Assembly: GCA_021108395.1 (NCBI GenBank)
Contig: JAIOQZ010000039.1
Span: 1 to 64,000 of the forward strand
DNA length: 64,000 bases
Reading direction: 5' to 3'
DNA from: Candidatus Cloacimonadota bacterium
GTDB lineage: Bacteria > Cloacimonadota > Cloacimonadia > Cloacimonadales > JAIOQZ01
Position numbers and translations under genes: made by a program. Positions 1 through 64,000 of the stretch are shown here, piece after piece (positions within the stretch are counted from its first letter, which is position 1; the number at the start of each line of letters is the position of its first letter). The notes under the pieces are model-generated. The model was not told the origin of the DNA, made no database searches, and worked only from the letters and a program-made list of their open reading frames with translations.

Positions 1-65
1 ACCTGACAGGAATCACGCAACTCTGTTGCCAATGAACAAAAATAACTGGATTCTATTATAAAATC

Positions 66-548
66 TCAGTCGAGAACGCGGGAGATGAAGGTGTAGGTTT
101 CGGGAATGTCGGCGAACAACCAGCGGTAGTCGGCATTAGGGTCGATGGATGGCAATCGCTGGCGCAGGCGGCGGTCCACCCGTGTTTCGCCCCAGTTGTA
201 GGCGGCCAGCATCAGGCTGGTGTTATCGCTGTATTTGTTGACCAGATAGCGGGTGTAGGCTGCAGAAATGGCGAGATTGACCGGCGGAAAAAACAGCAGG
301 AACTTCGGGCAGAACTTGCAAACATAACGAGAGGTGCCCGGCAAAACCTGTCCAAGCCCAACAGCGCCCACAGAAGAGACGACGAACGGGCGAAAGGAAC
401 TCTCGGCGGCAATCTGGCGATAGTAGATGTCTGGATGCAGACCGTAGGTAATGGCGGTGAGCAACGTCATCAGGCGCAACGACAGCGGATTGAACAACAG
501 CATTAGCGCCAGGGCGATGTGTAGTATATTGCGCAGCCAGCTTGCCAT
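66..548 (-). CDS. Small membrane-anchored lytic transglycosylase (SLT domain)
   Basis: The protein probably cleaves peptidoglycan glycan strands in the periplasm. It has 160 residues. An N-terminal hydrophobic segment (about residues 8-33) acts as signal or anchor and is followed by an SLT/goose-lysozyme-like fold. The catalytic Glu lies in the AAESSF motif. The downstream GAVGLGQVLPGT block and the AAYNWGETRV block are typical of family 1 lytic transglycosylases. The domain is short, with little beyond the catalytic core. It lies 6 bases downstream of the TPR gene on the same strand, so the two are probably one transcript. The family is assigned from motifs; the cellular role is inferred. 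Confidence 0.8.
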   Translation of the reverse strand: MASWLRNILHIALALMLLFNPLSLRLMTLLTAITYGLHPDIYYRQIAAESSFRPFVVSSVGAVGLGQVLPGTSRYVCKFCPKFLLFFPPVNLAISAAYTRYLVNKYSDNTSLMLAAYNWGETRVDRRLRQRLPSIDPNADYRWLFADIPETYTFISRVLD

Positions 549-554
549 CAGCGC

Positions 555-1205
555 CTATGCCTTTATTTTGCGTCGCAGCCAGGAGAGATTCTCGCGGTAA
601 CGTTCGTTGTCAGGCTCGATGGCCACCGCTTTCTCGAAGAACGGGCATGCCTCCGCGGGTGATTGCCCCAGCAGCAGCATAAGCGAGCCGACATTGTTGG
701 CCACCAGCGCGTTGTTCTGGTCCATCTCGAACGCTTCCTGCATCTTTTCCAGCGCCTCGCGGTGTTTTTTGGCTTCGAGCAGCCGCTGCGCCTCGATGAA
801 GAACTCGCGTGAGATAACATGACGGTCGCGGCGAATGGGGTCTCGCACCAGATCTAGATAGTCGATATATCGCCTGCTGCCCTGCCGCAGCTTCGCCAGC
901 CGCACGAAAGTGGCTTCGGCTTCATCCCAGCGACGCAGCATCAGACAGCAATCGGCTTGCGCCAGCATCACCACCTCACGGCCAGGCTTCTGCGCTGCCA
1001 CTTTGTCCAGATAACCCAGAGCTTCCTCGTAGCGTCCCAACCCCAGTAAAGCCAGAGCCAGGTGGAAGGTGTCTTCGGGTTCGTTCTGCAACAGTAGCGC
1101 CTTCTGGAAACAGCGCAAGGCCGCGTCGGTTTTTCCGCGACCCAGCATGCGCTGTCCGCGCCGCTGCCAGTAACGATGTTGCATCGTGCCAATAATATTC
1201 ATCAT
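555..1205 (-). CDS. Tetratricopeptide-repeat protein
   Basis: This 216-residue soluble protein is built of TPR-like helical pairs. Repeat signatures such as ALRCFQKALLLQ, RYEEALGYLDKV, and a C-terminal NNVGSLMLLLG..AEACPFFEKAVAIEPDN block are visible. No signal peptide is obvious, so it is probably cytoplasmic. TPR proteins hold partners together, and the partner is unknown here. Two adjacent ATG codons (1205 and 1202) could start it, and neither has a strong ribosome site. It sits directly upstream of the transglycosylase gene, which suggests a role in cell-wall work, but that is inference. Confidence 0.7.
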   Translation of the reverse strand: MMNIIGTMQHRYWQRRGQRMLGRGKTDAALRCFQKALLLQNEPEDTFHLALALLGLGRYEEALGYLDKVAAQKPGREVVMLAQADCCLMLRRWDEAEATFVRLAKLRQGSRRYIDYLDLVRDPIRRDRHVISREFFIEAQRLLEAKKHREALEKMQEAFEMDQNNALVANNVGSLMLLLGQSPAEACPFFEKAVAIEPDNERYRENLSWLRRKIKA

Positions 1206-1341
1206 GGATGCAAAATTGCTCAGGCGGTTGTTTTGGGCAATCTTTTTTACTTCATATATCAGGGTAGAACTAGTTTGATGCTGACTGTCGCTTTTATCGG
1301 GGAGCTACCTTGCAGTCCAATATTCAAGTCGAGGTTTGATG

Positions 1342-1383
1342 CCCCCCCCCCAAAAAAAACAGGGCTATCGTACGATAGCCCTG
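1342..1383 (-). terminator. Rho-independent terminator next to a C10-A8 tract
   Basis: A perfect 24-base palindrome (1360-1383, arms GGGCTATC and GATAGCCC) is followed on the minus strand by eight T and then ten G. It ends transcription of the minus-strand lipoprotein gene that stops at 1400. The rest of 1206-1341 shows no gene. Confidence 0.8.
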
Positions 1384-1399
1384 AGACAAATGAGTTGAG

Positions 1400-1690
1400 T
1401 TATTTGGTAACTTCAACTGAACGGCAAGAGATTGTGATTGCACTGGTAAAGCAAGTAATCAGTCCATCCACAAAAGTCTGCTCTGTTGTGATGGTGTAGT
1501 CAGTTGCACCGGACGCCATTGCGTTAGTGTCAACTTCATTGAGTTCTACCAGTCCAAAAATGGCATACCATTGACGGGCTATCTGCACGTCGGAGCCTTG
1601 TCCACCGGTACCCACAATGTGGGTATGGGTTGAACATGCAACCATACCGAGTAATGCCGCTGCCATTAGAATGATGAGTGCTTTTCTCAT
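1400..1690 (-). CDS. Small Bor-like lipoprotein
   Basis: This 96-residue protein has a signal peptide ending in a lipobox (GMVAC, Cys at about residue 19), so it should be a lipid-anchored envelope protein. The mature part, with a histidine-containing start, a central AIFGLVEL stretch and the TTEQTFVDGL motif before a short hydrophobic end, resembles the Bor/Iss lipoprotein family known from phage lambda and serum-resistance loci. Similarity is judged by eye over about 60 residues. It has its own terminator and lies 20 bases from the next lipoprotein gene upstream on the same strand. Its function in this organism is unknown. Confidence 0.6.
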   Translation of the reverse strand: MRKALIILMAAALLGMVACSTHTHIVGTGGQGSDVQIARQWYAIFGLVELNEVDTNAMASGATDYTITTEQTFVDGLITCFTSAITISCRSVEVTK

Positions 1691-1710
1691 ACCTCTTCTC
1701 CTCTTTCTGT

Positions 1711-2235
1711 TTATTGTTGAAGCAATATTGAAGCAATACTGCTTTCAATCTTCCGGATTTCCTGTTCGTATATCGACTTGTCGAGTGTATAAGTTACTTC
1801 ACAAGCTTTGTCCTGGGCATTGGCAACCAAGAGCTTAAACGTAATTGCCGTGCCCTGGTCCATTACAATCTGATGGAATATCAAATTGTTGAAATGAAAT
1901 ATGTCGTAATCAAGACTTATCGGATTCTGTTCTTGAAGCGCCGCCTTTATTTCTAAAGCTCTTTCGTCCGGGTTACCAAAGCTTTGAGTGATATGCATCA
2001 TCGCTTTGTTGTCCTGGCTGACGTATATTGCCAAAGTTGAGTCCCCAAAGGCGCTTAACTTGAGAGAATCACTCATTGCACGCCAGTCTTTGGGGATTTG
2101 CATCTGTGCACTTGCCACATAAACAGTATCTGAAACTAACTGGGGGTTGTACTGCATGTTCAGCTCATTGACAACAGAAGGCGAACAGCCGACCAACAAT
2201 ATGATGATTGAAACCAATAGCGTCATCTTATTCAC
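1711..2235 (-). CDS. Hypothetical lipoprotein
   Basis: The product has 174 residues with a clear type II signal peptide (hydrophobic residues 4-15, lipobox LLVGC, Cys about 17). The mature region contains MQIPKDWRAMSDS followed by alternating hydrophobic strands (IFHFNNLIFHQIVM, TFKLLVANAQDKACEVTYTL). This resembles small periplasmic proteins of the PsbP/DcrB-like or DUF1795 type, but I cannot assign a family firmly. The gene is less GC-rich than the rnf genes. It probably forms a unit with the Bor-like gene 20 bases downstream. Confidence 0.6.
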   Translation of the reverse strand: MNKMTLLVSIIILLVGCSPSVVNELNMQYNPQLVSDTVYVASAQMQIPKDWRAMSDSLKLSAFGDSTLAIYVSQDNKAMMHITQSFGNPDERALEIKAALQEQNPISLDYDIFHFNNLIFHQIVMDQGTAITFKLLVANAQDKACEVTYTLDKSIYEQEIRKIESSIASILLQQ

Positions 2236-2537
2236 AAGTTTTCCTTAAACACAATTTTATTACAAGTTAATGCCTGCATTATTGAAAGTCAAGCTTTTTT
2301 CAATAAATGTTTGCTGAATTTACCCCTTGTATCATTTTCGGTTTTCATAAGTTGATTTGTTGCACACAGACTGTCTGCATGATTATTCTTGGTTTCGACC
2401 CGTAATTATTGAATTGGAAATGCCTGCCGGTATTATTCCTTTGACAAACCCCGCTAACTGTTAATTCATGGCTACTGTCCAATCGAACAGTGTAAATCAT
2501 GCTTTTTGCAGTATAGAGTAAACGAAAGGGAGAGACA
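2236..2537. other. Intergenic region between a lipoprotein gene and the rnf operon
   Basis: No gene is visible in these 302 bases. The stretch contains TTGACA at 2441-2446 without a good -10 box, and a short dyad ACTGT(8)ACAGT at 2474-2491, about 47 bases before rnfC, which could bind a regulator. Both are weak signals. Confidence 0.4.
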
Positions 2538-3881
2538 ATGAAGACCTTTCCTGGCGGCGTACATCCGCACGACTTCAAGCATTTTTCCAAGCAGGCAGGT
2601 ATCGAGACGCCTCCATTGCCCGGCAAGGTGGCCATTCCGCTTTCTCAGCACATCGGCGCTCCGGCGAAGCCCGTCGTCAAGAAGGGCGATGAAGTGCTGG
2701 CCGGCCAGCTCATCGCCGAAGCGGGCGGGTTCGTCTCGATTCCCATGCACGCCAGCATCAGTGGCAAGGTGACCCGCATCGGCCCGTTCGCTCATCCAGG
2801 CGGGGCGATATTACCGGCCATTGAGATCACCGGCGACGGCGAGGATAACTGGGTTGACCTGCCCGAAGACCCCGACTGGCAGAGCCTCGACGCGGCAGAA
2901 ATCAAGAAGCGCATCGCGGCGGCGGGCGTGTGCGGCATGGGCGGCGCTGGCTTCCCCACACACGTCAAGCTGTCTCCGCCCGCAGACAAACCCATCGACA
3001 CGGTCATCCTCAACGGCGTCGAGTGCGAGCCGTACCTCACCTCCGACTACCGCGTCATGCTCGAACGCAGCGAGGACATCCTGGCCGGACTGCGGCTCAT
3101 TATGAAGGCGCTGGACGCCAAGCGCGGCTACATCGGCATCGAGGCCAACAAGCCGGACGCCATCAAACAGATGCGTACGCTGGTGAAAAGCGAGCCGAAC
3201 ATCAAAGTGGTCGGTCTCAAGCTGAAGTACCCACAGGGCGCCGAAAAGCAGCTCATCTATGCCTGCACCAAGCGCAAGGTGCCCAACAAGGGCGGCCTGC
3301 CAATGGCGGTGGGCGTGGTGGTGCAGAACGTGGGCACGGCTGTGGCTGTGTATGAGGCTGTTCGCTGGCGCAAGCCGCTGGTGCAGCGCGTCATCACGGT
3401 CACCGGCAGCGTGGTGAAGACCCCGAAAAATTTCAACGCCCGTGTGGGTACGCTATACAGCCATCTGCTCGAACACGCAGGCGGCGCTACCGCCGACATC
3501 GGCAAGGTAATCTCCGGCGGGCCGATGATGGGATTCGCCATCTCCACGCTCGATACGCCCATGGCCAAGACCAGCTCGGGCATCGTCATCATGGGCATCA
3601 AGGAAGCGCAGAAGGATACCGAATACACCTGCCTGCGCTGTGGCCGCTGCGTCGATATTTGTCCGCTCAACCTCGTTCCCTCGATGATCGCCCGTAACGT
3701 GCGCTATGAAGACTGGGACGCCGCCGACAAGGCAGGCTGCATGGACTGCATGAAGTGCGGAGGTTGCGCCTACGTCTGCCCGTCGCATATCAAGCTCATC
3801 CAGTGGATCGACATCGGCAAGAACAAGATTGGCCAGTTGCGGCGAGAAGCCGCCGACAAGACAAAAGAAAAGCAAGGATAG
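2538..3881 (+). CDS. rnfC: Rnf complex subunit RnfC
   Basis: This is the peripheral NADH-side subunit of the ion-translocating ferredoxin:NAD+ oxidoreductase, 447 residues long. The N-terminal part carries the biotinyl-lipoyl-like segment, then the glycine-rich GMGGAGFPTH nucleotide/FMN-type motif (about residue 132). Two 4Fe-4S binding motifs follow near the C-terminus, CLRCGRCVDICP and CMDCMKCGGCAYVCP. The ATG follows a good ribosome site (GGGAGAGAC). It is the first gene of rnfCDGEAB, the gene order used by clostridia. The complex couples electron flow between reduced ferredoxin and NAD to Na+ or H+ transport, fitting an anaerobe. Confidence 0.97.
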   Translation: MKTFPGGVHPHDFKHFSKQAGIETPPLPGKVAIPLSQHIGAPAKPVVKKGDEVLAGQLIAEAGGFVSIPMHASISGKVTRIGPFAHPGGAILPAIEITGDGEDNWVDLPEDPDWQSLDAAEIKKRIAAAGVCGMGGAGFPTHVKLSPPADKPIDTVILNGVECEPYLTSDYRVMLERSEDILAGLRLIMKALDAKRGYIGIEANKPDAIKQMRTLVKSEPNIKVVGLKLKYPQGAEKQLIYACTKRKVPNKGGLPMAVGVVVQNVGTAVAVYEAVRWRKPLVQRVITVTGSVVKTPKNFNARVGTLYSHLLEHAGGATADIGKVISGGPMMGFAISTLDTPMAKTSSGIVIMGIKEAQKDTEYTCLRCGRCVDICPLNLVPSMIARNVRYEDWDAADKAGCMDCMKCGGCAYVCPSHIKLIQWIDIGKNKIGQLRREAADKTKEKQG

Positions 3882-3894
3882 ATCGGGAGGTTTC

Positions 3895-4947
3895 ATGAGA
3901 AATACCTTCGCGGTATCGGCGTCTCCCCACCTGCACGACAAGGCCGGCGTGGCCTCTGTCATGTGGCAGGTGGCCATTGCATTGACGCCGGCCCTGATTG
4001 TCAGCGTTGTCCTCTTTGGCTACAGAGCGCTGACGCTCACGATGTTAGGCATCGTGGCGGCTGTGATTACCGAAGCCCTCATACAAAAGCTGCGCCGCGT
4101 CGAGGTATGCATCACCGACGGCTCGGCTGTGGTTACGGGAATGTTAGTGGCGTTCAATCTCAACGTCGCCTCGCCCTGGTGGCTGCCTGTGGTCGGCTCG
4201 GTGTTCGCTATCGCCATCGGCAAGCAGGTCTTCGGCGGCCTGGGCCACAACCCCATGAACCCCGCCCTGCTGGCGCGCGCGTTCATGGTCGCCAGTTGGC
4301 CTACACTGATGACAGCTGGGTTCACGCCCACCAAGTTCGGCAGCATCAACGGACTGTCCGAGGCGGTGAAGGCGCAACTGCCCGACGCTATCACCGGCGC
4401 CACGCCACTGACGGTCGCCAAAGCCCTGCGCGACACCACCCAGGTGTCTCACGACGTGGCTGTGAACGTCATCAACAACCTGGCCGACGCCAACGTCATC
4501 AGCGACCTCTTCTGGGGCAACGTGGGCGGCGTGTTTGGCGAGGTATCGGCGGCGGCGCTGTTGCTGGGAGCGGCCTGGCTGGCCTATAAGCACATCATCG
4601 GCTGGCGCATCCCCATCAGCTACATCGGCACGGTGTTCGTGCTGGTGTGGGCGTTCGGCGGCGTTGACGGAATGTTCTCGGCCAGCGTGTTCCTGCCGCT
4701 TTTCCACATATTCGCCGGCGGACTCATCCTCGGCGCATTCTTCATGGCCACCGACATGGTCACATCGCCCGTCACAAAAAACGGGCGCATCTGGTTCGGC
4801 ATCGGCTGCGGGTTACTCACGGTGGTCATTCGCCTCGTGGGAGGCTATCCAGAGGGTGTCAGCTACTCGATATTGCTGATGAACATCTTTGTTCCGCTCA
4901 TAGACCGCTGGACGATGCCCAAACCGTTCGGGGAGGTGAAGGCATGA
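3895..4947 (+). CDS. rnfD: Rnf complex membrane subunit RnfD
   Basis: The product is a polytopic membrane subunit of 350 residues in the NqrB/RnfD family, with about nine or ten hydrophobic segments. The ITGATPLT motif (about residues 166-173) carries the threonine that covalently binds FMN through a phosphoester bond in this family. The start at 3895 is chosen because it follows the ribosome site GGGAGG and yields MRNTFAVSASPH; an in-frame start 22 codons earlier would lie inside rnfC. The stop overlaps the rnfG start by four bases. Confidence 0.95.
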   Translation: MRNTFAVSASPHLHDKAGVASVMWQVAIALTPALIVSVVLFGYRALTLTMLGIVAAVITEALIQKLRRVEVCITDGSAVVTGMLVAFNLNVASPWWLPVVGSVFAIAIGKQVFGGLGHNPMNPALLARAFMVASWPTLMTAGFTPTKFGSINGLSEAVKAQLPDAITGATPLTVAKALRDTTQVSHDVAVNVINNLADANVISDLFWGNVGGVFGEVSAAALLLGAAWLAYKHIIGWRIPISYIGTVFVLVWAFGGVDGMFSASVFLPLFHIFAGGLILGAFFMATDMVTSPVTKNGRIWFGIGCGLLTVVIRLVGGYPEGVSYSILLMNIFVPLIDRWTMPKPFGEVKA

Positions 4948-5645
4948 TGTACTATCTCAAGCTCGCCTTCGTGCTGCTCGTCATCGCCGGCCTTGCCAGC
5001 GCCACGCTTGCATATCTCAACGGCAAGACGCAGCCCATCATCGAAGCCAACAAGAAGCTGGCCGAATTGGCTGCCCGCGAGAAAGTGCTGCCAGGGGCCA
5101 GCGCCTTCGAGCGCGACTCTCTGGCCGTCGAGGGCGCTCAAGTGAGCGACAGCCTCGAACCGCTGCGTTTGCAGGACGACAGCGGCGGCGGCATGTTCTT
5201 CTATTACCGCGCCTACGACAAAGACCACAATCTCGTCGGTTACATCTTCACCGCGCTGGGCAAGGGCTACTCGAGCACTATCCAGACCATGTGCGGCGTC
5301 GTCTTTGCAGACGACGGCGCCCTCGAACTGAACGCCATCGAAATCCTCTATCAAGGCGAAACGCCCGGACTGGGCGCAAACGCCGTGAACGACAAGTTCC
5401 TGGGGCGCTTCAACGGCTTGAGCCAATTGCTCACCACGAGCCGACTCTATGTCGATAAAGACGGCGGCGACATCACTTCGATCACCGGCGCCACCATCAC
5501 CACGCGCGCCATCGTGAACTCGATACGCGAAGGCATGAACCATCTGCCCGCGCCGCCCGTCAGCGAGGAAACGCCTGAACCTATAATTGAATCGGCGCCT
5601 GTTGAACCGATAGCGCCTGTTGTACTGGAAGAGGAGGCCGCATGA
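4944..5645 (+). CDS. rnfG: Rnf complex subunit RnfG
   Basis: This flavoprotein subunit has 233 residues. It has one N-terminal membrane anchor (residues 4-24), then a periplasmic FMN-binding domain. The ITGATITT motif (about residues 180-187) contains the FMN-attaching threonine. The block YQGETPGLGA is conserved in RnfG/NqrC. The last 35 residues form a Pro/Glu-rich tail that looks unstructured and is not typical of the family. The first two codons are both ATG, and the start overlaps the rnfD stop (ATGA). Confidence 0.93.
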   Translation: MMYYLKLAFVLLVIAGLASATLAYLNGKTQPIIEANKKLAELAAREKVLPGASAFERDSLAVEGAQVSDSLEPLRLQDDSGGGMFFYYRAYDKDHNLVGYIFTALGKGYSSTIQTMCGVVFADDGALELNAIEILYQGETPGLGANAVNDKFLGRFNGLSQLLTTSRLYVDKDGGDITSITGATITTRAIVNSIREGMNHLPAPPVSEETPEPIIESAPVEPIAPVVLEEEAA

Positions 5646-6250
5646 CACTCCTGCAAGATTTTACCAAGGGCTTTATCAAAGAAAACCCGGTGTTCATCAT
5701 GGCGCTGGGCTTGTGCCCCGTTTTGGCCGTGACCACCAGCGTGGAGAACGCCATCGGCATGGGATTGGCCGCCACCTTCGTTCTGGTGGGCTCGAACTTC
5801 ATGATCTCGCTCATCAAGAAGCTGATTCCGGCCAAAGTGCGCATTCCGTGCTACATCGTTGTCATCGCCTCGTTCGTCACCGTCGTCGATATGAGCATGA
5901 ACGCCTTTCTGCCCGACTTGCATAAAAATCTGGGCTTGTTTATACCGCTCATCGTGGTCAACTGCGTCATTCTGGGGCGCGCCGAGGCCTTCGCCAACCG
6001 CAACAACCTCATCCGCTCCATCCTCGACGGTTTTGGTATGGGGCTTGGGTTCACCCTCGCGCTGGTAGTGCTGGGTGTCATCCGCGAGCTGCTGGGCGTG
6101 GGCACTTTGCTGGGATACAACATCCTGCCGCTGGGCTTTCGTGAAAGCCCGATGCTGGTGGCCATTCTCGCCCCGGGCGCATTCATCACCATGGGGCTTC
6201 TCATGGGACTGCTGAACATGCGGCGCAAGACCACCCAAGGAGCTGAGTGA
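5642..6250 (+). CDS. rnfE: Rnf complex membrane subunit RnfE
   Basis: This is an integral membrane subunit of 202 residues in the NqrD/RnfE family, with six predicted membrane segments. Recognisable blocks are NPVFIMALGLCP near the N-terminus, and NCVILGRAEAFA in the middle, which includes the conserved cysteine that may help bind the intramembrane iron-sulfur cluster. The start overlaps the rnfG stop by four bases and the stop overlaps the rnfA start, so translation is probably coupled. Confidence 0.95.
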   Translation: MTLLQDFTKGFIKENPVFIMALGLCPVLAVTTSVENAIGMGLAATFVLVGSNFMISLIKKLIPAKVRIPCYIVVIASFVTVVDMSMNAFLPDLHKNLGLFIPLIVVNCVILGRAEAFANRNNLIRSILDGFGMGLGFTLALVVLGVIRELLGVGTLLGYNILPLGFRESPMLVAILAPGAFITMGLLMGLLNMRRKTTQGAE

Positions 6251-6837
6251 TGCAATTTATGGGAAGCGTATTCGCACTCGCCATCACCGCGATATTCGTG
6301 CAGAACTTCGTGCTGTCGAGGTTCCTGGGTCTCTGCCCATACATCGGCGTCTCCAAGAAGCTCGACTCGGCCATTGGCATGGGCATGGCGGTTGTCTTTG
6401 TGATGACCCTGGCCAGCGCCATCAGCTGGCTCATCCAGACCTATCTGCTCAATCGCTTCGGACTGGGCTATCTGCAAACAATCGCCTTCATACTCACCAT
6501 CGCCGCCCTCGTGCAGTTCGTTGAGATGGTCATTCAGAAAACCGCTCCAGCGCTCTATAAATCGCTGGGTGTCTATCTGCCGCTCATCACCACCAACTGC
6601 GCCGTGCTCGGCGTTTCCATCCTCAACATCAGCGAAGGCTTCAACTTTCTGGGCGCCGTGCTCAACGGCCTCTTCGCCGGGCTCGGCTTCACCCTCGTGC
6701 TGGTGGCCATGGCCGGCATACGCGAGCGCCTCGAACAGGCCGAAGTGCCCCAGGCCATGAAAGGCATGCCCATCGCCTTCATCGTCGCCGGATGCATGGC
6801 GCTGGCTTTCCTCGGTTTCTCCGGCTTCAAAATCTGA
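6250..6837 (+). CDS. rnfA: Rnf complex membrane subunit RnfA
   Basis: The product is an integral membrane protein of 195 residues in the NqrE/RnfA family, paralogous to RnfE with inverted topology. It shows FVQNFVLSRFLGLCP near the N-terminus and ITTNCAVLGVSI in the middle, including the conserved cysteines. I prefer ATG 6250, which overlaps the rnfE stop in TGATG; GTG 6247 directly before it is also possible. It is followed after 13 bases by rnfB. Confidence 0.95.
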   Translation: MQFMGSVFALAITAIFVQNFVLSRFLGLCPYIGVSKKLDSAIGMGMAVVFVMTLASAISWLIQTYLLNRFGLGYLQTIAFILTIAALVQFVEMVIQKTAPALYKSLGVYLPLITTNCAVLGVSILNISEGFNFLGAVLNGLFAGLGFTLVLVAMAGIRERLEQAEVPQAMKGMPIAFIVAGCMALAFLGFSGFKI

Positions 6838-6850
6838 CAGGAGTGATGAT

Positions 6851-7843
6851 ATGAGCGCCATATTGATTCCCGTGGCCATCATCGGTGGACTGGGCCTCGC
6901 TTTCGGGTTCATCCTCGCTTTTGCCTCGCGTGTGTTCCACGTCGAAATCGACCCCAAAATCGAACAGATTATCGAAGCGCTGCCAGGCGCCAACTGCGGC
7001 GCTTGCGGCAGGCCGGGCTGCGCTGCCTATGCCGAGGCCATCGCGCTCGAAAACGAGGACATCACCAAGTGCGCGCCCGGTGGCGCCGACACCATCAAGG
7101 CAATCTGCGAGATTATGGGCATGAAGGCCGAGGCCAGAGAGCGCCGCGTGGCCGTTATCCACTGCCAGAGCGGTGGCAACGACAACACCCACCTGCGCTA
7201 TGACTACCAGGGCATCGCCACTTGCAAGGCCGCTGTGGAGTTGTCCAAAGGCCCCAATCTGTGCAACTACGGCTGCGTTTTCCATAATGACTGCATTACC
7301 GCCTGTCTGTTCGATGCTATCCACCTCGACGACAACGGCATGCGCGTCATCGACAAAGAGAAGTGCACTGCCTGTGGCGCCTGCGTGAAGGCCTGTCCGC
7401 GCAACCTCATCGAGCTGGTGGCAATCAGCCGCAAGGTTCACATTCTGTGCACCTCGCACGACAAGGGCAAGGAAGCAAAGATGCGTTGCGGCAACAACAC
7501 CGCCTGCATCAGTTGCGGACTGTGCGTGAAGAAATGCCCCGTCGGCGCTATCGAGATGCAGGATATGCTGGCCGTTATCGACTACGACAAGTGCATCAGT
7601 TGCGGCCTGTGCGCCACTGTCTGCCCCACGAAGGCCATCATCGACCCGCTGGCAGGCACTCGCGGCAAAGCCGTCATTCACGAGGAAGACTGCATCGGCT
7701 GCACCATCTGCGCCAAGAATTGCCCGGTTGACGCCATCAGCGGCGAACTGAAACAGCCGCACACCGTTGACCCAGACAAGTGCATCGGCTGTGAGATATG
7801 CGTGGAGAAATGCCCCAAGAAGTGCATCGAGATGCAACGATAA
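6851..7843 (+). CDS. rnfB: Rnf complex ferredoxin-like subunit RnfB
   Basis: This electron-entry subunit has 330 residues. An N-terminal membrane helix (residues 4-24) is followed by the RnfB cluster motif LPGANCGACGRPGC. A long polyferredoxin region comes next, with at least five CxxCxxCxxxCP motifs: CTACGACVKACP, CISCGLCVKKCP, CISCGLCATVCP, CIGCTICAKNCP and CIGCEICVEKCP. This is the long form of RnfB found in strict anaerobes; the proteobacterial form is shorter. It accepts electrons from reduced ferredoxin. It is the last gene of the operon, and a hairpin with a T-run follows. Confidence 0.96.
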   Translation: MSAILIPVAIIGGLGLAFGFILAFASRVFHVEIDPKIEQIIEALPGANCGACGRPGCAAYAEAIALENEDITKCAPGGADTIKAICEIMGMKAEARERRVAVIHCQSGGNDNTHLRYDYQGIATCKAAVELSKGPNLCNYGCVFHNDCITACLFDAIHLDDNGMRVIDKEKCTACGACVKACPRNLIELVAISRKVHILCTSHDKGKEAKMRCGNNTACISCGLCVKKCPVGAIEMQDMLAVIDYDKCISCGLCATVCPTKAIIDPLAGTRGKAVIHEEDCIGCTICAKNCPVDAISGELKQPHTVDPDKCIGCEICVEKCPKKCIEMQR

Positions 7844-7862
7844 GCCATTGCGATAGGAAGCC

Positions 7863-7882
7863 CCGGCAAGCCGGTTTTTTTT
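7863..7882 (+). terminator. Probable terminator of the rnf operon
   Basis: A short GC-rich hairpin (CCGG, loop CAAG, CCGG) is followed by eight T. The stem is only four or five pairs, so efficiency is uncertain, but the position 20 bases after the rnfB stop is right. Confidence 0.55.
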
Positions 7883-7944
7883 CATCTTGACATAGCATGT
7901 TTCAATGCTCTTAGTTGATTATAATACTCACCAGGGGGCAGGCC

Positions 7945-9237
7945 ATGCTACAGAAAATGCTGCTGATATTCCTTTCTCTGGGCTGTGTCGGCCTGTTTGC
8001 CGATGGCGTGCAGCCCGCAGGCTCAGGCACCGAGGCCGACCCATACCAGGTGGCGACGTTGGACAATCTGCTCTGGGTAAGCACAACCGACAGCTCCTGG
8101 ACCAGCCATTTCATCCAGACAGCAAACATTTACGCGGCTTACACCCAGAACTGGAATGACGGGGAAGGCTTCTCGCCTATCGGTGTGGACCTGAACAGTT
8201 TTCATGGCAATTACGATGGCCAGAATCACACAATTGCCAGTTTATATATCAACCGTCCATTATTGAAGGTTCAGGGGCTGTTTGGTAAGATATACTCTGC
8301 AACCATCGAGAATCTAGGGTTAACCACTGTTGACGTGACTGGATATTCAATGGTTGGCGGTTTGGTGGGGATTTGCAGTCATTCCACCGTCAACAACTGC
8401 TACAGCGTCGGCTGTATGTGCGGAACAGGCGATTGCACCGGCGGCCTGGTGGGGCGCAATTCTTTTACCACCGTCAGCAATTGCTACAGCGCCGGCAATG
8501 TGAGCGGAGGAGAAGACACCAGCGGTCTGGTGGGGTGGAATGTTTATTCCACTATCAGCAACTGTTACAGCACCGGCAGTGTGAGCGGAACAGGTAACAA
8601 CACCGGCGGCCTGGCGGGGTGGAATTATGATTCCACCATCAACAACTGCTACAGCACCGGCAGTGTGAACGGGGCAGGTGATTACACCGGCGGTTTAATT
8701 GGGCGGAACTTTGGTAACTCTACTGTCAGTGATTCCTTCTGGGATATGGAGACATCAGGTCAAGCAACCAGCGCTGCCGGTACCGGGCTGACTACCGCCG
8801 AGATGCAGACGCCGGCCACCTTCACCGATGCCGGCTGGGACTTCGTGGGTGAAACTGCCAACGGCACTGATGATTACTGGGATATTGACGGTATCAACAA
8901 CGATGGCTATCCCTATCTGAGCTGGCAGGATTTCGTTGGAATTGACGAGGACATCTTTCCGGAGCCAGAGACAGCCCTACAGGCTGCCTTCCCCAACCCC
9001 TTCAATCCTACGACCACAATCAAGTTCAGCGTTCAGGCAGGTGAGTTGGCTACGCTGGAGATATTCAACCTCAGAGGGCAACTCGTGAAGCTCTATCCGG
9101 TGTTCAGAGCCGGTAAACACGAGGTCATCTGGGATGGCGCCGACAACACCGGCAATTGCGTTGCTTCCGGCGTGTACTTCTATCGACTGCAATCCGACAC
9201 CGCCCTGCGGGTTCGCAAGATGCTGCTGCTGAAGTAG
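7945..9237 (+). CDS. Secreted GLUG-repeat protein with C-terminal sorting domain
   Basis: The product has 430 residues and a signal peptide (MLQKMLLIFLSLGCVGLFA). The middle (about residues 130-260) holds tandem GLUG-type repeats of about 40 residues, each with a TGGLVG-like turn and a SNCYSTG block; this family occurs in surface and adhesion proteins. The end carries the PNPFNPTTTI sorting domain and finishes KMLLLK, so it is a predicted T9SS-like cargo. The start at 7945 follows CAGGGGGCA. The ligand is unknown. Confidence 0.8.
   Translation: MLQKMLLIFLSLGCVGLFADGVQPAGSGTEADPYQVATLDNLLWVSTTDSSWTSHFIQTANIYAAYTQNWNDGEGFSPIGVDLNSFHGNYDGQNHTIASLYINRPLLKVQGLFGKIYSATIENLGLTTVDVTGYSMVGGLVGICSHSTVNNCYSVGCMCGTGDCTGGLVGRNSFTTVSNCYSAGNVSGGEDTSGLVGWNVYSTISNCYSTGSVSGTGNNTGGLAGWNYDSTINNCYSTGSVNGAGDYTGGLIGRNFGNSTVSDSFWDMETSGQATSAAGTGLTTAEMQTPATFTDAGWDFVGETANGTDDYWDIDGINNDGYPYLSWQDFVGIDEDIFPEPETALQAAFPNPFNPTTTIKFSVQAGELATLEIFNLRGQLVKLYPVFRAGKHEVIWDGADNTGNCVASGVYFYRLQSDTALRVRKMLLLK
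8341..8720 (+). repeat. In-gene tandem repeats encoding GLUG units
   Basis: Near-identical units of about 114-120 bases, each with a variant of ACCGGCGGCCTGGTGGGG and CAACTGCTACAGC, repeat three to four times inside the secreted protein gene. Such DNA repeats can change copy number by recombination. Confidence 0.75.
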
Positions 9238-9271
9238 GCTGTTGGGAAAACCAGGGATTTCACACAAAAGA

Positions 9272-9507
9272 CAGGGGCTCTGCCCCTGAACCTTTAGAAA
9301 GCTCACTCCGCTACGCTACATGACAAGCTCGCCTTTTTGGGAGAAACGGTGTAAACACCGTTTGCTCCTGGGACGAACAATCGGCTTAGAAGCCGATTTT
9401 CGCAGGCGAGACCGAAAACTTTTAATGGAAACTTCGTTTCCTGTGTACATAGGATGCGTAGCATTCGCCAGAAGTTTTTGATTCCACTTTTGCAAAAAGT
9501 GGATTCC
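9272..9507. repeat. Interspersed palindromic repeat, copy A (long form)
   Basis: This intergenic element begins with CAGGGGC-TCT-GCCCCTG (9272-9288). Further hairpins follow: AAACGGTGT/ACACCGTTT, AATCGGCTT/AAGCCGATT, GGAAAC/GTTTCC and CCACTTTT/AAAAGTGG. Related sequence occurs at 24826, 30716, 46926 and, inverted, 59634. No open frame of note is present. Confidence 0.75.
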
Positions 9508-9512
9508 TTTTC

Positions 9513-10607
9513 TTACATTATCCCCCTCACCATCTCCAGCGCCTCTTGCGCAATGGCCGGCGAGGCGGTGAGTCCGGGTGACTCGATGCCCATGAGGTTG
9601 ACCAGTCGCGGGGCATCGAGAGCGATGTGGAAGTCGCGGAAGCCGTCGCCGGGGCCTTGCAGCTTGGGGCGAATGCCTACGTCGTCTGGCATGAGGTCGT
9701 CGCGATCGACAACGAGGTAGCGGTTGACGGCGCTGTGGAACTCGTCCAGCCAGCGTTCCTCGAAGCGATAGTCGATGTCATCTATGTACCAGGCATTGGG
9801 GCCAAAGCGCACCTCGCCCGCCAGGTTGATGGTGAGATGGATGCCCAGAAACGTGCCGCTGGGGTCGGGCAACGGATATATGAGGTGAGGGATATTATCG
9901 AGCTTCGTCGTCTTGTAATACTCGCCCTTGCACCAGTGAATGGCCAGTCCCCGCTGTTCGAGGTCGAGGCCGGCCATGCGCGCCACCTCGCCGCAAAACA
10001 AACCGCCGGCGTTCACCAGCACGTTTGCGCAAAACACTTCCCCATTTGCAAAACGCACCACCCAGCCGTCGCCGTCACGCTCGATGGATTGCGCCCGCAT
10101 GTCGTAAACGATGAACGCGCCGCGCTGCTCTGCCTGGTCGGCAAGGCGTTTCATGTAGGTGTGGGTGTCGAGGATGCCGGTGCTGGGCGCCCACAGTCCC
10201 GCTACGGCGCACACTTGTGGCACACGCTGTTTGCAGGCTTCGCTGTCGAGCAATTCAAGACCGGCCACGCCGTTGCGAACGCCGTTGTCGTGCAGTTCGC
10301 GCAGAGCAGGCAGTTCTGCGGCGTCGGTGGCCACCACCAGCTTGCCGCAGCGACGGTGCGGGATGTCGTGCTGGGCGCAGTAGGCATAGAGCATGTTATT
10401 GCCGCGAACGCAAAGCTCGGTCTTGCGACTGCCCTGCGGATAGTAGATGCCGGAGTGTATGACCTCGCTGTTGCGGCTCGATGTGTGCCGGCCAAAGGAT
10501 TCCTCCTGCTCGGCTACCACCACATCCTCGAATTCCGCTGCCAGCGCATGTGCGATGGATAGCCCCACCGCGCCGGCGCCGATGACCAGTATGTTCACCT
10601 GCTCCAT
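9513..10607 (-). CDS. FAD-dependent oxidoreductase, L-2-hydroxyglutarate dehydrogenase-like
   Basis: This DAO-family flavoprotein has 364 residues. The N-terminal GAGAVGLSIAHAL is the dinucleotide-binding GxGxxG fold. Blocks RNSEVIHSGIYY and HLIYPLPDPSGTFLGIHLT match the LhgO/L2HGDH family closely, and the C-terminal ESPGLTASPAIA block closes the FAD site. It probably oxidises L-2-hydroxyglutarate or a similar 2-hydroxy acid, passing electrons to a quinone or other acceptor; the substrate is inferred. The start at 10607 gives MEQVNILVIGAG, 13 bases after the panC stop, so it may be the last gene of a panD-panC transcript. Confidence 0.85.
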   Translation of the reverse strand: MEQVNILVIGAGAVGLSIAHALAAEFEDVVVAEQEESFGRHTSSRNSEVIHSGIYYPQGSRKTELCVRGNNMLYAYCAQHDIPHRRCGKLVVATDAAELPALRELHDNGVRNGVAGLELLDSEACKQRVPQVCAVAGLWAPSTGILDTHTYMKRLADQAEQRGAFIVYDMRAQSIERDGDGWVVRFANGEVFCANVLVNAGGLFCGEVARMAGLDLEQRGLAIHWCKGEYYKTTKLDNIPHLIYPLPDPSGTFLGIHLTINLAGEVRFGPNAWYIDDIDYRFEERWLDEFHSAVNRYLVVDRDDLMPDDVGIRPKLQGPGDGFRDFHIALDAPRLVNLMGIESPGLTASPAIAQEALEMVRGIM

Positions 10608-10620
10608 GTAATTCCCGTGT

Positions 10621-11466
10621 CTATTGAATTTCCAGGTTGTCGATGAGGCGTATCTTGCCGACGAACACCGCGCCGAGCGCTCGTGTACCCGGCTCCAGAT
10701 GCTCCACCCCCTGCAACGACGCCGGGTCAACGAACTCGAAGTAGTCAACGCGGCCACCGCAGTTGCGCACGTGCTCGGACATGATATTGCGCAGCCGCGC
10801 TGGATTGGCCATGCCATTCTCGAAGGCGGTCTGCGCCATTTGCAGGGCCTGGCGCAGACAAAGCGCTCTGGCGCGTTCTTCGGGGTCGAGGCGCTGGTTG
10901 CGAGAGCTCATGGCCAGTCCGTCTTCCTCCCGCACGATGGGGCAGCGAATGATGCGCGTACGAAAGTTCAGGTCTTCGATGAGTCTCCGCAGCACGACTA
11001 TCTGCTGGAAGTCTTTCTCGCCCATAAACATCAGACTTGGCGCGACTATGTTCAACAGCTTGGCCACGACTGTGCACACCCCACGGAAATGCGTGGGGCG
11101 GCTCTTGCCGCACAGCAACTGAGACAGCCCTTCCACCTCGATCCACGTCTGGTAGCCCCATTGATACATCTGCTCTGGTGAGGGGGCAAAGACGTAATTG
11201 ACACCCAGTTCCGTTAGCAACTCGAGGTCACGGTCGAAATCGCGGGGGTAGGCGTCGAGGTCTTCGCCGGGAGCGAACTGGCCGGGGTTGACGAAGATGC
11301 TCACCACCACGCGATCGCAGAGTTCGCCGGCGGCTCGCACCAGGCTCAAGTGCCCCTCGTGCAGACTGCCCATAGTGGGCACGAAGCCTGTAATACCGCG
11401 TTCGAGGCTATATCGCGCCGACAAGCCGAGCATCTCGTCCACAGTCTTGACGATGCGAGGCGTCAC
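10621..11466 (-). CDS. panC: Pantothenate synthetase (pantoate-beta-alanine ligase)
   Basis: The enzyme joins pantoate and beta-alanine with ATP to give pantothenate, the coenzyme A precursor. It has 281 residues from the preferred GTG start at 11466 (MTPRIVKTVDEM), the normal family length; an upstream start would run into panD. Nucleotidyltransferase motifs are present: FVPTMGSLHEGHLSLV (HxGH), FVNPGQF, the MGEKDFQQ block and EDGLAMSSRN (KMSKS-like). It lies downstream of panD, which supplies beta-alanine; panB is not in this window. The region before the start repeats the end of panD. Confidence 0.94.
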   Translation of the reverse strand: MTPRIVKTVDEMLGLSARYSLERGITGFVPTMGSLHEGHLSLVRAAGELCDRVVVSIFVNPGQFAPGEDLDAYPRDFDRDLELLTELGVNYVFAPSPEQMYQWGYQTWIEVEGLSQLLCGKSRPTHFRGVCTVVAKLLNIVAPSLMFMGEKDFQQIVVLRRLIEDLNFRTRIIRCPIVREEDGLAMSSRNQRLDPEERARALCLRQALQMAQTAFENGMANPARLRNIMSEHVRNCGGRVDYFEFVDPASLQGVEHLEPGTRALGAVFVGKIRLIDNLEIQ

Positions 11467-11518
11467 AGCTCGTACCGAGCGACAGACTGCTGACAAATCT
11501 GTCTCAGTATGAAAAATC

Positions 11519-11878
11519 TCACAGCTCGTGCCGAGCGATATTGTTGTCTCCGTCCACCACAATCACCTTTGGCCGGTGGGTCTTCATCTCGTCCTCCAAC
11601 ATGTGGCCATAGTTGACGATGATGATTTTATCGCCCTTGTCCACCATTCGCGCAGCGGCACCGTTCACCCCGATGCCTCCGCTTCCGGGTTCACCACGCA
11701 GGGTGTAGGTCTGGAAGCGATTTCCGTTGTCGATGTCGAACACCTCTACCTTCTCGTTTTCATAGATGCCGGCCTCGTCAAGCAGCGTTCCGTCGATGGT
11801 AATGCTGCCCACATAGTCGAGGTGCGTTTCGGTGACTGTGGCGCGGTGAATTTTCGACAGTAACATTGTGCGGTACAT
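11519..11878 (-). CDS. panD: Aspartate 1-decarboxylase precursor
   Basis: This pyruvoyl enzyme makes beta-alanine from aspartate for pantothenate synthesis. It has 119 residues. The self-processing site is YVGSIT, with Gly24-Ser25 in the same position as in the Escherichia coli enzyme; cleavage there forms the pyruvoyl group. The N-terminal LLSKIHRATVT block, with Lys9, and the NGAAARMV block are conserved. The start follows a strong ribosome site (GGAGAGA). A secreted-protein gene ends 15 bases upstream on the same strand. Confidence 0.95.
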   Translation of the reverse strand: MYRTMLLSKIHRATVTETHLDYVGSITIDGTLLDEAGIYENEKVEVFDIDNGNRFQTYTLRGEPGSGGIGVNGAAARMVDKGDKIIIVNYGHMLEDEMKTHRPKVIVVDGDNNIARHEL

Positions 11879-11893
11879 TTCTCTCTCCTAAGG

Positions 11894-14800
11894 TTATTTC
11901 AACAGCAGGCACTTATGGCTCTGCACCAGTGTGTTATCGACGTATAGTCGCGCAAAGTAAACACCGCTCGCGGCGGAGTTGCCGTTCGATAGCAGACCGT
12001 TCCACTCGATGCTGTGAAGCCCGGCTTCGCGCCGGCCGTGCGGCAACACCTGCACAAGTTGTCCTCGCACGTTGTATAGCCGCAGTTCCACCAATGCCGG
12101 TGTGGCCAGGCTGTAGGCGAACATTGTGCGCGGATTGAACGGGTTGGGCCTGTTGCCCAGCAGGGCGGTTTCCCAGACGGGGTTATCGCCACCGGCGGCG
12201 GTGTAGTCCACAATCACCTCAACCTCGGCAATCGGGGATTCGCCGGTGGTATAGACCGCAGAAACAGCATAGACGAACGTGCCGTTGGGATGGCCGGTAA
12301 TGACAAATGGCGGGCCGTCTTCCCACAGCGGCTCCACCAGTTCGCCGTCACGATAGATGCTCACACCCAGAAAGGCGCGCTCACGCGATGGCTCATTCCA
12401 GACAAACGTCACCGTGTCGCTGTTGACGGTTGCCGTGAGCCCGGTAACGGGCAGCAGGCTCTCGACAAGCTCGATTACCAGCGTGGCGTTGCTGTTCACG
12501 CTCACTTCGTCTTCGTAGGTCTCGTAACCATCGAGGCTGACGATCAGGTCGTAGGTATCAAAGACAATATCGTAGAGCACCAGTTCGCCGCTTGCCGGTA
12601 CGGCGCCGCCATACTGCTGGCCAAACACCTGGCCGGTCATGTTCACCTCGGCGCCCTCGGTGACGCCGCCGTCGTTGGCGCTTACCTGTAGCGTGATGTC
12701 TGCTTCCTGGCCGCCGCCGTCTGGTCCGCCGGAGAAGCAGGCCAAATAGCCATTGCGCAAGCCCACAAGCATCTCGACGCTACCGTTGCCGTCGATGTCA
12801 CCCGCTGCCAGCGTCTGGTCAACCGGGTTGCCGAACGACATCTGCCACAACACTGCGCCGTCGGTACCGGAGAACACGCCGGCGACATTGCCCAGCGTGC
12901 CGCCAATGACGTCGAACATGCCGTCGCCGTTGATGTCGCCCAGCGGCGAGAGGTCGAGAAAATTGCCGCTCAAGCTTGCCGACCACAGCGCTGCGCCGTC
13001 CTCGGCCTGGGTGAGCTGGCAGTATGAGCGTCCGATGTGAGTTGGCAGCACATACTGCTCCGCGCCCCACTCGATTACGTCAAGGCGGGTGACGATGCCC
13101 GCAGTGCTGAACTGTGACCAGAGCACGTTGCCCTGATGATCGAGCGCTTCGAGGTCGGCGCTGAAGGTGCCGAACACGACGTCAGGCATGTCGTCGCCGT
13201 TGATGTCAGCCAGGGGCGCCAGCGCCCAGGCAGCCGGACTGCCAGTGTCGTAAGACCATTGCGGCACGCCATTGACGCCACTGTGCAGTTTAACCAGAGC
13301 GTCACCAGCATCGGGTGAAGTACCGCTGAAGAAGTCGGCCACGCCGTCACCTGTGATGTCCTCGACGCCGCGCACGGCAGCCACAGCAACGCCGGCCACA
13401 TCGTGCCACACCTGTGCGCCGGTGACGCCATCGAGGCAAAACACGCCGCACGGGCCGGTGTTGCCGCCATCGTCTCCGCAGGCGGCCAGCACGTCGGGTG
13501 TGCCGTCGCCAGTATAGTCGAAGTCGGCATCAACCTGGTAAACCCAGCCGCCGTCGCCAACCATGTGGGTGTCGAAAACCCACAGCATCTCGCCGGTGGC
13601 GCCGTCGAGTGCGAAGATGGCGCGGCTGCCCCAGGCCGTGCCGATGACAACGTCGCGCAGGCCGTCACCACTGATGTCGCTAATGGTGGTGAGAGCGCGC
13701 TCGTCATAAATAGAGCCGATGCCGATTGCGGCAATGTCTGTGTGGAATTCCCACAGCACGTCGGCTGTGCCAAAGCTGTTGCCGTTGAGACAATAGACGC
13801 CATACTCGTTGTCAGCCACGAGTATTTCGGCCACGCCATCGCCGCTGAGATCGATGAAGCGGTGCAGCGCCACAATCTTCTCGTCCTCGGTGTTTGACTG
13901 GAATTCCCAATAAAGCGTTCCCAGGTCGTCGCTCATGTTTATCACGTTGACAGTAAGAAAGATAGGCAGTGGTGGCGGGCCAGGATCGTTGCTGGACAGG
14001 GTGAGCATACCGTTGAACGCGCCTGTGGCCGTGCTGTGAAACCACACGCGCACCTCGATGGTGTCACGGGTGGCCAACGACAGCGGCAGCTCCACCTCCG
14101 ACGACCATTGATCCGGCGTGATGTCGATCTGGTCGATGACGAGTTGCTGCTGACCCTGGTTGCTGAGAGTGAGCGCACGGCTTGTCCACGCTCCCACGCG
14201 CACGTCGTTGTAGGCAAGCGAAGCGGGCGAGGTAATCAACGTTGGGACGGCCATGATGCCATAGCCGCTCAACTCGACGGTCTCCTGCGGATGCACGGGG
14301 TCGTTGCTGCTGATGGTGAGTGTGCTCTCGTGCTGTCCCCAGGAGGTTGGCGCGAAAATGATGGTAGCGTTGACGGTCTGTCCGGGGGTGATGGTGAACG
14401 GCAGCGTTTCGTCAGTGTAGAATGCTTCAAGACCGCCGTCGATGTCGTTGACGACGAGGTCTGCCGTGCCGATGTTGGTGATGGGCAGTTCGACACTGGC
14501 CGGCTGGCCGACGACGGTGTTGCCGAAATCCCATTCGTCGAAGCCGAGAGCGATGGCCGGCGTTCCAGCGCCGCCCAGATCGACCTTGTAGAGCCAGTCG
14601 GTGCCGCCGGCGCCGCCGTTGTCGGTGTACCACAAAAAATTACCGTCGAACACGACACCGGATGGATCGGTGGTCTCGGAGGCGTGGCTCTCGATGACCG
14701 TGCCGTCTGACGGGTCGATCTTATAGAGCGTGTCGCCCCAGTAATCGGCCATCCACAGCATACCGTTCTCGAGGCAGAGATCCCAGGGCTGGTTGTCTGG

Positions 14801-15271
14801 CGCTGCGAACTGTTGCAGGATGCTGCCTTGATTGTCCACGCGATAGATATGGCCGTCGGGGTCATAGTAGGTACTCACCCAGAATTCGCCGGCGTCCCAG
14901 GCGATGCCCGACATATAGTGGTCTGGCAGGGAGAACTCTTGCAGCAGGTTACCGTTGAGATCAATCTGGTAGGCGCTGGCAGGAATGGCGCTGGCGGTGG
15001 GGTGGTCGGTGTACCAGAGGTTGGCGCCGTCCCAGGTGAGGCCGAAGGAGTCGCCCTGCGGGCCGGTGCACTGAAGACTGCCTGCGCCTGTGGCCGGATC
15101 GATGCGGTAGATGTCGCCACCGTTTACGCCATACACGCCGCAGTAGAGCCATGTGCCGTCCCAGGCCAGGCCTGATGAATTGTTGTGAATCTCATAGCTG
15201 GCGACGATGGTCCATTCGGCAGCCAGGCCGCAGAAAGTGAGTAGTAGAACCAAGAATATTGTTGTGCGCAT
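11894..15271 (-). CDS. Large secreted multidomain protein with FG-GAP propeller and sorting domain
   Basis: The product has 1125 residues starting at the ATG after GGAGGAACG (MRTTIFLVLLLTF signal peptide). Domains in order are: a propeller-like region with repeated W-D-G-x-x-L-W motifs (about 20-255); two Ig-like ASPM/HYDIN-type modules (FGNTVVGQPASVELPITN); and a seven-bladed FG-GAP/VCBS region with repeated DINGDGxxDVVxG motifs (about 470-850). A carboxypeptidase-regulatory-like module, an FN3-like module and the C-terminal domain with NRPNPFNPRTMF ending KCLLLK follow. It is a predicted exported or surface-attached protein; the substrate or ligand is unknown. Confidence 0.85.
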   Translation of the reverse strand: MRTTIFLVLLLTFCGLAAEWTIVASYEIHNNSSGLAWDGTWLYCGVYGVNGGDIYRIDPATGAGSLQCTGPQGDSFGLTWDGANLWYTDHPTASAIPASAYQIDLNGNLLQEFSLPDHYMSGIAWDAGEFWVSTYYDPDGHIYRVDNQGSILQQFAAPDNQPWDLCLENGMLWMADYWGDTLYKIDPSDGTVIESHASETTDPSGVVFDGNFLWYTDNGGAGGTDWLYKVDLGGAGTPAIALGFDEWDFGNTVVGQPASVELPITNIGTADLVVNDIDGGLEAFYTDETLPFTITPGQTVNATIIFAPTSWGQHESTLTISSNDPVHPQETVELSGYGIMAVPTLITSPASLAYNDVRVGAWTSRALTLSNQGQQQLVIDQIDITPDQWSSEVELPLSLATRDTIEVRVWFHSTATGAFNGMLTLSSNDPGPPPLPIFLTVNVINMSDDLGTLYWEFQSNTEDEKIVALHRFIDLSGDGVAEILVADNEYGVYCLNGNSFGTADVLWEFHTDIAAIGIGSIYDERALTTISDISGDGLRDVVIGTAWGSRAIFALDGATGEMLWVFDTHMVGDGGWVYQVDADFDYTGDGTPDVLAACGDDGGNTGPCGVFCLDGVTGAQVWHDVAGVAVAAVRGVEDITGDGVADFFSGTSPDAGDALVKLHSGVNGVPQWSYDTGSPAAWALAPLADINGDDMPDVVFGTFSADLEALDHQGNVLWSQFSTAGIVTRLDVIEWGAEQYVLPTHIGRSYCQLTQAEDGAALWSASLSGNFLDLSPLGDINGDGMFDVIGGTLGNVAGVFSGTDGAVLWQMSFGNPVDQTLAAGDIDGNGSVEMLVGLRNGYLACFSGGPDGGGQEADITLQVSANDGGVTEGAEVNMTGQVFGQQYGGAVPASGELVLYDIVFDTYDLIVSLDGYETYEDEVSVNSNATLVIELVESLLPVTGLTATVNSDTVTFVWNEPSRERAFLGVSIYRDGELVEPLWEDGPPFVITGHPNGTFVYAVSAVYTTGESPIAEVEVIVDYTAAGGDNPVWETALLGNRPNPFNPRTMFAYSLATPALVELRLYNVRGQLVQVLPHGRREAGLHSIEWNGLLSNGNSAASGVYFARLYVDNTLVQSHKCLLLK

Positions 15272-15458
15272 CGTTCCTCCTCGTCCTTGCGGACCGCGCT
15301 GTTGAACACTCATTCTACCTACAAGAGCATTTTGCGCTCTGGCCTGTGGTTGTCAAAAAGAATTTGACATGGTTTGACACACGAGGCTGATTACAATCGA
15401 TTTGGCGAGCAGCTCAACAACCCGAAACAACTGTATTGCTCGAATAAACGGAGGAATA

Positions 15459-15839
15459 ATGAGAGATTGCCCGGTATGCGGCATTCCGTTGAAAGAAGAA
15501 ACGCTTCACCGTCAAGCTATCGACCGCTGCGAAAAATGTCGCGGTATCTTCTTCGATCACGGCGAGCTCGCCTCGATTCTGAACATCGTGCGAATCTACC
15601 GCAGTTTCAAGCTGGACGAAGCGGAAATCGACACCCTGAGCGACAACGGCGACAACCGGGTTATCGACTGCCCTTCCTGTGGCATGCCGATGGCGCAGAA
15701 AGAGGTGGGCGGCGCGGTGGTGGATTTCTGCGACTCCTGCGGCGGCGTCTGGCTCGACGGCGGCGAGATACAGGCGCTCAAAATGGCCGAAAATCATGTG
15801 CGCGAGAACATCAACCTCTACATCAGACTGGGTATGTAA
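15459..15839 (+). CDS. Double zinc-ribbon protein (zf-TFIIB type)
   Basis: This is a 126-residue soluble protein. It has two zinc ribbons: CPVC..CEKC (Cys 4, 7, 24, 27) and CPSC..CDSC in the second half, each followed by a G-x-(F/W)-x-D-x-GEL-like turn typical of the zf-TFIIB family. The family is common in bacteria but its function is not established. The start at 15459 follows CGGAGGAAT. It ends 10 bases before the Fic/Doc gene, and the two probably share a transcript. Confidence 0.75.
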   Translation: MRDCPVCGIPLKEETLHRQAIDRCEKCRGIFFDHGELASILNIVRIYRSFKLDEAEIDTLSDNGDNRVIDCPSCGMPMAQKEVGGAVVDFCDSCGGVWLDGGEIQALKMAENHVRENINLYIRLGM

Positions 15840-15849
15840 GGAGCCTGCC

Positions 15850-16257
15850 ATGCGATATGTAAACAAGAAAATGGTGGTGGTCATCAACAAGCTGGTCACC
15901 GAGCTGTCTGGCGGCATGGCCACCCATGGAACCAACCTCCGTCCCGGACAGAGCCTGGGTTTCGTCGAGCGTATCTTTTACAACGAGGTATTCGGCCAGC
16001 AGATATATCCGTCCGTGTATCATCAGGCAGCGGCATACATGTATCACATCATCAAGAACCATCTCTTCATCGATGGCAACAAACGCACTGGGCTATGCAC
16101 AGCCATCACCTTTCTCGAGTGGAACGACATCCTGCTGGCGCCGTTCAACGAGGACGAGGTGTTCCGCTTCGTCATCACCATAGCCGCCGGTGACGAGCCT
16201 CACGAAATCGTCATAGATCGCATCGCGGGCTGGCTGAAGGAAATGTGCCTGAGTTGA
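15850..16257 (+). CDS. Doc/Fic-family protein
   Basis: This 135-residue protein is of the Fic/Doc fold. The active-site loop is HLFIDGNKRTG, the Doc-type HxFxxxNKR pattern, where Lys replaces the glycine of AMPylating Fic enzymes. Doc of phage P1 phosphorylates EF-Tu and acts as a toxin, so this protein may be a kinase-type toxin; that activity is inferred. The length fits Doc (about 126 residues). No typical Phd-like antitoxin is next to it; the upstream neighbour is a zinc-ribbon protein. The start at 15850 overlaps nothing and follows GGAGCCTGCC. Confidence 0.82.
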   Translation: MRYVNKKMVVVINKLVTELSGGMATHGTNLRPGQSLGFVERIFYNEVFGQQIYPSVYHQAAAYMYHIIKNHLFIDGNKRTGLCTAITFLEWNDILLAPFNEDEVFRFVITIAAGDEPHEIVIDRIAGWLKEMCLS

Positions 16258-16287
16258 AGGGCGGTATGTCGAGGTATTCCGCTTACG

Positions 16288-16309
16288 AGGCAGGTTTCGT
16301 GACCTGCCT
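16288..16309. terminator. Hairpin between convergent genes
   Basis: AGGCAGGT, loop TTCGTG, ACCTGCCT forms an eight-pair stem between the ends of the Fic/Doc gene and the minus-strand secreted-protein gene. T-runs on either side are short, so it is a weak terminator candidate for either strand. Confidence 0.4.
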
Positions 16310-16349
16310 TATGCTATATACGCTACTTCATAAGAGAAACGCAGGAGCG

Positions 16350-17852
16350 TTACTTGAGCAACAGCGCCTTGCTCACATGCACCTCACTGCCGGTTTCGAG
16401 GCGGAAAAGATATACGCCGGTACTGACGGCCTCACCATGGGTGTCCAGACCGTCCCACACTACGCTGTGCCCGCCGGCGGAAAATAGTCCGTCGGCGAGG
16501 GTGCGGACGAGTTGCCCACGCAGGTTGTACACACACAGTGTGATTTGAGCAGGTTCTGCCAGGCTGAAAGCGATAGTCGTGGTGGGGTTGAATGGGTTGG
16601 GGTAGGCAGCTTGCAAAGTAGTTGCTATTGGCATCTCTGAATCTTCGTCAATAGCAATCTCAGAGTACTCAAACATATACGCAGAGCCAGACATGTCCCC
16701 ATTATCATCATCATAAGGCGCCCCAACAATAGCATAATCACCGTTGATTGAAACTGAGGTGCCGAAATGGGCGTGTAAGGCTCCATCATCAGCGGTCAAT
16801 TTTGCCTGCTGGGCCCAGACAGCACCGTTTCGATGAAACATATATGCAGAACCGGAAGCGACTCCATTATCTTCATCTCGAGAAGCTCCAACAATCGCAT
16901 AATTTCCGGAGATTGAAACTGAGTCGCCGAAATAGTCTCCATAGGCTCCATCATCAGCAGTCAATTTAGCCTGCTGTATCCAAGCTGTTTCGTTCCGATA
17001 GAACATATACGCAGAGCCAGACATGTCCCCATTATCATCATCGCCATAAGCTCCAACAATCGCATAATCACCGGAGATTGAAACTGAGCAACCGAAAAAA
17101 TCACCAGCGGCTCCATCATCAGCAGTCAATTTATCCTGCTGAGTCCAGACTGTTCCGTTTCGATGAAACATATACGCAGAGCCGGAACCACCTCCATCCC
17201 AAATAGCCCCAACAATGGCATAATCACCGCAGATTGAAACAGAGTAGCCGAAACAGTCGTAAGCGGCTCCATCATCAGCAGTCAATTTAGCCTGCTGTAT
17301 CCAAGCTGTTCCGCTTCGATAAAAGATATAGGCAGAGCCGGATTCGTCTCCATTATCATCATCCTGATAAGCCCCAACAACAGCATAATCACCGGAGATT
17401 GAAACTGAGCAACCGAAAAAATCGCCAGCGGATCCATCATCAGCAGTCAATTTGGCCTGCTGGGTCCAGACAGTTCCATTTCGATAGAAAATATAAGCTG
17501 AGCCAGAATTGTCTCCATTATCATCATCGCGAAATGCCCCAACAATGGCATAATCACCGGAGACTGAAACTGAGTTGCCGAAAAAGTCCCACGGGGCTCC
17601 ATCATCAGCAGTCAATTTTACCTGCTGGGTCCAAGTTGCTCCGCTTCGATGAAACATATACGCAGAGCCGGAACTATCATCATCGCCCTTGGCCCCAACA
17701 ACAGCATAATCACCGGAGATTGAAACTGAGCAGCCGAAATAGTCCCAAACTGTTCCATCATCGGCAAGAGCCTTGTATGCCTGTTCCCAATCTGCGAACA
17801 GCCATGCAGATGTAAGGAGTGTAAGCGTAAGTAAAACAAGTAGCTTTTTCAT
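16350..17852 (-). CDS. Secreted FG-GAP repeat protein with C-terminal sorting domain (paralog 1)
   Basis: The product has 500 residues and a signal peptide (MKKLLVLLTLTLLTSAWLFA). It then carries seven FG-GAP units of about 50-57 residues, each with FGxSVSISGDYAIVGA and a D-rich calcium-loop-like GDDDNG segment followed by SGSAYMFHRxG. Together they predict a seven-bladed beta-propeller. The C-terminal YPNPFNPTTTIAF domain ends KALLLK, so it is a sorting-domain cargo. It has the same length and architecture as the gene at 39993-41495. It starts after GGGGAG. Function unknown; surface binding is plausible. Confidence 0.85.
   Translation of the reverse strand: MKKLLVLLTLTLLTSAWLFADWEQAYKALADDGTVWDYFGCSVSISGDYAVVGAKGDDDSSGSAYMFHRSGATWTQQVKLTADDGAPWDFFGNSVSVSGDYAIVGAFRDDDNGDNSGSAYIFYRNGTVWTQQAKLTADDGSAGDFFGCSVSISGDYAVVGAYQDDDNGDESGSAYIFYRSGTAWIQQAKLTADDGAAYDCFGYSVSICGDYAIVGAIWDGGGSGSAYMFHRNGTVWTQQDKLTADDGAAGDFFGCSVSISGDYAIVGAYGDDDNGDMSGSAYMFYRNETAWIQQAKLTADDGAYGDYFGDSVSISGNYAIVGASRDEDNGVASGSAYMFHRNGAVWAQQAKLTADDGALHAHFGTSVSINGDYAIVGAPYDDDNGDMSGSAYMFEYSEIAIDEDSEMPIATTLQAAYPNPFNPTTTIAFSLAEPAQITLCVYNLRGQLVRTLADGLFSAGGHSVVWDGLDTHGEAVSTGVYLFRLETGSEVHVSKALLLK
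16680..17760 (-). repeat. In-gene tandem FG-GAP DNA repeats
   Basis: Seven units of about 150-170 bases with highly similar wording (variants of CCATCATCAGCAGTCAATTT, and AATCACCGGAGATTGAAAC in most units) repeat across the gene. The DNA similarity exceeds what the protein fold needs and suggests recent duplication or gene conversion with the paralog at 40090-41190. Confidence 0.8.
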
Positions 17853-17907
17853 TAATGCTCCCCAGTTGTTTTTTTCAATACCAGATTTTCAGTCAGGCTG
17901 TGTGTTT

Positions 17908-17919
17908 TGTCAAACTATA
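17908..17919 (-). promoter_or_regulatory. TTGACAAAACAC box shared by both FG-GAP paralogs
   Basis: On the minus strand TTGACAAAACAC begins at 17913 and lies exactly 61 bases before the ATG at 17852. The same 12 bases lie 61 bases before the paralog start at 39993. It looks like a -35 region or activator site; no good -10 box is evident. Confidence 0.5.
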
Positions 17920-18050
17920 TCCAAAAAATAACTGCTCTCGAATGTCAGAATCATGTATAATGTCTTAATCCTGTAAATCATGATTCTGACTTACTTTTCA
18001 TCGCACAGGAGAGCTTGCGCCGCGCCGCCATGCACGACCAGCCGCGGGTT

Positions 18051-18317
18051 TCACCGATTATCGTCCATATACTTGCGAATCTTGTCCTCTTCCCATTTGC
18101 GGGTGAAGAAAAAGCGGGGCCCGAACAAGCTGATTGCATGGACCAGCAAACCAATACTCCAACCGAACACCGTCCAGATCCACCAGTTCTGGCCCTGGAT
18201 GTAGCAGAGCGCGAACAATCCCAGGTTGACTATGACAAATGTCGCAAGATGAATGTAGAACCCCTTGAGCTCGTTCACATGCTTTCTGGCTTCTCTGCGC
18301 AGTTCATTTTCGTCCAT
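18051..18317 (-). CDS. Small 2TM-domain membrane protein
   Basis: The 88-residue product has two hydrophobic helices (about residues 22-42 and 46-66) joined by GQNWWIW, then a basic-aromatic FGPRFFFTRKWEEDKI tail. This matches the 2TM domain family (PF13239), often found alone or at the end of histidine kinases. The start at 18317 follows AGGGAGACT. It is divergent from gpsA. No function is known. Confidence 0.7.
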   Translation of the reverse strand: MDENELRREARKHVNELKGFYIHLATFVIVNLGLFALCYIQGQNWWIWTVFGWSIGLLVHAISLFGPRFFFTRKWEEDKIRKYMDDNR

Positions 18318-18406
18318 TTCAGTCTCCCTGAATGAGTTACTCACACGGAAATTATCGTTCGCACTCATCCGCGTCAACGTTTTTCGCTGGTTGATGATAA
18401 AATTGC

Positions 18407-18434
18407 TTGCCGCAGACAGGCATCTATGTATAAG
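18407..18434 (+). promoter_or_regulatory. Candidate sigma70 promoter for gpsA
   Basis: TTGCCG and TATAAG are separated by 16 bases, 30 bases upstream of the gpsA start. Confidence 0.5.
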
Positions 18435-18463
18435 CATGCAACGAATATGGCAGGAGGACAATC

Positions 18464-19429
18464 ATGCGCATCATCGTTATCGGATCGGGCAACTGGGGCA
18501 CAACGCTGGCCATCATGTTTTGCGGCCGCAACGACGTGACCCTGTGGACTATCGACCAGAAAGAAGCAGCGATAATCAATCAGCGCCGCGAGAATGTCAT
18601 CTCGCTACCCGGAGCGCCGTTGCCGGAAAACCTGGTCGTCGAGGCCAAGTTTACATCGCCGGTGCAGCAGGACGACATCCTGGTCATCGCCATCCCCAGC
18701 CGTAAGATTGAAGACCTGGCCGCCGAGCTGCACGATGTGCCGCCCTGCATCATCGTCAACGCCTCGAAGGGCGTGAAGCACACCGATCTCAGCACTATTC
18801 GCGAGGTGTTTGCCAGGCTGGTTCCGCAGGGGCGTTTCGCCAATCTCAGCGGACCCACCATCGCCCGCGAGCTGGCCGAGGGCCTGCCTGCCAAAGCCAT
18901 CCTGGCTTCTGACGACATTGCGCTGCTGTTTCAGTTGCAGGAAACGCTGGCCAACGACCTGCTGCACTACGAATTCAGCCGCGACGTGCAGGGCATCGAG
19001 CTGTGCGCCTCGCTCAAGGGGCTTATCGCCATCGCTGTGGGCCTGGCCGACGGCTTCGGCTTCAAGACCAACATCTTTGGACTCATCATGACATACGGGC
19101 TGGACGAGTTCACCCGCGTGATGGAATTTCTGGGGGTGCGCACCAAGACCGTCTATGGCATTGCCGGCATGGGCGACCTCATCACCACCTGCCTTTCCGA
19201 GAACAGCAGGAACCGGCGTTTTGGCAGGCTGCTGGCGCAGGGGCGCACCACAGAGCAGGCGCTGGAAGAGGTGGGCATGGAGGTCGAGGGGGTTTCGATG
19301 GCCAAGACGGTGCAGAAGCTCACCAAGTTCAACCTGAGCATACCGCTCATCAGTTGCGTGACTCGAATAATTTTTGAACAGGTGGAAGACAGCCGCGCCG
19401 AACTGCTGAACACGCTGATGAAAAACTGA
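18464..19429 (+). CDS. gpsA: Glycerol-3-phosphate dehydrogenase [NAD(P)+]
   Basis: The enzyme reduces dihydroxyacetone phosphate to sn-glycerol 3-phosphate for phospholipid synthesis. It has 321 residues, near the family norm. The N-terminal IGSGNWGTTLA is the Rossmann GxGxxG motif. VNASKGV contains the catalytic-site lysine region, SGPTIARELA and the ELCASLKGLIAIAVG block are conserved, and GIAGMGDLITTC closes the active site. The ATG follows CAGGAGGACAATC. An unknown gene, ndk and ackA follow on the same strand. Confidence 0.93.
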   Translation: MRIIVIGSGNWGTTLAIMFCGRNDVTLWTIDQKEAAIINQRRENVISLPGAPLPENLVVEAKFTSPVQQDDILVIAIPSRKIEDLAAELHDVPPCIIVNASKGVKHTDLSTIREVFARLVPQGRFANLSGPTIARELAEGLPAKAILASDDIALLFQLQETLANDLLHYEFSRDVQGIELCASLKGLIAIAVGLADGFGFKTNIFGLIMTYGLDEFTRVMEFLGVRTKTVYGIAGMGDLITTCLSENSRNRRFGRLLAQGRTTEQALEEVGMEVEGVSMAKTVQKLTKFNLSIPLISCVTRIIFEQVEDSRAELLNTLMKN

Positions 19430-19519
19430 TGAACAGTGGAGATATTGGAAAAATCAGTTGCCCAAAATCGGGCGTTACGAAAAATGAAGATCAATGATAC
19501 AATCGGAGAGGGAGGATTC

Positions 19520-19858
19520 ATGCAGAATCGAATAGACAAAGAGATCAAGATCAATTTCGACAGCCTGCTCAAGCAGGGCCTGGCCGTTATTGACGTGCGC
19601 TACCGCAACTATGAGGTATCCGACGAAACCTTCAAGTACATCGTCATCCAGGTGGACAAAGACCGCGAAACGTTTTATCAGACTATGCTCAAGCACTACC
19701 TGGGCCTCGAGTTCAAAGAAAAGCAGATTTTCCCGCTGTGGATATGTATCCTCAAACACAAGTTGCAGATGAGCGATACTCTGGGACGCGACATCTCCAT
19801 CAAGGTGGCGGCGCTCGACTATGTCGAAACGCACCACTTTAATGGCGAGACCCCGTAG
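19520..19858 (+). CDS. Hypothetical protein between gpsA and ndk
   Basis: I do not recognise this 112-residue soluble protein. It has alternating charged and hydrophobic segments (FKYIVIQVDKDRETFYQTML, HYLGLEFKEKQIFPLWICIL) and no signal peptide or cysteine motif. The start at 19520 follows the strong ribosome site GGGAGGATTC. It ends four bases before ndk, which implies co-expression with ndk and ackA. Confidence 0.65.
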   Translation: MQNRIDKEIKINFDSLLKQGLAVIDVRYRNYEVSDETFKYIVIQVDKDRETFYQTMLKHYLGLEFKEKQIFPLWICILKHKLQMSDTLGRDISIKVAALDYVETHHFNGETP

Positions 19859-19862
19859 TGTA

Positions 19863-20309
19863 ATGCAGGAGTACACGCTATTACTCATAAAACCGAACGC
19901 CACCCGCAAGCACCGCGTCGGCGCCATCCTCGCCATAATCGAGGAAGCCTGCTTCAAGATTGAGGAGATGCGCTTGCTGGTCATGAACGATGATCTCGCT
20001 TCGCGTTTCTACGCCGTTCACAAAGACAAACATTTCTACAACCGCCTGGTCAAATTCATGACATCAGGCAGAACCATTGCCGTGCTGCTGCGGCGTGAAT
20101 ACGCGGTCAGCCATCTGCGCTCGATGGTGGGCGCCACCAATCCGGGACAGGCGGCGCCAGGCACAATACGCCACATCTATGGCGAAAGCGTGACCATGAA
20201 CGCCGTGCATGCTTCCGACTCACCCGAAAACGCTATATTCGAAACCTGTTTGTTGTTCCCCCACCTGAAGGGTAAAATCAAAAACCCCATCAACATGGAA
20301 GAAGCATGA
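19863..20309 (+). CDS. ndk: Nucleoside diphosphate kinase
   Basis: The enzyme transfers the terminal phosphate from ATP to other nucleoside diphosphates through a phosphohistidine. It has 148 residues. LLIKPNATRK near the N-terminus and NAVHASDSPENA carry the nucleotide-binding lysine and the active-site histidine (about residue 116). The mid-region FYAVHKDKHFYNRLVKFM resembles the family's ExHxxxF block, with Val in place of the glutamate. Its stop overlaps the acetate kinase start by four bases, so translation of the two phosphotransfer enzymes is coupled. Confidence 0.93.
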   Translation: MQEYTLLLIKPNATRKHRVGAILAIIEEACFKIEEMRLLVMNDDLASRFYAVHKDKHFYNRLVKFMTSGRTIAVLLRREYAVSHLRSMVGATNPGQAAPGTIRHIYGESVTMNAVHASDSPENAIFETCLLFPHLKGKIKNPINMEEA

Positions 20310-21511
20310 CAATACTCATACTCAACTGCGGCAGCAGTTCCATCAAATTCCAGCTACTTGAAACAGACACGCGAAACGTGAAAGCCAGTGGACTTGCCGA
20401 GCGCATCGGCGAGCCTGTATCCAAGTTCAGTTGCCAGTTCGCCGGACAGGACAAACGCAAGCGCCAGATTCTCATTCCCGACCATGAGCGCGGCATCGAA
20501 ATCATCATTCATGAACTGATGGACGAGCAGCACGGCATTATCCGCGACCCTGGCGAGATCGACGCGATTGGTCACCGCCTTGTTCACGGCGGCGAATTCT
20601 ATAACACCTCTGTCATCATCGACGAGCGTGTGGTTGAAGTGATGCAGGAGTGCTGCAACCTGGCGCCATTGCACAATCCGGCCAATATCAGCGGCATCGA
20701 GGCGGCGCTGAAATACCTGCCCGGCATCCCGCAATGCGGTTTGTTCGACACCGCGTTTCACCAGACGATGCCGCCGAGAGCCTATCTCTACGCTTTGCCC
20801 ATAGAATATTACTCCGACTACCACTTGCGACGTTATGGTTTTCATGGCACTTCACACCAGTACGTGTCTCAGCAGGCGGCAAAGTACCTCGGCGCCAAGC
20901 TCGAAGACCTCAAAATCATCTCCTGCCACCTGGGCAACGGCGCCTCCATCACCGCAATCGAGCACGGCAAATCCATCGACACCTCGATGGGGTTTACGCC
21001 CCTCGAGGGCCTGATGATGGGTACCCGCTGCGGCGACATCGACCCGGCCATTCCCTTTCACCTCATGAAAGCCTTCGACATGACTCCCGACGAGGTGTAT
21101 GCCGTGCTCAACAGGCAAAGCGGCATGCTGGGCCTCAGCAAAATCTCCAACGATATGCGCGTCATCGAGGAGGAGATTCTGGAGCACGGCAACGAGGCAG
21201 CCATCCTGGCGCATGAAGTCTATGCCTATCGCATCAAGAAATACATCGGCGCCTACGCTGCCGCCATGAACGGTTTTGACGTGATGGTGTTCACCGGTGG
21301 CGTTGGCGAAAAGATGCCCATTCTGCGTGAACTCGTGTGCAGCGACCTCGAATTCTTTGGCCTCCGGCTCGATAAAGCTCTCAATAACCGTTTCGCCGAC
21401 GGCATCCTCGAGCTGCACACGCCGGACTCACGGGTGAAGGCGCTCAAGATACCCACGAACGAAGAACTGATGATTGCGCTGGAAACCGAGCGTTTGCTGA
21501 AGAACGCCTGA
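20306..21511 (+). CDS. ackA: Acetate kinase
   Basis: The enzyme interconverts acetyl phosphate plus ADP with acetate plus ATP, an energy-conserving step in fermentation. It has 401 residues, the family length. The N-terminal LNCGSSSIKF phosphate motif, GHRLVHGG, FDTAFHQTMP, YGFHGTSHQY, HLGNGASITA and the C-terminal FTGGVGEK block are all present. No phosphotransacetylase gene is adjacent; the neighbours upstream are ndk and gpsA. Confidence 0.96.
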   Translation: MTILILNCGSSSIKFQLLETDTRNVKASGLAERIGEPVSKFSCQFAGQDKRKRQILIPDHERGIEIIIHELMDEQHGIIRDPGEIDAIGHRLVHGGEFYNTSVIIDERVVEVMQECCNLAPLHNPANISGIEAALKYLPGIPQCGLFDTAFHQTMPPRAYLYALPIEYYSDYHLRRYGFHGTSHQYVSQQAAKYLGAKLEDLKIISCHLGNGASITAIEHGKSIDTSMGFTPLEGLMMGTRCGDIDPAIPFHLMKAFDMTPDEVYAVLNRQSGMLGLSKISNDMRVIEEEILEHGNEAAILAHEVYAYRIKKYIGAYAAAMNGFDVMVFTGGVGEKMPILRELVCSDLEFFGLRLDKALNNRFADGILELHTPDSRVKALKIPTNEELMIALETERLLKNA

Positions 21512-21662
21512 CGGTAGCCGCCCGGCTGTACTGTGGTTGCCGCTCGGCCTACTGCTTTGGAACCCGTGATAATGAACGCTTGTCAGAAAGTTGTTGCCAA
21601 ACTTTCCAGCTATCATGTAACTTGCATTGAGTGGATAACATGCATGAAATGAGGAGGGTGAT

Positions 21663-22031
21663 ATGAAATTTGTTGTGCTGTCGTTTTTGTTATGCTCGTT
21701 CCTGGCGCTTGGGGCTGTCGGTATGGAAGAATCCGCTCCCAAACCTGAACCGGTCGTGGAAGAGCCAACCCCGGAGCCTGCTTCGGCGCCGATTCCCGAG
21801 CCAGTAATCGAAGAGAAAGCTGTGCAGGTGGAAGTGCAGGTTCCGCGTCACAAGTACTCGCTCGTGATTAACGGCATTAAACGTTACTCGGATGTGCCCA
21901 CCATCGCCAGAATCAGCCTGCGTCCCCAGATTACTGATACACACACCGTGCAGCTCGACGCATGGTTCGAGATCAAGGTGGGCGAAGAAGATTGGTATTC
22001 CGTGCCCGAACTGGTGGAACTGCTCAGGTAA
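21663..22031 (+). CDS. Small secreted Pro/Glu-rich hypothetical protein
   Basis: The product has 122 residues with a signal peptide (MKFVVLSFLLCSFLALGAVG). A Pro/Glu-rich spacer (residues 25-55) follows, then a compact domain with HKYSLVINGIKRYSDVPTIARISLRP and alternating beta-like strands. I do not recognise a family. The start follows GAGGAGGGTGAT, a strong site. It is monocistronic, with a terminator 20 bases after its stop. Confidence 0.65.
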   Translation: MKFVVLSFLLCSFLALGAVGMEESAPKPEPVVEEPTPEPASAPIPEPVIEEKAVQVEVQVPRHKYSLVINGIKRYSDVPTIARISLRPQITDTHTVQLDAWFEIKVGEEDWYSVPELVELLR

Positions 22032-22052
22032 TCCTTATTTGTTACAATATGG

Positions 22053-22087
22053 CCCCGACTGAAATGTTCGGGGTCTTTCTTTTTTTG
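22053..22087 (+). terminator. Rho-independent terminator
   Basis: Stem CCCCGA (22053-22058) and TCGGGG (22068-22073) with a nine-base loop is followed by TCTTTCTTTTTTT, just after the small secreted-protein gene. Confidence 0.85.
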
Positions 22088-22168
22088 GCTCTGTAATTGC
22101 ATTGTTGAAAAAAGTCGCAGGAAACTGGAACCACCGGTGTATTGTATAGTGAATCCAATGGAGGAAGA

Positions 22169-22447
22169 ATGAATATCACACGTTTGCAACAGCTTGCCGT
22201 CAGCGATAACGGCTTTGCCTTCGATCCATCGACCGGCCACAGCTATCAGCTTAATATGCTGGCCGCAGAAATTGTCGATCTCCTGCTGAAACAGCAAAAA
22301 CGCCAGGAGATTCTCGAACATCTCACAATGGAATTTAAGGTCGAGAGCGACGTAGCCGCCCAGGACTTCGATTTCTTCATGCTGTCACTGTCCAACCTCG
22401 GCCTTGTGGAGACAAGCGATGCGCTTTCCCCAGCACCTGGCCAATAA
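22169..22447 (+). CDS. PqqD-like protein (RiPP-recognition-element fold)
   Basis: This 92-residue protein is of the PqqD family. The core NGFAFDPSTGHSYQLNMLAAEIVDLL matches the PqqD winged-helix pattern (x-D-x-x-T-G-x-x-x-x-L-N), followed by helices with QEILEHLTMEF and a VAAQDFDFFM..LSNLGLV end. PqqD-like domains bind leader peptides in RiPP pathways, or act in other peptide-modifying systems. The start at 22169 follows GGAGGAAGA. It overlaps the ATP-grasp gene by 29 bases and is the first gene of a three-gene operon. No precursor peptide gene is evident nearby. Confidence 0.78.
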   Translation: MNITRLQQLAVSDNGFAFDPSTGHSYQLNMLAAEIVDLLLKQQKRQEILEHLTMEFKVESDVAAQDFDFFMLSLSNLGLVETSDALSPAPGQ

Positions 22448-23483
22448 GACCATCGCTGTCAGCGGACTGGCCACCGGCGACAACCCACAGCCAGGCGTAC
22501 CGGTTATTCGCAGCCTGCGTGAAGCCGGATTCACAGGCCGCATCGTCGGTTTCGCTTACGATTCGCTCGAGGCAGGCATCTATGTGGACAATCTGGCCGA
22601 CGACATCTTTCTCATGCCATATCCTTCCTCCGGCATCGACGCCTTTCTTGCCCGCATGCAACAGATTGTGGCGCAAGCGCCCATCGATATCGTCATTCCC
22701 ACGCTCGACTCGGAGCTGCTTACCTACATCCGCCTGCAAAGCAAGCTCGAAGCGCTGGGCATCCACACTTTTCTGCCCACCGAGGATCAGTTCCGCCTGC
22801 GCGACAAAACATGCCTGGCCCGCTGTTTCGACGACGAGGACATCCGCGTACCGCACACACTGATGCTGAACGAAGTCGGACAGCTCGCCAGAGAAGACAT
22901 CCGCTATCCCGTTTTCGTCAAAGGCGCTCTTTACGAAGCCTATCGCGCCAACACGATTGCCGAAGCGGCCGCGCTCTTCCACCGCATCAGCGCCAAATGG
23001 GGACTTCCCATACTGGTGCAGGAATTCGTGCAGGGCGAGGAATTCAACATCTGCTGCGTGGGCGACGGCAAGGGCAACCTGCTGGGCATGGTGCCGCAAC
23101 GCAAGCTGATTATTACCGACAAGGGCAAGGGCTTTGGTGGCGTAGTGGTGGACAACCCCCAGCTCAATGAGTTCACGCGCAAAGTGGTGGCAAGCCTGCG
23201 CTGGCGCGGCCCCTGTGAACTCGAGGTGATTCAGCGAGCCGACGGCGTTTTCTTTCTCATCGAGATGAACCCGCGCTTTCCCGCCTGGGTGAGGCTGGCC
23301 ACCGGCGCAGGACAAAACCTGCCGGCCATGGTGGCGTGCCTCGCGCTGGGTGAGGACGTCGAGCCGTTTACAACCTGCCACGCCGGTACAATGTTCATCC
23401 GCCACTCTGAAGACATTATCGCCAACATACAGACAATGGGACAGTTATCAACACAATACATGCTACGAAAGGAAAAACGATGA
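22419..23483 (+). CDS. ATP-grasp domain ligase
   Basis: This 354-residue protein has an N-terminal pre-ATP-grasp domain (VSGLATGDNPQPGVPVIRSL..DIVIPTLDSELL) and a carbamoyl-phosphate-synthetase-type ATP-grasp domain. The latter shows YPVFVKGALYEA, the linker ILVQEFVQGEEFNICC and the metal-binding FLIEMNPRFP (about residue 285). Such enzymes activate a carboxylate with ATP and join it to an amine or another nucleophile. The substrate cannot be read from the sequence. ATG 22419 is preferred; it lies inside the end of the PqqD-like gene. The stop overlaps the next gene in ATGA. Confidence 0.85.
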   Translation: MRFPQHLANKTIAVSGLATGDNPQPGVPVIRSLREAGFTGRIVGFAYDSLEAGIYVDNLADDIFLMPYPSSGIDAFLARMQQIVAQAPIDIVIPTLDSELLTYIRLQSKLEALGIHTFLPTEDQFRLRDKTCLARCFDDEDIRVPHTLMLNEVGQLAREDIRYPVFVKGALYEAYRANTIAEAAALFHRISAKWGLPILVQEFVQGEEFNICCVGDGKGNLLGMVPQRKLIITDKGKGFGGVVVDNPQLNEFTRKVVASLRWRGPCELEVIQRADGVFFLIEMNPRFPAWVRLATGAGQNLPAMVACLALGEDVEPFTTCHAGTMFIRHSEDIIANIQTMGQLSTQYMLRKEKR

Positions 23484-24823
23484 AACGCCAATACGAAGCG
23501 CCAACCATCATTCGCCATCAGGCGGGACTCATTAACAAGGTTGCACACCAGGCCGTGGCCGGCCACCGCGACAGTATCGGAGGCGTACCCGTCAGTACGC
23601 TCATCGAGCGCTATGGCTCACCGCTGTTCGTTTTCGACGAACACCACATCCGCACCCGATACCGCGAAGTGCTGTCCACTATACGCGCACACTATCCCGA
23701 CACCGACATCAGTTGGAGCTATAAAACCAACTACCTGGGCGCAATCTGCAGCATCTACCATCAGGAAGGCGCCCGCGCCGAGGTGGTGAGCCGCATGGAA
23801 TATGACATGGCGCGCCGACTGGGCGTGCCCGGAAAAGACATCCTGTTCAATGGCCCGGGCAAGCGCCGCGAAGACCTTCTGCTGGCCGTCGAAGAAGGCG
23901 CTCTCATCCACATCGACCATCTCGATGAGATGGTTATGATCGAGCAGGTGGCCGACGAGCTCGGTATGCGGCCACGGGTTGCCATCCGCGTCAACATGGA
24001 CACGGGGATTTACCCGCAGTGGCAGAGGTTCGGGTTCAATTACGACAACGGCGAAGCCTGGCGCGCTGCACAGCGCCTGGTTGCCGGCGGCAAGCTGGAA
24101 CTCGAAGGAGTGCACTGTCACATCGGCACGTTCATGCTCGAACCAAACGCCTATTACATCAGCACTGCCAAGCTGTTGGCCCTGGCGTTGCGCCTGCGTG
24201 ACGAACTGAATGTCACCGTGAGCTATGTGGACATCGGCGGTGGATTTGCCAGCAGTAACACGCTGCACGCGCAATACATGCCCGGCGAGCTCGCCTCGCC
24301 CGGCTTCGACCGCTTCGCCACAGCCATCGGCAGCGCCATGAACGAGTCGCAGTTCGTGCGTGAAGAACACCCGAGGCTGATGCTCGAGACAGGCCGCGCC
24401 CTCATCGACGAAGCCGGCAGCATGATAAGCACGGTCATTGGCCGTAAGTATCTGCCCACAGGAGTGCGGGCGCTCATCCTCGACGCCGGCGTGAGTGTGT
24501 TATTCACCTCCTGGTGGTACAACCTGAAAGTAACGCCGGCACAGCCGCTTTCCGGTTCGACTCAGCCCACCACCTTCTTTGGCCCACTGTGCATGAACAT
24601 CGATGTGGTGAAAAACTCCTGCATGTTCCCCGATATGCGCAACGGCGAGCGCGTCATCGTCTCGCCGGTGGGTGCATACAACGTCACCCAGTGGATGCAG
24701 TTCATCGAGTACCGTCCCGCCGTAGCGCTGGTGACAGAAACCGGCGGCACCGAACTCATCCGTGAGCGCGAATCGCTACAGGACGTTATTGGCCGCGAAC
24801 GACTACCGGAACACCTGGCGTAA
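23480..24823 (+). CDS. PLP-dependent decarboxylase (DapDC/ODC fold III)
   Basis: The enzyme has 447 residues and the alanine-racemase/ornithine-decarboxylase barrel. SWSYKTNYLG holds the PLP lysine (about residue 82), HCHIGTF and VDIGGGFASSN bind the phosphate, ETGRALIDEAG is the conserved Glu-Gly-Arg region, and GPLCMNIDVV is the C-terminal active-site cysteine motif. It resembles diaminopimelate or related amino-acid decarboxylases, but its pairing with a PqqD-like and an ATP-grasp gene argues for a dedicated pathway and not lysine biosynthesis. The start overlaps the ATP-grasp stop by four bases. Confidence 0.85.
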   Translation: MKRQYEAPTIIRHQAGLINKVAHQAVAGHRDSIGGVPVSTLIERYGSPLFVFDEHHIRTRYREVLSTIRAHYPDTDISWSYKTNYLGAICSIYHQEGARAEVVSRMEYDMARRLGVPGKDILFNGPGKRREDLLLAVEEGALIHIDHLDEMVMIEQVADELGMRPRVAIRVNMDTGIYPQWQRFGFNYDNGEAWRAAQRLVAGGKLELEGVHCHIGTFMLEPNAYYISTAKLLALALRLRDELNVTVSYVDIGGGFASSNTLHAQYMPGELASPGFDRFATAIGSAMNESQFVREEHPRLMLETGRALIDEAGSMISTVIGRKYLPTGVRALILDAGVSVLFTSWWYNLKVTPAQPLSGSTQPTTFFGPLCMNIDVVKNSCMFPDMRNGERVIVSPVGAYNVTQWMQFIEYRPAVALVTETGGTELIRERESLQDVIGRERLPEHLA

Positions 24824-24825
24824 GA

Positions 24826-24914
24826 CAGGGGCGTTGCCCCTGAACCCCACCAAACTTTTTGTAAAAAGTTTGGATCAAAAACTTTTGATGGAAACTGCGT
24901 TTCCTATGTACGAA
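24826..24914. repeat. Interspersed palindromic repeat, copy B
   Basis: It starts three bases after the decarboxylase stop with CAGGGGC-GTT-GCCCCTG. Then come AACCCCAC, the hairpin CAAACTTTTTG/TAAAAAGTTTG, and AAAACTTTTGATGG with GGAAAC/GTTTCC. It is the cleanest copy of the family. Confidence 0.8.
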
Positions 24915-24981
24915 GAAATTGTAGTATATTGCCTAATATGTAAAAAACATGATGGCTCTACAGTATAAAGGCTGGCACAGC

Positions 24982-27138
24982 ATGAAACAAACGCTGGGAC
25001 ATGGCGGCGCCGCTGCCCGTTCACTGCTCGACACCTACTCGACAGTGCTGTTCAGTGACCGCTGGACTGTTGGCCTGCTGGTGCTCGCCGCCACCATGAT
25101 CGACCCCTGGGTGGGCGTGTCAGGTTTGCTGGGCGCGACGTGGGCTGTTCTGCTGTCGCGTGTGCTTGGCTTCGACACCTGGGACGGGCGCACCGGCGTC
25201 TTTGCCTTCAACAGCATGCTCACCTGCCTGGGAGCGGGTTACTTCTTTCCTGCACCGCAGGCCGATGTGGCGATGTGGCTGGGACTGGTGGTGTTCGCCT
25301 CCACGCTGGCGATGCTGGCGTTCGTGGCGTTCAACGCGCTCAGTCTGCTCCATCTGCGGCTTCCCTCGATGAGCCTGGCGTTCTCGACCGTGGCGATTCT
25401 GTTGTCCTTTTTCGCGCTGGTGTTCGAGGGCTTCGAGCTGTTTGGCGGGCATCACGAACTGCTTGTCGTGTGGGAACCCAACATGCCGCACTTCTGGCTG
25501 TGGTATTTCAAGAGCCTGGGCAGCATCTTCTTCCAGACAGGCTTTGCGGCAGGGCTGCTGGTGGCGTTGGCGCTGGCGGTGGCCACACGGTTCGGTCTGC
25601 TGCTGTCGCTGGTGGGCTACGCGGTGAGCTATCTGTTCATCGACCAGATGGGAATGCTGGGCCTGTATGACATCAGCTACATCGGGCTGAACGGCATTCT
25701 GGTGGCGCTGGCCATCGGCGGAACCTTCCTGGTGCCGTCGCGCACAGCATTACTGCTGGCGGCGGTGGGCGCCCTCACGAGTGTCTTCATGACGCTGGCG
25801 CTGCAATCGATATTCTATCGCTACACGATACCACCCTACGCTTTTCCGTTCAATCTCACCGTGCTGCTGCTGGTGTTCGCCCTGGGGCAGCGGCTGCGCA
25901 ATCGCAGGCCCTACGTCGTTGACTATGGCGTTCGCAGCCCCGAGGAAAGCCTGCGCTACTTCCTGTCGCGCATCCTGCGGTTCTACCAAACGGGCGCGCC
26001 GCAGTTCTATCTGCCGTTCAAGGGCCGCTGGCGCGTGACGCAGGGCAACAACGGCGACATTACCCACAAGCTGCAATGGGCCTATGCCTGGGACTTCGAG
26101 GTGTTTGACGACGATGGAGCGAATTACCGCGGCAAGGTGGACAAACTGGACGACTATTACGCCTACCGCAAGCCCGTGCTGGCCTCGGCAGACGGCTGGG
26201 TGGCGCGGGTGGTGGACGGCATCGACGACAACCCCGTCGGCCAGATAAACACCCGCGAAAATTGGGGCAACCTGGTGGTTTTGCATCACGGTGGCGGCGT
26301 TTATTCGATGTACTGTCACCTGCGCCCGGGCAGCGTTCGTCCCAGAGAAGGCGACTGGGTGAGGCGTGGCGAGCGGCTGGGCGCAGTGGGCAACTCGGGG
26401 CGCTCGGCGGTGCCGCATCTGCACTTCAACGTGCAGCTCGGTCCAGAGCCTGGGTCGCCAACGCTCGAATCATATCTGGTAAACTATCGTAGCGAGGGCG
26501 AGCATGAGACTTTCACCGGCTTCGGCATCCCCGGCGAGAACGAGGAAGTGGCGCCGCTGGCGCGTGTGCGCAACCTTCAAGACCGCCTGCACCTCAAGGT
26601 GGAAGACACCAGCCGTTTCCGGGTGAACAGCGGCGGCCATGCGCACACCGAGCGCTGGGACACCCGCGTGGACTTGCTGGGCAACCTACAGGTTGTCTCC
26701 AACCGCCACTCACGGCTGTCGTTCAGCGTTTTCGACGGCATCTACAACACGCTGGGGTTCAGCGGAAACAGACGCAGCGCCTTGTGGGCGCTGGGCGCGC
26801 TGCTCACGCGGCAACCATTCGAGGAAGATCGCGGCCTGGCCTGGAGCGACGAACCGCCCTTTCGTATCTTTCTTCCGCGCTGGCAGGAAGAACTGCTGAT
26901 GCTGCTGCATCCGCTGCTCAAACCCCTGCGGCTCAAGGCTGTCTCGCACAGCCAGCGAGAGAAAAACCGCTGGCGAGTGTGCACAACCGTCGAGCTGCGC
27001 CTGTTTGGCCGACTGGTTCGTACCTGGGAAGGCTTTGTAGTTATCGAGCAGTTTGTCGGCGTGCGCTCGTTGGAACTGCGTCGCGGAGATCAAGTCATCG
27101 TGCAGGCAACAAGAATCGAAGAAGAGGAGACAACATGA
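24982..27138 (+). CDS. Urea transporter fused to M23 metallopeptidase domain
   Basis: The product has 718 residues. Residues about 15-320 form a polytopic domain of the urea transporter family, with about ten helices and the blocks VLFSDRWTVGLLVLAATMIDPWVG and FNSMLTCLGAGYF. A LytM/M23 domain follows (about 350-520). Its zinc ligands are visible: H in THKLQWAYAWDFEV, the D of WDF, and VPHLHFNV. The last about 200 residues are an unassigned domain with beta-strand character. It could move a small amide and cleave or sense peptidoglycan; how the parts work together is unknown. The start at 24982 has AAAGG ten bases before it; ATG 24949 is an alternative. The stop overlaps the next start. Confidence 0.82.
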   Translation: MKQTLGHGGAAARSLLDTYSTVLFSDRWTVGLLVLAATMIDPWVGVSGLLGATWAVLLSRVLGFDTWDGRTGVFAFNSMLTCLGAGYFFPAPQADVAMWLGLVVFASTLAMLAFVAFNALSLLHLRLPSMSLAFSTVAILLSFFALVFEGFELFGGHHELLVVWEPNMPHFWLWYFKSLGSIFFQTGFAAGLLVALALAVATRFGLLLSLVGYAVSYLFIDQMGMLGLYDISYIGLNGILVALAIGGTFLVPSRTALLLAAVGALTSVFMTLALQSIFYRYTIPPYAFPFNLTVLLLVFALGQRLRNRRPYVVDYGVRSPEESLRYFLSRILRFYQTGAPQFYLPFKGRWRVTQGNNGDITHKLQWAYAWDFEVFDDDGANYRGKVDKLDDYYAYRKPVLASADGWVARVVDGIDDNPVGQINTRENWGNLVVLHHGGGVYSMYCHLRPGSVRPREGDWVRRGERLGAVGNSGRSAVPHLHFNVQLGPEPGSPTLESYLVNYRSEGEHETFTGFGIPGENEEVAPLARVRNLQDRLHLKVEDTSRFRVNSGGHAHTERWDTRVDLLGNLQVVSNRHSRLSFSVFDGIYNTLGFSGNRRSALWALGALLTRQPFEEDRGLAWSDEPPFRIFLPRWQEELLMLLHPLLKPLRLKAVSHSQREKNRWRVCTTVELRLFGRLVRTWEGFVVIEQFVGVRSLELRRGDQVIVQATRIEEEETT

Positions 27139-27728
27139 AAACGACAATAGCAGTATTCATCATGCTGGCGGCAAGTGCGCTTGCCGCTCAGAACACTCTC
27201 GAACTGATGACCGAGTCATACGATTTCGAGACTATCTCGCGCTACGACGCGGCCATCCGCTCGATGCAGCAGCTTGTCGAGATAGAGCCGGACAACGCTT
27301 TTCATCACCTGCGGCTTGGCTGGCTATATTACGCCAGCGGACAATACGCCGCCGCCGAGCGTCACTATGCTCTGGCCGCCGACATCGAGCCGGTTCTCGA
27401 AGCGCTCGAAGGCCGCATGAATTCCGCCAGCGCCCAGCAAAAGTGGTCACAGGCCGTTGCCGCCGCCGACGAGGTGCTCAAGCGCTTCCCCAACCATTTC
27501 TACGCGCTCGCTTCCAAAGCATACGCCTTTTATATGCAAGGTGAATTCGAGCAGGCGGTGAGCTTCTATCGCAAAGCGCTCACCATCTACCCATACAACC
27601 TCGAAGCGATGGGCTACCTGTTGAGCGCTCAGATGCTGAACGGAGACACCCAGGGCGGGCAAAAGACCCTTGCAAAGCTGCAACCGCTCAGTCCGGCCAA
27701 TGCCTTTGTGCTTGAGTATGCGCAATAG
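27135..27728 (+). CDS. Exported TPR protein
   Basis: The product has 197 residues with a signal peptide (MKTTIAVFIMLAASALAAQ), so it is probably periplasmic. It contains about four TPR units, including AFHHLRLGWLYYASGQYAAAERHYALA and AFYMQGEFEQAVSFYRKALTIYP. The start overlaps the stop of the urea-transporter fusion by four bases, and the end overlaps the next gene by 11 bases, so this operon is translationally coupled. It probably scaffolds its envelope partners; the partners are inferred from context only. Confidence 0.75.
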   Translation: MKTTIAVFIMLAASALAAQNTLELMTESYDFETISRYDAAIRSMQQLVEIEPDNAFHHLRLGWLYYASGQYAAAERHYALAADIEPVLEALEGRMNSASAQQKWSQAVAAADEVLKRFPNHFYALASKAYAFYMQGEFEQAVSFYRKALTIYPYNLEAMGYLLSAQMLNGDTQGGQKTLAKLQPLSPANAFVLEYAQ

Positions 27729-28971
27729 CCTGACTTTGGCTCTCTTGCTGCTGATAAGCGTAGCGCTGGTGGCGGACGTGAGCGGGGAACTGGACGAAGC
27801 CGCCAGTCTGCTCACTACCGACCCTGAAGCCGCCGAGACTGCTTACCGCTCTCTGTTGACGCGCTATCCCTACCACGACAGCGCCTGGAGCGGCCTCGTC
27901 GAGGCGCTGCTGGCGCAGTCGCAACCGGAAGCGGCGCTGGCTGTAGCGCAAGACGGTCTACAGCAGCTTGGCGAACACCCGGGCCTGCTGCGACTGGCAG
28001 CGTGGTCGGCATTTCAATCCAACCGGTATCTGCTGTCGCTGCAACTATATAAGCGTCGAATCGAAGTGGCAGGCCCAACCGCCACAGACCTGGCAGGGCA
28101 GGGCTGGAATCTTGTGAAACTCGGTAGTTGGCATACGGCCCAACAGGAATTCCTGCACGCCGCCAGGCTGGACAGCGCCAGCGTTGCCGCGCAGAGCGGC
28201 CTCGCCGCCACTGCCTCGCCCTGGCGTTTGCTGCACCTCAAGCTGGGCTACGCCGCCATCGAGGGCGAGGGAACCGAAAACCCCTCGGCGTCGGCGCTGC
28301 TGCACTGGGGGGACTGGAAAGCCTACATCTATGGCGAGCGTTTTTCCAGCGACGACAACCGCGACGTGCTGGCGCTGGGTGTTTCACCCGCATGGGGCGA
28401 TTGGCGGCTTTGGCTCGAGTGGTACTACGCAGCCGGCGACAACCGATATGTCTTCCCAGGGCGCGTCTATTCACTGCACCTGTGGCATACGCTTTATATG
28501 GGCGCAGGGGCGCTCGACTCCGGTGTCGGCGGCAGCGGCTCCGACTGGGCGTATCACCAGACCTTGCAGATGGATGCAAGCCTCGCCTGGAATATGGATC
28601 GCTGGAACGTCGGCGCACAGGCCTTCTGGCTGGACGTTCGCTATCACCTCATCCATGAGGAAGACGATAACGACTATCCGTTCAGTTTCAAGTTGGACGA
28701 GGACTGCGATGGCTGGTATCTGCGGCTGCACGGCGAGGCCGCCGTCTGGAACGACATCATCTGGCTGGGCGTGGCCACTGAATGGGGCGAACGGGGCTAC
28801 CTGGTCCACCCCGGTGGTTATCTGGTTGACAACAGCGAGGCTGCGCACCGAGTGTTGGTTGCCCGGGCACGGCTGGCCTGGCAAAGCTGGCATCTGCTGG
28901 CCGGCGCCAAGTATGACAATAACGATAATACGCTTTGGTTCATCGAAACCGGTAGAACCATCAGATTATAG
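27718..28971 (+). CDS. Exported TPR plus outer-membrane beta-barrel protein
   Basis: The 417-residue product has a signal peptide (MRNSLTLALLLLISVALVA) and an N-terminal TPR segment (about residues 25-160, AAETAYRSLLTRYPYHDSAW). The second half is rich in aromatic alternating strands such as DWRLWLEWYYAAGDNRYVF and GWYLRLHGEAAVW, ending in TGRTIRL. This is typical of an outer-membrane barrel of the YaiO type. The start at 27718 lies in the end of the previous gene. No substrate can be named. Confidence 0.72.
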   Translation: MRNSLTLALLLLISVALVADVSGELDEAASLLTTDPEAAETAYRSLLTRYPYHDSAWSGLVEALLAQSQPEAALAVAQDGLQQLGEHPGLLRLAAWSAFQSNRYLLSLQLYKRRIEVAGPTATDLAGQGWNLVKLGSWHTAQQEFLHAARLDSASVAAQSGLAATASPWRLLHLKLGYAAIEGEGTENPSASALLHWGDWKAYIYGERFSSDDNRDVLALGVSPAWGDWRLWLEWYYAAGDNRYVFPGRVYSLHLWHTLYMGAGALDSGVGGSGSDWAYHQTLQMDASLAWNMDRWNVGAQAFWLDVRYHLIHEEDDNDYPFSFKLDEDCDGWYLRLHGEAAVWNDIIWLGVATEWGERGYLVHPGGYLVDNSEAAHRVLVARARLAWQSWHLLAGAKYDNNDNTLWFIETGRTIRL

Positions 28972-28978
28972 GAGAACG

Positions 28979-30154
28979 ATGATGGCACGATTGGCGCTGC
29001 TGTTTCTATTGCTGGCGGGCGGACTGGACGCCATACCGGCGTTGCGGCCACAGATGCCGCACAGGGGCGATGCCCCGTCGTCGGCCACCCGCGAAATGCG
29101 CTTGGACATATACTATTACAGCGAATACGTTTCGGATGACTGGCAGCAGCTTTTTCGCTATACATACGAGTGGGGCGATGACGGCCTGGTGCAGGCCCTT
29201 CAGGTTGACTCGCTGAATGCAAGCTGGCAGCCCAACTATCTCTACTCCTACGAGCATGACGCGCAGGGCTGCACATCAGAAATCCTGATGCAGACATGGG
29301 ATGGCGCCTGGGTAAATGACTGGCGCAACGACATCGCCCACAACACAGACGGCAACATCACCGAGAGCTTCACCCGCCAGTGGGTGGACGGCGGCTGGGT
29401 CGATTATTTGCAAAAGCTTTTCACCTACGTTGGCCTCGAACTGGTGAACGAAGAGTGGATTTACTACGACCGTCAGCCCGATTATCGTTGCGACTACATC
29501 TATGACGAGCAAGACCGCGTGATCGAGGAAACCTGGGAGGTGAACGACGGAAGCGGCTGGGAGAACGACTCCCGTGCGCTCTACACCTGGAATGATGACG
29601 GGCTGGCAACGGAAACCTGGCAGCTTTGGTCAGACGAGTGGACGCCAGATTCCCTCACGCTCTATGCTTACGACGACAACCAGTGGCTCCAGAGCATCGA
29701 GGTGGCCTACTGGGACAGCGACTCCGCCGACTGGGTGAGCGCCGAGTTATTTCTCTACGCATACGACGAGGACGGCTATTGCGAGACCTGCACAAAGCAC
29801 GACTGGAACGACGACCGTGACTGGATGCCGCAATGGCGCTACGAATACTTCTGGGAGCAATCCTCAGCCATCGCCGACGACACACAAGCGCCGCCCCCGG
29901 CGACGCTGCGGGCCTGGCCCAACCCCTTCAATCCGCGCACAGAGCTTCGCTTTACGCTGGCGCACCCCGGGCAAAATCGTCTGGACATCTATAACGTTCG
30001 CGACCAGCTTGTGGTCACGCTTGTCGATGAATTCCTCCAGGCCGGAGAACATACCGTCATCTGGGAAGCCGAAGGCTGCGCCAGCGGCGTCTATCTCATT
30101 CGATTACAAGGCGAAGGTGATTGCCAGAGCCAAAGGGTCATTCTGCTGAAGTAG
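28979..30154 (+). CDS. Secreted W/D-rich repeat protein with C-terminal sorting domain
   Basis: The product has 391 residues, a signal peptide (MMARLALLFLLLAGG), and five or six degenerate repeats of about 40 residues of the form YxYDxxG...W-D-x-W..N. These resemble the Trp-rich YD-like repeats common in secreted FCB proteins. The end carries WPNPFNPRTELRF and finishes RVILLK. Two ATG codons (28979, 28982) follow AGGAGAACG. It begins eight bases after the barrel-protein stop, so it is probably the fourth gene of that operon and may be its exported cargo. Confidence 0.8.
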   Translation: MMARLALLFLLLAGGLDAIPALRPQMPHRGDAPSSATREMRLDIYYYSEYVSDDWQQLFRYTYEWGDDGLVQALQVDSLNASWQPNYLYSYEHDAQGCTSEILMQTWDGAWVNDWRNDIAHNTDGNITESFTRQWVDGGWVDYLQKLFTYVGLELVNEEWIYYDRQPDYRCDYIYDEQDRVIEETWEVNDGSGWENDSRALYTWNDDGLATETWQLWSDEWTPDSLTLYAYDDNQWLQSIEVAYWDSDSADWVSAELFLYAYDEDGYCETCTKHDWNDDRDWMPQWRYEYFWEQSSAIADDTQAPPPATLRAWPNPFNPRTELRFTLAHPGQNRLDIYNVRDQLVVTLVDEFLQAGEHTVIWEAEGCASGVYLIRLQGEGDCQSQRVILLK

Positions 30155-30163
30155 GCAGGGCAT

Positions 30164-30712
30164 ATGAACAAGCTGCTTGTGCACATCTGTTGCGGGCCAT
30201 GCTTCATCGCGCCGCACACCATGCTGCGCGACGAAGGCGACTGGGACGTGACCGGCTACTGGTTCAATCCCAACATCCACCCGGTCACCGAGTACCAGCG
30301 TCGCCTCGACACGCTGCGAGAGTATGCCGCAGCCGAGGACGTACCACTCATCGAGCGAGACGACTACGCCCTCGACGAGTTCCTGCGCCAGGCCGCCTTC
30401 CGCGAGTCTGAGCGCTGCCGCATGTGCTACTATGACCGCTTGCGCGCCACGGCCATCGTCGCCAAACGGGGCAATTTCGACGCCTTTACCAGTACGCTGC
30501 TCTACAGCCGACACCAGGAGCACGAACTCATCCGCGCCATCGGCGAATCGCTGGCAGACGAGGTGGGCGTGCCGTTCTTCTACCGCGATTTCCGTCCGCT
30601 GTGGGGCGAAGGCATCCGGCTGTCGAAAGAGCGCGGCATGTATCGTCAGCCATACTGCGGCTGCATCTACAGCGAGCGCGACCGCTACCGTCCGCTAACG
30701 ACAAAGCGGTAA
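30164..30712 (+). CDS. queH: Epoxyqueuosine reductase QueH
   Basis: This enzyme performs the last step of queuosine tRNA modification, reducing epoxyqueuosine at tRNA position 34. It has 182 residues. Family motifs are present: HICCGPC near the N-terminus, CRMCYYDRL in the middle, and QPYCGCIYS at the end, which supply the ligands of the 4Fe-4S cluster and neighbouring metal site. It starts nine bases after the secreted-protein stop. No other queuosine genes are in the window. Confidence 0.92.
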   Translation: MNKLLVHICCGPCFIAPHTMLRDEGDWDVTGYWFNPNIHPVTEYQRRLDTLREYAAAEDVPLIERDDYALDEFLRQAAFRESERCRMCYYDRLRATAIVAKRGNFDAFTSTLLYSRHQEHELIRAIGESLADEVGVPFFYRDFRPLWGEGIRLSKERGMYRQPYCGCIYSERDRYRPLTTKR

Positions 30713-30715
30713 GAG

Positions 30716-30799
30716 CAGGGGCTCCGCCCCTGAACCCCACTCGCCTTTTGTAAAAGGCGAGACCGAAAACTTCTGGCGGATGTTGCGCATCCTGGGGAT
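30716..30799. repeat. Interspersed palindromic repeat, copy C
   Basis: CAGGGGC-TCC-GCCCCTG starts three bases after the queH stop. AACCCCAC, CTCGCCTTTTG/AAAAGGCGAG, and GACCGAAAACTTCTGGCGG follow, the last close to wording in copy A. It separates GC-rich queH from the AT-rich gene beyond. Confidence 0.78.
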
Positions 30800-30890
30800 A
30801 TTTGATAAACATGCTACAAGTAACGTATAAGCGCGCCGCCGAGTTAAAAGATAGGATAAGTGAACAATCGTTTTTTCAATATGCGGTTGT

Positions 30891-32315
30891 TTAATAATCC
30901 AATATCTTGTGCTTAAAGCCGATACGCAGCTTGCCATGTATGATTTCGCATGCTTTTTTCATCAATGCTTGTTCTTTTGTTTCATCTGCAACAACAAGAT
31001 ATTGATTTAGTATTTCCTTCCCTTTTTCTTCATCAATGAAGTAGCAAGTTATAAAACCTATTGAAAAAAGAATGTATCTTCTAGCATAATCCAATTCTAT
31101 TTCTTTCTCAAGAAAACCGATAATAGACTTTGCAAATTGAGTTTCCTCACTTCCCCTGTTACTGTATTTCAATTTGATATTTTCATAATATGTGATTGCA
31201 GAAACATGCTTACCAATAGTTAAAGACAGAAATGCCATATTGTAATAATAGGTTCTTCTCTCATTTGCATATGGATATAATTTCGAAGTATAATCAAATG
31301 CATCGTCAATGTTATTCAGATAGTACGATACCAAAGCAAGCTCTTTATGACAATGCTGCTTAGAATAACCGTACTTTAACGCCGCTTCCAATAGGAAATT
31401 GGCTTCATGAATTTTCTTTTCTGTATACAATTTATACATACTAAGATGAAAGCAAGAAGTGGCCAACAAACCCCTAAGTCTACCGGATTTAAACAAATTA
31501 ATTGGAAGTGATATTGATTTCTTCTTTTGATTAATAGTTATTTTCTTTTTCTTTGAAGGTATGTGTTTCTCTATATATGGAATCACTGCTTTCATAAGTG
31601 TTATAGCTTTATCAGTATGATGTATGTTAGTGCTCAATGTAATGGACAGAATTGTTAATACATGCTCCGCCAAACTAATCGCTACTTTATCAATGTCAAT
31701 CAGAGTGTTGCTCTCATGTATTAACCATTCCTCATGTTTTGTTAAAAGGAGTATATCATTTTTAAATATCTTCAGTAAGGGTGTATTTTCTTTTGGTTTT
31801 ATGTAAACATAAGTAAAAAAGGTGTCTTTCATGCTAAACACAACTCGATCTTCCAATTTATCTTTACATATTGTGCCATGGAAAATTAGTTCAATTTTTT
31901 TCTTGCATGCAAATTTTCCGGCTTGTTTATGAGTCTTAAAAATATCGTGACCAATTTCAAAAAACCTGAATTCCTTATATACTCCCAGTACTTGTAATTC
32001 TCTTTTTATCTTTCTGACTGATCTCATCAATATACGTTGTGTATCTGAATCGTTTGTTTCAATCGATATTGCAATCTTGATTTTCTTCGATGGTATTATT
32101 AGTCTTCCTGAAACGAATAACCAGATAATGAACAACATCAGTGTTGCACCAAGAATAACGAAACAAAGATATAATGGACTAATTGCTTGAAACTGATAAT
32201 TGAGGTAAAGGATAAACAGACTCATGAATACAATAGCTGTTCCTAAGCCATTCTTTAGCCTACGCTTAGTCCACATGAACGCAAGAAAGCCATGTATGTT
32301 GTGAATATCTTTCAA
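30891..32315 (-). CDS. AT-rich membrane protein with C-terminal helical repeats, unknown
   Basis: I do not recognise this 474-residue protein. Two adjacent hydrophobic helices near the N-terminus (about residues 25-45 and 48-72) anchor it. A mixed alpha/beta region (KKIKIAISIETNDSDTQRILMRSVRKI..FHGTICKDKL) follows, then TPR-like helices (HEANFLLEAALKYGYSKQHCHKELALVSYYL). Base composition and Lys/Ile codon use differ strongly from both neighbours, so it was probably acquired. The TTG start at 32315 is chosen because GAGGAGG lies just before it; a TTG 11 codons upstream is possible. The alpha/beta part before a helical-repeat domain resembles sensors of defence proteins, but that is only a guess. 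Confidence 0.6.
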   Translation of the reverse strand: MKDIHNIHGFLAFMWTKRRLKNGLGTAIVFMSLFILYLNYQFQAISPLYLCFVILGATLMLFIIWLFVSGRLIIPSKKIKIAISIETNDSDTQRILMRSVRKIKRELQVLGVYKEFRFFEIGHDIFKTHKQAGKFACKKKIELIFHGTICKDKLEDRVVFSMKDTFFTYVYIKPKENTPLLKIFKNDILLLTKHEEWLIHESNTLIDIDKVAISLAEHVLTILSITLSTNIHHTDKAITLMKAVIPYIEKHIPSKKKKITINQKKKSISLPINLFKSGRLRGLLATSCFHLSMYKLYTEKKIHEANFLLEAALKYGYSKQHCHKELALVSYYLNNIDDAFDYTSKLYPYANERRTYYYNMAFLSLTIGKHVSAITYYENIKLKYSNRGSEETQFAKSIIGFLEKEIELDYARRYILFSIGFITCYFIDEEKGKEILNQYLVVADETKEQALMKKACEIIHGKLRIGFKHKILDY

Positions 32316-32362
32316 AATATCCTCCTCGAAACTATAGTAAGATTGCAACGGCTCATGTCAAC

Positions 32363-32396
32363 AAAAAACCCGCCCCGAATCTCTTCGGGGCGGGTT
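32363..32396 (-). terminator. Strong terminator after groL
   Basis: An 11-pair perfect stem (CCCGCCCCGAA at 32369-32379, TTCGGGGCGGG at 32384-32394) with loop TCTC is followed on the minus strand by six T. Confidence 0.9.
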
Positions 32397-32420
32397 CGTT
32401 TATCGTGTTACTGTAGAGCC

Positions 32421-34088
<1,668 letters not shown>

Positions 34089-34112
34089 CTATCGGATTTA
34101 TTGTCTTGTTTG

Positions 34113-34141
34113 AATATAGTGCAACTTCCCGAATCAGGCAA
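34113..34141 (-). promoter_or_regulatory. Candidate promoter of groL (proximal)
   Basis: On the minus strand TTGCCT and TATATT are 17 bases apart, about 37 bases before the groL ATG. A TTGACA at 34202-34197 further upstream, overlapping the operator with its -10 position, is an alternative. Confidence 0.45.
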
Positions 34142-34149
34142 GCCACAAA

Positions 34150-34176
34150 TTAGCACTCATGTTTCTCGTTTGCTAA
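34150..34176 (-). promoter_or_regulatory. Degenerate CIRCE operator (HrcA site)
   Basis: The plus strand reads TTAGCACTC, nine bases, then GTTTGCTAA. The consensus is TTAGCACTC-N9-GAGTGCTAA, so one arm is perfect and the other matches in seven of nine positions (G, then TGCTAA). Its place upstream of groL supports repression by HrcA. Confidence 0.75.
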
Positions 34177-34336
34177 AAACATCATCTCCCTTTTCCTGTC
34201 AACGAAAAATTCGATTTTTGTGGTCAAAAATGGTGCGCCAGGCTACGCGCTCCTTCAATATACGCTCAACAACCCGCTCGGCTATGCTCGGCCACAGTAC
34301 TGTAGGGTGCGGCTCCATGCCGTCGGGGGTTTGTCG

Positions 34337-34780
34337 TCACTTGCCGTCCCAGTAGTAGCGCCCCTGAGCGACAAGCTCTTCCTGCTCGACAATCCAGGCG
34401 TCGAGGCCGATCTCGCGGATGCGGTCGTTATTGACTGGCGCTTCGGCGTAAATTTTGGCAAATTCATCGACAAGGGTGCAGGGGTAGTCGTCGCAGAAAG
34501 CGCAGACGAGTACGCCGCGTTCACGGGCGCAGACGCGAATTTTGCATTCGGGATTGCCGCATTCGCCCTGACACAGGGTGCAGGTTTCGTCCTGCTTCGC
34601 CAGTTTCTGCAAGATAGTCCAGAAGCGCTTGAAGCCCTCGTGGGCGTACTCACCCCATTCCCCATAGCCGGACTTTTCCATCGTGGCGAAGAGCGCGCGA
34701 GCCTGGGGCGGAATGGCGGCGATTATCGGGCAGAGCTTGCAGTAGAGTCCGCAATAGCAGACATAAGCCTTATTGTCCAT
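34337..34780 (-). CDS. DUF3795 cysteine-rich protein
   Basis: This 147-residue soluble protein has many cysteines: YCGLYCKLCP at the N-terminus, then CTLCQGECGNPECKIRVCAREKG-like spacing and CAFCDDYPC. This is the DUF3795 pattern, presumed to bind zinc or an iron-sulfur cluster; no reaction is established. It lies upstream of groL on the same strand, separated by 260 bases with groL's own promoter, so it is probably independent. Confidence 0.78.
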   Translation of the reverse strand: MDNKAYVCYCGLYCKLCPIIAAIPPQARALFATMEKSGYGEWGEYAHEGFKRFWTILQKLAKQDETCTLCQGECGNPECKIRVCARERGVLVCAFCDDYPCTLVDEFAKIYAEAPVNNDRIREIGLDAWIVEQEELVAQGRYYWDGK

Positions 34781-34912
34781 TGTGTGCCTCCTTGTTCAAG
34801 ATGGAAACATACTGGTCACTGTAAACCGATGGTCAAGGAAAAGTGTTGGCCGTCGCAGAAATTGTCGGGGCGACAACATAAATAACTTTACGAATTTGCT
34901 GTAACCATTCTG

Positions 34913-34940
34913 TTGGCTTTGAGGTCTTGTATTGTAGAAT
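34913..34940 (+). promoter_or_regulatory. Candidate promoter of the wbp-like operon
   Basis: TTGGCT and TAGAAT are separated by 16 bases, ending 30 bases before the start of the first sugar-nucleotide gene. Confidence 0.5.
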
Positions 34941-34970
34941 GCAATCTCAAATCACACTAAGGAATAACGT

Positions 34971-36044
34971 ATGAATAAAATTCGATTCGCAATCGTGGGT
35001 TGTGGGCGCATACTGCGCAAGCATGTCGAAGCGATCACCGGTCACCTCGCCGATAAAGCGCAGCTTGTAGCCGTGTGCGACATAAACGCCGATAAAGCCC
35101 GCAAAGCCGGAGAAGCGAACAACGTCCCCTGGTATGCCGGCTATGACGACATGCTTCAAAAACACCAGAGCGAAGTAGATGTTGTCACCATCCTCACCGA
35201 AAGCGGTAACCACGCTCGGCACACCATCGACATCGTCCGCAAATACAGCAAACATATCGTCGTCGAGAAGCCTATGGCGCTCACTCTCGATAACGCCGAC
35301 GAGATGATTCGCACCTGCGATGAAAACGGCGTGAAGCTGTTCGTGGTCAAACAGAACCGCTACAACGTACCAGTGATGAAGCTGCGTGAAGCCATCGAAG
35401 GCAACAGGTTTGGCAAGTTGGTGATGGGTACGGTGCGCGTACGCTGGTGCCGTCCGCAGGCTTACTACGACCAGGACGCCTGGCGTGGCACCTGGGCTAT
35501 GGACGGCGGCGTGTTCACCAACCAGGCATCACATCACATCGACCTGCTCGAATGGATGTTGGGCGAGCCGGTGAGTGTGTTCGCCAAAAGCCGCACGGCG
35601 CTGGTGAACATCGAGACAGAGGACACGGGCGTGGCCGTCATTACCTTTCGCAACGGCGCCATCGGCATCGTCGAGGCAACCACCGCCACCAGGCCCAAAG
35701 ACCTCGAAGGCTCGTTGTCCATCCTGGGCGAGAACGGCTCGGTCGAGATTGGCGGATTTGCCGTTAACGAGATGAAGGTGTGGAACTTTGCCGACAGCGG
35801 GGAAGACTCTGCAAAAGTGTTGCAGCAGTCCCGCGAGATGCCTCCCAACGTATACGGCTTTGGCCATCAGCTTTATCTCGAAAAAGTTTGCGAGTCGATA
35901 CAGAACAACACAAAGGCGCTGGTTGACGGCCTCGAGGGCCGCAAGTCGGTCGAGCTCATCAACGCTATATATGAATCGATAGAAACAGGCCGCGAGGTGC
36001 ACCTGCGCTTTCAAGCGCAGAAATGCAGATTGGGGCGCAGCTAA
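34971..36044 (+). CDS. wbpB: UDP-N-acetyl-2-amino-2-deoxyglucuronate 3-dehydrogenase (WbpB/WlbA-like)
   Basis: This Gfo/Idh/MocA-type NAD oxidoreductase has 357 residues. AIVGCGRILRKH is the Rossmann motif, HIVVEKPMAL contains the catalytic EKP, and GGVFTNQASHHIDLLEWM is the C-terminal dimer and active-site region, including the conserved histidine. The next two genes are an N-acetyltransferase and an aminotransferase, the set that converts UDP-GlcNAcA to UDP-2,3-diacetamido-2,3-dideoxyglucuronate for surface polysaccharides. That context drives the specific name. The UDP-GlcNAc 6-dehydrogenase (wbpA) is not in the window. Confidence 0.82.
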   Translation: MNKIRFAIVGCGRILRKHVEAITGHLADKAQLVAVCDINADKARKAGEANNVPWYAGYDDMLQKHQSEVDVVTILTESGNHARHTIDIVRKYSKHIVVEKPMALTLDNADEMIRTCDENGVKLFVVKQNRYNVPVMKLREAIEGNRFGKLVMGTVRVRWCRPQAYYDQDAWRGTWAMDGGVFTNQASHHIDLLEWMLGEPVSVFAKSRTALVNIETEDTGVAVITFRNGAIGIVEATTATRPKDLEGSLSILGENGSVEIGGFAVNEMKVWNFADSGEDSAKVLQQSREMPPNVYGFGHQLYLEKVCESIQNNTKALVDGLEGRKSVELINAIYESIETGREVHLRFQAQKCRLGRS

Positions 36045-36523
36045 TGGACAAACCGGCGAAGACTTTTCACGCCGGCATCAGGGACGTAACCTTCGGCGAG
36101 AATGTGACCGTTGTCGAACCGGTGAATATCTATGAGTGCACTATCGGCGAGGGCGCTTTCATCGGGCCGTTCGTCGAGATACAGAAGGGTGTGCGCATCG
36201 GAGCCAGAACGAGAATTCAATCCCACTCGTTTGTCTGCGAGCTCGTCACCATCGGCGACGACTGTTTCATTGCCCACGGCGTCATGTTCATCAACGACCT
36301 CTTCGCTGCCGGTGGCCCGGCGCAGGGGAGGCAGGATTTGTGGAAAGAAACCTGCATCGGCGACCACGTCTCCATCGGCTCGAACGCCACCATCCTGCCG
36401 GTGCGCATTTGCGATGGCGTCGTTATCGGCGCCGGCGCAGTCGTGACGAAAGACATTACAAAACCGGGCATCTATGTGGGCAACCCGGCACGCTTGCTGC
36501 GTGAACTGCCAAAACAATCCTGA
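36044..36523 (+). CDS. wbpD: Hexapeptide-repeat N-acetyltransferase (WbpD/WlbB-like)
   Basis: The product has 159 residues of left-handed beta-helix repeats (IGEGAFIGPFVEIQKGVRIGARTRI, IGDDCFIAHGVMFIND, IGSNATILPVRICDGVVIGAGAVVTKDI). The family uses acetyl-CoA to acetylate the 3-amino group made by the neighbouring aminotransferase. The FINDLFAAGG segment matches the WbpD loop pattern. ATG 36044 overlaps the previous stop by one base (TAATG); an upstream in-frame ATG at 36023 lies inside wbpB. The aminotransferase follows 15 bases later. Confidence 0.85.
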   Translation: MDKPAKTFHAGIRDVTFGENVTVVEPVNIYECTIGEGAFIGPFVEIQKGVRIGARTRIQSHSFVCELVTIGDDCFIAHGVMFINDLFAAGGPAQGRQDLWKETCIGDHVSIGSNATILPVRICDGVVIGAGAVVTKDITKPGIYVGNPARLLRELPKQS

Positions 36524-36538
36524 TACATCGGAGTACAC

Positions 36539-37648
36539 ATGCGAATACCATTTAATGACCTGAAAGCTCAATACAACAGCATTCACCATGAGGTGGACGC
36601 GGCGATGAACGATGTCATAGAACACACCGCGTTCGTCGGCGGCAAAGCACTTGCGCGTTTTGAAGAAGCCTTCGCCGACTATATCGGCTCAGAATTTGCC
36701 CTGGGCGTGGGCAATGGCACGGACGCCATTTCCATCGCATTGCGCGGACTGGATATCGGCGTCGGCGACGAAGTCATCACCGCGGCCAACAGCTTTGTGG
36801 CCAGCAGCGAGGCCATCACCACCGCTGGAGCAACGCCCGTGTTCGTCGATTGCCATCCCGACACATACACCATAGACGTCTCGCTGCTAGAAGCGGCCAT
36901 CACACCGCGCACCAGGGCAATCATGCCGGTACATCTCTATGGCCAGCCGACAGACATGGACGCCGTCCTGGAAATTGCGATGAAACACGGCCTGTTGGTG
37001 ATCGAAGACTCCGCTCAGGCGCATGGCGCAAAATACAAAGGCATTCCTTGTGGCAGCATGGGCGTCGCGGCCACATTCAGTTTCTATCCGGGCAAAAACC
37101 TCGGCGCCTACGGTGACGGTGGCGCCATCGTCACCAGCGACAAGGAACTGGCCGACTGGTGTCGCATGTACGCCAATCATGGCCGCGTGGGCAAGTACGA
37201 CCACAAGTTCGAGGGCGTCAACTCGCGCCTCGATGGCCTGCAATCCGCTGTGCTCGATGTAAAGCTGGGGCACCTCAACGCATGGAACGCCCGCCGCCGC
37301 GATATTGCCGCGCTTTACTCCGAATTGCTGGCTGGCGTGGACGAAGTGGTGACGCCGCATGTGCCAGACTACGCACAGCCGGTGTTTCATCTGTACGTCA
37401 TCCGCACCAGTCGCCGCGACGAACTGCGCGCAGCCCTCGACGCCGACGGCATCGCTTCCGGCATTCACTATCCCATCGGCCTGCCCTATCTGAAGGCCTA
37501 CGCTCACCTTAACCACAAACCGCAAGATTTCCCTGTCACCTGGGACTATCAGGACAAGCTGCTCAGTCTGCCCATCTACGCTGAGATGACCGACGACATG
37601 GTGCGCCGCGTCGCCGAGCGCATCAAGGCATTCCACGCCAGGGGATAG
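36539..37648 (+). CDS. wbpE: PLP-dependent sugar aminotransferase (WbpE/WlbC-like)
   Basis: This DegT/DnrJ/EryC1-family enzyme has 369 residues. FVGGKALARFEEAFADYIG, GVGNGTDAISIALRGL (PLP phosphate binding), VIEDSAQAHGAKYKG and SFYPGKNLGAYGDGGAIV, with the Schiff-base lysine at about residue 185, are all clear. In the pathway set with wbpB and wbpD it would transfer an amino group from glutamate to the 3-keto sugar. The start follows CGGAGTACAC. It ends the three-gene unit; an AT-rich gene follows. Confidence 0.88.
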   Translation: MRIPFNDLKAQYNSIHHEVDAAMNDVIEHTAFVGGKALARFEEAFADYIGSEFALGVGNGTDAISIALRGLDIGVGDEVITAANSFVASSEAITTAGATPVFVDCHPDTYTIDVSLLEAAITPRTRAIMPVHLYGQPTDMDAVLEIAMKHGLLVIEDSAQAHGAKYKGIPCGSMGVAATFSFYPGKNLGAYGDGGAIVTSDKELADWCRMYANHGRVGKYDHKFEGVNSRLDGLQSAVLDVKLGHLNAWNARRRDIAALYSELLAGVDEVVTPHVPDYAQPVFHLYVIRTSRRDELRAALDADGIASGIHYPIGLPYLKAYAHLNHKPQDFPVTWDYQDKLLSLPIYAEMTDDMVRRVAERIKAFHARG

Positions 37649-37687
37649 CCGCGCCGAGAGCCATTACTGTATGAATAAGGAGAACGC

Positions 37688-38257
37688 ATGAATCATCCAT
37701 TACATTTGAAAGTAGGAACTTTGATTGCTAATTTAGTATCAGCTCGACATAGAGGCTATAAAGTCATTATGGATCCTGCATGCGGAAACCTTCGGGGCAT
37801 CCAGTCACAACATATCTCACTTTTTTCTGGTACATCCAAGTCGAGAGAAACAAGGTTGTGCAAAGTCGATTTGATTATTATTAATAAAGACAATAAAGTA
37901 AAACTGATTTGCGAAATAGAAGAATCCAATGTGAAGCCTATCCAAGTATGCGGGAAATTCTTTGCCTCTGCTTTATCAAATTTTTATGCACCAGGATATA
38001 AAGGTGCAGTTAATAGTACTAAGGTTTACTTAGATGAAGAAACCTTCTTCCTACAGATTGTGAGCACTGAGGGCCTGAAACCGGAGAGCTCAAAACCAAA
38101 ACAATGGAAGAACATTGAATCACAGATTAAGAATTCTCTTCCTTTAAGAGGTAGCCAGATAACTGAATACTGTCTTATCTATGGAGAAGTGGGAGATTTT
38201 GACAATACGATAAGGGAAAAACTTGAGAATTTCCTGAAGAAAGCCCTTTATCCATAG
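37688..38257 (+). CDS. AT-rich hypothetical protein, possible PD-(D/E)XK-like fold
   Basis: The 189-residue protein is not one I recognise. The stretch KVDLIIINKDNKVKLICEIEESN has the spacing of a restriction-endonuclease-like core (Asp, about ten residues, then E-x-E on a beta-strand), followed by a helix with KPIQVCGKFFAS. A lysine is not in the usual third position, so catalysis is uncertain. Its AT-rich composition differs from the wbp and cysC genes on both sides, suggesting insertion. It follows AAGGAGAACGC. Confidence 0.55.
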   Translation: MNHPLHLKVGTLIANLVSARHRGYKVIMDPACGNLRGIQSQHISLFSGTSKSRETRLCKVDLIIINKDNKVKLICEIEESNVKPIQVCGKFFASALSNFYAPGYKGAVNSTKVYLDEETFFLQIVSTEGLKPESSKPKQWKNIESQIKNSLPLRGSQITEYCLIYGEVGDFDNTIREKLENFLKKALYP

Positions 38258-38350
38258 AAAGTCGGCGGTGTCACGTGAAACAGAGTCGCCGTTAGATTTG
38301 TCTGGACAACTCGCTCCCGCTGTGCCACTATCGCCCCGAAAGGAGCGCAC

Positions 38351-38950
38351 ATGGCAACCAATCCCACTCCCCGCCACGACACTGTGAGCCCGGAGCAAGA
38401 CGAAAGCCAGCCCGACCAGCAGGGCGCTGTGGTATGGTTTACCGGGCTTTCGGGTTCGGGCAAGTCAACCATCGCGCGCGCGGTCGAGGAGCGCCTGACA
38501 GCCGTCGGCAAGGCCTGCTATGTCCTCGATGGCGATGTCGTCCGCGCCGGCCTCTGCGCCGATCTCGATTTCTCGCCGGACGATCGGATCGAGAACATCC
38601 GCCGCGTGGCGCATGTGGCCGCTCTCATGGCCGACGCCGGGCTGCTGGCGCTGTGCGCTTTCATCTCGCCATATTGTGCCGGACGTGACGCTGCCAGAGC
38701 GCTGCTGTCGCCAAGAAGATTCTTCGAGGTGCTGGTGAACTGCCCACTGGCGGAATGCGAATCGCGGGACGTGAAAGGCCTGTATCGCAAGGCGAGGGCT
38801 GGTAAAATCGAGGCGTTCACCGGCATCGATGCGCCCTACGAACCGCCTTTGCTGGCAGAGCTGATCCTCGATACAACTACTCAGAGCGTAGCCGAAAGCG
38901 CCGAAGCCGTAATGAAAATGCTGCGCGACGCCGATATAATATCCGATTAA
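38351..38950 (+). CDS. cysC: Adenylylsulfate (APS) kinase
   Basis: The enzyme phosphorylates APS to PAPS with ATP. It has 199 residues, with the P-loop GLSGSGKST (about residues 32-40), the [11 protein letters not shown] substrate motif, [12 protein letters not shown] and LCAFISPY, all intact. The first 25 residues are a hydrophilic extension. It starts after AAAGGAGCGCAC. It is convergent with rmlA, with a four-base overlap of the ends. It probably supplies the kinase activity missing from the degenerate tail of CysN further along. Confidence 0.92.
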
Positions 38951-39822
38951 ACCGGCCTGTGCTCCAGCAGGCGCAGAATGTAGGCGCCATACTCGCTTTT
39001 GCCCAACGCTTCGCCACGGACGCGCAGTTGCGCTTCGTCAATCCACCCCTGCCGCCAGGCAATCTCCTCGAGACAGGCTATCATCAGCCCCTGCCGCCGC
39101 TCGATTGACTGCACGAAGTTGGCGGCGTCCATCAGCGAGGCCTGTGTGCCGGTGTCCAGCCAGGCAAAGCCACGCCCCAGCAGTTCGAGCTTCAGTTGCC
39201 CTCGCTGCAAATAGGCGTTGTTCACGTCGGTAATCTCAAGCTCGCCACGCGCCGAGGGCTTCATGTTTCTGGCGATGTCTATCACCTGGTTATCGTAGAA
39301 ATAGAGGCCGGTGACAGCGTAATTTGATCTGGGGTGGGCTGGTTTCTCTTCGATGGAGACAACGTTGAATTCGCTGTCAAACTCAGCCACGCCATAACGC
39401 TGCGGGTCTTGCACATAGTAACCGAAGACAGTGGCCCCGTTGTCGCGCTGGGCTGCTGCGCGCAGCTTTTCCCACAAACCCTGACCATAGAAGATATTGT
39501 CGCCCAGCACGAGACAGACGCGATCGTCGCCGATAAAATCCTCGCCGATGATGAACGCCTCGGCCAGTCCGTTGGGGCTGGGCTGCTCGGCGTATGTGAG
39601 GCGAACGCCGAAATCCTCGCCCGTGCCCAGCATCAGCTCGAAGCGGGGCAGGTCCTGCGGGGTGGAGATGAGCAGAATGTCGCGGATGCCGGCCAGCATG
39701 AGCACGCTCAACGGATAATAGATCATAGGTTTGCTGTAGATGGGCAACAACTGCTTGGACACGCCGCTTGTGAGCGGAAACAACCTGGTGCCGGAACCGC
39801 CGGCCAGAACGATGCCTTTCAT
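38947..39822 (-). CDS. rmlA: Glucose-1-phosphate thymidylyltransferase
   Basis: The enzyme joins glucose 1-phosphate and dTTP to make dTDP-glucose, the first step to dTDP-rhamnose and other deoxysugars. It has 291 residues, the family length. The N-terminal [16 protein letters not shown] signature, [28 protein letters not shown] and [13 protein letters not shown] are present. The start follows GGAGGCGTCC. rmlB, rmlC and rmlD are not in the window. It points to surface polysaccharide synthesis, as do the wbp-like genes upstream. Confidence 0.95.
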
Positions 39823-39931
39823 GGACGCCTCCTGTGGTTCGACTGACGCCTATCAATCGGCAGAACACGGGGGGCGTCAATCATTTCCTTTGATCATCTT
39901 CAGAATCAGCAATGATTTTTTGGGATAAACA

Positions 39932-39943
39932 TTGACAAAACAC
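39932..39943 (+). promoter_or_regulatory. TTGACAAAACAC box before FG-GAP paralog 2
   Basis: The 12-base sequence lies exactly 61 bases before the ATG at 39993, the same distance as in the paralog whose start is at 17852. It is probably a -35 region or regulator site. Confidence 0.5.
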
Positions 39944-39992
39944 TTTATCTATCCAATCTATTGTAACATAAATGAGAGGGAAGGGAGCAAAG

Positions 39993-41495
39993 ATGAAAAA
40001 GCTACTGGCTATTCTCACGCTTACACTACTTACTGCATGGCTGTACGCGGACTGGGAACAGGCCTACAAGGCTCTTGCCGATGCTGTAGCCGCTGGCGAC
40101 TACTTCGGCTACTCCGTTTCAATCTCCAGTGATTATGCCATTGTTGGGGTCAGGGGTGATGATGATAATGGAGAAGGTTCCGGCTCTACGTATGTGTTTC
40201 ATCGAAACGAAACTGTCTGGGCCCAGCAGGCAAAATTGACTGCCGATGATGGTGCCGCTTGGGATCATTTCGGCTGCTCAGTTTCAATTTCCGGTGATTA
40301 TGCGATTGTTGGGGCTCATTGGGATGATGATGATGGAGAAAAATCCGGCTCCGCATACATTTTTCATCGAAGTGGAACTGTTTGGACCCAGCAAGCAAAA
40401 TTGACTGCCGATGATGGAGCAGAGGACGATAAATTCGGCAGTTCAGTTTCAATCTCCGGTGATTATGTTGTTGTCGGAGCTTATTGGGATGATGATAATG
40501 GTGATGAATCCGGCTCCGCATACATTTTTCATCGAAGCGGAACAGTCTGGACCCAGCAGGCAAAATTGACTGCCGATGATGGAGCCGAGGGCGACTATTT
40601 CGGTTTGTCAGTTTCAATCTCTGGTGATGATGCTATTGTTGGGGCCCAATATGATGATGCTAATGGCCTTTCCTCCGGCTCTGCATACATTTTTCATCGA
40701 AGCGGAGCAGTCTGGACCCAGCAGGAGAAGTTGACTGCTGATGATGTAACCGAGTATGCCTGTTTTGGCTTGTCAGTTTCAATCTCTGGTGATGATGCTA
40801 TTGTTGGGGCCACATACGATGATGCTAATGGCCCTTCCTCCGGCTCTGCATACATTTTTCATCGAAATGGATATGAATGGATCCAACAAGTGAAATTGAC
40901 TGCCGATGATGGAGCCGCTCACGACTATTTTGGTAAATCAGTTTCAATCTCTGGAGATTATGCGATTGTTGGGGCTCATTGTGATGAAGATAATGGCGAA
41001 AATTCCGGCTCTGCATACATTTTTCATCGAAACGGAACGGTATGGTCCCAGCAGGCAAAATTGACACCTGATGATGGAGCTGAGGGGGACAGGTTCGGCA
41101 GGTCACTTTCAATCTCCGGTGATCATGTTATCGTTGGAGCCTATGGCGATGATGATAATGGCTATTGGACCGGCTCTGCGTATATGTTTGAGAATCCTGA
41201 TGTTGCTATCGACAAAGACTTCCCAGAAATGCCAGTAGCGACATTGCAGGCCGCCTACCCCAACCCGTTCAACCCCGAGACGACTATCGCGTTCAGTCTG
41301 TCACTGCCCGGGCAGGCCACCGTCACGGTGTACAACGTGCGAGGTGAAAAGCTGGCGACACTGGTTGATGAATACATGCAGGCCGGCGAACATGCCTTTA
41401 CCTGGACAGCCGAAGGCTGTGCCTCGGGCATCTACTTCTATCGCCTCGAAACCGGCGGGCACACAGAGGTTCGCAAGGCGCTGCTGCTGAAGTAA
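39993..41495 (+). CDS. Secreted FG-GAP repeat protein with C-terminal sorting domain (paralog 2)
   Basis: The product has 500 residues and a signal peptide (MKKLLAILTLTLLTAWLYA). It contains seven FG-GAP units with FGxSVSISGDYAIVGA and SGSAYIFHRxGTVWTQQAKL, predicting a seven-bladed propeller. The YPNPFNPETTIAF sorting domain ends KALLLK. It matches the gene at 16350-17852 in length, order and wording; the C-terminal domains differ more than the propellers. The start at 39993 follows GGGAGCAAAG. It sits between rmlA and the cysDN genes, so it may be displayed on or through the surface polysaccharide layer; that is inference. Confidence 0.86.
   Translation: MKKLLAILTLTLLTAWLYADWEQAYKALADAVAAGDYFGYSVSISSDYAIVGVRGDDDNGEGSGSTYVFHRNETVWAQQAKLTADDGAAWDHFGCSVSISGDYAIVGAHWDDDDGEKSGSAYIFHRSGTVWTQQAKLTADDGAEDDKFGSSVSISGDYVVVGAYWDDDNGDESGSAYIFHRSGTVWTQQAKLTADDGAEGDYFGLSVSISGDDAIVGAQYDDANGLSSGSAYIFHRSGAVWTQQEKLTADDVTEYACFGLSVSISGDDAIVGATYDDANGPSSGSAYIFHRNGYEWIQQVKLTADDGAAHDYFGKSVSISGDYAIVGAHCDEDNGENSGSAYIFHRNGTVWSQQAKLTPDDGAEGDRFGRSLSISGDHVIVGAYGDDDNGYWTGSAYMFENPDVAIDKDFPEMPVATLQAAYPNPFNPETTIAFSLSLPGQATVTVYNVRGEKLATLVDEYMQAGEHAFTWTAEGCASGIYFYRLETGGHTEVRKALLLK
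40090..41190 (+). repeat. In-gene tandem FG-GAP DNA repeats
   Basis: Seven units of about 160-170 bases share near-identical wording, for example variants of CAGCAGGCAAAATTGACTGC and TCAGTTTCAATCTC. They also match the units of the paralog at 16680-17760 on the opposite strand, about 23 kb away. Confidence 0.8.
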
Positions 41496-41522
41496 GTAGC
41501 GCAATAACCGTATATAGCAAGG

Positions 41523-41546
41523 GGCACACCTTCGGGTGTGCCTTTT
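41523..41546 (+). terminator. Rho-independent terminator
   Basis: Stem GGCACACC, tetraloop TTCG, GGTGTGCC is followed by TTTT, 27 bases after the stop of the FG-GAP gene. Confidence 0.8.
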
Positions 41547-41556
41547 GTCTGAAACA

Positions 41557-41656
41557 AGGATTTTCAGGATTCAAGATATTATCAGGATAAGAAAGTGCGC
41601 CATGCCTGTTGTTCATAATTCGTAATCCTGCAAATTTCCCCAATCCTGAAAATCCT
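41557..41656. repeat. Imperfect inverted-repeat element (AGGATTTTCAGGATT)
   Basis: The 15-base sequence AGGATTTTCAGGATT (41557-41571) returns as its exact reverse complement at 41642-41656, with looser related words (ATCAGGATAAG, TAATCCTGCAAATT) between. No gene is present between 41496 and 41775. It may fold into a long hairpin or be a remnant of a small mobile repeat. Confidence 0.65.
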
Positions 41657-41775
41657 GCTCCAAAAAAAGTTTGCAACTTTGAAAAATGCTTTACAACGAC
41701 CCGCCGTGACAGTCTATTGACGTGTGGGTAATTATGTTGCGCAAGGCCGTGCTCCTGGCGTGAAAGGACAGACTA

Positions 41776-42657
41776 TTGAACCAGATTGACCAGCTTGAAA
41801 GCCGCAGTATCCACATCCTGCGCGAAGCCTACGCCGCCTTCGACAACCTTTGCATGCTGTGGTCCATCGGCAAAGACAGCACAGTGATGCTGTGGCTGGC
41901 TCGCAAGGCCTTCTTCGGCCATGTGCCGTTTCCACTGGTGCACATCGACACCAGCTTCAAAATCCCCGAGATGATTCGCTACCGTGATGAACTCACCCGC
42001 CGCTGGGGACTCAACATGGTGGTGGGCCAAAACCGCGAAGCGCTCGATGAGCGGCGCACCTTCCCCGATGGCGCCATCGACCGGCTGACCTGTTGCCGCG
42101 TCCTGAAAACCGACGCTCTGCGCAACACGCTTTCGGGCAACTGGCCCCGCTTGCGCTTCAACCACGAATCCGACCGCTACGAGGTGGACGCTGACACCGA
42201 ACCATACACCGGCGTTATCGTGGGCGTTCGCGCCGACGAGGAAGGCTCGCGCAGCAAGGAGCGTTATTTCTCGCCCAGAGACCGCGGCAACGAATGGGAC
42301 ATCGGCGACCAGCCGCCAGAGTTCTGGAACCAGTACAAGACCGACTTCGCGCCCGGTACCCATGTTCGCATCCACCCCCTGCTGGACTGGACAGAGCTCA
42401 ATATCTGGGAGTACATCCACCGCGAGAGCATTCCCACCGTCTCGCTCTACTATGACCAGGGCGAGGGCAGCCGCTACCGTTCGCTGGGGTGCTATCCTTG
42501 CACCAATCCCGTGCAGAGCACAGCGAGAAACACAGCCGACATCATCAAGGAGCTGCGTACAGGGAAATTTGTGCGAGTGGCCGAACGCGCCGGACGCGCC
42601 CAGGACAAAGACGACGGCGGCGGGCTGGAAACCCTGCGGCGAGAGGGGTATATGTAA
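41776..42657 (+). CDS. cysD: Sulfate adenylyltransferase subunit 2
   Basis: This is the catalytic ATP-sulfurylase subunit, a PP-loop enzyme that makes APS from sulfate and ATP together with the GTPase CysN. It has 293 residues. The PP-loop is [11 protein letters not shown], and the blocks [35 protein letters not shown] and [11 protein letters not shown] are conserved. The likely start is TTG at 41776, with AAAGGA seven bases before it; no better in-frame ATG exists. The stop overlaps the cysN start by one base. Confidence 0.93.
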
Positions 42658-44507
42658 TGCAAGACAAGCTCATCAATATCGTCATCGTGGGTCATGTGGA
42701 TCACGGTAAGAGCACTGTCATTGGTCGTCTGCTGGCCGACACGAACAGTCTGCCCGAAGGCAAGCTCGAACAGGTGAAGAAAACCTGCGAACGCAACGCC
42801 AAGCCGTTCGAGTACGCTTTTCTGCTTGATGCGCTGAAGGACGAGCAATCACAGGGCATCACCATCGACGCGGCGCGGGTGTTTTTTCGCACGACAAAAC
42901 GCCACTACCTCATTCTCGATGCACCTGGGCATATCGAGTTCCTCAAGAACATGGTAACCGGCGCCAGCCACGCCGAGTGCGCCCTGCTTGTCATCGACGC
43001 CGCAGAGGGCGTGCAGGAGAACTCCCGCCGTCACGGCACCATGCTCAGTCTGCTGGGCATAAAGCAAGTGGCCGTGCTGGTGAACAAGATGGACCTGGTG
43101 GACTACAGCCGCACTGTTTTCGACAGCATTGTCGAGGAATTTCAAGCTTTTCTGAGCCAGCTCGACGTCGAACCGGTCGCCTGGATACCAGTGAGCGGAA
43201 TGCAAGGCGATAACATCGCCTCTTCTACAAACGATAATATCGCCTCGAATAATGGTGACTGTGTAGCTGCCTGTGGCAGCCCCTGGTATGAGGGGCCAAC
43301 CGTGCTCGAGGCGCTCGACCGCTTCAAGGCCGCCCCCCCGCTGGACGACAAACCCTTTCGTATGCCGGTGCAGGATGTCTATAAGTTCACCCGCGCCGCA
43401 GACGACCGTCGTATCGTGGCGGGAACAGTCGAAAGCGGCCGTTTGCGCCCGGGCGACGAGGTTATCTTCTATCCCAGCGGCAAGCGCAGCCATGTCAAAC
43501 GCATCGAAGTCTTTAACGCCGAATCGCCCGCAGGGGCTGTCTGTGGCCAGGCCACAGGCTTCACGCTCACCGAGCAAATATATGTGAAACGCGGCGAACT
43601 TGCCGCTCGCGCTGGTGAGAAGCCCGCACCGCTGGTGTCCAGCCGCTTTGCCGTCAGCCTGTTCTGGCTGGGGCGCAAGCCGTTGGCCACCGGACGTGAC
43701 TACACCCTGAAGCTGGGCGCGGCGCGTGTGCCCGTGCGTCTGGCAGAAGTTCGCAAGGTAATAGATGCCAGCGACCTCAGCGACACCGGTAAGAGTGCTA
43801 TCGAACGCCATGACGTGGCCGAGTGCGTACTGCAAACACAGCGAGCAATCGCCCTCGACCTGGCCGACGACTTCCCAGGCACAGGCCGCTTCGTTCTCGT
43901 GGACGACTACGAAATCGCCGGTGGCGGCATCGTGCGCGAGGCGCTGGCCGACCAGCAGAGCGAGCTGCGCCGGCGGGTGTTCATCCGCGACAGCAAGTGG
44001 GTGGGCAGCGACCTTCACCCGATCGAGCGTTCTCGGCGATATAACCAGCGCGCCACGCTCGTGCTCATCACGGGCGAGGTGGCCTCAGGCCGCAAAGATG
44101 TGGCCCGCTTGCTCGAACGTTCGCTGTTCGAAGAGGGCAAGTTCGTCTATTATCTCGGCATCGGCAGCATCCGCTATGGCGTTGACGCCGATATTCTCGA
44201 AGGCCGCAGCGACGAACCAGATGAGGATCGCCTCGAGCACATCCGCCGCATGGCGGAGGTGGCCAACATCCTGCTGCACGCAGGGTTAATCCTCATCATC
44301 ACCGCACGCGACATCACCCAGAACGAACTCGATATCATGCGCACCGTGCTGGGCGACGAGATTATCGAGAGCGTGTGGGTAGGCGAGCGTAAGACAACCG
44401 ACCTTGCGCCCACTCTTCATCTCGACAACGTGAGCGACACCGCCGAGGGCGCGGGGCGCATCATCGACATGCTGCAGCGCAAGGGGATAGTATTTAAGCC
44501 CTGGTGA
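42657..44507 (+). CDS. cysN: Sulfate adenylyltransferase GTPase CysN with degenerate APS-kinase-like tail
   Basis: The product has 616 residues. Residues 1-430 form an EF-Tu-like GTPase: GHVDHGKST (12-20), LDAPGHIEF and NKMD are intact, so it can regulate CysD. The last about 170 residues align with APS kinase, as in CysNC/NodQ fusions, but the P-loop reads GEVASGRKD and the LDGD motif is replaced by YLGIGS. The LEHIRRMAEVANILLHAGLI block remains. The tail has therefore probably lost kinase activity and may be structural. An intact cysC lies 3.7 kb upstream. No cysH or sulfite reductase is nearby. Confidence 0.92.
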   Translation: MQDKLINIVIVGHVDHGKSTVIGRLLADTNSLPEGKLEQVKKTCERNAKPFEYAFLLDALKDEQSQGITIDAARVFFRTTKRHYLILDAPGHIEFLKNMVTGASHAECALLVIDAAEGVQENSRRHGTMLSLLGIKQVAVLVNKMDLVDYSRTVFDSIVEEFQAFLSQLDVEPVAWIPVSGMQGDNIASSTNDNIASNNGDCVAACGSPWYEGPTVLEALDRFKAAPPLDDKPFRMPVQDVYKFTRAADDRRIVAGTVESGRLRPGDEVIFYPSGKRSHVKRIEVFNAESPAGAVCGQATGFTLTEQIYVKRGELAARAGEKPAPLVSSRFAVSLFWLGRKPLATGRDYTLKLGAARVPVRLAEVRKVIDASDLSDTGKSAIERHDVAECVLQTQRAIALDLADDFPGTGRFVLVDDYEIAGGGIVREALADQQSELRRRVFIRDSKWVGSDLHPIERSRRYNQRATLVLITGEVASGRKDVARLLERSLFEEGKFVYYLGIGSIRYGVDADILEGRSDEPDEDRLEHIRRMAEVANILLHAGLILIITARDITQNELDIMRTVLGDEIIESVWVGERKTTDLAPTLHLDNVSDTAEGAGRIIDMLQRKGIVFKPW

Positions 44508-44619
44508 GGCCAAAAAGCGGGTATTCCATCATTATGCCTATTAACAGTATAAAAATTGTTTCTACTTGACTTTTAAGTGGATATAGTGTTTTCATAAAAA
44601 TTATAGGAGATACAAAAAA

Positions 44620-45720
44620 ATGCCAAATAAGAATAAAAATTTACATAAAGCCTCCAAAGCAAAAAGGGATGAATTTTATACTCAACTTTCCGACATAGAA
44701 AGAGAACTAAAACATTACAAAAAACACTTAAAGGACAAAGTTGTTTACTGTAACTGTGACGATCCGCGTGTTAGCAATTTCTTCCACTACTTCTCCTACA
44801 ATTTCGAGAAACTAGGTCTTAAAAGGCTCATCACCACCTGCTACAAAAATCAAGATATGGACTTGTTCAGCCGGAATGATTCTGAGCAGGCTATTTACCT
44901 GGAATATTACGGAGACAAGAACTGTAACCACGTGCCAGATCCCGAGGAGATCGGCATTAAGCACCTGAAGGGTGATGGAGATTTCCGAAGCAGGGAAACC
45001 ATTGAACTGTTGAAGCAGGCCGATATTGTGGTCACAAATCCACCGTTTTCTTTGTTCCGTGAGTATGTTGCTCAACTCGTTGAGCACGGCAAGAAATTCT
45101 TGATAATCGGAAGCGTAAATGCGATTACATATAAGGAAGTCTTCCGTTTGATAAAGGACGACCAAGTGTGGCTCGGCCCAAGCATTCGTAGTGGTGACAG
45201 AGAATTTGGTGTTCCTGATGATTATCCGCTCCAGGCAGCGGGATTTAGAATTGATGCGGCAGGCAAAAAATACATTCGCGTCAAAGGTGTTCGTTGGTTT
45301 ACCAACATGGACTTCAAGGAGCGGTACGAAGACCTGATTCTCTACAAAAAGTACAATCCTGGGGAGTATCCGACCTACGATAATTATGACGCTATCGAAG
45401 TCAGTAAGACAAAGGATATTCCAGTAGATTACGATGGTGCAATGGGAGTACCTATTACGTTTCTTGACAAGTACAATCCAGATCAATTCGAGATTGTCGG
45501 GATTACTAAAACATGGTTCGGTGCAGCGATAAAAACCTATCCACCTCAAATCCAGGTCAGCTCGAACGGTCGGAGATCCGTTGTGACAAAACTGAATGAT
45601 GGGGCAACGCTGAAGATAGACTCACCTCCCCCAAGTAAAACATACTACATCGTCGACGGGGACCGCTTCATTCAACTGTATGCTCGTGTTCTGATCAGGC
45701 GCAAAAGAGGTTCAAAATGA
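44620..45720 (+). CDS. EcoRI-type adenine-specific DNA methyltransferase
   Basis: The product has 366 residues. VVTNPPFSLFREY (Asn140-Pro-Pro-Phe) is the catalytic motif IV of N6-adenine methyltransferases. The N-terminal KASKAKRDEFYTQLSDIE and DKVVYCNCDDPRVSNFFHYF blocks and the later RWFTNMDF block match the EcoRI methylase family (PF13651). A recognition sequence cannot be read. Composition is more AT-rich than flanking genes, as expected for a mobile restriction module. The start follows ATAGGAGATAC. The stop overlaps the nuclease gene in ATGA. A candidate -35 (TTGACT, about 44563) lies upstream. Confidence 0.9.
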   Translation: MPNKNKNLHKASKAKRDEFYTQLSDIERELKHYKKHLKDKVVYCNCDDPRVSNFFHYFSYNFEKLGLKRLITTCYKNQDMDLFSRNDSEQAIYLEYYGDKNCNHVPDPEEIGIKHLKGDGDFRSRETIELLKQADIVVTNPPFSLFREYVAQLVEHGKKFLIIGSVNAITYKEVFRLIKDDQVWLGPSIRSGDREFGVPDDYPLQAAGFRIDAAGKKYIRVKGVRWFTNMDFKERYEDLILYKKYNPGEYPTYDNYDAIEVSKTKDIPVDYDGAMGVPITFLDKYNPDQFEIVGITKTWFGAAIKTYPPQIQVSSNGRRSVVTKLNDGATLKIDSPPPSKTYYIVDGDRFIQLYARVLIRRKRGSK

Positions 45721-46799
45721 ATATCGAACTCAAAGAAATTACTATCCGTGAGCTAACCGAAGGCTATGAAGACAATGAAGAAGCCGGTGTTTTGGGTTTC
45801 GGTGGCAAGTTGGACATTCGACCACCCTACCAGCGGGAGTTCATCTACAAAGACAAGCAGCGTGCCGCTGTCATTGACACCATTACGAAGGATTTTCCGC
45901 TGAATGTCATGTATTGGGCTGTGCGTGAAGATGGCAATTTTGAAGTTATTGACGGGCAACAGCGCACCATTTCCGTCTGCCAGTATGTTGTTGGCGACTT
46001 TGCTTTCAATAGCCGGTATTTCCACAATCTACAGAACGACGAGCGGGAGCAAATCCTGGGCTACAAGCTAATGGTCTACCTGTGCAGCGGCACGGACAGC
46101 GAGAGGTTGGAGTGGTTCAAGATCATCAATATCGCTGGCGAAAAGCTGACTGATCAGGAATTACGAAATGCTGTTTACGCGGGTTCGTGGGTTTCGGATG
46201 TCAAACGCTATTTTAGTAAAAATGGTTGCGCAGCTTATGGTCTTGGCAGTGATTATTTGAAAGGTTCTCCCATTCGACAAGATTATTTGGAAACAGCAAT
46301 TAAATGGAAAAACGATGGTGCTATAGAGCAATATATGGCTGAGCATCAGCACAAGCCCAATGCTAATAGCTTGTGGTTGTACTTCCAGGCTGTAATCGCT
46401 TGGATTCAGGCTACATTCCCGACATACCGAAAAGAGATGAAAGGTGTTGCTTGGGGTGATCTGTATAACGAATTCAACGAGCAGGAGTTCGATCCAAATA
46501 AACTCGAAGTCGAGATTTCAAGACTTATGGAAGATGAGGATGTCACAAAAAAGAAGGGCATCTACTCCTTTGTCTTGGACGGAAAGGAAAAGTGCCTGAA
46601 TATCCGTGCTTTCAGCAAAAACCAGAAGCGGGAGGCTTTCGAGCGACAGAAAGGCATTTGCCCAGATTGTAATGAGCATTTTGATATTGACGAAATGGAA
46701 GGTGACCACATCAAACCTTGGCATGAAGGTGGAAAAACAAACGAAGAAAATTGTCAAATGCTATGCAAAAGTTGCAATAGAAGTAAATCAGGGAAATAA
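45717..46799 (+). CDS. DUF262-HNH endonuclease (GmrSD-like)
   Basis: The product has 360 residues. The N-terminal DUF262 (ParB/Srx-like) domain shows RPPYQREFIYKDKQRAAVID and the nucleotide-related VIDGQQRT motif (residues 78-84). The C-terminus holds an HNH nuclease: CPDC, GDHIKPWHEGGKTNEENCQML and CKSCNRSKSG, with a zinc-binding pair of CxxC motifs. It is translationally coupled to the EcoRI-type methyltransferase, so it is the likely restriction partner; an EcoRI-like nuclease gene is absent. In related GmrSD systems the DUF262 domain uses NTP hydrolysis to control cleavage. Its specificity here is unknown. Confidence 0.88.
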   Translation: MNIELKEITIRELTEGYEDNEEAGVLGFGGKLDIRPPYQREFIYKDKQRAAVIDTITKDFPLNVMYWAVREDGNFEVIDGQQRTISVCQYVVGDFAFNSRYFHNLQNDEREQILGYKLMVYLCSGTDSERLEWFKIINIAGEKLTDQELRNAVYAGSWVSDVKRYFSKNGCAAYGLGSDYLKGSPIRQDYLETAIKWKNDGAIEQYMAEHQHKPNANSLWLYFQAVIAWIQATFPTYRKEMKGVAWGDLYNEFNEQEFDPNKLEVEISRLMEDEDVTKKKGIYSFVLDGKEKCLNIRAFSKNQKREAFERQKGICPDCNEHFDIDEMEGDHIKPWHEGGKTNEENCQMLCKSCNRSKSGK

Positions 46800-46925
46800 T
46801 AACGCAATGCAACTTTCAGGTTTAGTATTAATTCTTGATGAAACAGGCATAACAAGCGTGCCTGGGATTCAGTCTCGTGGTTTGCTTCTTCTTGAATCTT
46901 CCCGATTCCTTAACACACCCCAGCC

Positions 46926-46974
46926 ACTGAACCCAAATAACTTTTGCGAAAACTTCGTTTCCTATGTACGAAGA
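46926..46974. repeat. Interspersed palindromic repeat, copy D (partial)
   Basis: It retains the CACTGAACCCAAATAACTTTTGCG and AAAACTTCGTTTCCTATGTACGAAG wording of copy B but has lost the first hairpin. It lies in the 213-base gap between the restriction module and the aminopeptidase gene, which otherwise holds no gene. Confidence 0.6.
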
Positions 46975-47012
46975 CCTATCAGCAGTAGATAAATGACCTA
47001 ATAGGAGTTTAT

Positions 47013-48053
47013 ATGCAACCTGACAGCGTTTCCCTCGAATACACGGTCGAGCAGCTCGTGAAGCTGTGCGAGATACCCAGTCCCAGCGGCTACACGCAGG
47101 CTGTGCAGCAATATCTCGTCGATGAACTGACCAGTCTGGGTTATGCGCCTGTGCGCACCAACAAAGGCTCGGTGATGTGCGACATCGGCGGTGAAGGCAA
47201 CGGACTGGCGCTGGCCGCCCATGTGGACACCCTGGGCGCGATGGTGCGCTCCATCAAGGCCAACGGCCGCCTGCGCATGACGATGATCGGCGGCTTCCCC
47301 GGCAATTACATCGAAACCGAGAACGTCACCATACACACTCGCGACGGCAAGACCTTTAGCGGCACCGTACAGATTTCCGACCCATCGACCCATGTGAACA
47401 GCAAGGCGGGCGAAGCCAAGCGCGACGACAAAGGCCTGGACATCGTGCTGGACGAGAAGGTGAAGTGCAAGAAAGACGTCGAGAAGCTGGGCATCGGCAC
47501 GGGCGACTTCGTCAGCTTCGCGCCGCGAACTGTCGTTACGAAGAGCGGGTTCATCAAGAGTCGGCACCTCGACGACAAGGCCAGCGCCGCCATCCTGCTG
47601 GCGCTTGCCCGCTGGGCGAAGAAACCGGGCATATCGCTCCCGCGCAAGGTCTGGCTGCTGTTCACCACCTACGAAGAGGTGGGGCATGGCGGCTCGGCAG
47701 GCATTCCCCACGGCATCACAGAAATGATCAGCGTAGATATGGGCTGTGTGGGCGACGACCTGACCGCCGACGAGACGATGGTGTCTATCTGCGCCAAAGA
47801 CAGCGCCGGGCCATACGACTTCGACGTGACCAACGCACTGGTGGACGTTGCCAGGCGGCTCGAGCTGCAATACGCGCTCGACATCTACCCGCACTACGGT
47901 TCCGACGTCGATGCAACTCTGCGCGCCGGTTATGACATCCGCCACGGCCTGCTGGGCCCAGGCGTGTTTGCCTCGCACGGCTACGAGCGCACTCACCGCG
48001 AAGGCCTCGAAAACACGCTGAAATTGCTGGCCGCCTATGCGCTACAGCGTTAA
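47013..48053 (+). CDS. M42-family aminopeptidase
   Basis: This cytoplasmic metallo-aminopeptidase has 346 residues, of the glutamyl-aminopeptidase/TET type. Metal and catalytic residues are visible in ALAAHVDTLGAM (His, Asp), RHLDDKASAA (bridging Asp), FTTYEEVGHGG (Glu pair), VDMGC (Asp) and FASHGYERTH (His). M42 enzymes form large tetrahedral shells and trim peptides to amino acids, which fits a peptide- or amino-acid-fermenting life. The ATG follows AGGAGTTTAT. Confidence 0.9.
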   Translation: MQPDSVSLEYTVEQLVKLCEIPSPSGYTQAVQQYLVDELTSLGYAPVRTNKGSVMCDIGGEGNGLALAAHVDTLGAMVRSIKANGRLRMTMIGGFPGNYIETENVTIHTRDGKTFSGTVQISDPSTHVNSKAGEAKRDDKGLDIVLDEKVKCKKDVEKLGIGTGDFVSFAPRTVVTKSGFIKSRHLDDKASAAILLALARWAKKPGISLPRKVWLLFTTYEEVGHGGSAGIPHGITEMISVDMGCVGDDLTADETMVSICAKDSAGPYDFDVTNALVDVARRLELQYALDIYPHYGSDVDATLRAGYDIRHGLLGPGVFASHGYERTHREGLENTLKLLAAYALQR

Positions 48054-48171
48054 TGGTGCGTTAGATTGTTGACAAAGTCGGCAATCTGCGTTTTGTGTTT
48101 CTTGTTCAATAGGTGGCAATAAGCGCTCACTATGAGAGATTTCACGCTAAAATAGATTTATCAACAACCTG

Positions 48172-48199
48172 TTGCGCCATTGATGACGTGTTTTAGAAT
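48172..48199 (+). promoter_or_regulatory. Candidate promoter of the TMEM175-htrA-ppiC operon
   Basis: TTGCGC and TAGAAT lie 16 bases apart, 14 bases before the start of the channel gene. Confidence 0.45.
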
Positions 48200-48213
48200 G
48201 TTAAGGAGCGGGT

Positions 48214-48861
48214 ATGGCTGAAAAAGACCTCAACGTCAGTCTTCTGAGTAAAACGCGGGTTGAAGCGCTCACTGACGGCGTATATGCAATAGCTATGACG
48301 CTAATGGTGCTCAACATCGAGGTTCCCGAACATCATGTGGTGGAGAGCGCCAATGATCTGCTTCGCTCCTTGAGGAGCATCGGGCCACAGCTATTCAACT
48401 ATGTACTGAGCTTCGCCATTCTGATGATGCTTTGGATACGTAATAATCGTGAGCAGCATCGCCTGAAGAATATCAGCAAAATCTATACGCACTACACACT
48501 CGTTTCGCTCATGTTTGTCTGTCTGCTGCCGTTCACCACATCCCTCATGGGTAGCTATTCCGGCATGGTGGTGGCCGAGGTTGTTTTTCATCTCAATCTC
48601 CTGGCGCTGGGCACACTCACCTGGCTCCGCTACTGCCATCTGCGCAAATATACCCACTTGTTACATACAGGAGCAGAAACGAGCATAAACAAAGCGACGA
48701 GTGTTCGCCTTGTCCTCAGCCTTCTCGTGGTGCCGCTGGTGGGACTGGCCATCACGCCATTTTCTCCCAGTTTCAGCTCGCTGTGCTACCTACTGATACC
48801 ACTCATCGCACTATCGAGAAAAGCACACATTGCCTCCAGTGGCCAGGAGGCCTCAGGGTGA
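48214..48861 (+). CDS. TMEM175-family integral membrane protein
   Basis: The 215-residue product has about six hydrophobic helices. The first carries RVEALTDGVYAIAMTLMVLNIE, the TMEM175 signature (R-x-x-x-F/L-S/T-D-G-x-x-A-I); bacterial members form potassium channels. A second conserved region is YVLSFAILMMLWIRNN. It lies upstream of the HtrA-like gene, overlapping its GTG start by four bases. Ion selectivity is inferred from the family. Confidence 0.82.
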   Translation: MAEKDLNVSLLSKTRVEALTDGVYAIAMTLMVLNIEVPEHHVVESANDLLRSLRSIGPQLFNYVLSFAILMMLWIRNNREQHRLKNISKIYTHYTLVSLMFVCLLPFTTSLMGSYSGMVVAEVVFHLNLLALGTLTWLRYCHLRKYTHLLHTGAETSINKATSVRLVLSLLVVPLVGLAITPFSPSFSSLCYLLIPLIALSRKAHIASSGQEASG

Positions 48862-49961
48862 GCCGCAAGCGTTTCGCAGTCAGTGCTTTGCTGCTGTTGT
48901 GCGCCGTCACTGGGCTACTGGTAAGCTGTGAGCGACAGCAACAGCAGGCGCTTCCGCTCATGCCATATTCCCGCGAGAACGCCATCACCGAGGCGGTGCG
49001 ACTGGCGGCTCCCTCCGTTGTCAGCGTCAACGTCATCAAGACCGAGGTGGTCAATGCGCGCATCAATCCGCGCTACAGCCCATATTTCGGCTTCTTCGAC
49101 GCGCCGCACATTCGTAACGTGCAGGCTATCGGTTCCGGACTCATCATCGATGAACGCGGCTTCGTGGTCACCAACGCCCATGTGGTGGAAGGCGCCACCC
49201 AGATCACTGTCATCCTCGCCGACAACCGACAGTACAACACCCGCATCATCGGCATGGACAGCATACAGGACATCGCCGTACTCAAGATCGAAGGCCACGA
49301 GCTGCCGGTGGCCAGGCTGGGCGCCTCGAGCGACCTCATCATCGGTGAAGCGGCCATTGCTGTGGGCAATCCATACGCTTTTCTCATCAAAGACAGCCAG
49401 CCCAGCGTATCGGTCGGCGTTATCTCGGCCATCAACCGCAACTTCGCCCAAAACCTGAACGACAAGGTCTTCAAGAAAATGATTCAGACCGATGCCGCCA
49501 TCAACGCCGGCAACAGCGGCGGCCCATTGCTGAACATCAACGGCGACGTCATCGGCATCAACACCTTCATCTTCTCCGAAACGGGCGAAAGCGTGGGCAT
49601 CGGCTTTGCCATTCCCATCGACCGCGTAAAGAAAATTGCCCATGAACTCATCCTCTATGGCCAAATGCGCCAACGGCACTTCGGATTCCGTATGACCAAC
49701 CTCAACCAACTGCTGGCCAACCAGTTCCAACTGCCAAACCTCAATGGAGTGCTCGTTGTCGATGTCGAAAATGACGGGCCGGCGGACAATGCCGGCCTCG
49801 AAGTGGGAGATGTCATCCTCAAGTTCAACGGTACATTCATCGTCGAGAGCGACGATCTGCGCCTGGCAATACTCGATGTGGCCGTTGGCGACAACATCCT
49901 GCTCGAAGTCATTCGCAATGGCCACCCCCTGCAAGTGCAGATGCGGGTGGAAGAACTGTAA
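48858..49961 (+). CDS. HtrA/DegP-like serine protease lipoprotein
   Basis: The product has 367 residues. The GTG start at 48858 is supported by CCAGGAGG just upstream and gives a type II signal peptide with lipobox LLVSC, so the protease is lipid-anchored in the periplasm. The trypsin-like triad is present: His in VTNAHVV, Asp in DIAVLKI, Ser in GNSGGPLL. One C-terminal PDZ domain follows (GVLVVDVENDGPADNAGLEVGD). HtrA proteins degrade misfolded envelope proteins. The next gene is a PpiC-type chaperone, making this an envelope-quality-control pair. Confidence 0.92.
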   Translation: MSRKRFAVSALLLLCAVTGLLVSCERQQQQALPLMPYSRENAITEAVRLAAPSVVSVNVIKTEVVNARINPRYSPYFGFFDAPHIRNVQAIGSGLIIDERGFVVTNAHVVEGATQITVILADNRQYNTRIIGMDSIQDIAVLKIEGHELPVARLGASSDLIIGEAAIAVGNPYAFLIKDSQPSVSVGVISAINRNFAQNLNDKVFKKMIQTDAAINAGNSGGPLLNINGDVIGINTFIFSETGESVGIGFAIPIDRVKKIAHELILYGQMRQRHFGFRMTNLNQLLANQFQLPNLNGVLVVDVENDGPADNAGLEVGDVILKFNGTFIVESDDLRLAILDVAVGDNILLEVIRNGHPLQVQMRVEEL

Positions 49962-49975
49962 CCCGAAGGACTGTC

Positions 49976-51652
49976 ATGGAGAAACACAACCGCCGCATAA
50001 TGATTCTCACCGGCATAGTGATTATCTTCCTGTTATTGTTCTTCCGAACGCGATTAAGGGAACCGTCTCATGGCGTGGTGGCCACTGTTGGCGACGAAGC
50101 CATCACCTGGGCGGATTTCATCGCCTTCAGCGCCGGAATCGAGGAAGAAATCACCGACGAGGAGCGCAAGAGCCTGCTCGACCGCCTGGTGATGCAGCAG
50201 TTGGTTCAGCAGTATGTTCTGCGACATCCGGAATTGCAGGACACGCTCGGGCAACGCTTTCAGCGCGAACACGAATATGCCTGGCGGCAACTTTTGCAGC
50301 GCGAAGTGGAACGCTATATGATCGTGGAGAGCGTTCACATCCCCTCGCATGACGTTAAACGATTCTTTATCCAGAACGACTTCATGAAGCTCTACTATGT
50401 ATCTGCCGGGCGATATGAACCGGACGCCAGAGACCGCGTCCATCAGGCCAGAGAAGCCTTGCTGGAGGGTGAACCGATGGCCGAAGTAGTCGCCGCACAC
50501 AGCGACAACGAGACTGACGACGGTTTCTTTGGTTACTACCTGCGCGATGTCTATCAATTCGGCGACCCTGCGTATTTCCAGCAAGCCGAATCCCTGCGCC
50601 GCGAAGGCGATGTCTCGGAGATTTTTCAGCAGGACTTCGGCTACTTCGTGCTCATACGGGGCACCGACCCCTCGCTCGATGAGGTGAGGCCGCTTATTCG
50701 CGCAGAGTTGGAACGGCGCATGATGCGCCAGAGCGAGAGCGAGTTCACCAGCGGCCTCGAGCACAGCTACACCATCAATGATTCCCTGCTGCGCACTGCC
50801 GCAATCTCGCTGCAAGGCATTGAACCGAGAGCGGCCGTCGTGTCCTATCGGCAAACCGGCCACGTTATCGATTGGGAACGCTTCTCCTCCATCCTGCTCG
50901 ACCTCTACCTGATTGACGACGCAAGCGCCGTAGCGCTGGAAAGGCTTATCGAGATGGCGCACCAGATCGCCGATGTAGAGAAACGGCTGCAACTGGCCGA
51001 GGATATGGGTTTGGCCAACACCTTGCGCTTCCGGTTGCGTTGGGAAGCGGTGAAAGCCCAGCTCGATGCCGAGCAGGACTCGAAAACTTACAGCTTCGTG
51101 CAGCAGCGCATGGCGCCGGTGAGCAACAGCGAGATGCTCGAGTGGTTTCACGCTCACCAGGATCACTTCCGCCTGCCTGGATTTTACCGGTTGCAACGGG
51201 TGATTGTGGATGACCAGACGCAGGCGCAGGCAGTTTATAATAGAGCTCTTGGCGGCGCCAACTTCGACACTCTCGTGAAAGAAGTGTCACTCGAACCTGG
51301 ATTCACTCGCGACGGCCAAGGTGGCTTCACCGCCCTGCTCGACAGAAACGCCTTGGGTACCGTGTACGACTCGCTCGCCTGCCTGCAACCAGGCGACATC
51401 CTGCCGCCGGTTCCCACCGACGATGAGCGTTGGGCCGTAATCCGCCTGCATCAGTACATACCCGGGGCCGTGCGTGGATTTGACGAAGTGCAGCCGCTCA
51501 TCCTGCGCCAGCTTCAGATGCAGAAGTGGCGGGTATGGCTCGACACCCTGAGCGCGACCGACGAACTGCGCGTGGAGATGCACTACGACGTACTGCTCGA
51601 GAAGCAGTTCCCGCCATCGCGCCAGCAGAACACGCGTAGCGTGGACAGATGA
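49976..51652 (+). CDS. Membrane-anchored PpiC/SurA-like peptidyl-prolyl isomerase
   Basis: The product has 558 residues with an N-terminal anchor (MILTGIVIIFLLLFF). A SurA-N/trigger-like helical region follows, then a parvulin-type segment (ALLEGEPMAEVVAAHSDNETDDGFFGYYLRDV). A second, more divergent parvulin-like domain lies near the C-terminus (FDTLVKEVSLEPGFTRDGQGGFT). It probably helps fold outer-membrane or exported proteins. The start is 15 bases after the protease stop, and the stop overlaps the next gene by four bases. Confidence 0.84.
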   Translation: MEKHNRRIMILTGIVIIFLLLFFRTRLREPSHGVVATVGDEAITWADFIAFSAGIEEEITDEERKSLLDRLVMQQLVQQYVLRHPELQDTLGQRFQREHEYAWRQLLQREVERYMIVESVHIPSHDVKRFFIQNDFMKLYYVSAGRYEPDARDRVHQAREALLEGEPMAEVVAAHSDNETDDGFFGYYLRDVYQFGDPAYFQQAESLRREGDVSEIFQQDFGYFVLIRGTDPSLDEVRPLIRAELERRMMRQSESEFTSGLEHSYTINDSLLRTAAISLQGIEPRAAVVSYRQTGHVIDWERFSSILLDLYLIDDASAVALERLIEMAHQIADVEKRLQLAEDMGLANTLRFRLRWEAVKAQLDAEQDSKTYSFVQQRMAPVSNSEMLEWFHAHQDHFRLPGFYRLQRVIVDDQTQAQAVYNRALGGANFDTLVKEVSLEPGFTRDGQGGFTALLDRNALGTVYDSLACLQPGDILPPVPTDDERWAVIRLHQYIPGAVRGFDEVQPLILRQLQMQKWRVWLDTLSATDELRVEMHYDVLLEKQFPPSRQQNTRSVDR

Positions 51653-52692
51653 CAACAAGTAAAGATAAGCTAACAATCTCAGTTGATCCAAGGATCGAAC
51701 TTCTATCAATCATCCAATATTTTGCCAGCCATGAAGGATTTGATCCGATTTGCGCAAAAGAAACTGAGTATGTAGAGAGAATTAGCGCTTTTTTCTCAGG
51801 TTTTCGCAATCATCCAGCAATCAAATTCTACGAAAAAATGAGCGCATCAGATTTCAGTTACGATGCTCCCCCGAACTTGATGATGCACCTGTCAATAACT
51901 CCGAAAGTTGAATTGATCTATCCTTTATCAAACTATATCATGGAACGAACTGGTGGCGAGAACATCGTTTATGAATTGATTGACCACTTGAATGATTTTA
52001 TCGAAGAAACCTGTTTCATGGCATTTTATGAAAACAATCAAGCTTACTACAACAGTGTTGTTGCTTTGATAACTGACGATCTTGGAAACAACAACCATAT
52101 TGCGATTCTGGAAGAATACTACGGAATGGAGCAAAACAGTTATAGTGTAGTAATTGCTCCTTTGTTTTCAGGCAATTATGGCTCCGAAGTAAATTCGATT
52201 GATGGCTCAAAAAACATTTTCAGTTTTCAAGATTTAAGTCAGCTCAGAGAATCGAAACGAATAAATGGAACCCTTAAGTATCAAATGTTAGGTATTTTAT
52301 GGCATGAATTCAGCCACTCATTCATAAATCCTTTAACAAAAAAACACTTGATTGAAGTAATGAAATATCAGAGCTTATTCAAGGACATTGAAAAACAGAT
52401 GAAAGAACAAGCATACTCTACCTGGGAAACCTGTGTTAATGAATTAATCATCAGAGCAGTTACATGCAGATTCATTATTCTTGAATTCAATGACTTACTG
52501 AACAATGACACCAGTAAATATCAGGGTGACTATTTTGACAATGAAGAGAGGCAAGGGTTTATCTACATACGAGCTTTGTATCACAAATTGACCCGTTACG
52601 AAAGTAATCGAGATAAATATCGGACAATCGATGAATTCTATATTGAATTACTAAGTGGTTTCAAAGAATATCTGCAAAGCGCCAACCAATAA
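51649..52692 (+). CDS. DUF4932-like putative zinc metalloprotein (AT-rich)
   Basis: The 347-residue product has no signal peptide. LWHEFSHSFINP (about residues 216-227) is an HExxH-type zinc site, followed by a downstream ETCVNELIIRAV helix that could supply the third ligand. This fits the DUF4932 family, thought to be metallopeptidase-like. Composition is AT-rich compared with the upstream chaperone gene, yet its ATG overlaps that gene's stop, so it is an acquired gene fused onto the operon's end. Activity is not established. Confidence 0.72.
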   Translation: MTTSKDKLTISVDPRIELLSIIQYFASHEGFDPICAKETEYVERISAFFSGFRNHPAIKFYEKMSASDFSYDAPPNLMMHLSITPKVELIYPLSNYIMERTGGENIVYELIDHLNDFIEETCFMAFYENNQAYYNSVVALITDDLGNNNHIAILEEYYGMEQNSYSVVIAPLFSGNYGSEVNSIDGSKNIFSFQDLSQLRESKRINGTLKYQMLGILWHEFSHSFINPLTKKHLIEVMKYQSLFKDIEKQMKEQAYSTWETCVNELIIRAVTCRFIILEFNDLLNNDTSKYQGDYFDNEERQGFIYIRALYHKLTRYESNRDKYRTIDEFYIELLSGFKEYLQSANQ

Positions 52693-52724
52693 ACCCCCGC
52701 ATCCCGCACAGCGGGTTCACATAC

Positions 52725-52752
52725 AAAGACCGGCGATTGCTCGCCGGTCTTT
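52725..52752. terminator. Bidirectional terminator between convergent genes
   Basis: A 12-pair stem (AAAGACCGGCGA / TCGCCGGTCTTT) with loop TTGC has T-runs on both strands. It serves the DUF4932 gene and the minus-strand Spy-like gene. Confidence 0.85.
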
Positions 52753-52771
52753 TCTCGTCTCTAGTGGTCGG

Positions 52772-53320
52772 TTAATCGTCGCAGTTATGTTCGTCGTCAT
52801 GATGATGATGGCCCTGGCCCGCCCCCATGCCGGTATGCTGGCCTTGTCCCTGTCCGCGGCCCGCGCCAGGCGCCATGCCGCGATGCATACCGGGGTGATG
52901 GCCGGGACCCAAATTACGACCACGTTGCGGCCCGCTGCGACCACGGAACATCGGGCGGCGGTTTCGCCAGATTTCTTTCTGCTCGTCGGTGAGAACGCCA
53001 GATATTTCTTCTATCATGTCGATGCGCATAATGGCTACTTCGGCGCGTTTGGCGTATATCTTGTCAACAAGCTTACGAGCCAGACTGAAGTCTTCGGCGC
53101 GTATGGCTTCGCGCTGGTCGATTTCGAGCTTCTCGAGGATGGCGCGCAAGTCAATCATCTCTTTCTGGTGCGCGGTGCGGATGCTGTGCATCTGGTCGCG
53201 TTGTGCTTCGGTGAGCTGGCAATCTTCGAGGCCGTTCTCAGGGTTGTCCCAGTCTTCGGCGAAAAGGACGACGGGGATCAGGAGCGCCAGGGTGGCGAGG
53301 GTTATCAGGATTCGTTTCAT
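52772..53320 (-). CDS. Spy/CpxP-like periplasmic protein with metal-binding tail
   Basis: The product has 182 residues and a signal peptide (MKRILITLATLALLIPVVLFA). It then has the two LTxxQ-type motifs of the Spy/CpxP family (CQLTEAQRDQMHSI and GVLTDEQKEIW), and long amphipathic helices between them. The end is rich in Gly, Arg and His (GHHHHDDEHNCDD), likely to bind metal. Spy-like proteins are ATP-independent periplasmic chaperones and stress sensors. The start at 53320 follows GGAGGACCCC and lies inside the upstream gene. It is the last gene of a sigma/anti-sigma operon. Confidence 0.82.
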   Translation of the reverse strand: MKRILITLATLALLIPVVLFAEDWDNPENGLEDCQLTEAQRDQMHSIRTAHQKEMIDLRAILEKLEIDQREAIRAEDFSLARKLVDKIYAKRAEVAIMRIDMIEEISGVLTDEQKEIWRNRRPMFRGRSGPQRGRNLGPGHHPGMHRGMAPGAGRGQGQGQHTGMGAGQGHHHHDDEHNCDD

Positions 53321-53738
53321 GGGGTCCTCCATTCATGTGTTGTTGTCTGAGTAAGTGTTCAAAGAATCGCTCCGCCTCGATGGGTGTCATGTCCTGTCGC
53401 AGTTCGATGAGCAACCTGCCGATCTGGCGCTCCATCTCCATGTGCCGCTGCACGGAGTCATCAAGCCGTTTCTCCGCCATTTCGGCGTTGAAGGCGGGAC
53501 TGTGCAGCGCCTCGATGAAGTCGCGCCGAGCACGGAAGTACTCCCAGCGACAGGCCCTGGACTGCTCGTGCAGACTTTCAATCCGCAGTCGCAATTCTTC
53601 ACGCCTCGAGGCGTCGAACGCACGGATGGGCGATGACATGGGCCTGGCCAACCAGCGATGGTAGACAAAACCGCCAAGGAATGCGAAGTTGAAGACAAGT
53701 GAGATGGCGATGAGTGCGAGCATTAGTTTGCGATTCAT
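53238..53738 (-). CDS. Periplasmic heavy-metal-sensor/Spy-like protein
   Basis: The product has 166 residues with an N-terminal membrane anchor (LMLALIAISLVFNFAFLGGF). A long helical periplasmic region (RREELRLRIESLHEQSRACRWEYFRARRDFIEAL..EMAEKRLDDSVQRHMEMERQIGRLLIELRQDMTPIEAERFF) follows and resembles CnrX/Spy-type sensors. The last about 28 codons overlap the next gene in another frame by 83 bases, which is unusual. The start overlaps the anti-sigma stop by four bases. It could tune the anti-sigma factor in response to envelope stress or metals. Confidence 0.72.
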   Translation of the reverse strand: MNRKLMLALIAISLVFNFAFLGGFVYHRWLARPMSSPIRAFDASRREELRLRIESLHEQSRACRWEYFRARRDFIEALHSPAFNAEMAEKRLDDSVQRHMEMERQIGRLLIELRQDMTPIEAERFFEHLLRQQHMNGGPHETNPDNPRHPGAPDPRRPFRRRLGQP

Positions 53739-54124
53739 CGTCCTGCCTCCTGGTAGAGGCTGTAGAGCGACTCCTGCCCGAAGGCGAAGACGTCATCGGC
53801 ATTGTTGCCGTCGGCCACTTCACCACTGACGAAGATACCCAGGTAGAACGCCGCGGCCACCGATGCGGCCAGCGAGAGGTCGCGAACCCAGCGCAGCCTG
53901 CGCATCGGCTTGTGCCCAATCGCTGCGAGCTTTCTCTCCAGCGTGGGCGGTAACGGCTCATCTTCGTAGTCGGACATAAACGCATCGAGCGACTTAAGCT
54001 CTCGCAACGCCTGCTGGCAGCTGGTGCAAGCCATCAGGTGAGCGCGCACTTCCTGTGCCTCCGCCGGTGACAGTTCACCGTCGAGAAAAGCGCCAAGTCG
54101 TTGTTCAATCCGTTCACATTGCAT
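53735..54124 (-). CDS. Anti-sigma factor with zinc-finger (zf-HC2) domain
   Basis: The product has 129 residues. The N-terminal ZAS zinc motif has C3, then HLMACTSC (His-x3-Cys-x2-Cys), followed by a membrane helix (DLSLAASVAAAFYLGIFVSG, about 83-102) and a short periplasmic end. Such proteins hold their ECF sigma factor at the membrane. The start at 54124 follows GGAGAGAACG. It is directly downstream of the ECF sigma gene, 20 bases away, so the pair is certain in context. Confidence 0.9.
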   Translation of the reverse strand: MQCERIEQRLGAFLDGELSPAEAQEVRAHLMACTSCQQALRELKSLDAFMSDYEDEPLPPTLERKLAAIGHKPMRRLRWVRDLSLAASVAAAFYLGIFVSGEVADGNNADDVFAFGQESLYSLYQEAGR

Positions 54125-54144
54125 CGTTCTCTCCTTGCACACGT

Positions 54145-54663
54145 TCAGACAACCAAATCCTGCGTTTCCTGTGAAATATATGTTTTTAGTTTTCGTCTGG
54201 CGCGAATGAGCAGTGAATCGACAGCAGCCGGCGTAATGTCGAGAACACCGGCAATCTGGCCGTAGCTCATGTTTTGAAAATACTTGAGGTCAACCGCGAC
54301 GCGTTCGTTATCGTTCAGGCGAGACATCGCGGCGCGGATGGCGGCGTTTTTCGTGTCATCATTGGCAGGTGGATCTTCTGTCGCCGGCTCGACGAACTCG
54401 CTCTGCTGCACCTCGGGATTGCGGTTGCGCGAACGGGCAAAATTGACCGTACGGTTATAGGCAGCGCGAAACAGATAGGCGTCACGGGCTTCAGGGGCGA
54501 TGCCGCCGAACTTCTCGTGCACGGCCAGAAACACCTCCTGGGTGATGTCTTCGGCATCCTCGCGATTGCGCACCATGCGCAGGACGTAGTTGAACACCCG
54601 TCCGCCATTGCGCCGAGAAAACCGCTCGAAACTTTCGCTGCTCATAGCTTCTACATTTATCAT
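54145..54663 (-). CDS. ECF-family RNA polymerase sigma factor
   Basis: This sigma-70 family member has 172 residues from the start at 54663; ATG 54645 is an alternative. Region 2 is visible as FNYVLRMVRNREDAEDITQEVFLAVHEKF, and region 4 as MSRLNDNERVAVDLKYFQNMSYGQIAGVLDITPAAVDSLLIRARRKL. It is followed by its anti-sigma factor and two Spy-like envelope proteins, so it probably controls an envelope or metal-stress response and its own operon. No target promoter can be set from one site. Confidence 0.93.
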   Translation of the reverse strand: MINVEAMSSESFERFSRRNGGRVFNYVLRMVRNREDAEDITQEVFLAVHEKFGGIAPEARDAYLFRAAYNRTVNFARSRNRNPEVQQSEFVEPATEDPPANDDTKNAAIRAAMSRLNDNERVAVDLKYFQNMSYGQIAGVLDITPAAVDSLLIRARRKLKTYISQETQDLVV

Positions 54664-54724
54664 TACCGCCGCCACACGACAAGCCTTTTATCGAACCCAC
54701 TGAAAAGAACAGCGGTTTTTCTTG

Positions 54725-54754
54725 TTGACAACCTGTTCACAATACAGCTATAAT
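54725..54754 (+). promoter_or_regulatory. Consensus sigma70 promoter of the histidine kinase gene
   Basis: TTGACA and TATAAT match both consensus hexamers and are 18 bases apart, 27 bases before the kinase start. Confidence 0.75.
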
Positions 54755-54781
54755 CACATATCAATGTCTGGGGAGTTCGCG

Positions 54782-55885
54782 ATGCTTCACATCCTGCGCC
54801 ATGTCGATTTTTTTGCCGACCTGAAGGAAGCTGAACTGCAAAATATCGCCGGTTACATCCAGGAAGTCACCTTCTCGGCGGACGAACAGATTTTCTGTGA
54901 GGGTGAGCAGGGCAACTGCTTCTACATCATCGCCCAGGGCCGCGTCGAGATCATGAAGCAAATCCGCGAAGACCTCGACGAGCAGGCCGAACTGAAGACC
55001 TTCGAGCGCTACGACTATTTTGGCGAGATGTCGCTGCTGGAAAACACGGTGCGCTCGGCCTCCGCCAAGTCGCTCACCGACACCGCACTGCTGCGATTGT
55101 ATAAAGACGACTTTCTGCAAGTCTGCCTCGAACACCCGCACATCCTGTTCTGTCTCATACAGACCATCAGCGCTCGGCTGCGCCACTCGAACGAGCAGTT
55201 TGCCAGAGTGGTCAACTCACTCATCAAAAAGAACAAGATGGCCGCCATCGGCTCGGCTGCAGCCAAAATCGTGCATGACATCAAGAATCCGATTACCGTC
55301 ACCATCCTCACCGCCCAGCTCGTCGAGTCGCTGCATCCCGAAACCGGCAAGTATATGCAAAAAATCATCAAGCAGACGGAAACGCTCAACGACATGGTGC
55401 GCGAAATTCTCGATTTCGCCCGTGGTGAACATATCTGCCTCGATATTCAGCCCAATTTGATGGATGATTTCCTGCAAGACATCACCGAAAGCCTCGAACC
55501 CCTCGCCAAAGACCTGAACGTGATGCTGAACACCGACAACCGGGTCGAAGCGCCAGTACCATTCGACGCTCGCCGAATGCGGCGCGTGGTCATCAATATC
55601 GTCAGGAACGCAATGGAAGCGATGAGCGAACCAGGTGGCATCAGAATCGAAACCGACATCGAAGACGACCACTGCCGCCTGTCCATCATCGACTGCGGGC
55701 CTGGCATTCCCGAAGACCTGCTGGCCACCATCTTCGAGCCGTTCGTGACACGCGGCAAGAAAAGCGGCACCGGGTTGGGACTGGCCATCAGCCAGAAAAT
55801 AGTGGCCGACCACAACGGCAGAATCAAGGCCTCGAACTGGGAAAACGGCGCCCGCTTCGACATCTGGCTGCCGCTGAACCCCTGA
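54782..55885 (+). CDS. Soluble histidine kinase with cyclic-nucleotide-binding domain
   Basis: The product has 367 residues and no membrane segment. The N-terminal cNMP-binding domain (about 1-125) includes FCEGEQGNCFYIIAQGRVEI and the phosphate-cassette-like FGEMSLLENTVRSASAKS. A HisKA region follows with KIVHDIKNPITV, the phosphorylated His. The HATPase domain has the N box NIVRNAMEAM, G1 DCGPGIP and G2 GTGLGLAIS. The start at 54782 follows GGGGAG; ATG 54764 is possible. No response regulator is adjacent. It is divergent from the ECF sigma operon. Confidence 0.9.
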   Translation: MLHILRHVDFFADLKEAELQNIAGYIQEVTFSADEQIFCEGEQGNCFYIIAQGRVEIMKQIREDLDEQAELKTFERYDYFGEMSLLENTVRSASAKSLTDTALLRLYKDDFLQVCLEHPHILFCLIQTISARLRHSNEQFARVVNSLIKKNKMAAIGSAAAKIVHDIKNPITVTILTAQLVESLHPETGKYMQKIIKQTETLNDMVREILDFARGEHICLDIQPNLMDDFLQDITESLEPLAKDLNVMLNTDNRVEAPVPFDARRMRRVVINIVRNAMEAMSEPGGIRIETDIEDDHCRLSIIDCGPGIPEDLLATIFEPFVTRGKKSGTGLGLAISQKIVADHNGRIKASNWENGARFDIWLPLNP

Positions 55886-55946
55886 AGCTTGGCAAAGGCG
55901 CTTCACGCCGAAACAAGTTTCTCACCAACCTGTAACTGGAGGTTGT

Positions 55947-56510
55947 TTGAAATTTATCTACCATCGAGTCCCGAACAACATGGATGGCGCTGTCCTGTAT
56001 CCCCTGAACAAGCTGAAAGAGATGAAGCCAGCCCAATATGAACAGCAGGCATTGAAGTACAAGGGCAGAGAATCGCTGATGCAGGAACGCCTGCCAATTG
56101 TTGACTGCCTGTGGAATGACGTAATTCACTGCACCCCAATCCATCCGGAAAAGATAATCAGCGCATTATGCGTTATCGGGCTCAGGCCTCCAAACTTACG
56201 GTATTTCAAGATTCCTGTTAGTCTGCTGGAAGGCATGGACGTGATTTACAAACAATATACACAAGAAGACGTGCTCGATGAAGCTGATTGTGAGCGTTTT
56301 GATGCCGGCAAATACAATGAACTGGATCAGATTCCTGTCAGAGCGTTACAGTATTACCGCGAGTCGGTCAGGCAGAGAAAACGTCCATTGATGTTTCATT
56401 TTATCCCGCATGTACTGGTGAAGGGAGAAATTGAAATCTCGGATGTTGAAATTGTCGAAGTAGAGGTAGTTGTTTCTGTAAAAAGCCGGATTGTTAAGCC
56501 GAGTGTGTGA
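55947..56510 (+). CDS. Conserved hypothetical protein
   Basis: The 187-residue soluble protein starts MKFIYHRVPNNMDGAVLYPLNKLKE and has the block ERLPIVDCLWNDVIHCTPIHPEKI. Similar proteins occur as group-specific proteins of unknown function in Bacillus and scattered other bacteria; this recognition is by pattern only. The start, possibly TTG, follows TGGAGGTTG. The gene is slightly AT-richer than neighbours, and 132 bases without a gene separate it from rpmB. Confidence 0.6.
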   Translation: MKFIYHRVPNNMDGAVLYPLNKLKEMKPAQYEQQALKYKGRESLMQERLPIVDCLWNDVIHCTPIHPEKIISALCVIGLRPPNLRYFKIPVSLLEGMDVIYKQYTQEDVLDEADCERFDAGKYNELDQIPVRALQYYRESVRQRKRPLMFHFIPHVLVKGEIEISDVEIVEVEVVVSVKSRIVKPSV

Positions 56511-56642
56511 CACTTTTGGCATTAGCTGTTCACATGATTGAAGATAGTGGATATTTCAGGAGAAGGTCTCTCAAGAAAATGCTTGCCAGAAAATCCGCGG
56601 CATCGATTGTTGTCATCAATATCAGGAAAAAGAAGGTGTATT

Positions 56643-56834
56643 ATGTCTCAGATTTGCGATGTTTGCGGCAAGGGAGCCCAGTTTGGCAACCACAGAAGCC
56701 ATGCGTTGAACGCGACCAAGCGCCGCTTCAAACCCAACCTCCAAAAGATCCGCGCCGATATCAATGGCAAGGTGCAAGCCATCCGCATCTGCACCTCCTG
56801 CCTCAAAGCGAACAAGGTACGAAAGGTCGTCTGA
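56643..56834 (+). CDS. rpmB: 50S ribosomal protein L28
   Basis: The 63-residue product has the L28 signature ([20 protein letters not shown]) and a zinc-ribbon pair, CDVC near the N-terminus and CTSC near the C-terminus, so it is the zinc-containing form. The ATG at 56643 has AAGAAGGTG before it. A terminator follows. Confidence 0.95.
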
Positions 56835-56850
56835 CCAACCGCTATATTTC

Positions 56851-56885
56851 AAACGGCCATTTGCAACAGCAGATGGCCGTTTCTC
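56851..56885 (+). terminator. Terminator after rpmB
   Basis: AAACGGCCAT and ATGGCCGTTT form a ten-pair stem around a 12-base loop with further TGC/GCA pairing, and the stem ends in TTTCTC. Confidence 0.7.
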
Positions 56886-56926
56886 GTATCCCGTTGACGC
56901 GCTCATCATAACACTGCGAGGACACC

Positions 56927-57409
56927 ATGGACACTCTCATCGAGCCAATTGAATTCCCCGAAGGCTGCAACATCATTTTCGGCATGTCCCACTTCATCAA
57001 GACGGTCGAAGACCTCTACGAAGCGCTGGTGAACTCGATGCCAGGCATTAGGTTCGGCCTGGCCTTCAACGAGGCGTCGGGGCCGTGCCTGGTACGCTCG
57101 GACGGCACCGATGACGAGCTGGTGCGCATCGCCGAGGCAAACATGATGCGCCTTGGCGCCGGGCACACCTTCCTCATTATCCTGCGCAACTGTTTCCCCA
57201 TCCATGTGATGCCCGCCATAAAGGCCGTGCGTGAGGTGGCAGGCATCCACTGCGCCACCGCCAATCCGGTGCAGGTGCTGCTGGCGCAGACCGACCAGGG
57301 CCGCGCCGTGCTGGGTGTGATTGACGGCTCAAGTCCGATAGGCGTCGAGGGTGAGAACGACAAGGCCGTGCGCCACGGCTTCCTGCGCACCATCGGTTAC
57401 AAACGCTGA
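56927..57409 (+). CDS. Adenosine-specific kinase
   Basis: This 160-residue protein belongs to the PF04008 family, whose archaeal members bind adenosine. NIIFGMSHFIKTVEDLYEAL, FGLAFNEASGPCLVRSDG, GHTFLIILRN and HCATANPVQVL match the family well along the full length. The reaction is assigned only from the family name. The stop overlaps the thpR start by one base (TGATG), and recA follows, so the gene heads a thpR-recA-recX operon. Confidence 0.86.
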   Translation: MDTLIEPIEFPEGCNIIFGMSHFIKTVEDLYEALVNSMPGIRFGLAFNEASGPCLVRSDGTDDELVRIAEANMMRLGAGHTFLIILRNCFPIHVMPAIKAVREVAGIHCATANPVQVLLAQTDQGRAVLGVIDGSSPIGVEGENDKAVRHGFLRTIGYKR

Positions 57410-57975
57410 TGCGGGTATTCCTCGCTTTCGAGCTGCCCGAGCCGATTCGCGATGAACTGTCGGCGATAATCGAGAGCTTCCGTAATGCGCAGCCGCGAGG
57501 CGTCAACTGGGTAGTGCCGGAGAATCTGCACATCACGCTACTGTTCCTGGGCGAGGTGCCCGGCTCACTCATCACCGGCATCGATAACGCGGTCGAGCAA
57601 ACGCTATCGAATATTCCCTCGTTCGAGGTAACCAACCCGCGGGTGCAGATCATCCCGCCGGGTCGCCCCCGACTCATCTGGGTACGCTGGGACACCGCCT
57701 TCAAGCCTGTGTTCAGGTTGCCTGGCCGCCTGCGCGACGGGCTGGCCGAACTGGGCGTCGAGGCTGACGTCAAACCGCTGAAACTGCATTGCACACTTGG
57801 TCGCGTAAAAACAAAGATTGACGAGCAAACGCTCGCTTCGATGATGGGGCAAACGTTCGGTCAGCGCGCTTTTCACATCGACGAGGCATCGCTCTACGAG
57901 AGCGTGTTGCGTCCGCAGGGTCCGGTTTACACCCGGCTGCGCGCCTACCATCTCACAAGGAGGACACACGCATGA
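57409..57975 (+). CDS. thpR: RNA 2',3'-cyclic phosphodiesterase (2'-5' RNA ligase family)
   Basis: The 188-residue enzyme has the two catalytic HxTx motifs, [10 protein letters not shown] (about 43) and HCTLGRVK (about 126), and the N-terminal [13 protein letters not shown]. Such enzymes open 2',3'-cyclic phosphates at RNA ends. It overlaps recA by four bases at its stop. A link of thpR, recA and neighbours is seen in many bacteria, often with cinA. Confidence 0.9.
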
Positions 57976-59021
57976 AGGACGAGAAGGCATCTGCCCTGAA
58001 AACCGCGATGTCGCAACTGGAGAAAAAATACGGCGCCGGCGCCATCATGCGCATGGGCGATAAACCCAAGCTCACCGCCAATGTGATCCCCACCGGCGCA
58101 CTCAACCTCGACGCGGCCCTGGGCATTGGCGGCATTCCCAAAGGCCGCATCACCGAAATTTATGGCGCTGAAGCCTCCGGCAAAACCACGCTGGCTCTGC
58201 ACATCGCCGCCGAGGCGCAAAAACTCAACGGCACCATCGCCTTCATCGACGCCGAGCACGCCCTCGACCCCGTTTACGCCAGAAGGCTGGGCGTTGACAC
58301 CGACAGCATGCTCATCAGCCAACCCGACAGTGGCGAGCAGGCGCTCGAAATCGTCGAGACGCTGGTGCGCAGCAACGCTATCGACCTCATCATAGTTGAC
58401 TCCGTAGCCGCGCTGGTTCCCCGCGCCGAGATTGAAGGCGAGATGGGCGACACCCACGTTGGCCTGCAAGCGCGTCTGATGTCACAGGCGCTGCGCAAGC
58501 TCACAGGCGTTGTCGCCAAATCCAACACGGCTGTCATCTTCATCAACCAGACTCGCATGAAGATTGGCGTTCCCGCCTACATGAACCCCGAAACAACCAC
58601 CGGCGGCGTGGCGCTCAAGTTCTATAGCTCGGTGCGGCTCGAAGTACGCAGCAGTGGCAGCATCAAGGACACATCGGGCGGCAAAATAGAAGTGTTGGGC
58701 ACCAACGTCAAAGTCAAGATTGTGAAGAACAAGTTTGCGCCGCCCTTCAAGCTTGTGGTGTTCCCCATCATCTTCGGCGAGGGTATCTCTCACATGGATA
58801 TCCTCATCGGCGAAGGCGTGGACAAGGAAATCATCACCAAGAGCGGGTCGTGGTACTCATACGGCGAAACCCGCCTGGGACAGGGTACCGAACGCGTGAA
58901 GGAATTCATGCGAGCCAACCCCGACATCCTCGAAGAAGTCGAGAAAAAGGTGCGTGTGAGCCTGGGACTGGACAAGCCGGATGAGCAAGACGATAAGACT
59001 GACAAGCCGGACAAGAACTGA
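57972..59021 (+). CDS. recA: Recombinase RecA
   Basis: This DNA strand-exchange and SOS coprotease ATPase has 349 residues. Walker A is GAEASGKT (about 65-72), Walker B is [10 protein letters not shown], and [29 protein letters not shown] covers loop L2 and the Q-loop region. The C-terminus is acidic and lysine-rich. The start overlaps the thpR stop in ATGA, and recX overlaps the last 41 bases. No LexA-type operator can be defined in front because it is inside an operon. Confidence 0.98.
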
Positions 59022-59613
59022 CGTCCTGCTCGCAATAGACGACATTTACTGGGGAGCTTTGCCACGGCAGGCTCCCCTTTCCTGTCTGGGACGTGACGAA
59101 GGCGAATTCGACGCCAACGACGATGACATCTCAGCCTTGCTCGAAGAGGTGAGCCGCCACGCCTGGAACCGCCTGTTGCGCTACCTCGCCTCGCGTGAGC
59201 ACAGCCGTCTCGAATGCCGCAGGTACCTCGACCGTACCCGCGTGCATCACACCATCAGCAATCAACTGCTCGACAAGGCCGAAAAGCTCGACTATCTCGA
59301 CGACAACCGCTTCGCCAACCTGTTTGCCCGTGAACTGCTGCGCAAGGGCAAAAGCCGCCGTGCCGCCTACCAGAGCCTGCGCCAGCGCGGCATTGACGAG
59401 GCGGCTTCCGAGCAGGTGTTGAGTGATGTGTATCGTCCACAGGAAGAGTGCGAGGCTGTGAGGCGCTCGGCGGAGAAAGCGTTACGCCGCACAGCGGGCA
59501 AGCCGCGCAAAGAGCGCTGGGAGAAGGCGTTGGCGTCGCTGGCGCGCCAGGGCTTCAGCTACGAGGCTGCCTCGAAAGCGTTGAACGAACTGCTGAACGA
59601 GGCGGGGGAATAG
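58981..59613 (+). CDS. recX: RecA regulator RecX
   Basis: The 210-residue product has the RecX helical repeats: [48 protein letters not shown] and [25 protein letters not shown]. RecX limits RecA filament growth. The first about 50 residues are an N-terminal extension typical for larger RecX forms. It begins within recA (41-base overlap), so synthesis is probably coupled and kept low. A later start is possible. Confidence 0.88.
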
Positions 59614-59633
59614 ACATCAACCTGTAAGATTTT

Positions 59634-59707
59634 GTACATAGGATACGCAGCATCCATCATGTAGCGAAGCGAAGTGAGCCTTCTAAGGGTTCAGGGACAA
59701 CGCCCCA
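59634..59707 (-). repeat. Interspersed palindromic repeat, copy E (inverted)
   Basis: Read on the minus strand, it has GGGGCGTTGTCCCTGAACCC, TTAGAAGGCTCACTTCGCTTCGCTACATGA and CGTATCCTATGTAC, matching copy A and parts of copy B. It fills the gap between recX and the HAD gene. Confidence 0.7.
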
Positions 59708-59793
59708 TCTTGACAAAAGTCTGGCTTGCACTTATTTTGTTTATGTGGCATTTTGACTTCAAGAAACAGCTTCGTCATTTTGGAGTACGGTAG

Positions 59794-60501
59794 ATGATTC
59801 ACCCTCACCCGCATTGGCAGCTTGTCCTGTTCGATCTCGATGGCACGTTGCTGGATTACCACGTTGCCGCCCGCCGTGCCTTCGAGCAGACATTCGAGGC
59901 GTTTGGCCTGCCTTTCGAGCCGCAGTTTCACGAGTGCTTTGTCGAGATAAACAACGAGATGTGGCAGCTTTACGAGCAGGGCGACATCACCCCGCAGGAG
60001 TTGCGCGTCAGGCGTTATTATATATTGCGCGGAAAACTCGGCCTAGCGTTCGAGCCGGACGCTGTCAGCGAAAGCTATCTGGCGCTGCTGGGTCGGAACG
60101 CCGATCTAATCCACTACGCTATGCCGATCGTGAAATTATTGCACGGCAAAGTGCCGCTGGGCCTCATCACCAACGGTTTTACCGATGTGCAGCAGAGTCG
60201 GCTCGATGTGTCGGGTCTGGGGCGGTTCTTTCCTCACATGGCATGTTCGGAGACTGCTGGGGCCGCCAAACCGCAGCCACCCATTTTTGACCTGGCCATG
60301 CACCAGCACGGCTTGAGTGACCCTTCTCGCGTGGTTATCGTGGGAGACAGCTTCGCCAGTGATATATGCGGCGGCCATGATTATGGCATGGCTACCTGTT
60401 GGTTCAATCCGCACCACACGCAACGTCCCGCCGAGCCTCAACCCACCTGGGAGATAGAATCTCTGGAAGCGCTGCCGACGTTGCTGGAAGAACAGCCCTA
60501 A
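59794..60501 (+). CDS. HAD-family phosphatase (YjjG-like)
   Basis: The 235-residue enzyme has the four HAD motifs: FDLDGTLLDYH (nucleophile Asp), GLITNGFTD (Thr/Ser), the lysine in AAKPQPPIFD, and VIVGDSFASDICGG. The cap insertion after motif I and the YyyILRGKLG block resemble the YjjG nucleotidase group, so a 5'-nucleotidase role is likely but not proven. The start follows GGAGTACGGTAG. It is convergent with feoA. Confidence 0.85.
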   Translation: MIHPHPHWQLVLFDLDGTLLDYHVAARRAFEQTFEAFGLPFEPQFHECFVEINNEMWQLYEQGDITPQELRVRRYYILRGKLGLAFEPDAVSESYLALLGRNADLIHYAMPIVKLLHGKVPLGLITNGFTDVQQSRLDVSGLGRFFPHMACSETAGAAKPQPPIFDLAMHQHGLSDPSRVVIVGDSFASDICGGHDYGMATCWFNPHHTQRPAEPQPTWEIESLEALPTLLEEQP

Positions 60502-60523
60502 GGGCATGGGTTCCACCCCTGTC

Positions 60524-60799
60524 TTAGCCTACCTTGATGTTACGTGCCAGGCTGCGGTCGAGGATGAAGCGGGAGTCGCCGATGCCCACCACAAGATTGG
60601 GGTCGCCGAGGTGGTTCTTGAACACCTTTACCAGCGAGCCGGGGTAGATGCCCAGTTCGAGTGTCTGACGGTCGGGGTTCGAGACCACACGCACTCTGGC
60701 CTTTTCGGGGCAGTCGGACAGTGGACAGGGCGGAGTCTTGCCAACGGGGCAGTGAAAGCAGGCGCCGGCCTTGCGACGGTGACGCTTACGCCGGAACAT
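60524..60799 (-). CDS. FeoA-domain protein with cysteine-rich N-terminal extension
   Basis: The 91-residue product has a C-terminal FeoA SH3-like domain (ARVRVVSNPDRQTLELGIYPGSLVKVF..GDSRFILDRSLARNIKV). The N-terminal 30 residues are basic and contain four cysteines (CFHC..CPLSDC), not typical for FeoA; they may bind metal. The start at 60799 follows AAGGGGAAAG and overlaps the fur stop region by 14 bases. No feoB is adjacent. It probably tunes ferrous iron uptake under Fur control. Confidence 0.8.
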   Translation of the reverse strand: MFRRKRHRRKAGACFHCPVGKTPPCPLSDCPEKARVRVVSNPDRQTLELGIYPGSLVKVFKNHLGDPNLVVGIGDSRFILDRSLARNIKVG

Positions 60800-61238
60800 C
60801 GCTTTCCCCTTTCTGCCGGCATGGCCGGCAAAGACCACGCAGGCACAACGTGATTTCTTCTACACGGTAGCCGTGGTTGCGGCCGAGAGTTCGCAACGTC
60901 TCGGCCATGTCGCCAAGCTCCACCTCCACCACCTTGCCGCAATGCTTGCACACGATGTGCAGGTGACGCGGGTGTCCCCACACATGCTCGTAACGGGTTG
61001 TGGCGTCTGTGCGCATGGCCTGGCGCACCAGTCCGCTCTCGACGAGCAGGGGAATCGTGCGGTATAGCGTGGCGAGAGAGACGCGCTCACCGCGGCTTTT
61101 CAGTTGTTCATACAGCTCCTCGACATCGAAGTGGCCGTGATTGTCGAACACTGCTTCGAGTATGGCTCCGCGCCCATGTGTAATCTTTGCGCCTCGCCTT
61201 TTCATGAACTCGGCGAAGATGCGTCTGTATTGCGTCAT
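60786..61238 (-). CDS. fur: Ferric uptake regulator family protein (Fur)
   Basis: The 150-residue repressor has the winged-helix core (GAKITHGRGAILEAVFDNHGHFDVEELYEQLK, SLATLYRTIPLLVESGLV). The regulatory metal-binding region follows (RYEHVWGHPRHLHIVCKHC), and a second CRPC at the end gives the structural zinc pair. Family members sense iron, zinc or peroxide; the FeoA neighbour suggests iron. A Fur-box-like sequence lies just upstream, which suggests autoregulation. Confidence 0.93.
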   Translation of the reverse strand: MTQYRRIFAEFMKRRGAKITHGRGAILEAVFDNHGHFDVEELYEQLKSRGERVSLATLYRTIPLLVESGLVRQAMRTDATTRYEHVWGHPRHLHIVCKHCGKVVEVELGDMAETLRTLGRNHGYRVEEITLCLRGLCRPCRQKGESDVPA

Positions 61239-61251
61239 CGTATCTCCTGCA

Positions 61252-61270
61252 AATGATAATAAGTCTCATT
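61252..61270. promoter_or_regulatory. Possible Fur box
   Basis: AATGATAATAAGTCTCATT lies 14 bases before the fur start. It contains a good TGATAAT half-site and a poor opposite half with outer AATGA/TCATT symmetry. Confidence 0.5.
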
Positions 61271-61416
61271 CGCTATTCCGTCAACCACTTTTTTGCTCCT
61301 GCTCACGTCAACGATGCGAAATTTATCCTTGACATACAGATAGCTTCAAATTTCTTCAACCAGTAGAGAAATTGTAAATGTAAAATTAATTGCCGAGCAA
61401 TATAAGGAGTATCGAT

Positions 61417-61554
61417 ATGAAAAGAACGTATCAGCCCCATAATCGCAAGCGCAAGCGCGTCCACGGTTTTCGTTCCCGCATGACCACCCGTGCTGGTCGC
61501 GCAGTGCTGTCTCATCGTCGCAGCAAGGGTCGCAAGCGCCTGACTGTGTCGTAA
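61417..61554 (+). CDS. rpmH: 50S ribosomal protein L34
   Basis: This 45-residue, Arg/Lys-rich protein has the L34 signature [20 protein letters not shown] and ends GRKRLTVS. The ATG at 61417 follows AAGGAGTATCG. It opens the conserved rpmH-rnpA-yidD-yidC-jag cluster. A TTGACA at 61331 may belong to its promoter, without a convincing -10 box. The 178-base gap upstream shows no gene. Confidence 0.97.
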
Positions 61555-61570
61555 ACGCCTGATTGTGTAG

Positions 61571-61954
61571 ATGTACGACTTGCTTGCACGCAGAGCGGAC
61601 TTTCTGCGTGTCTATAAGCGACATACAAGAGTACCCGGAGCCAGCTTCGTGATGCTGGTTCATCCGTCGCTCACCCAGACGCCATGCGCTGGACTGGTTG
61701 TGAGCAAAAAGGTTGGCAAAGCCGTCCGGCGCAATCTGATCAAGAGACGGCTCAGAGCCTATTTGCGAAAACATGAGGAACTAGCGTCACTGAGCAGAGA
61801 TGTGATCATCATCGCTCGGCCAGGCTGCGCCGAAATAAGCTGGCGGGAGCTCTGCGAGGAGCTGGATAGCTTGTTCGCCCGCGCCGGTCAGATGAGCAGG
61901 CGAGCTGGCGCTGCAAGCGCCGTAACGAAAAATGGCGACAGCGCCACACTGTGA
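61571..61954 (+). CDS. rnpA: Ribonuclease P protein component
   Basis: The 127-residue basic protein assists the RNase P RNA in tRNA 5' maturation. The signature [22 protein letters not shown] contains the RNR motif variant, and [10 protein letters not shown] at the N-terminus is typical. It is 16 bases after rpmH. The last about 20 residues are a variable tail. Confidence 0.95.
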
Positions 61955-61965
61955 GAGGAAGTAAG

Positions 61966-62181
61966 GTGTTGCCCAACGTTATAGCGCTGTTCCTCATCCG
62001 GTTGTATCGCGCTGTGGTGTCGCCGTTTCTGTCGCCCTCGTGCCGCTTCACGCCAACCTGCAGCGTCTATGCTGCGCAGGCCTTTCAGAAGTATGGCTTC
62101 TTCAAGGCCCTTAAACTGAGTCTTTTTCGGATCATGCGCTGCCACCCCTGGCATCCCGGGGGACATGATCCACTGCCCTGA
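61966..62181 (+). CDS. yidD: Membrane protein insertion efficiency factor YidD
   Basis: The 71-residue protein has [33 protein letters not shown], the YidD signature with its conserved cysteines, and [12 protein letters not shown]. It assists membrane protein insertion by YidC. The GTG at 61966 is chosen for the AGAGGAAG site before it; GTG 61951, overlapping the rnpA stop, is an alternative. Confidence 0.92.
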
Positions 62182-62192
62182 ACGGAGGAAGC

Positions 62193-63821
62193 TTGGATAA
62201 ACGAACGATTGTCGCGTTTCTGCTGATATTCGTCATCTGGATCGTATTCTCGCAGTTCATATGGAACCCAAACAAACAACAAGCTGCGACCCAACCACGA
62301 ACTGAAACCGCACAACCAGCCGTCATTCAACAGCAACAGGCGCCCATCGCCACCCAATTTCAAACACCCCCCGCCCCGCTGTCGCCGGACGAAGCGAGCC
62401 TGAGCGAGAATCGCATCGAGCTGTCCAACGACCTGCTACGGCTCACCTTCTCCAACCGTGGCGGCGTCATCACGCAGGCGGTGCTGGCCGACTACACCAC
62501 AGCAGACCGCGAAACACCGATTGCTCTGTTGCCCGAAGACGCCTCGATTCTGGGAAGCAATCTCTACACCTCCACAGGGCTGCTTTTGCTACAGGACAGG
62601 CTGTGGCGCGATTCCGTATTCACGACTGCCGAGGGCGAGGCTGTTGAATTCAGTATGTGTCTGGCCGACGGACGAACATTGCGCAAGCGTTACACGCTGG
62701 GAAGCTCATACAATGTCCGGCTCGACATCACCAGCGATCCGTTCCCCGGTATAAACGGCTATAGTCTGCTCATGCGCAGCGGTATCAACGACACCGAGGA
62801 ATACGACAAGTACAAGTCACGCGACTGGAAGGTCAGAGCCCTGGTGAACGGCAAGGTCGAAACGATTGTGCTGCAACAGCTCGAAAAGCTGGGAACAGGC
62901 CGCGCCTATCCCATGAGTGGCGATATAAGCTGGGCGGGTGTGCGCTCGAAGTATTTCGGTATTATCGTCGTCCCGGACATCTCGGCCGATATCACCCACG
63001 TCGAGTTCGACGAGCGCAATGGCGGCCCCGCTATGTACATGCTGGCCGCCAACAACCGCACCGACCTGGCGCATACCTATGATGTCTTCTTCGGGCCGCT
63101 GCGCTATAAGCTCATCGAGGAACTTTATCCGTCCACTGGAGCCGACGAAATGGCCGAGGTGGGCGCGAAGATGCTTCGACCCATCAGCAAGTTCTTCTTG
63201 TTTCTATTGAGCAATATCAACAAGGTGATGGGCAATTTTGGAGTGAGCATTATTATCTTTGCGCTGATGCTGAAAATATTGCTCTATCCGCTCACCCACA
63301 AGAGCTTTGAATCTGCCTCGAAAATGCAGAAGATTCAACCGCAGGTGCAGGAAATCCAGCGGAAGTACCGCAAGGATCCTCGCGTGCTTAACGTCGAACT
63401 GAACAAGCTTTACAAAGAAGAAGGGGTCAACCCGATGGGCGGCTGCCTGCCATTGCTGCTTCAGATGCCGTTCCTCTTCGCCCTCTACCCCATTCTGCGC
63501 TACTCCATCGACCTGCGCCAGGAACCGCTCTTCTTCTGGCTCCAGGATCTCTCGGAGCCGGATCCATACTACATTCTGCCAATTCTCATGGGACTGGCCA
63601 TGTTCCTGCAACAGCAGTTCATGACACCCAAGCCCAGCACAGAAAACATGGACGAAAAACAGCGTGCGCAGATTCAAAGTACACGCATGATGGGCTACAT
63701 CATGCCCGTCCTCATGTTCGTCATTTTCATGAATTATCCATCGGGACTGGTGCTCTACTGGTTCGTTTATAACCTGCTGTCCATCGGCCAGCAGCTCATC
63801 ATCCGGCGCAAGCTCGGTTGA
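62193..63821 (+). CDS. yidC: Membrane protein insertase YidC
   Basis: The 542-residue product has the Gram-negative architecture. It has an N-terminal helix (VAFLLIFVIWIVFSQFIW), a large periplasmic beta-domain (about 55-320), and the conserved insertase core with five helices: FGVSIIIFALMLKILLYPLTHKSFESASKM, GGCLPLLLQMPFLFALYPILR and the C-terminal NYPSGLVLYWFVYNLLSIGQQ. The TTG start at 62193 follows CGGAGGAAGC. It follows yidD after 11 bases. Confidence 0.96.
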   Translation: MDKRTIVAFLLIFVIWIVFSQFIWNPNKQQAATQPRTETAQPAVIQQQQAPIATQFQTPPAPLSPDEASLSENRIELSNDLLRLTFSNRGGVITQAVLADYTTADRETPIALLPEDASILGSNLYTSTGLLLLQDRLWRDSVFTTAEGEAVEFSMCLADGRTLRKRYTLGSSYNVRLDITSDPFPGINGYSLLMRSGINDTEEYDKYKSRDWKVRALVNGKVETIVLQQLEKLGTGRAYPMSGDISWAGVRSKYFGIIVVPDISADITHVEFDERNGGPAMYMLAANNRTDLAHTYDVFFGPLRYKLIEELYPSTGADEMAEVGAKMLRPISKFFLFLLSNINKVMGNFGVSIIIFALMLKILLYPLTHKSFESASKMQKIQPQVQEIQRKYRKDPRVLNVELNKLYKEEGVNPMGGCLPLLLQMPFLFALYPILRYSIDLRQEPLFFWLQDLSEPDPYYILPILMGLAMFLQQQFMTPKPSTENMDEKQRAQIQSTRMMGYIMPVLMFVIFMNYPSGLVLYWFVYNLLSIGQQLIIRRKLG

Positions 63822-63854
63822 CCAGACCCCTAACGCAAGACGAGGTATATTACG

Positions 63855-64000
63855 ATGAAAGAGATAAAACGCGAAGGCCGCTCCGAATACGAAGTGGTGA
63901 CCGATTTCCGCAAAGAGTACAAGATCGATCAGGTTGACAAGCTCGAGTATGAAATCATCGAGAAGGGTTCCAATGGTTTTTTCAGCCTGTTCGGTACCCG
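63855..64000 (+). CDS. jag: RNA-binding protein Jag/KhpB (partial, cut by window end)
   Basis: Only the first 48 residues are visible. They match the Jag_N domain, with EVVTDFRKEYKIDQVDKLEYEIIEKGSNGFFSLFG, the usual G-x-x-G-FF-x-L-FG end. The KH and R3H domains would lie beyond the window. Position after yidC is conserved in many bacteria. The ATG lies 33 bases after the yidC stop, with weak CGAGGTATATTACG before it. Confidence 0.85.
   Translation, partial: MKEIKREGRSEYEVVTDFRKEYKIDQVDKLEYEIIEKGSNGFFSLFGT

Follow-up and report, generated by a model that had tools for sequence, protein, structure and literature searches.

The 64,000-nucleotide stretch of Candidatus Cloacimonadota DNA analysed here (the window) carries an operon with genes for a PqqD-like protein, an ATP-grasp ligase and a fold-III PLP decarboxylase at its head, followed by a urea-channel/M23 peptidase fusion (UT-M23), a TPR protein and a TPR/barrel protein. 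The peptide gripped by the PqqD-like RRE is probably a tag on the front end of the decarboxylase and not a separate precursor, so that the sequence-only reading, in which the RRE recruits a separate peptide or carrier, is probably wrong on this point. The best combined explanation is in our view a RiPP-type RRE that has an enzyme as its client in a small-molecule pathway, to which we give a probability of about 0.6. The gene set is widespread and apparently undescribed. We found no paper describing it in the open-licence literature, in line with the earlier statement that no described pathway with just these three parts is known, although the UT-M23, TPR and TPR/barrel genes also travel with them. 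The features referred to below are as follows.

22160..22168, + strand: ribosome-binding site of the PqqD-like gene, GGAGGAAG / GGAGGAAGA, read from the sequence
22169..22447, + strand: PqqD-like discrete RRE, 92 aa (PF05402, 38 bits against a cut-off of 23.4)
22419..23483, + strand: ATP-grasp carboxylate-amine ligase, 354 aa, PRK12767-like (PF15632 and PF02655 above cut-off)
23480..24823, + strand: 447-aa PLP decarboxylase of fold III, similar to N-citrylornithine decarboxylase (matches PF02784 and PF00278 above the cut-offs)
23480..23545, + strand: leader-like N-terminal tail of the decarboxylase, residues 1-22, MKRQYEAPTIIRHQAGLINKVA (from alignment and model)
23492..23509, + strand: YxxPxI motif (YEAPTI, decarboxylase residues 5-10), the proposed RRE docking site (from alignment and the lasso-leader motif; PMC13381572, PMC12710340)
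23525..23545, + strand: second tail motif GxxNK[FY]G, here GLINKVA (from alignment; Lys20 is 23537-23539)
24949..27138, + strand: UT-M23, a 729-aa fusion protein with urea-channel, M23 metallopeptidase and C-terminal beta domains (PF03253 and PF01551 above cut-off)
27135..27728, + strand: TPR protein, 197 aa (TPR families; position kept in relatives)
27718..28971, + strand: 417-aa TPR protein, probably with a beta-barrel in the outer membrane (TPR matches; equivalent gene in relatives)

All three head genes are real and, judged from their sequences, look active. The open reading frames that the sequence-only reading had placed at 22169-24823 are all present and overlapping, with Pfam matches above the cut-offs, and only the start of the ATP-grasp gene had to be shifted slightly: its best start is the ATG at 22419, giving an overlap of 29 nt with the PqqD-like gene. 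The decarboxylase gene overlaps the ATP-grasp gene by 4 nt (ATGA), the TPR gene overlaps the UT-M23 stop by 4 nt, and the TPR/barrel gene in turn overlaps the TPR gene. These overlaps, together with the order kept in relatives, bear out the earlier view of a coupled PqqD/ATP-grasp/decarboxylase unit.

A scan of genome contigs with a single sequence returned no relative; an alignment-based scan did. In the phylum, the ATP-grasp ligase was matched in 35 of 125 Cloacimonadota genomes (the match in one, G091, is weak and comes without the cassette), and the cassette is present in 34, or a quarter, in all of which the order PqqD, ATP-grasp, decarboxylase, UT-M23, TPR, TPR/barrel recurs. The profile scan of GTDB genomes gave at least 530 ATP-grasp relatives; the best 80, which were read, come from Cloacimonadota, Ignavibacteria/Chlorobi, Bacteroidota, Myxococcota, an Elusimicrobia bin and Deltaproteobacteria, and have the same core. 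The gene set is not a chance arrangement: 34 genomes of the phylum share its order, as do about 65 further loci, mostly from other phyla. Cultured carriers include Flavihumibacter stibioxidans and Petrimonas (loci L115 and L129). Of 98 loci, 96 have the PqqD gene upstream of the ATP-grasp gene at a distance of no more than 700 nt, the two exceptions being a locus at a contig end (L125) and one with an inserted ORF (L119), and the median gap is 4 nt between ligase and decarboxylase and 9 nt between decarboxylase and UT-M23. No natural fusion of PqqD with the ligase or the decarboxylase was found, the open frames being of single-gene size; long frames in L107 and L125 were considered as fusions and rejected, as they trace to the ORF caller.

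The linkage also holds at the level of whole genomes. Among 297 sampled genomes on the Bacteroidota side, 27 (about 9%) carry the decarboxylase, all at E ≤ 1e-181, with no matches between this value and the threshold of 1e-60. A PqqD match at E ≤ 1e-16 was present in 27/27 of these genomes and in 0/28 decarboxylase-negative ones, a limited sample, and it lies some 1 kb upstream, or 3 kb in the case of G388. The full-length UT-M23 protein shows the same split (27/27 against 0/28; one of the negative genomes has a partial M23-type match). Thus the possibility raised by the sequence-only reading, that the three genes might not be kept together in relatives, was not borne out. If the proposed reading is true, it would name a metabolic pathway in these 9% of sampled Bacteroidota species and in the Cloacimonadota carriers among the 125 searched.

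The nearest sequence relatives of the PqqD-like family are discrete RREs from the pathways of lasso peptides and linear polyphosphorylated peptides. The best solved relatives of its profile are TbiB1, TfuB1, 9x90 and 9x8z, and the lasso-PqqD model NF033530 is matched by 36/36 members, below its cut-off. Such RREs bind leaders of the type [Y/W]xxPx[L/V/I/F/A] (PMC13381572; see also PMC12710340). In LppB, D70 hydrogen-bonds the leader tyrosine and N33 fixes the proline kink, while F74, M78 and L83 line the groove and a second pocket (PMC13381572). At the equivalent positions of the PqqD-like set, N29, D66 and L74 are each found in 36/36 sequences, as is an aromatic F/Y70, and position 79 is mostly leucine; the protein in the window keeps N29, D66, F70 and L74. 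The kept residues indicate that the peptide groove has been retained, not which ligand it binds, and the N and D may be common across PqqD-type RREs.

A candidate ligand is encoded within the operon itself. YxxPx[IVL] stands at the N-terminus of every decarboxylase with a correctly read start (the start of L100 had been placed in an incorrect upstream frame), and among 49 aligned decarboxylases Tyr5, Pro8 and I/V/L10 are each present in 49/49. The tail has a pLDDT of 47-60 and no secondary structure in a monomer model in which most of the enzyme exceeds 90, and is accordingly predicted to be disordered. It also contains a second motif, GxxNK[FY]G (G16 47/49, N19 47/49, Lys20 49/49, with F/Y21 and G/A22 nearly invariant), which is as conserved as YxxP, and docking alone does not explain it. 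The tail could also serve otherwise, for example in the decarboxylase dimer or active site. A phmmer search of the tail against the PDB gave no match.

When compared with the lasso RREs (TbiB1, TfuB1/FusB1) and with LppB/PbaB1, the system is alike in the PqqD fold family, the groove residues and the YxxPx[IVL] partner motif; here, however, the partner motif sits on a 447-aa enzyme and not on a precursor peptide, and no cyclase, kinase or precursor gene lies alongside. From these sequence comparisons, docking of the RRE on the decarboxylase tail is likely, and it would couple the decarboxylase to the ATP-grasp ligase. For a module familiar from peptide natural products, such a role would be new. 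RREs serve as markers of RiPP clusters, and for many PqqD-like proteins no precursor is known (PMC12710340); if the client can be an enzyme tail, then some of these orphan proteins are not RiPP genes, and a precursor will be sought around them in vain.

The strongest competing explanation is an ordinary RiPP pathway whose precursor is encoded elsewhere in the genome, the YxxP tail of the decarboxylase being a relic or an unrelated motif. The usual role of discrete lasso-type RREs is in RiPP pathways (PMC7470986, PMC13381572), and the channel-fused M23 peptidase could cut off a leader. Nevertheless, what was found of a RiPP system is an RRE and a YxxP-type recognition sequence, the latter on the decarboxylase, and no precursor gene with a leader. 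Around about 98 cassettes, a single small ORF on the cassette strand, PqqD itself, is conserved from group to group, which upholds the earlier remark that no obvious precursor gene is present; the other small ORFs kept in several loci were set aside as precursors, being antisense shadows of PqqD or lineage-local genes. The earlier remark that no radical SAM enzyme lies alongside also holds. In a whole-genome search of 23 genomes, 20 contained the whole tail as a DNA pattern, with 21 matches in total, all at a decarboxylase start (a reversed control pattern gave four), although a precursor bearing only the YxxP half would escape this search. Furthermore, the tail is invariant from Cloacimonadota to Myxococcota, unlike a relic. 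We therefore regard a hidden precursor as unlikely.

A second competing explanation takes the RRE as a regulator that switches the decarboxylase on or off by binding its tail, in the manner of antizyme with ornithine decarboxylase. A conserved tail that is predicted to be disordered would suit such a role, as would an RRE that is always encoded with the decarboxylase. It leaves unexplained, however, the tight coupling to the ATP-grasp ligase, whose gene stands between those of the RRE and the decarboxylase in nearly all loci, and we consider it rather improbable.

For the preferred reading, with the enzyme tail as client of the RRE, the two catalytic partners suggest a chemical logic. In the ATP-grasp ligase, the catalytic positions K169, E209, E270, E283 and N285 are invariant in 12 relatives. 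In the decarboxylase, the catalytic positions K82 (the PLP lysine), H214, GGG253-255, E303, R306, C371, D375 and Y400 are invariant in 49 relatives. The nearest solved enzyme, both by profile and by fold, is the N-citrylornithine decarboxylase FslC of rhizoferrin synthesis (7kh2), and BtrK is also close. FslC shares with the cassette enzyme a CM after the catalytic loop (GPSCMQHD / GPLCMNID), but the latter scores 203.9 bits against the NF041039 cut-off of 500, its partner is an ATP-grasp ligase and not a siderophore synthetase, and its YxxP tail did not align in FslC. No siderophore (NIS) synthetase was found among the conserved cassette neighbours.

The butirosin pathway offers the second comparison. 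There the ATP-grasp enzyme BtrJ loads Glu on BtrI, and BtrK decarboxylates the carrier-bound Glu, so that BtrJ/BtrK resemble the present pair in combining an ATP-grasp ligase with a fold-III decarboxylase whose amino-acid substrate has its side chain blocked. The active-site motif of BtrK, in contrast, is GPLCTPED, and here no acyl carrier protein lies alongside, PqqD being the sole conserved small protein and the RRE filling the small-protein slot. Both FslC and BtrJ/BtrK follow the logic of ligation first and decarboxylation of the conjugate thereafter. By analogy, the ATP-grasp ligase would engage a side-chain group of an amino acid in an amide (or similar) bond, and the decarboxylase would then strip the alpha-carboxylate from the conjugate, as FslC does on N-citrylornithine and BtrK on glutamyl-BtrI. 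These precedents lean slightly towards ligation preceding decarboxylation. The product would then cross the envelope via the UT domain of UT-M23 and the TPR/barrel proteins; by analogy, this may be export and not import.

The conserved Lys20 permits a further variant, in which the RRE presents the tail, the ATP-grasp ligase loads the amino acid on Lys20, the decarboxylase acts on its own tail-bound substrate, and an M23 domain on the cytoplasmic face frees the product for export. The decarboxylase would then be a self-carrying enzyme that replaces a RiPP precursor or an acyl carrier protein. We regard both this scheme and the replacement it implies as doubtful.

The decarboxylase resembles LysA in fold and catalytic residues. 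It scores 192 bits against the LysA model TIGR01048, with a cut-off of 297.9, and the LysA motifs RPxxY and CESxD are replaced by TSWWY and CMNID. In a small tree with few outgroups, the cassette decarboxylases form one clade (support 0.84), separate from LysA. Outside Cloacimonadota, a second gene exceeding the LysA cut-off is present in 26 of 31 carriers, while the cassette enzymes of these carriers score 209 to 248 bits, which agrees with the earlier suspicion that the decarboxylase is distinct from LysA. The argument from a separate LysA is built on these Bacteroidota-side genomes because the second LysA-like copies in Cloacimonadota look, from their motifs, like ornithine/lysine decarboxylases: four of the five readable ones (L147, L148, L150 and L151) carry GPTCDSxD, and they were dropped as candidates for a separate LysA. 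Thus, by sequence, the cassette enzyme is not LysA. The sequence-only reading had asked if it might be the only LysA of the genome; it is indeed the sole TIGR01048 match here, yet it falls short of the cut-off and lacks the LysA motifs. That it should be the diaminopimelate decarboxylase of the organism, in a lysine or polyamine operon, is very improbable, even though a match above the LysA cut-off occurs in only 3 of 107 genomes of the order, since G092 of this order carries a true LysA in addition to the cassette enzyme and the cassette is patchy in the phylum, missing also from genomes without LysA. Most genomes of the order, this one included, have no LysA above the cut-off.

The remaining genes would act in the envelope. 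The model of UT-M23 has a pLDDT of 90.5, with UT and LytM folds identified. Compared with the urea transporters (dvUT, UT-A/UT-B), its channel domain (PF03253, 147.7 bits) aligns over its whole length and has a dvUT-like fold (TMt 0.85 against dvUT); unlike these transporters, it shares its chain with an M23 peptidase and a beta domain, and it scores 66 bits against TIGR03441, below the cut-off of 275. The M23 zinc ligands and catalytic histidine (H373, D382, H457, H490 and H492) are invariant in 45 relatives. Charge counts (5.4 K+R after the last UT helix, and a net negative loop between the halves) suggest, by the positive-inside rule, that both ends of the channel and hence the M23 domain are on the cytoplasmic side, which is unusual for M23. 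The C-terminal beta domain (residues about 510-722) has a high-confidence model and no Pfam match. The TPR/barrel protein shows a weak match to PgaA-type export porins, and its outer-membrane barrel is probable from sequence.

Other parts of the locus differ from relatives. Between the decarboxylase and UT-M23, where the median spacing in relatives is 9 nt, the window has 125 nt (24824-24948) with two adjoining hairpins, GGGGC-GTT-GCCCC and CCAAACTTTTT-GTAAAAAGTTTGG, present as a single copy in the window; there is almost no gap at the equivalent place in relatives. A scan for promoters and terminators gave results at chance level. In Cloacimonadota the cassette is often closed by a lipoprotein of about 920 aa (for example L036:15503-18217), which has no domain matches and is missing in the window; its place is occupied by a gene at 28958-30154 with a weak match to a type IX secretion sorting domain at its end. 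Elsewhere in the window, the ORF at 15679-16257 carries a Fic/Doc-like HLFIDGNKRTG motif, recognized by eye only.
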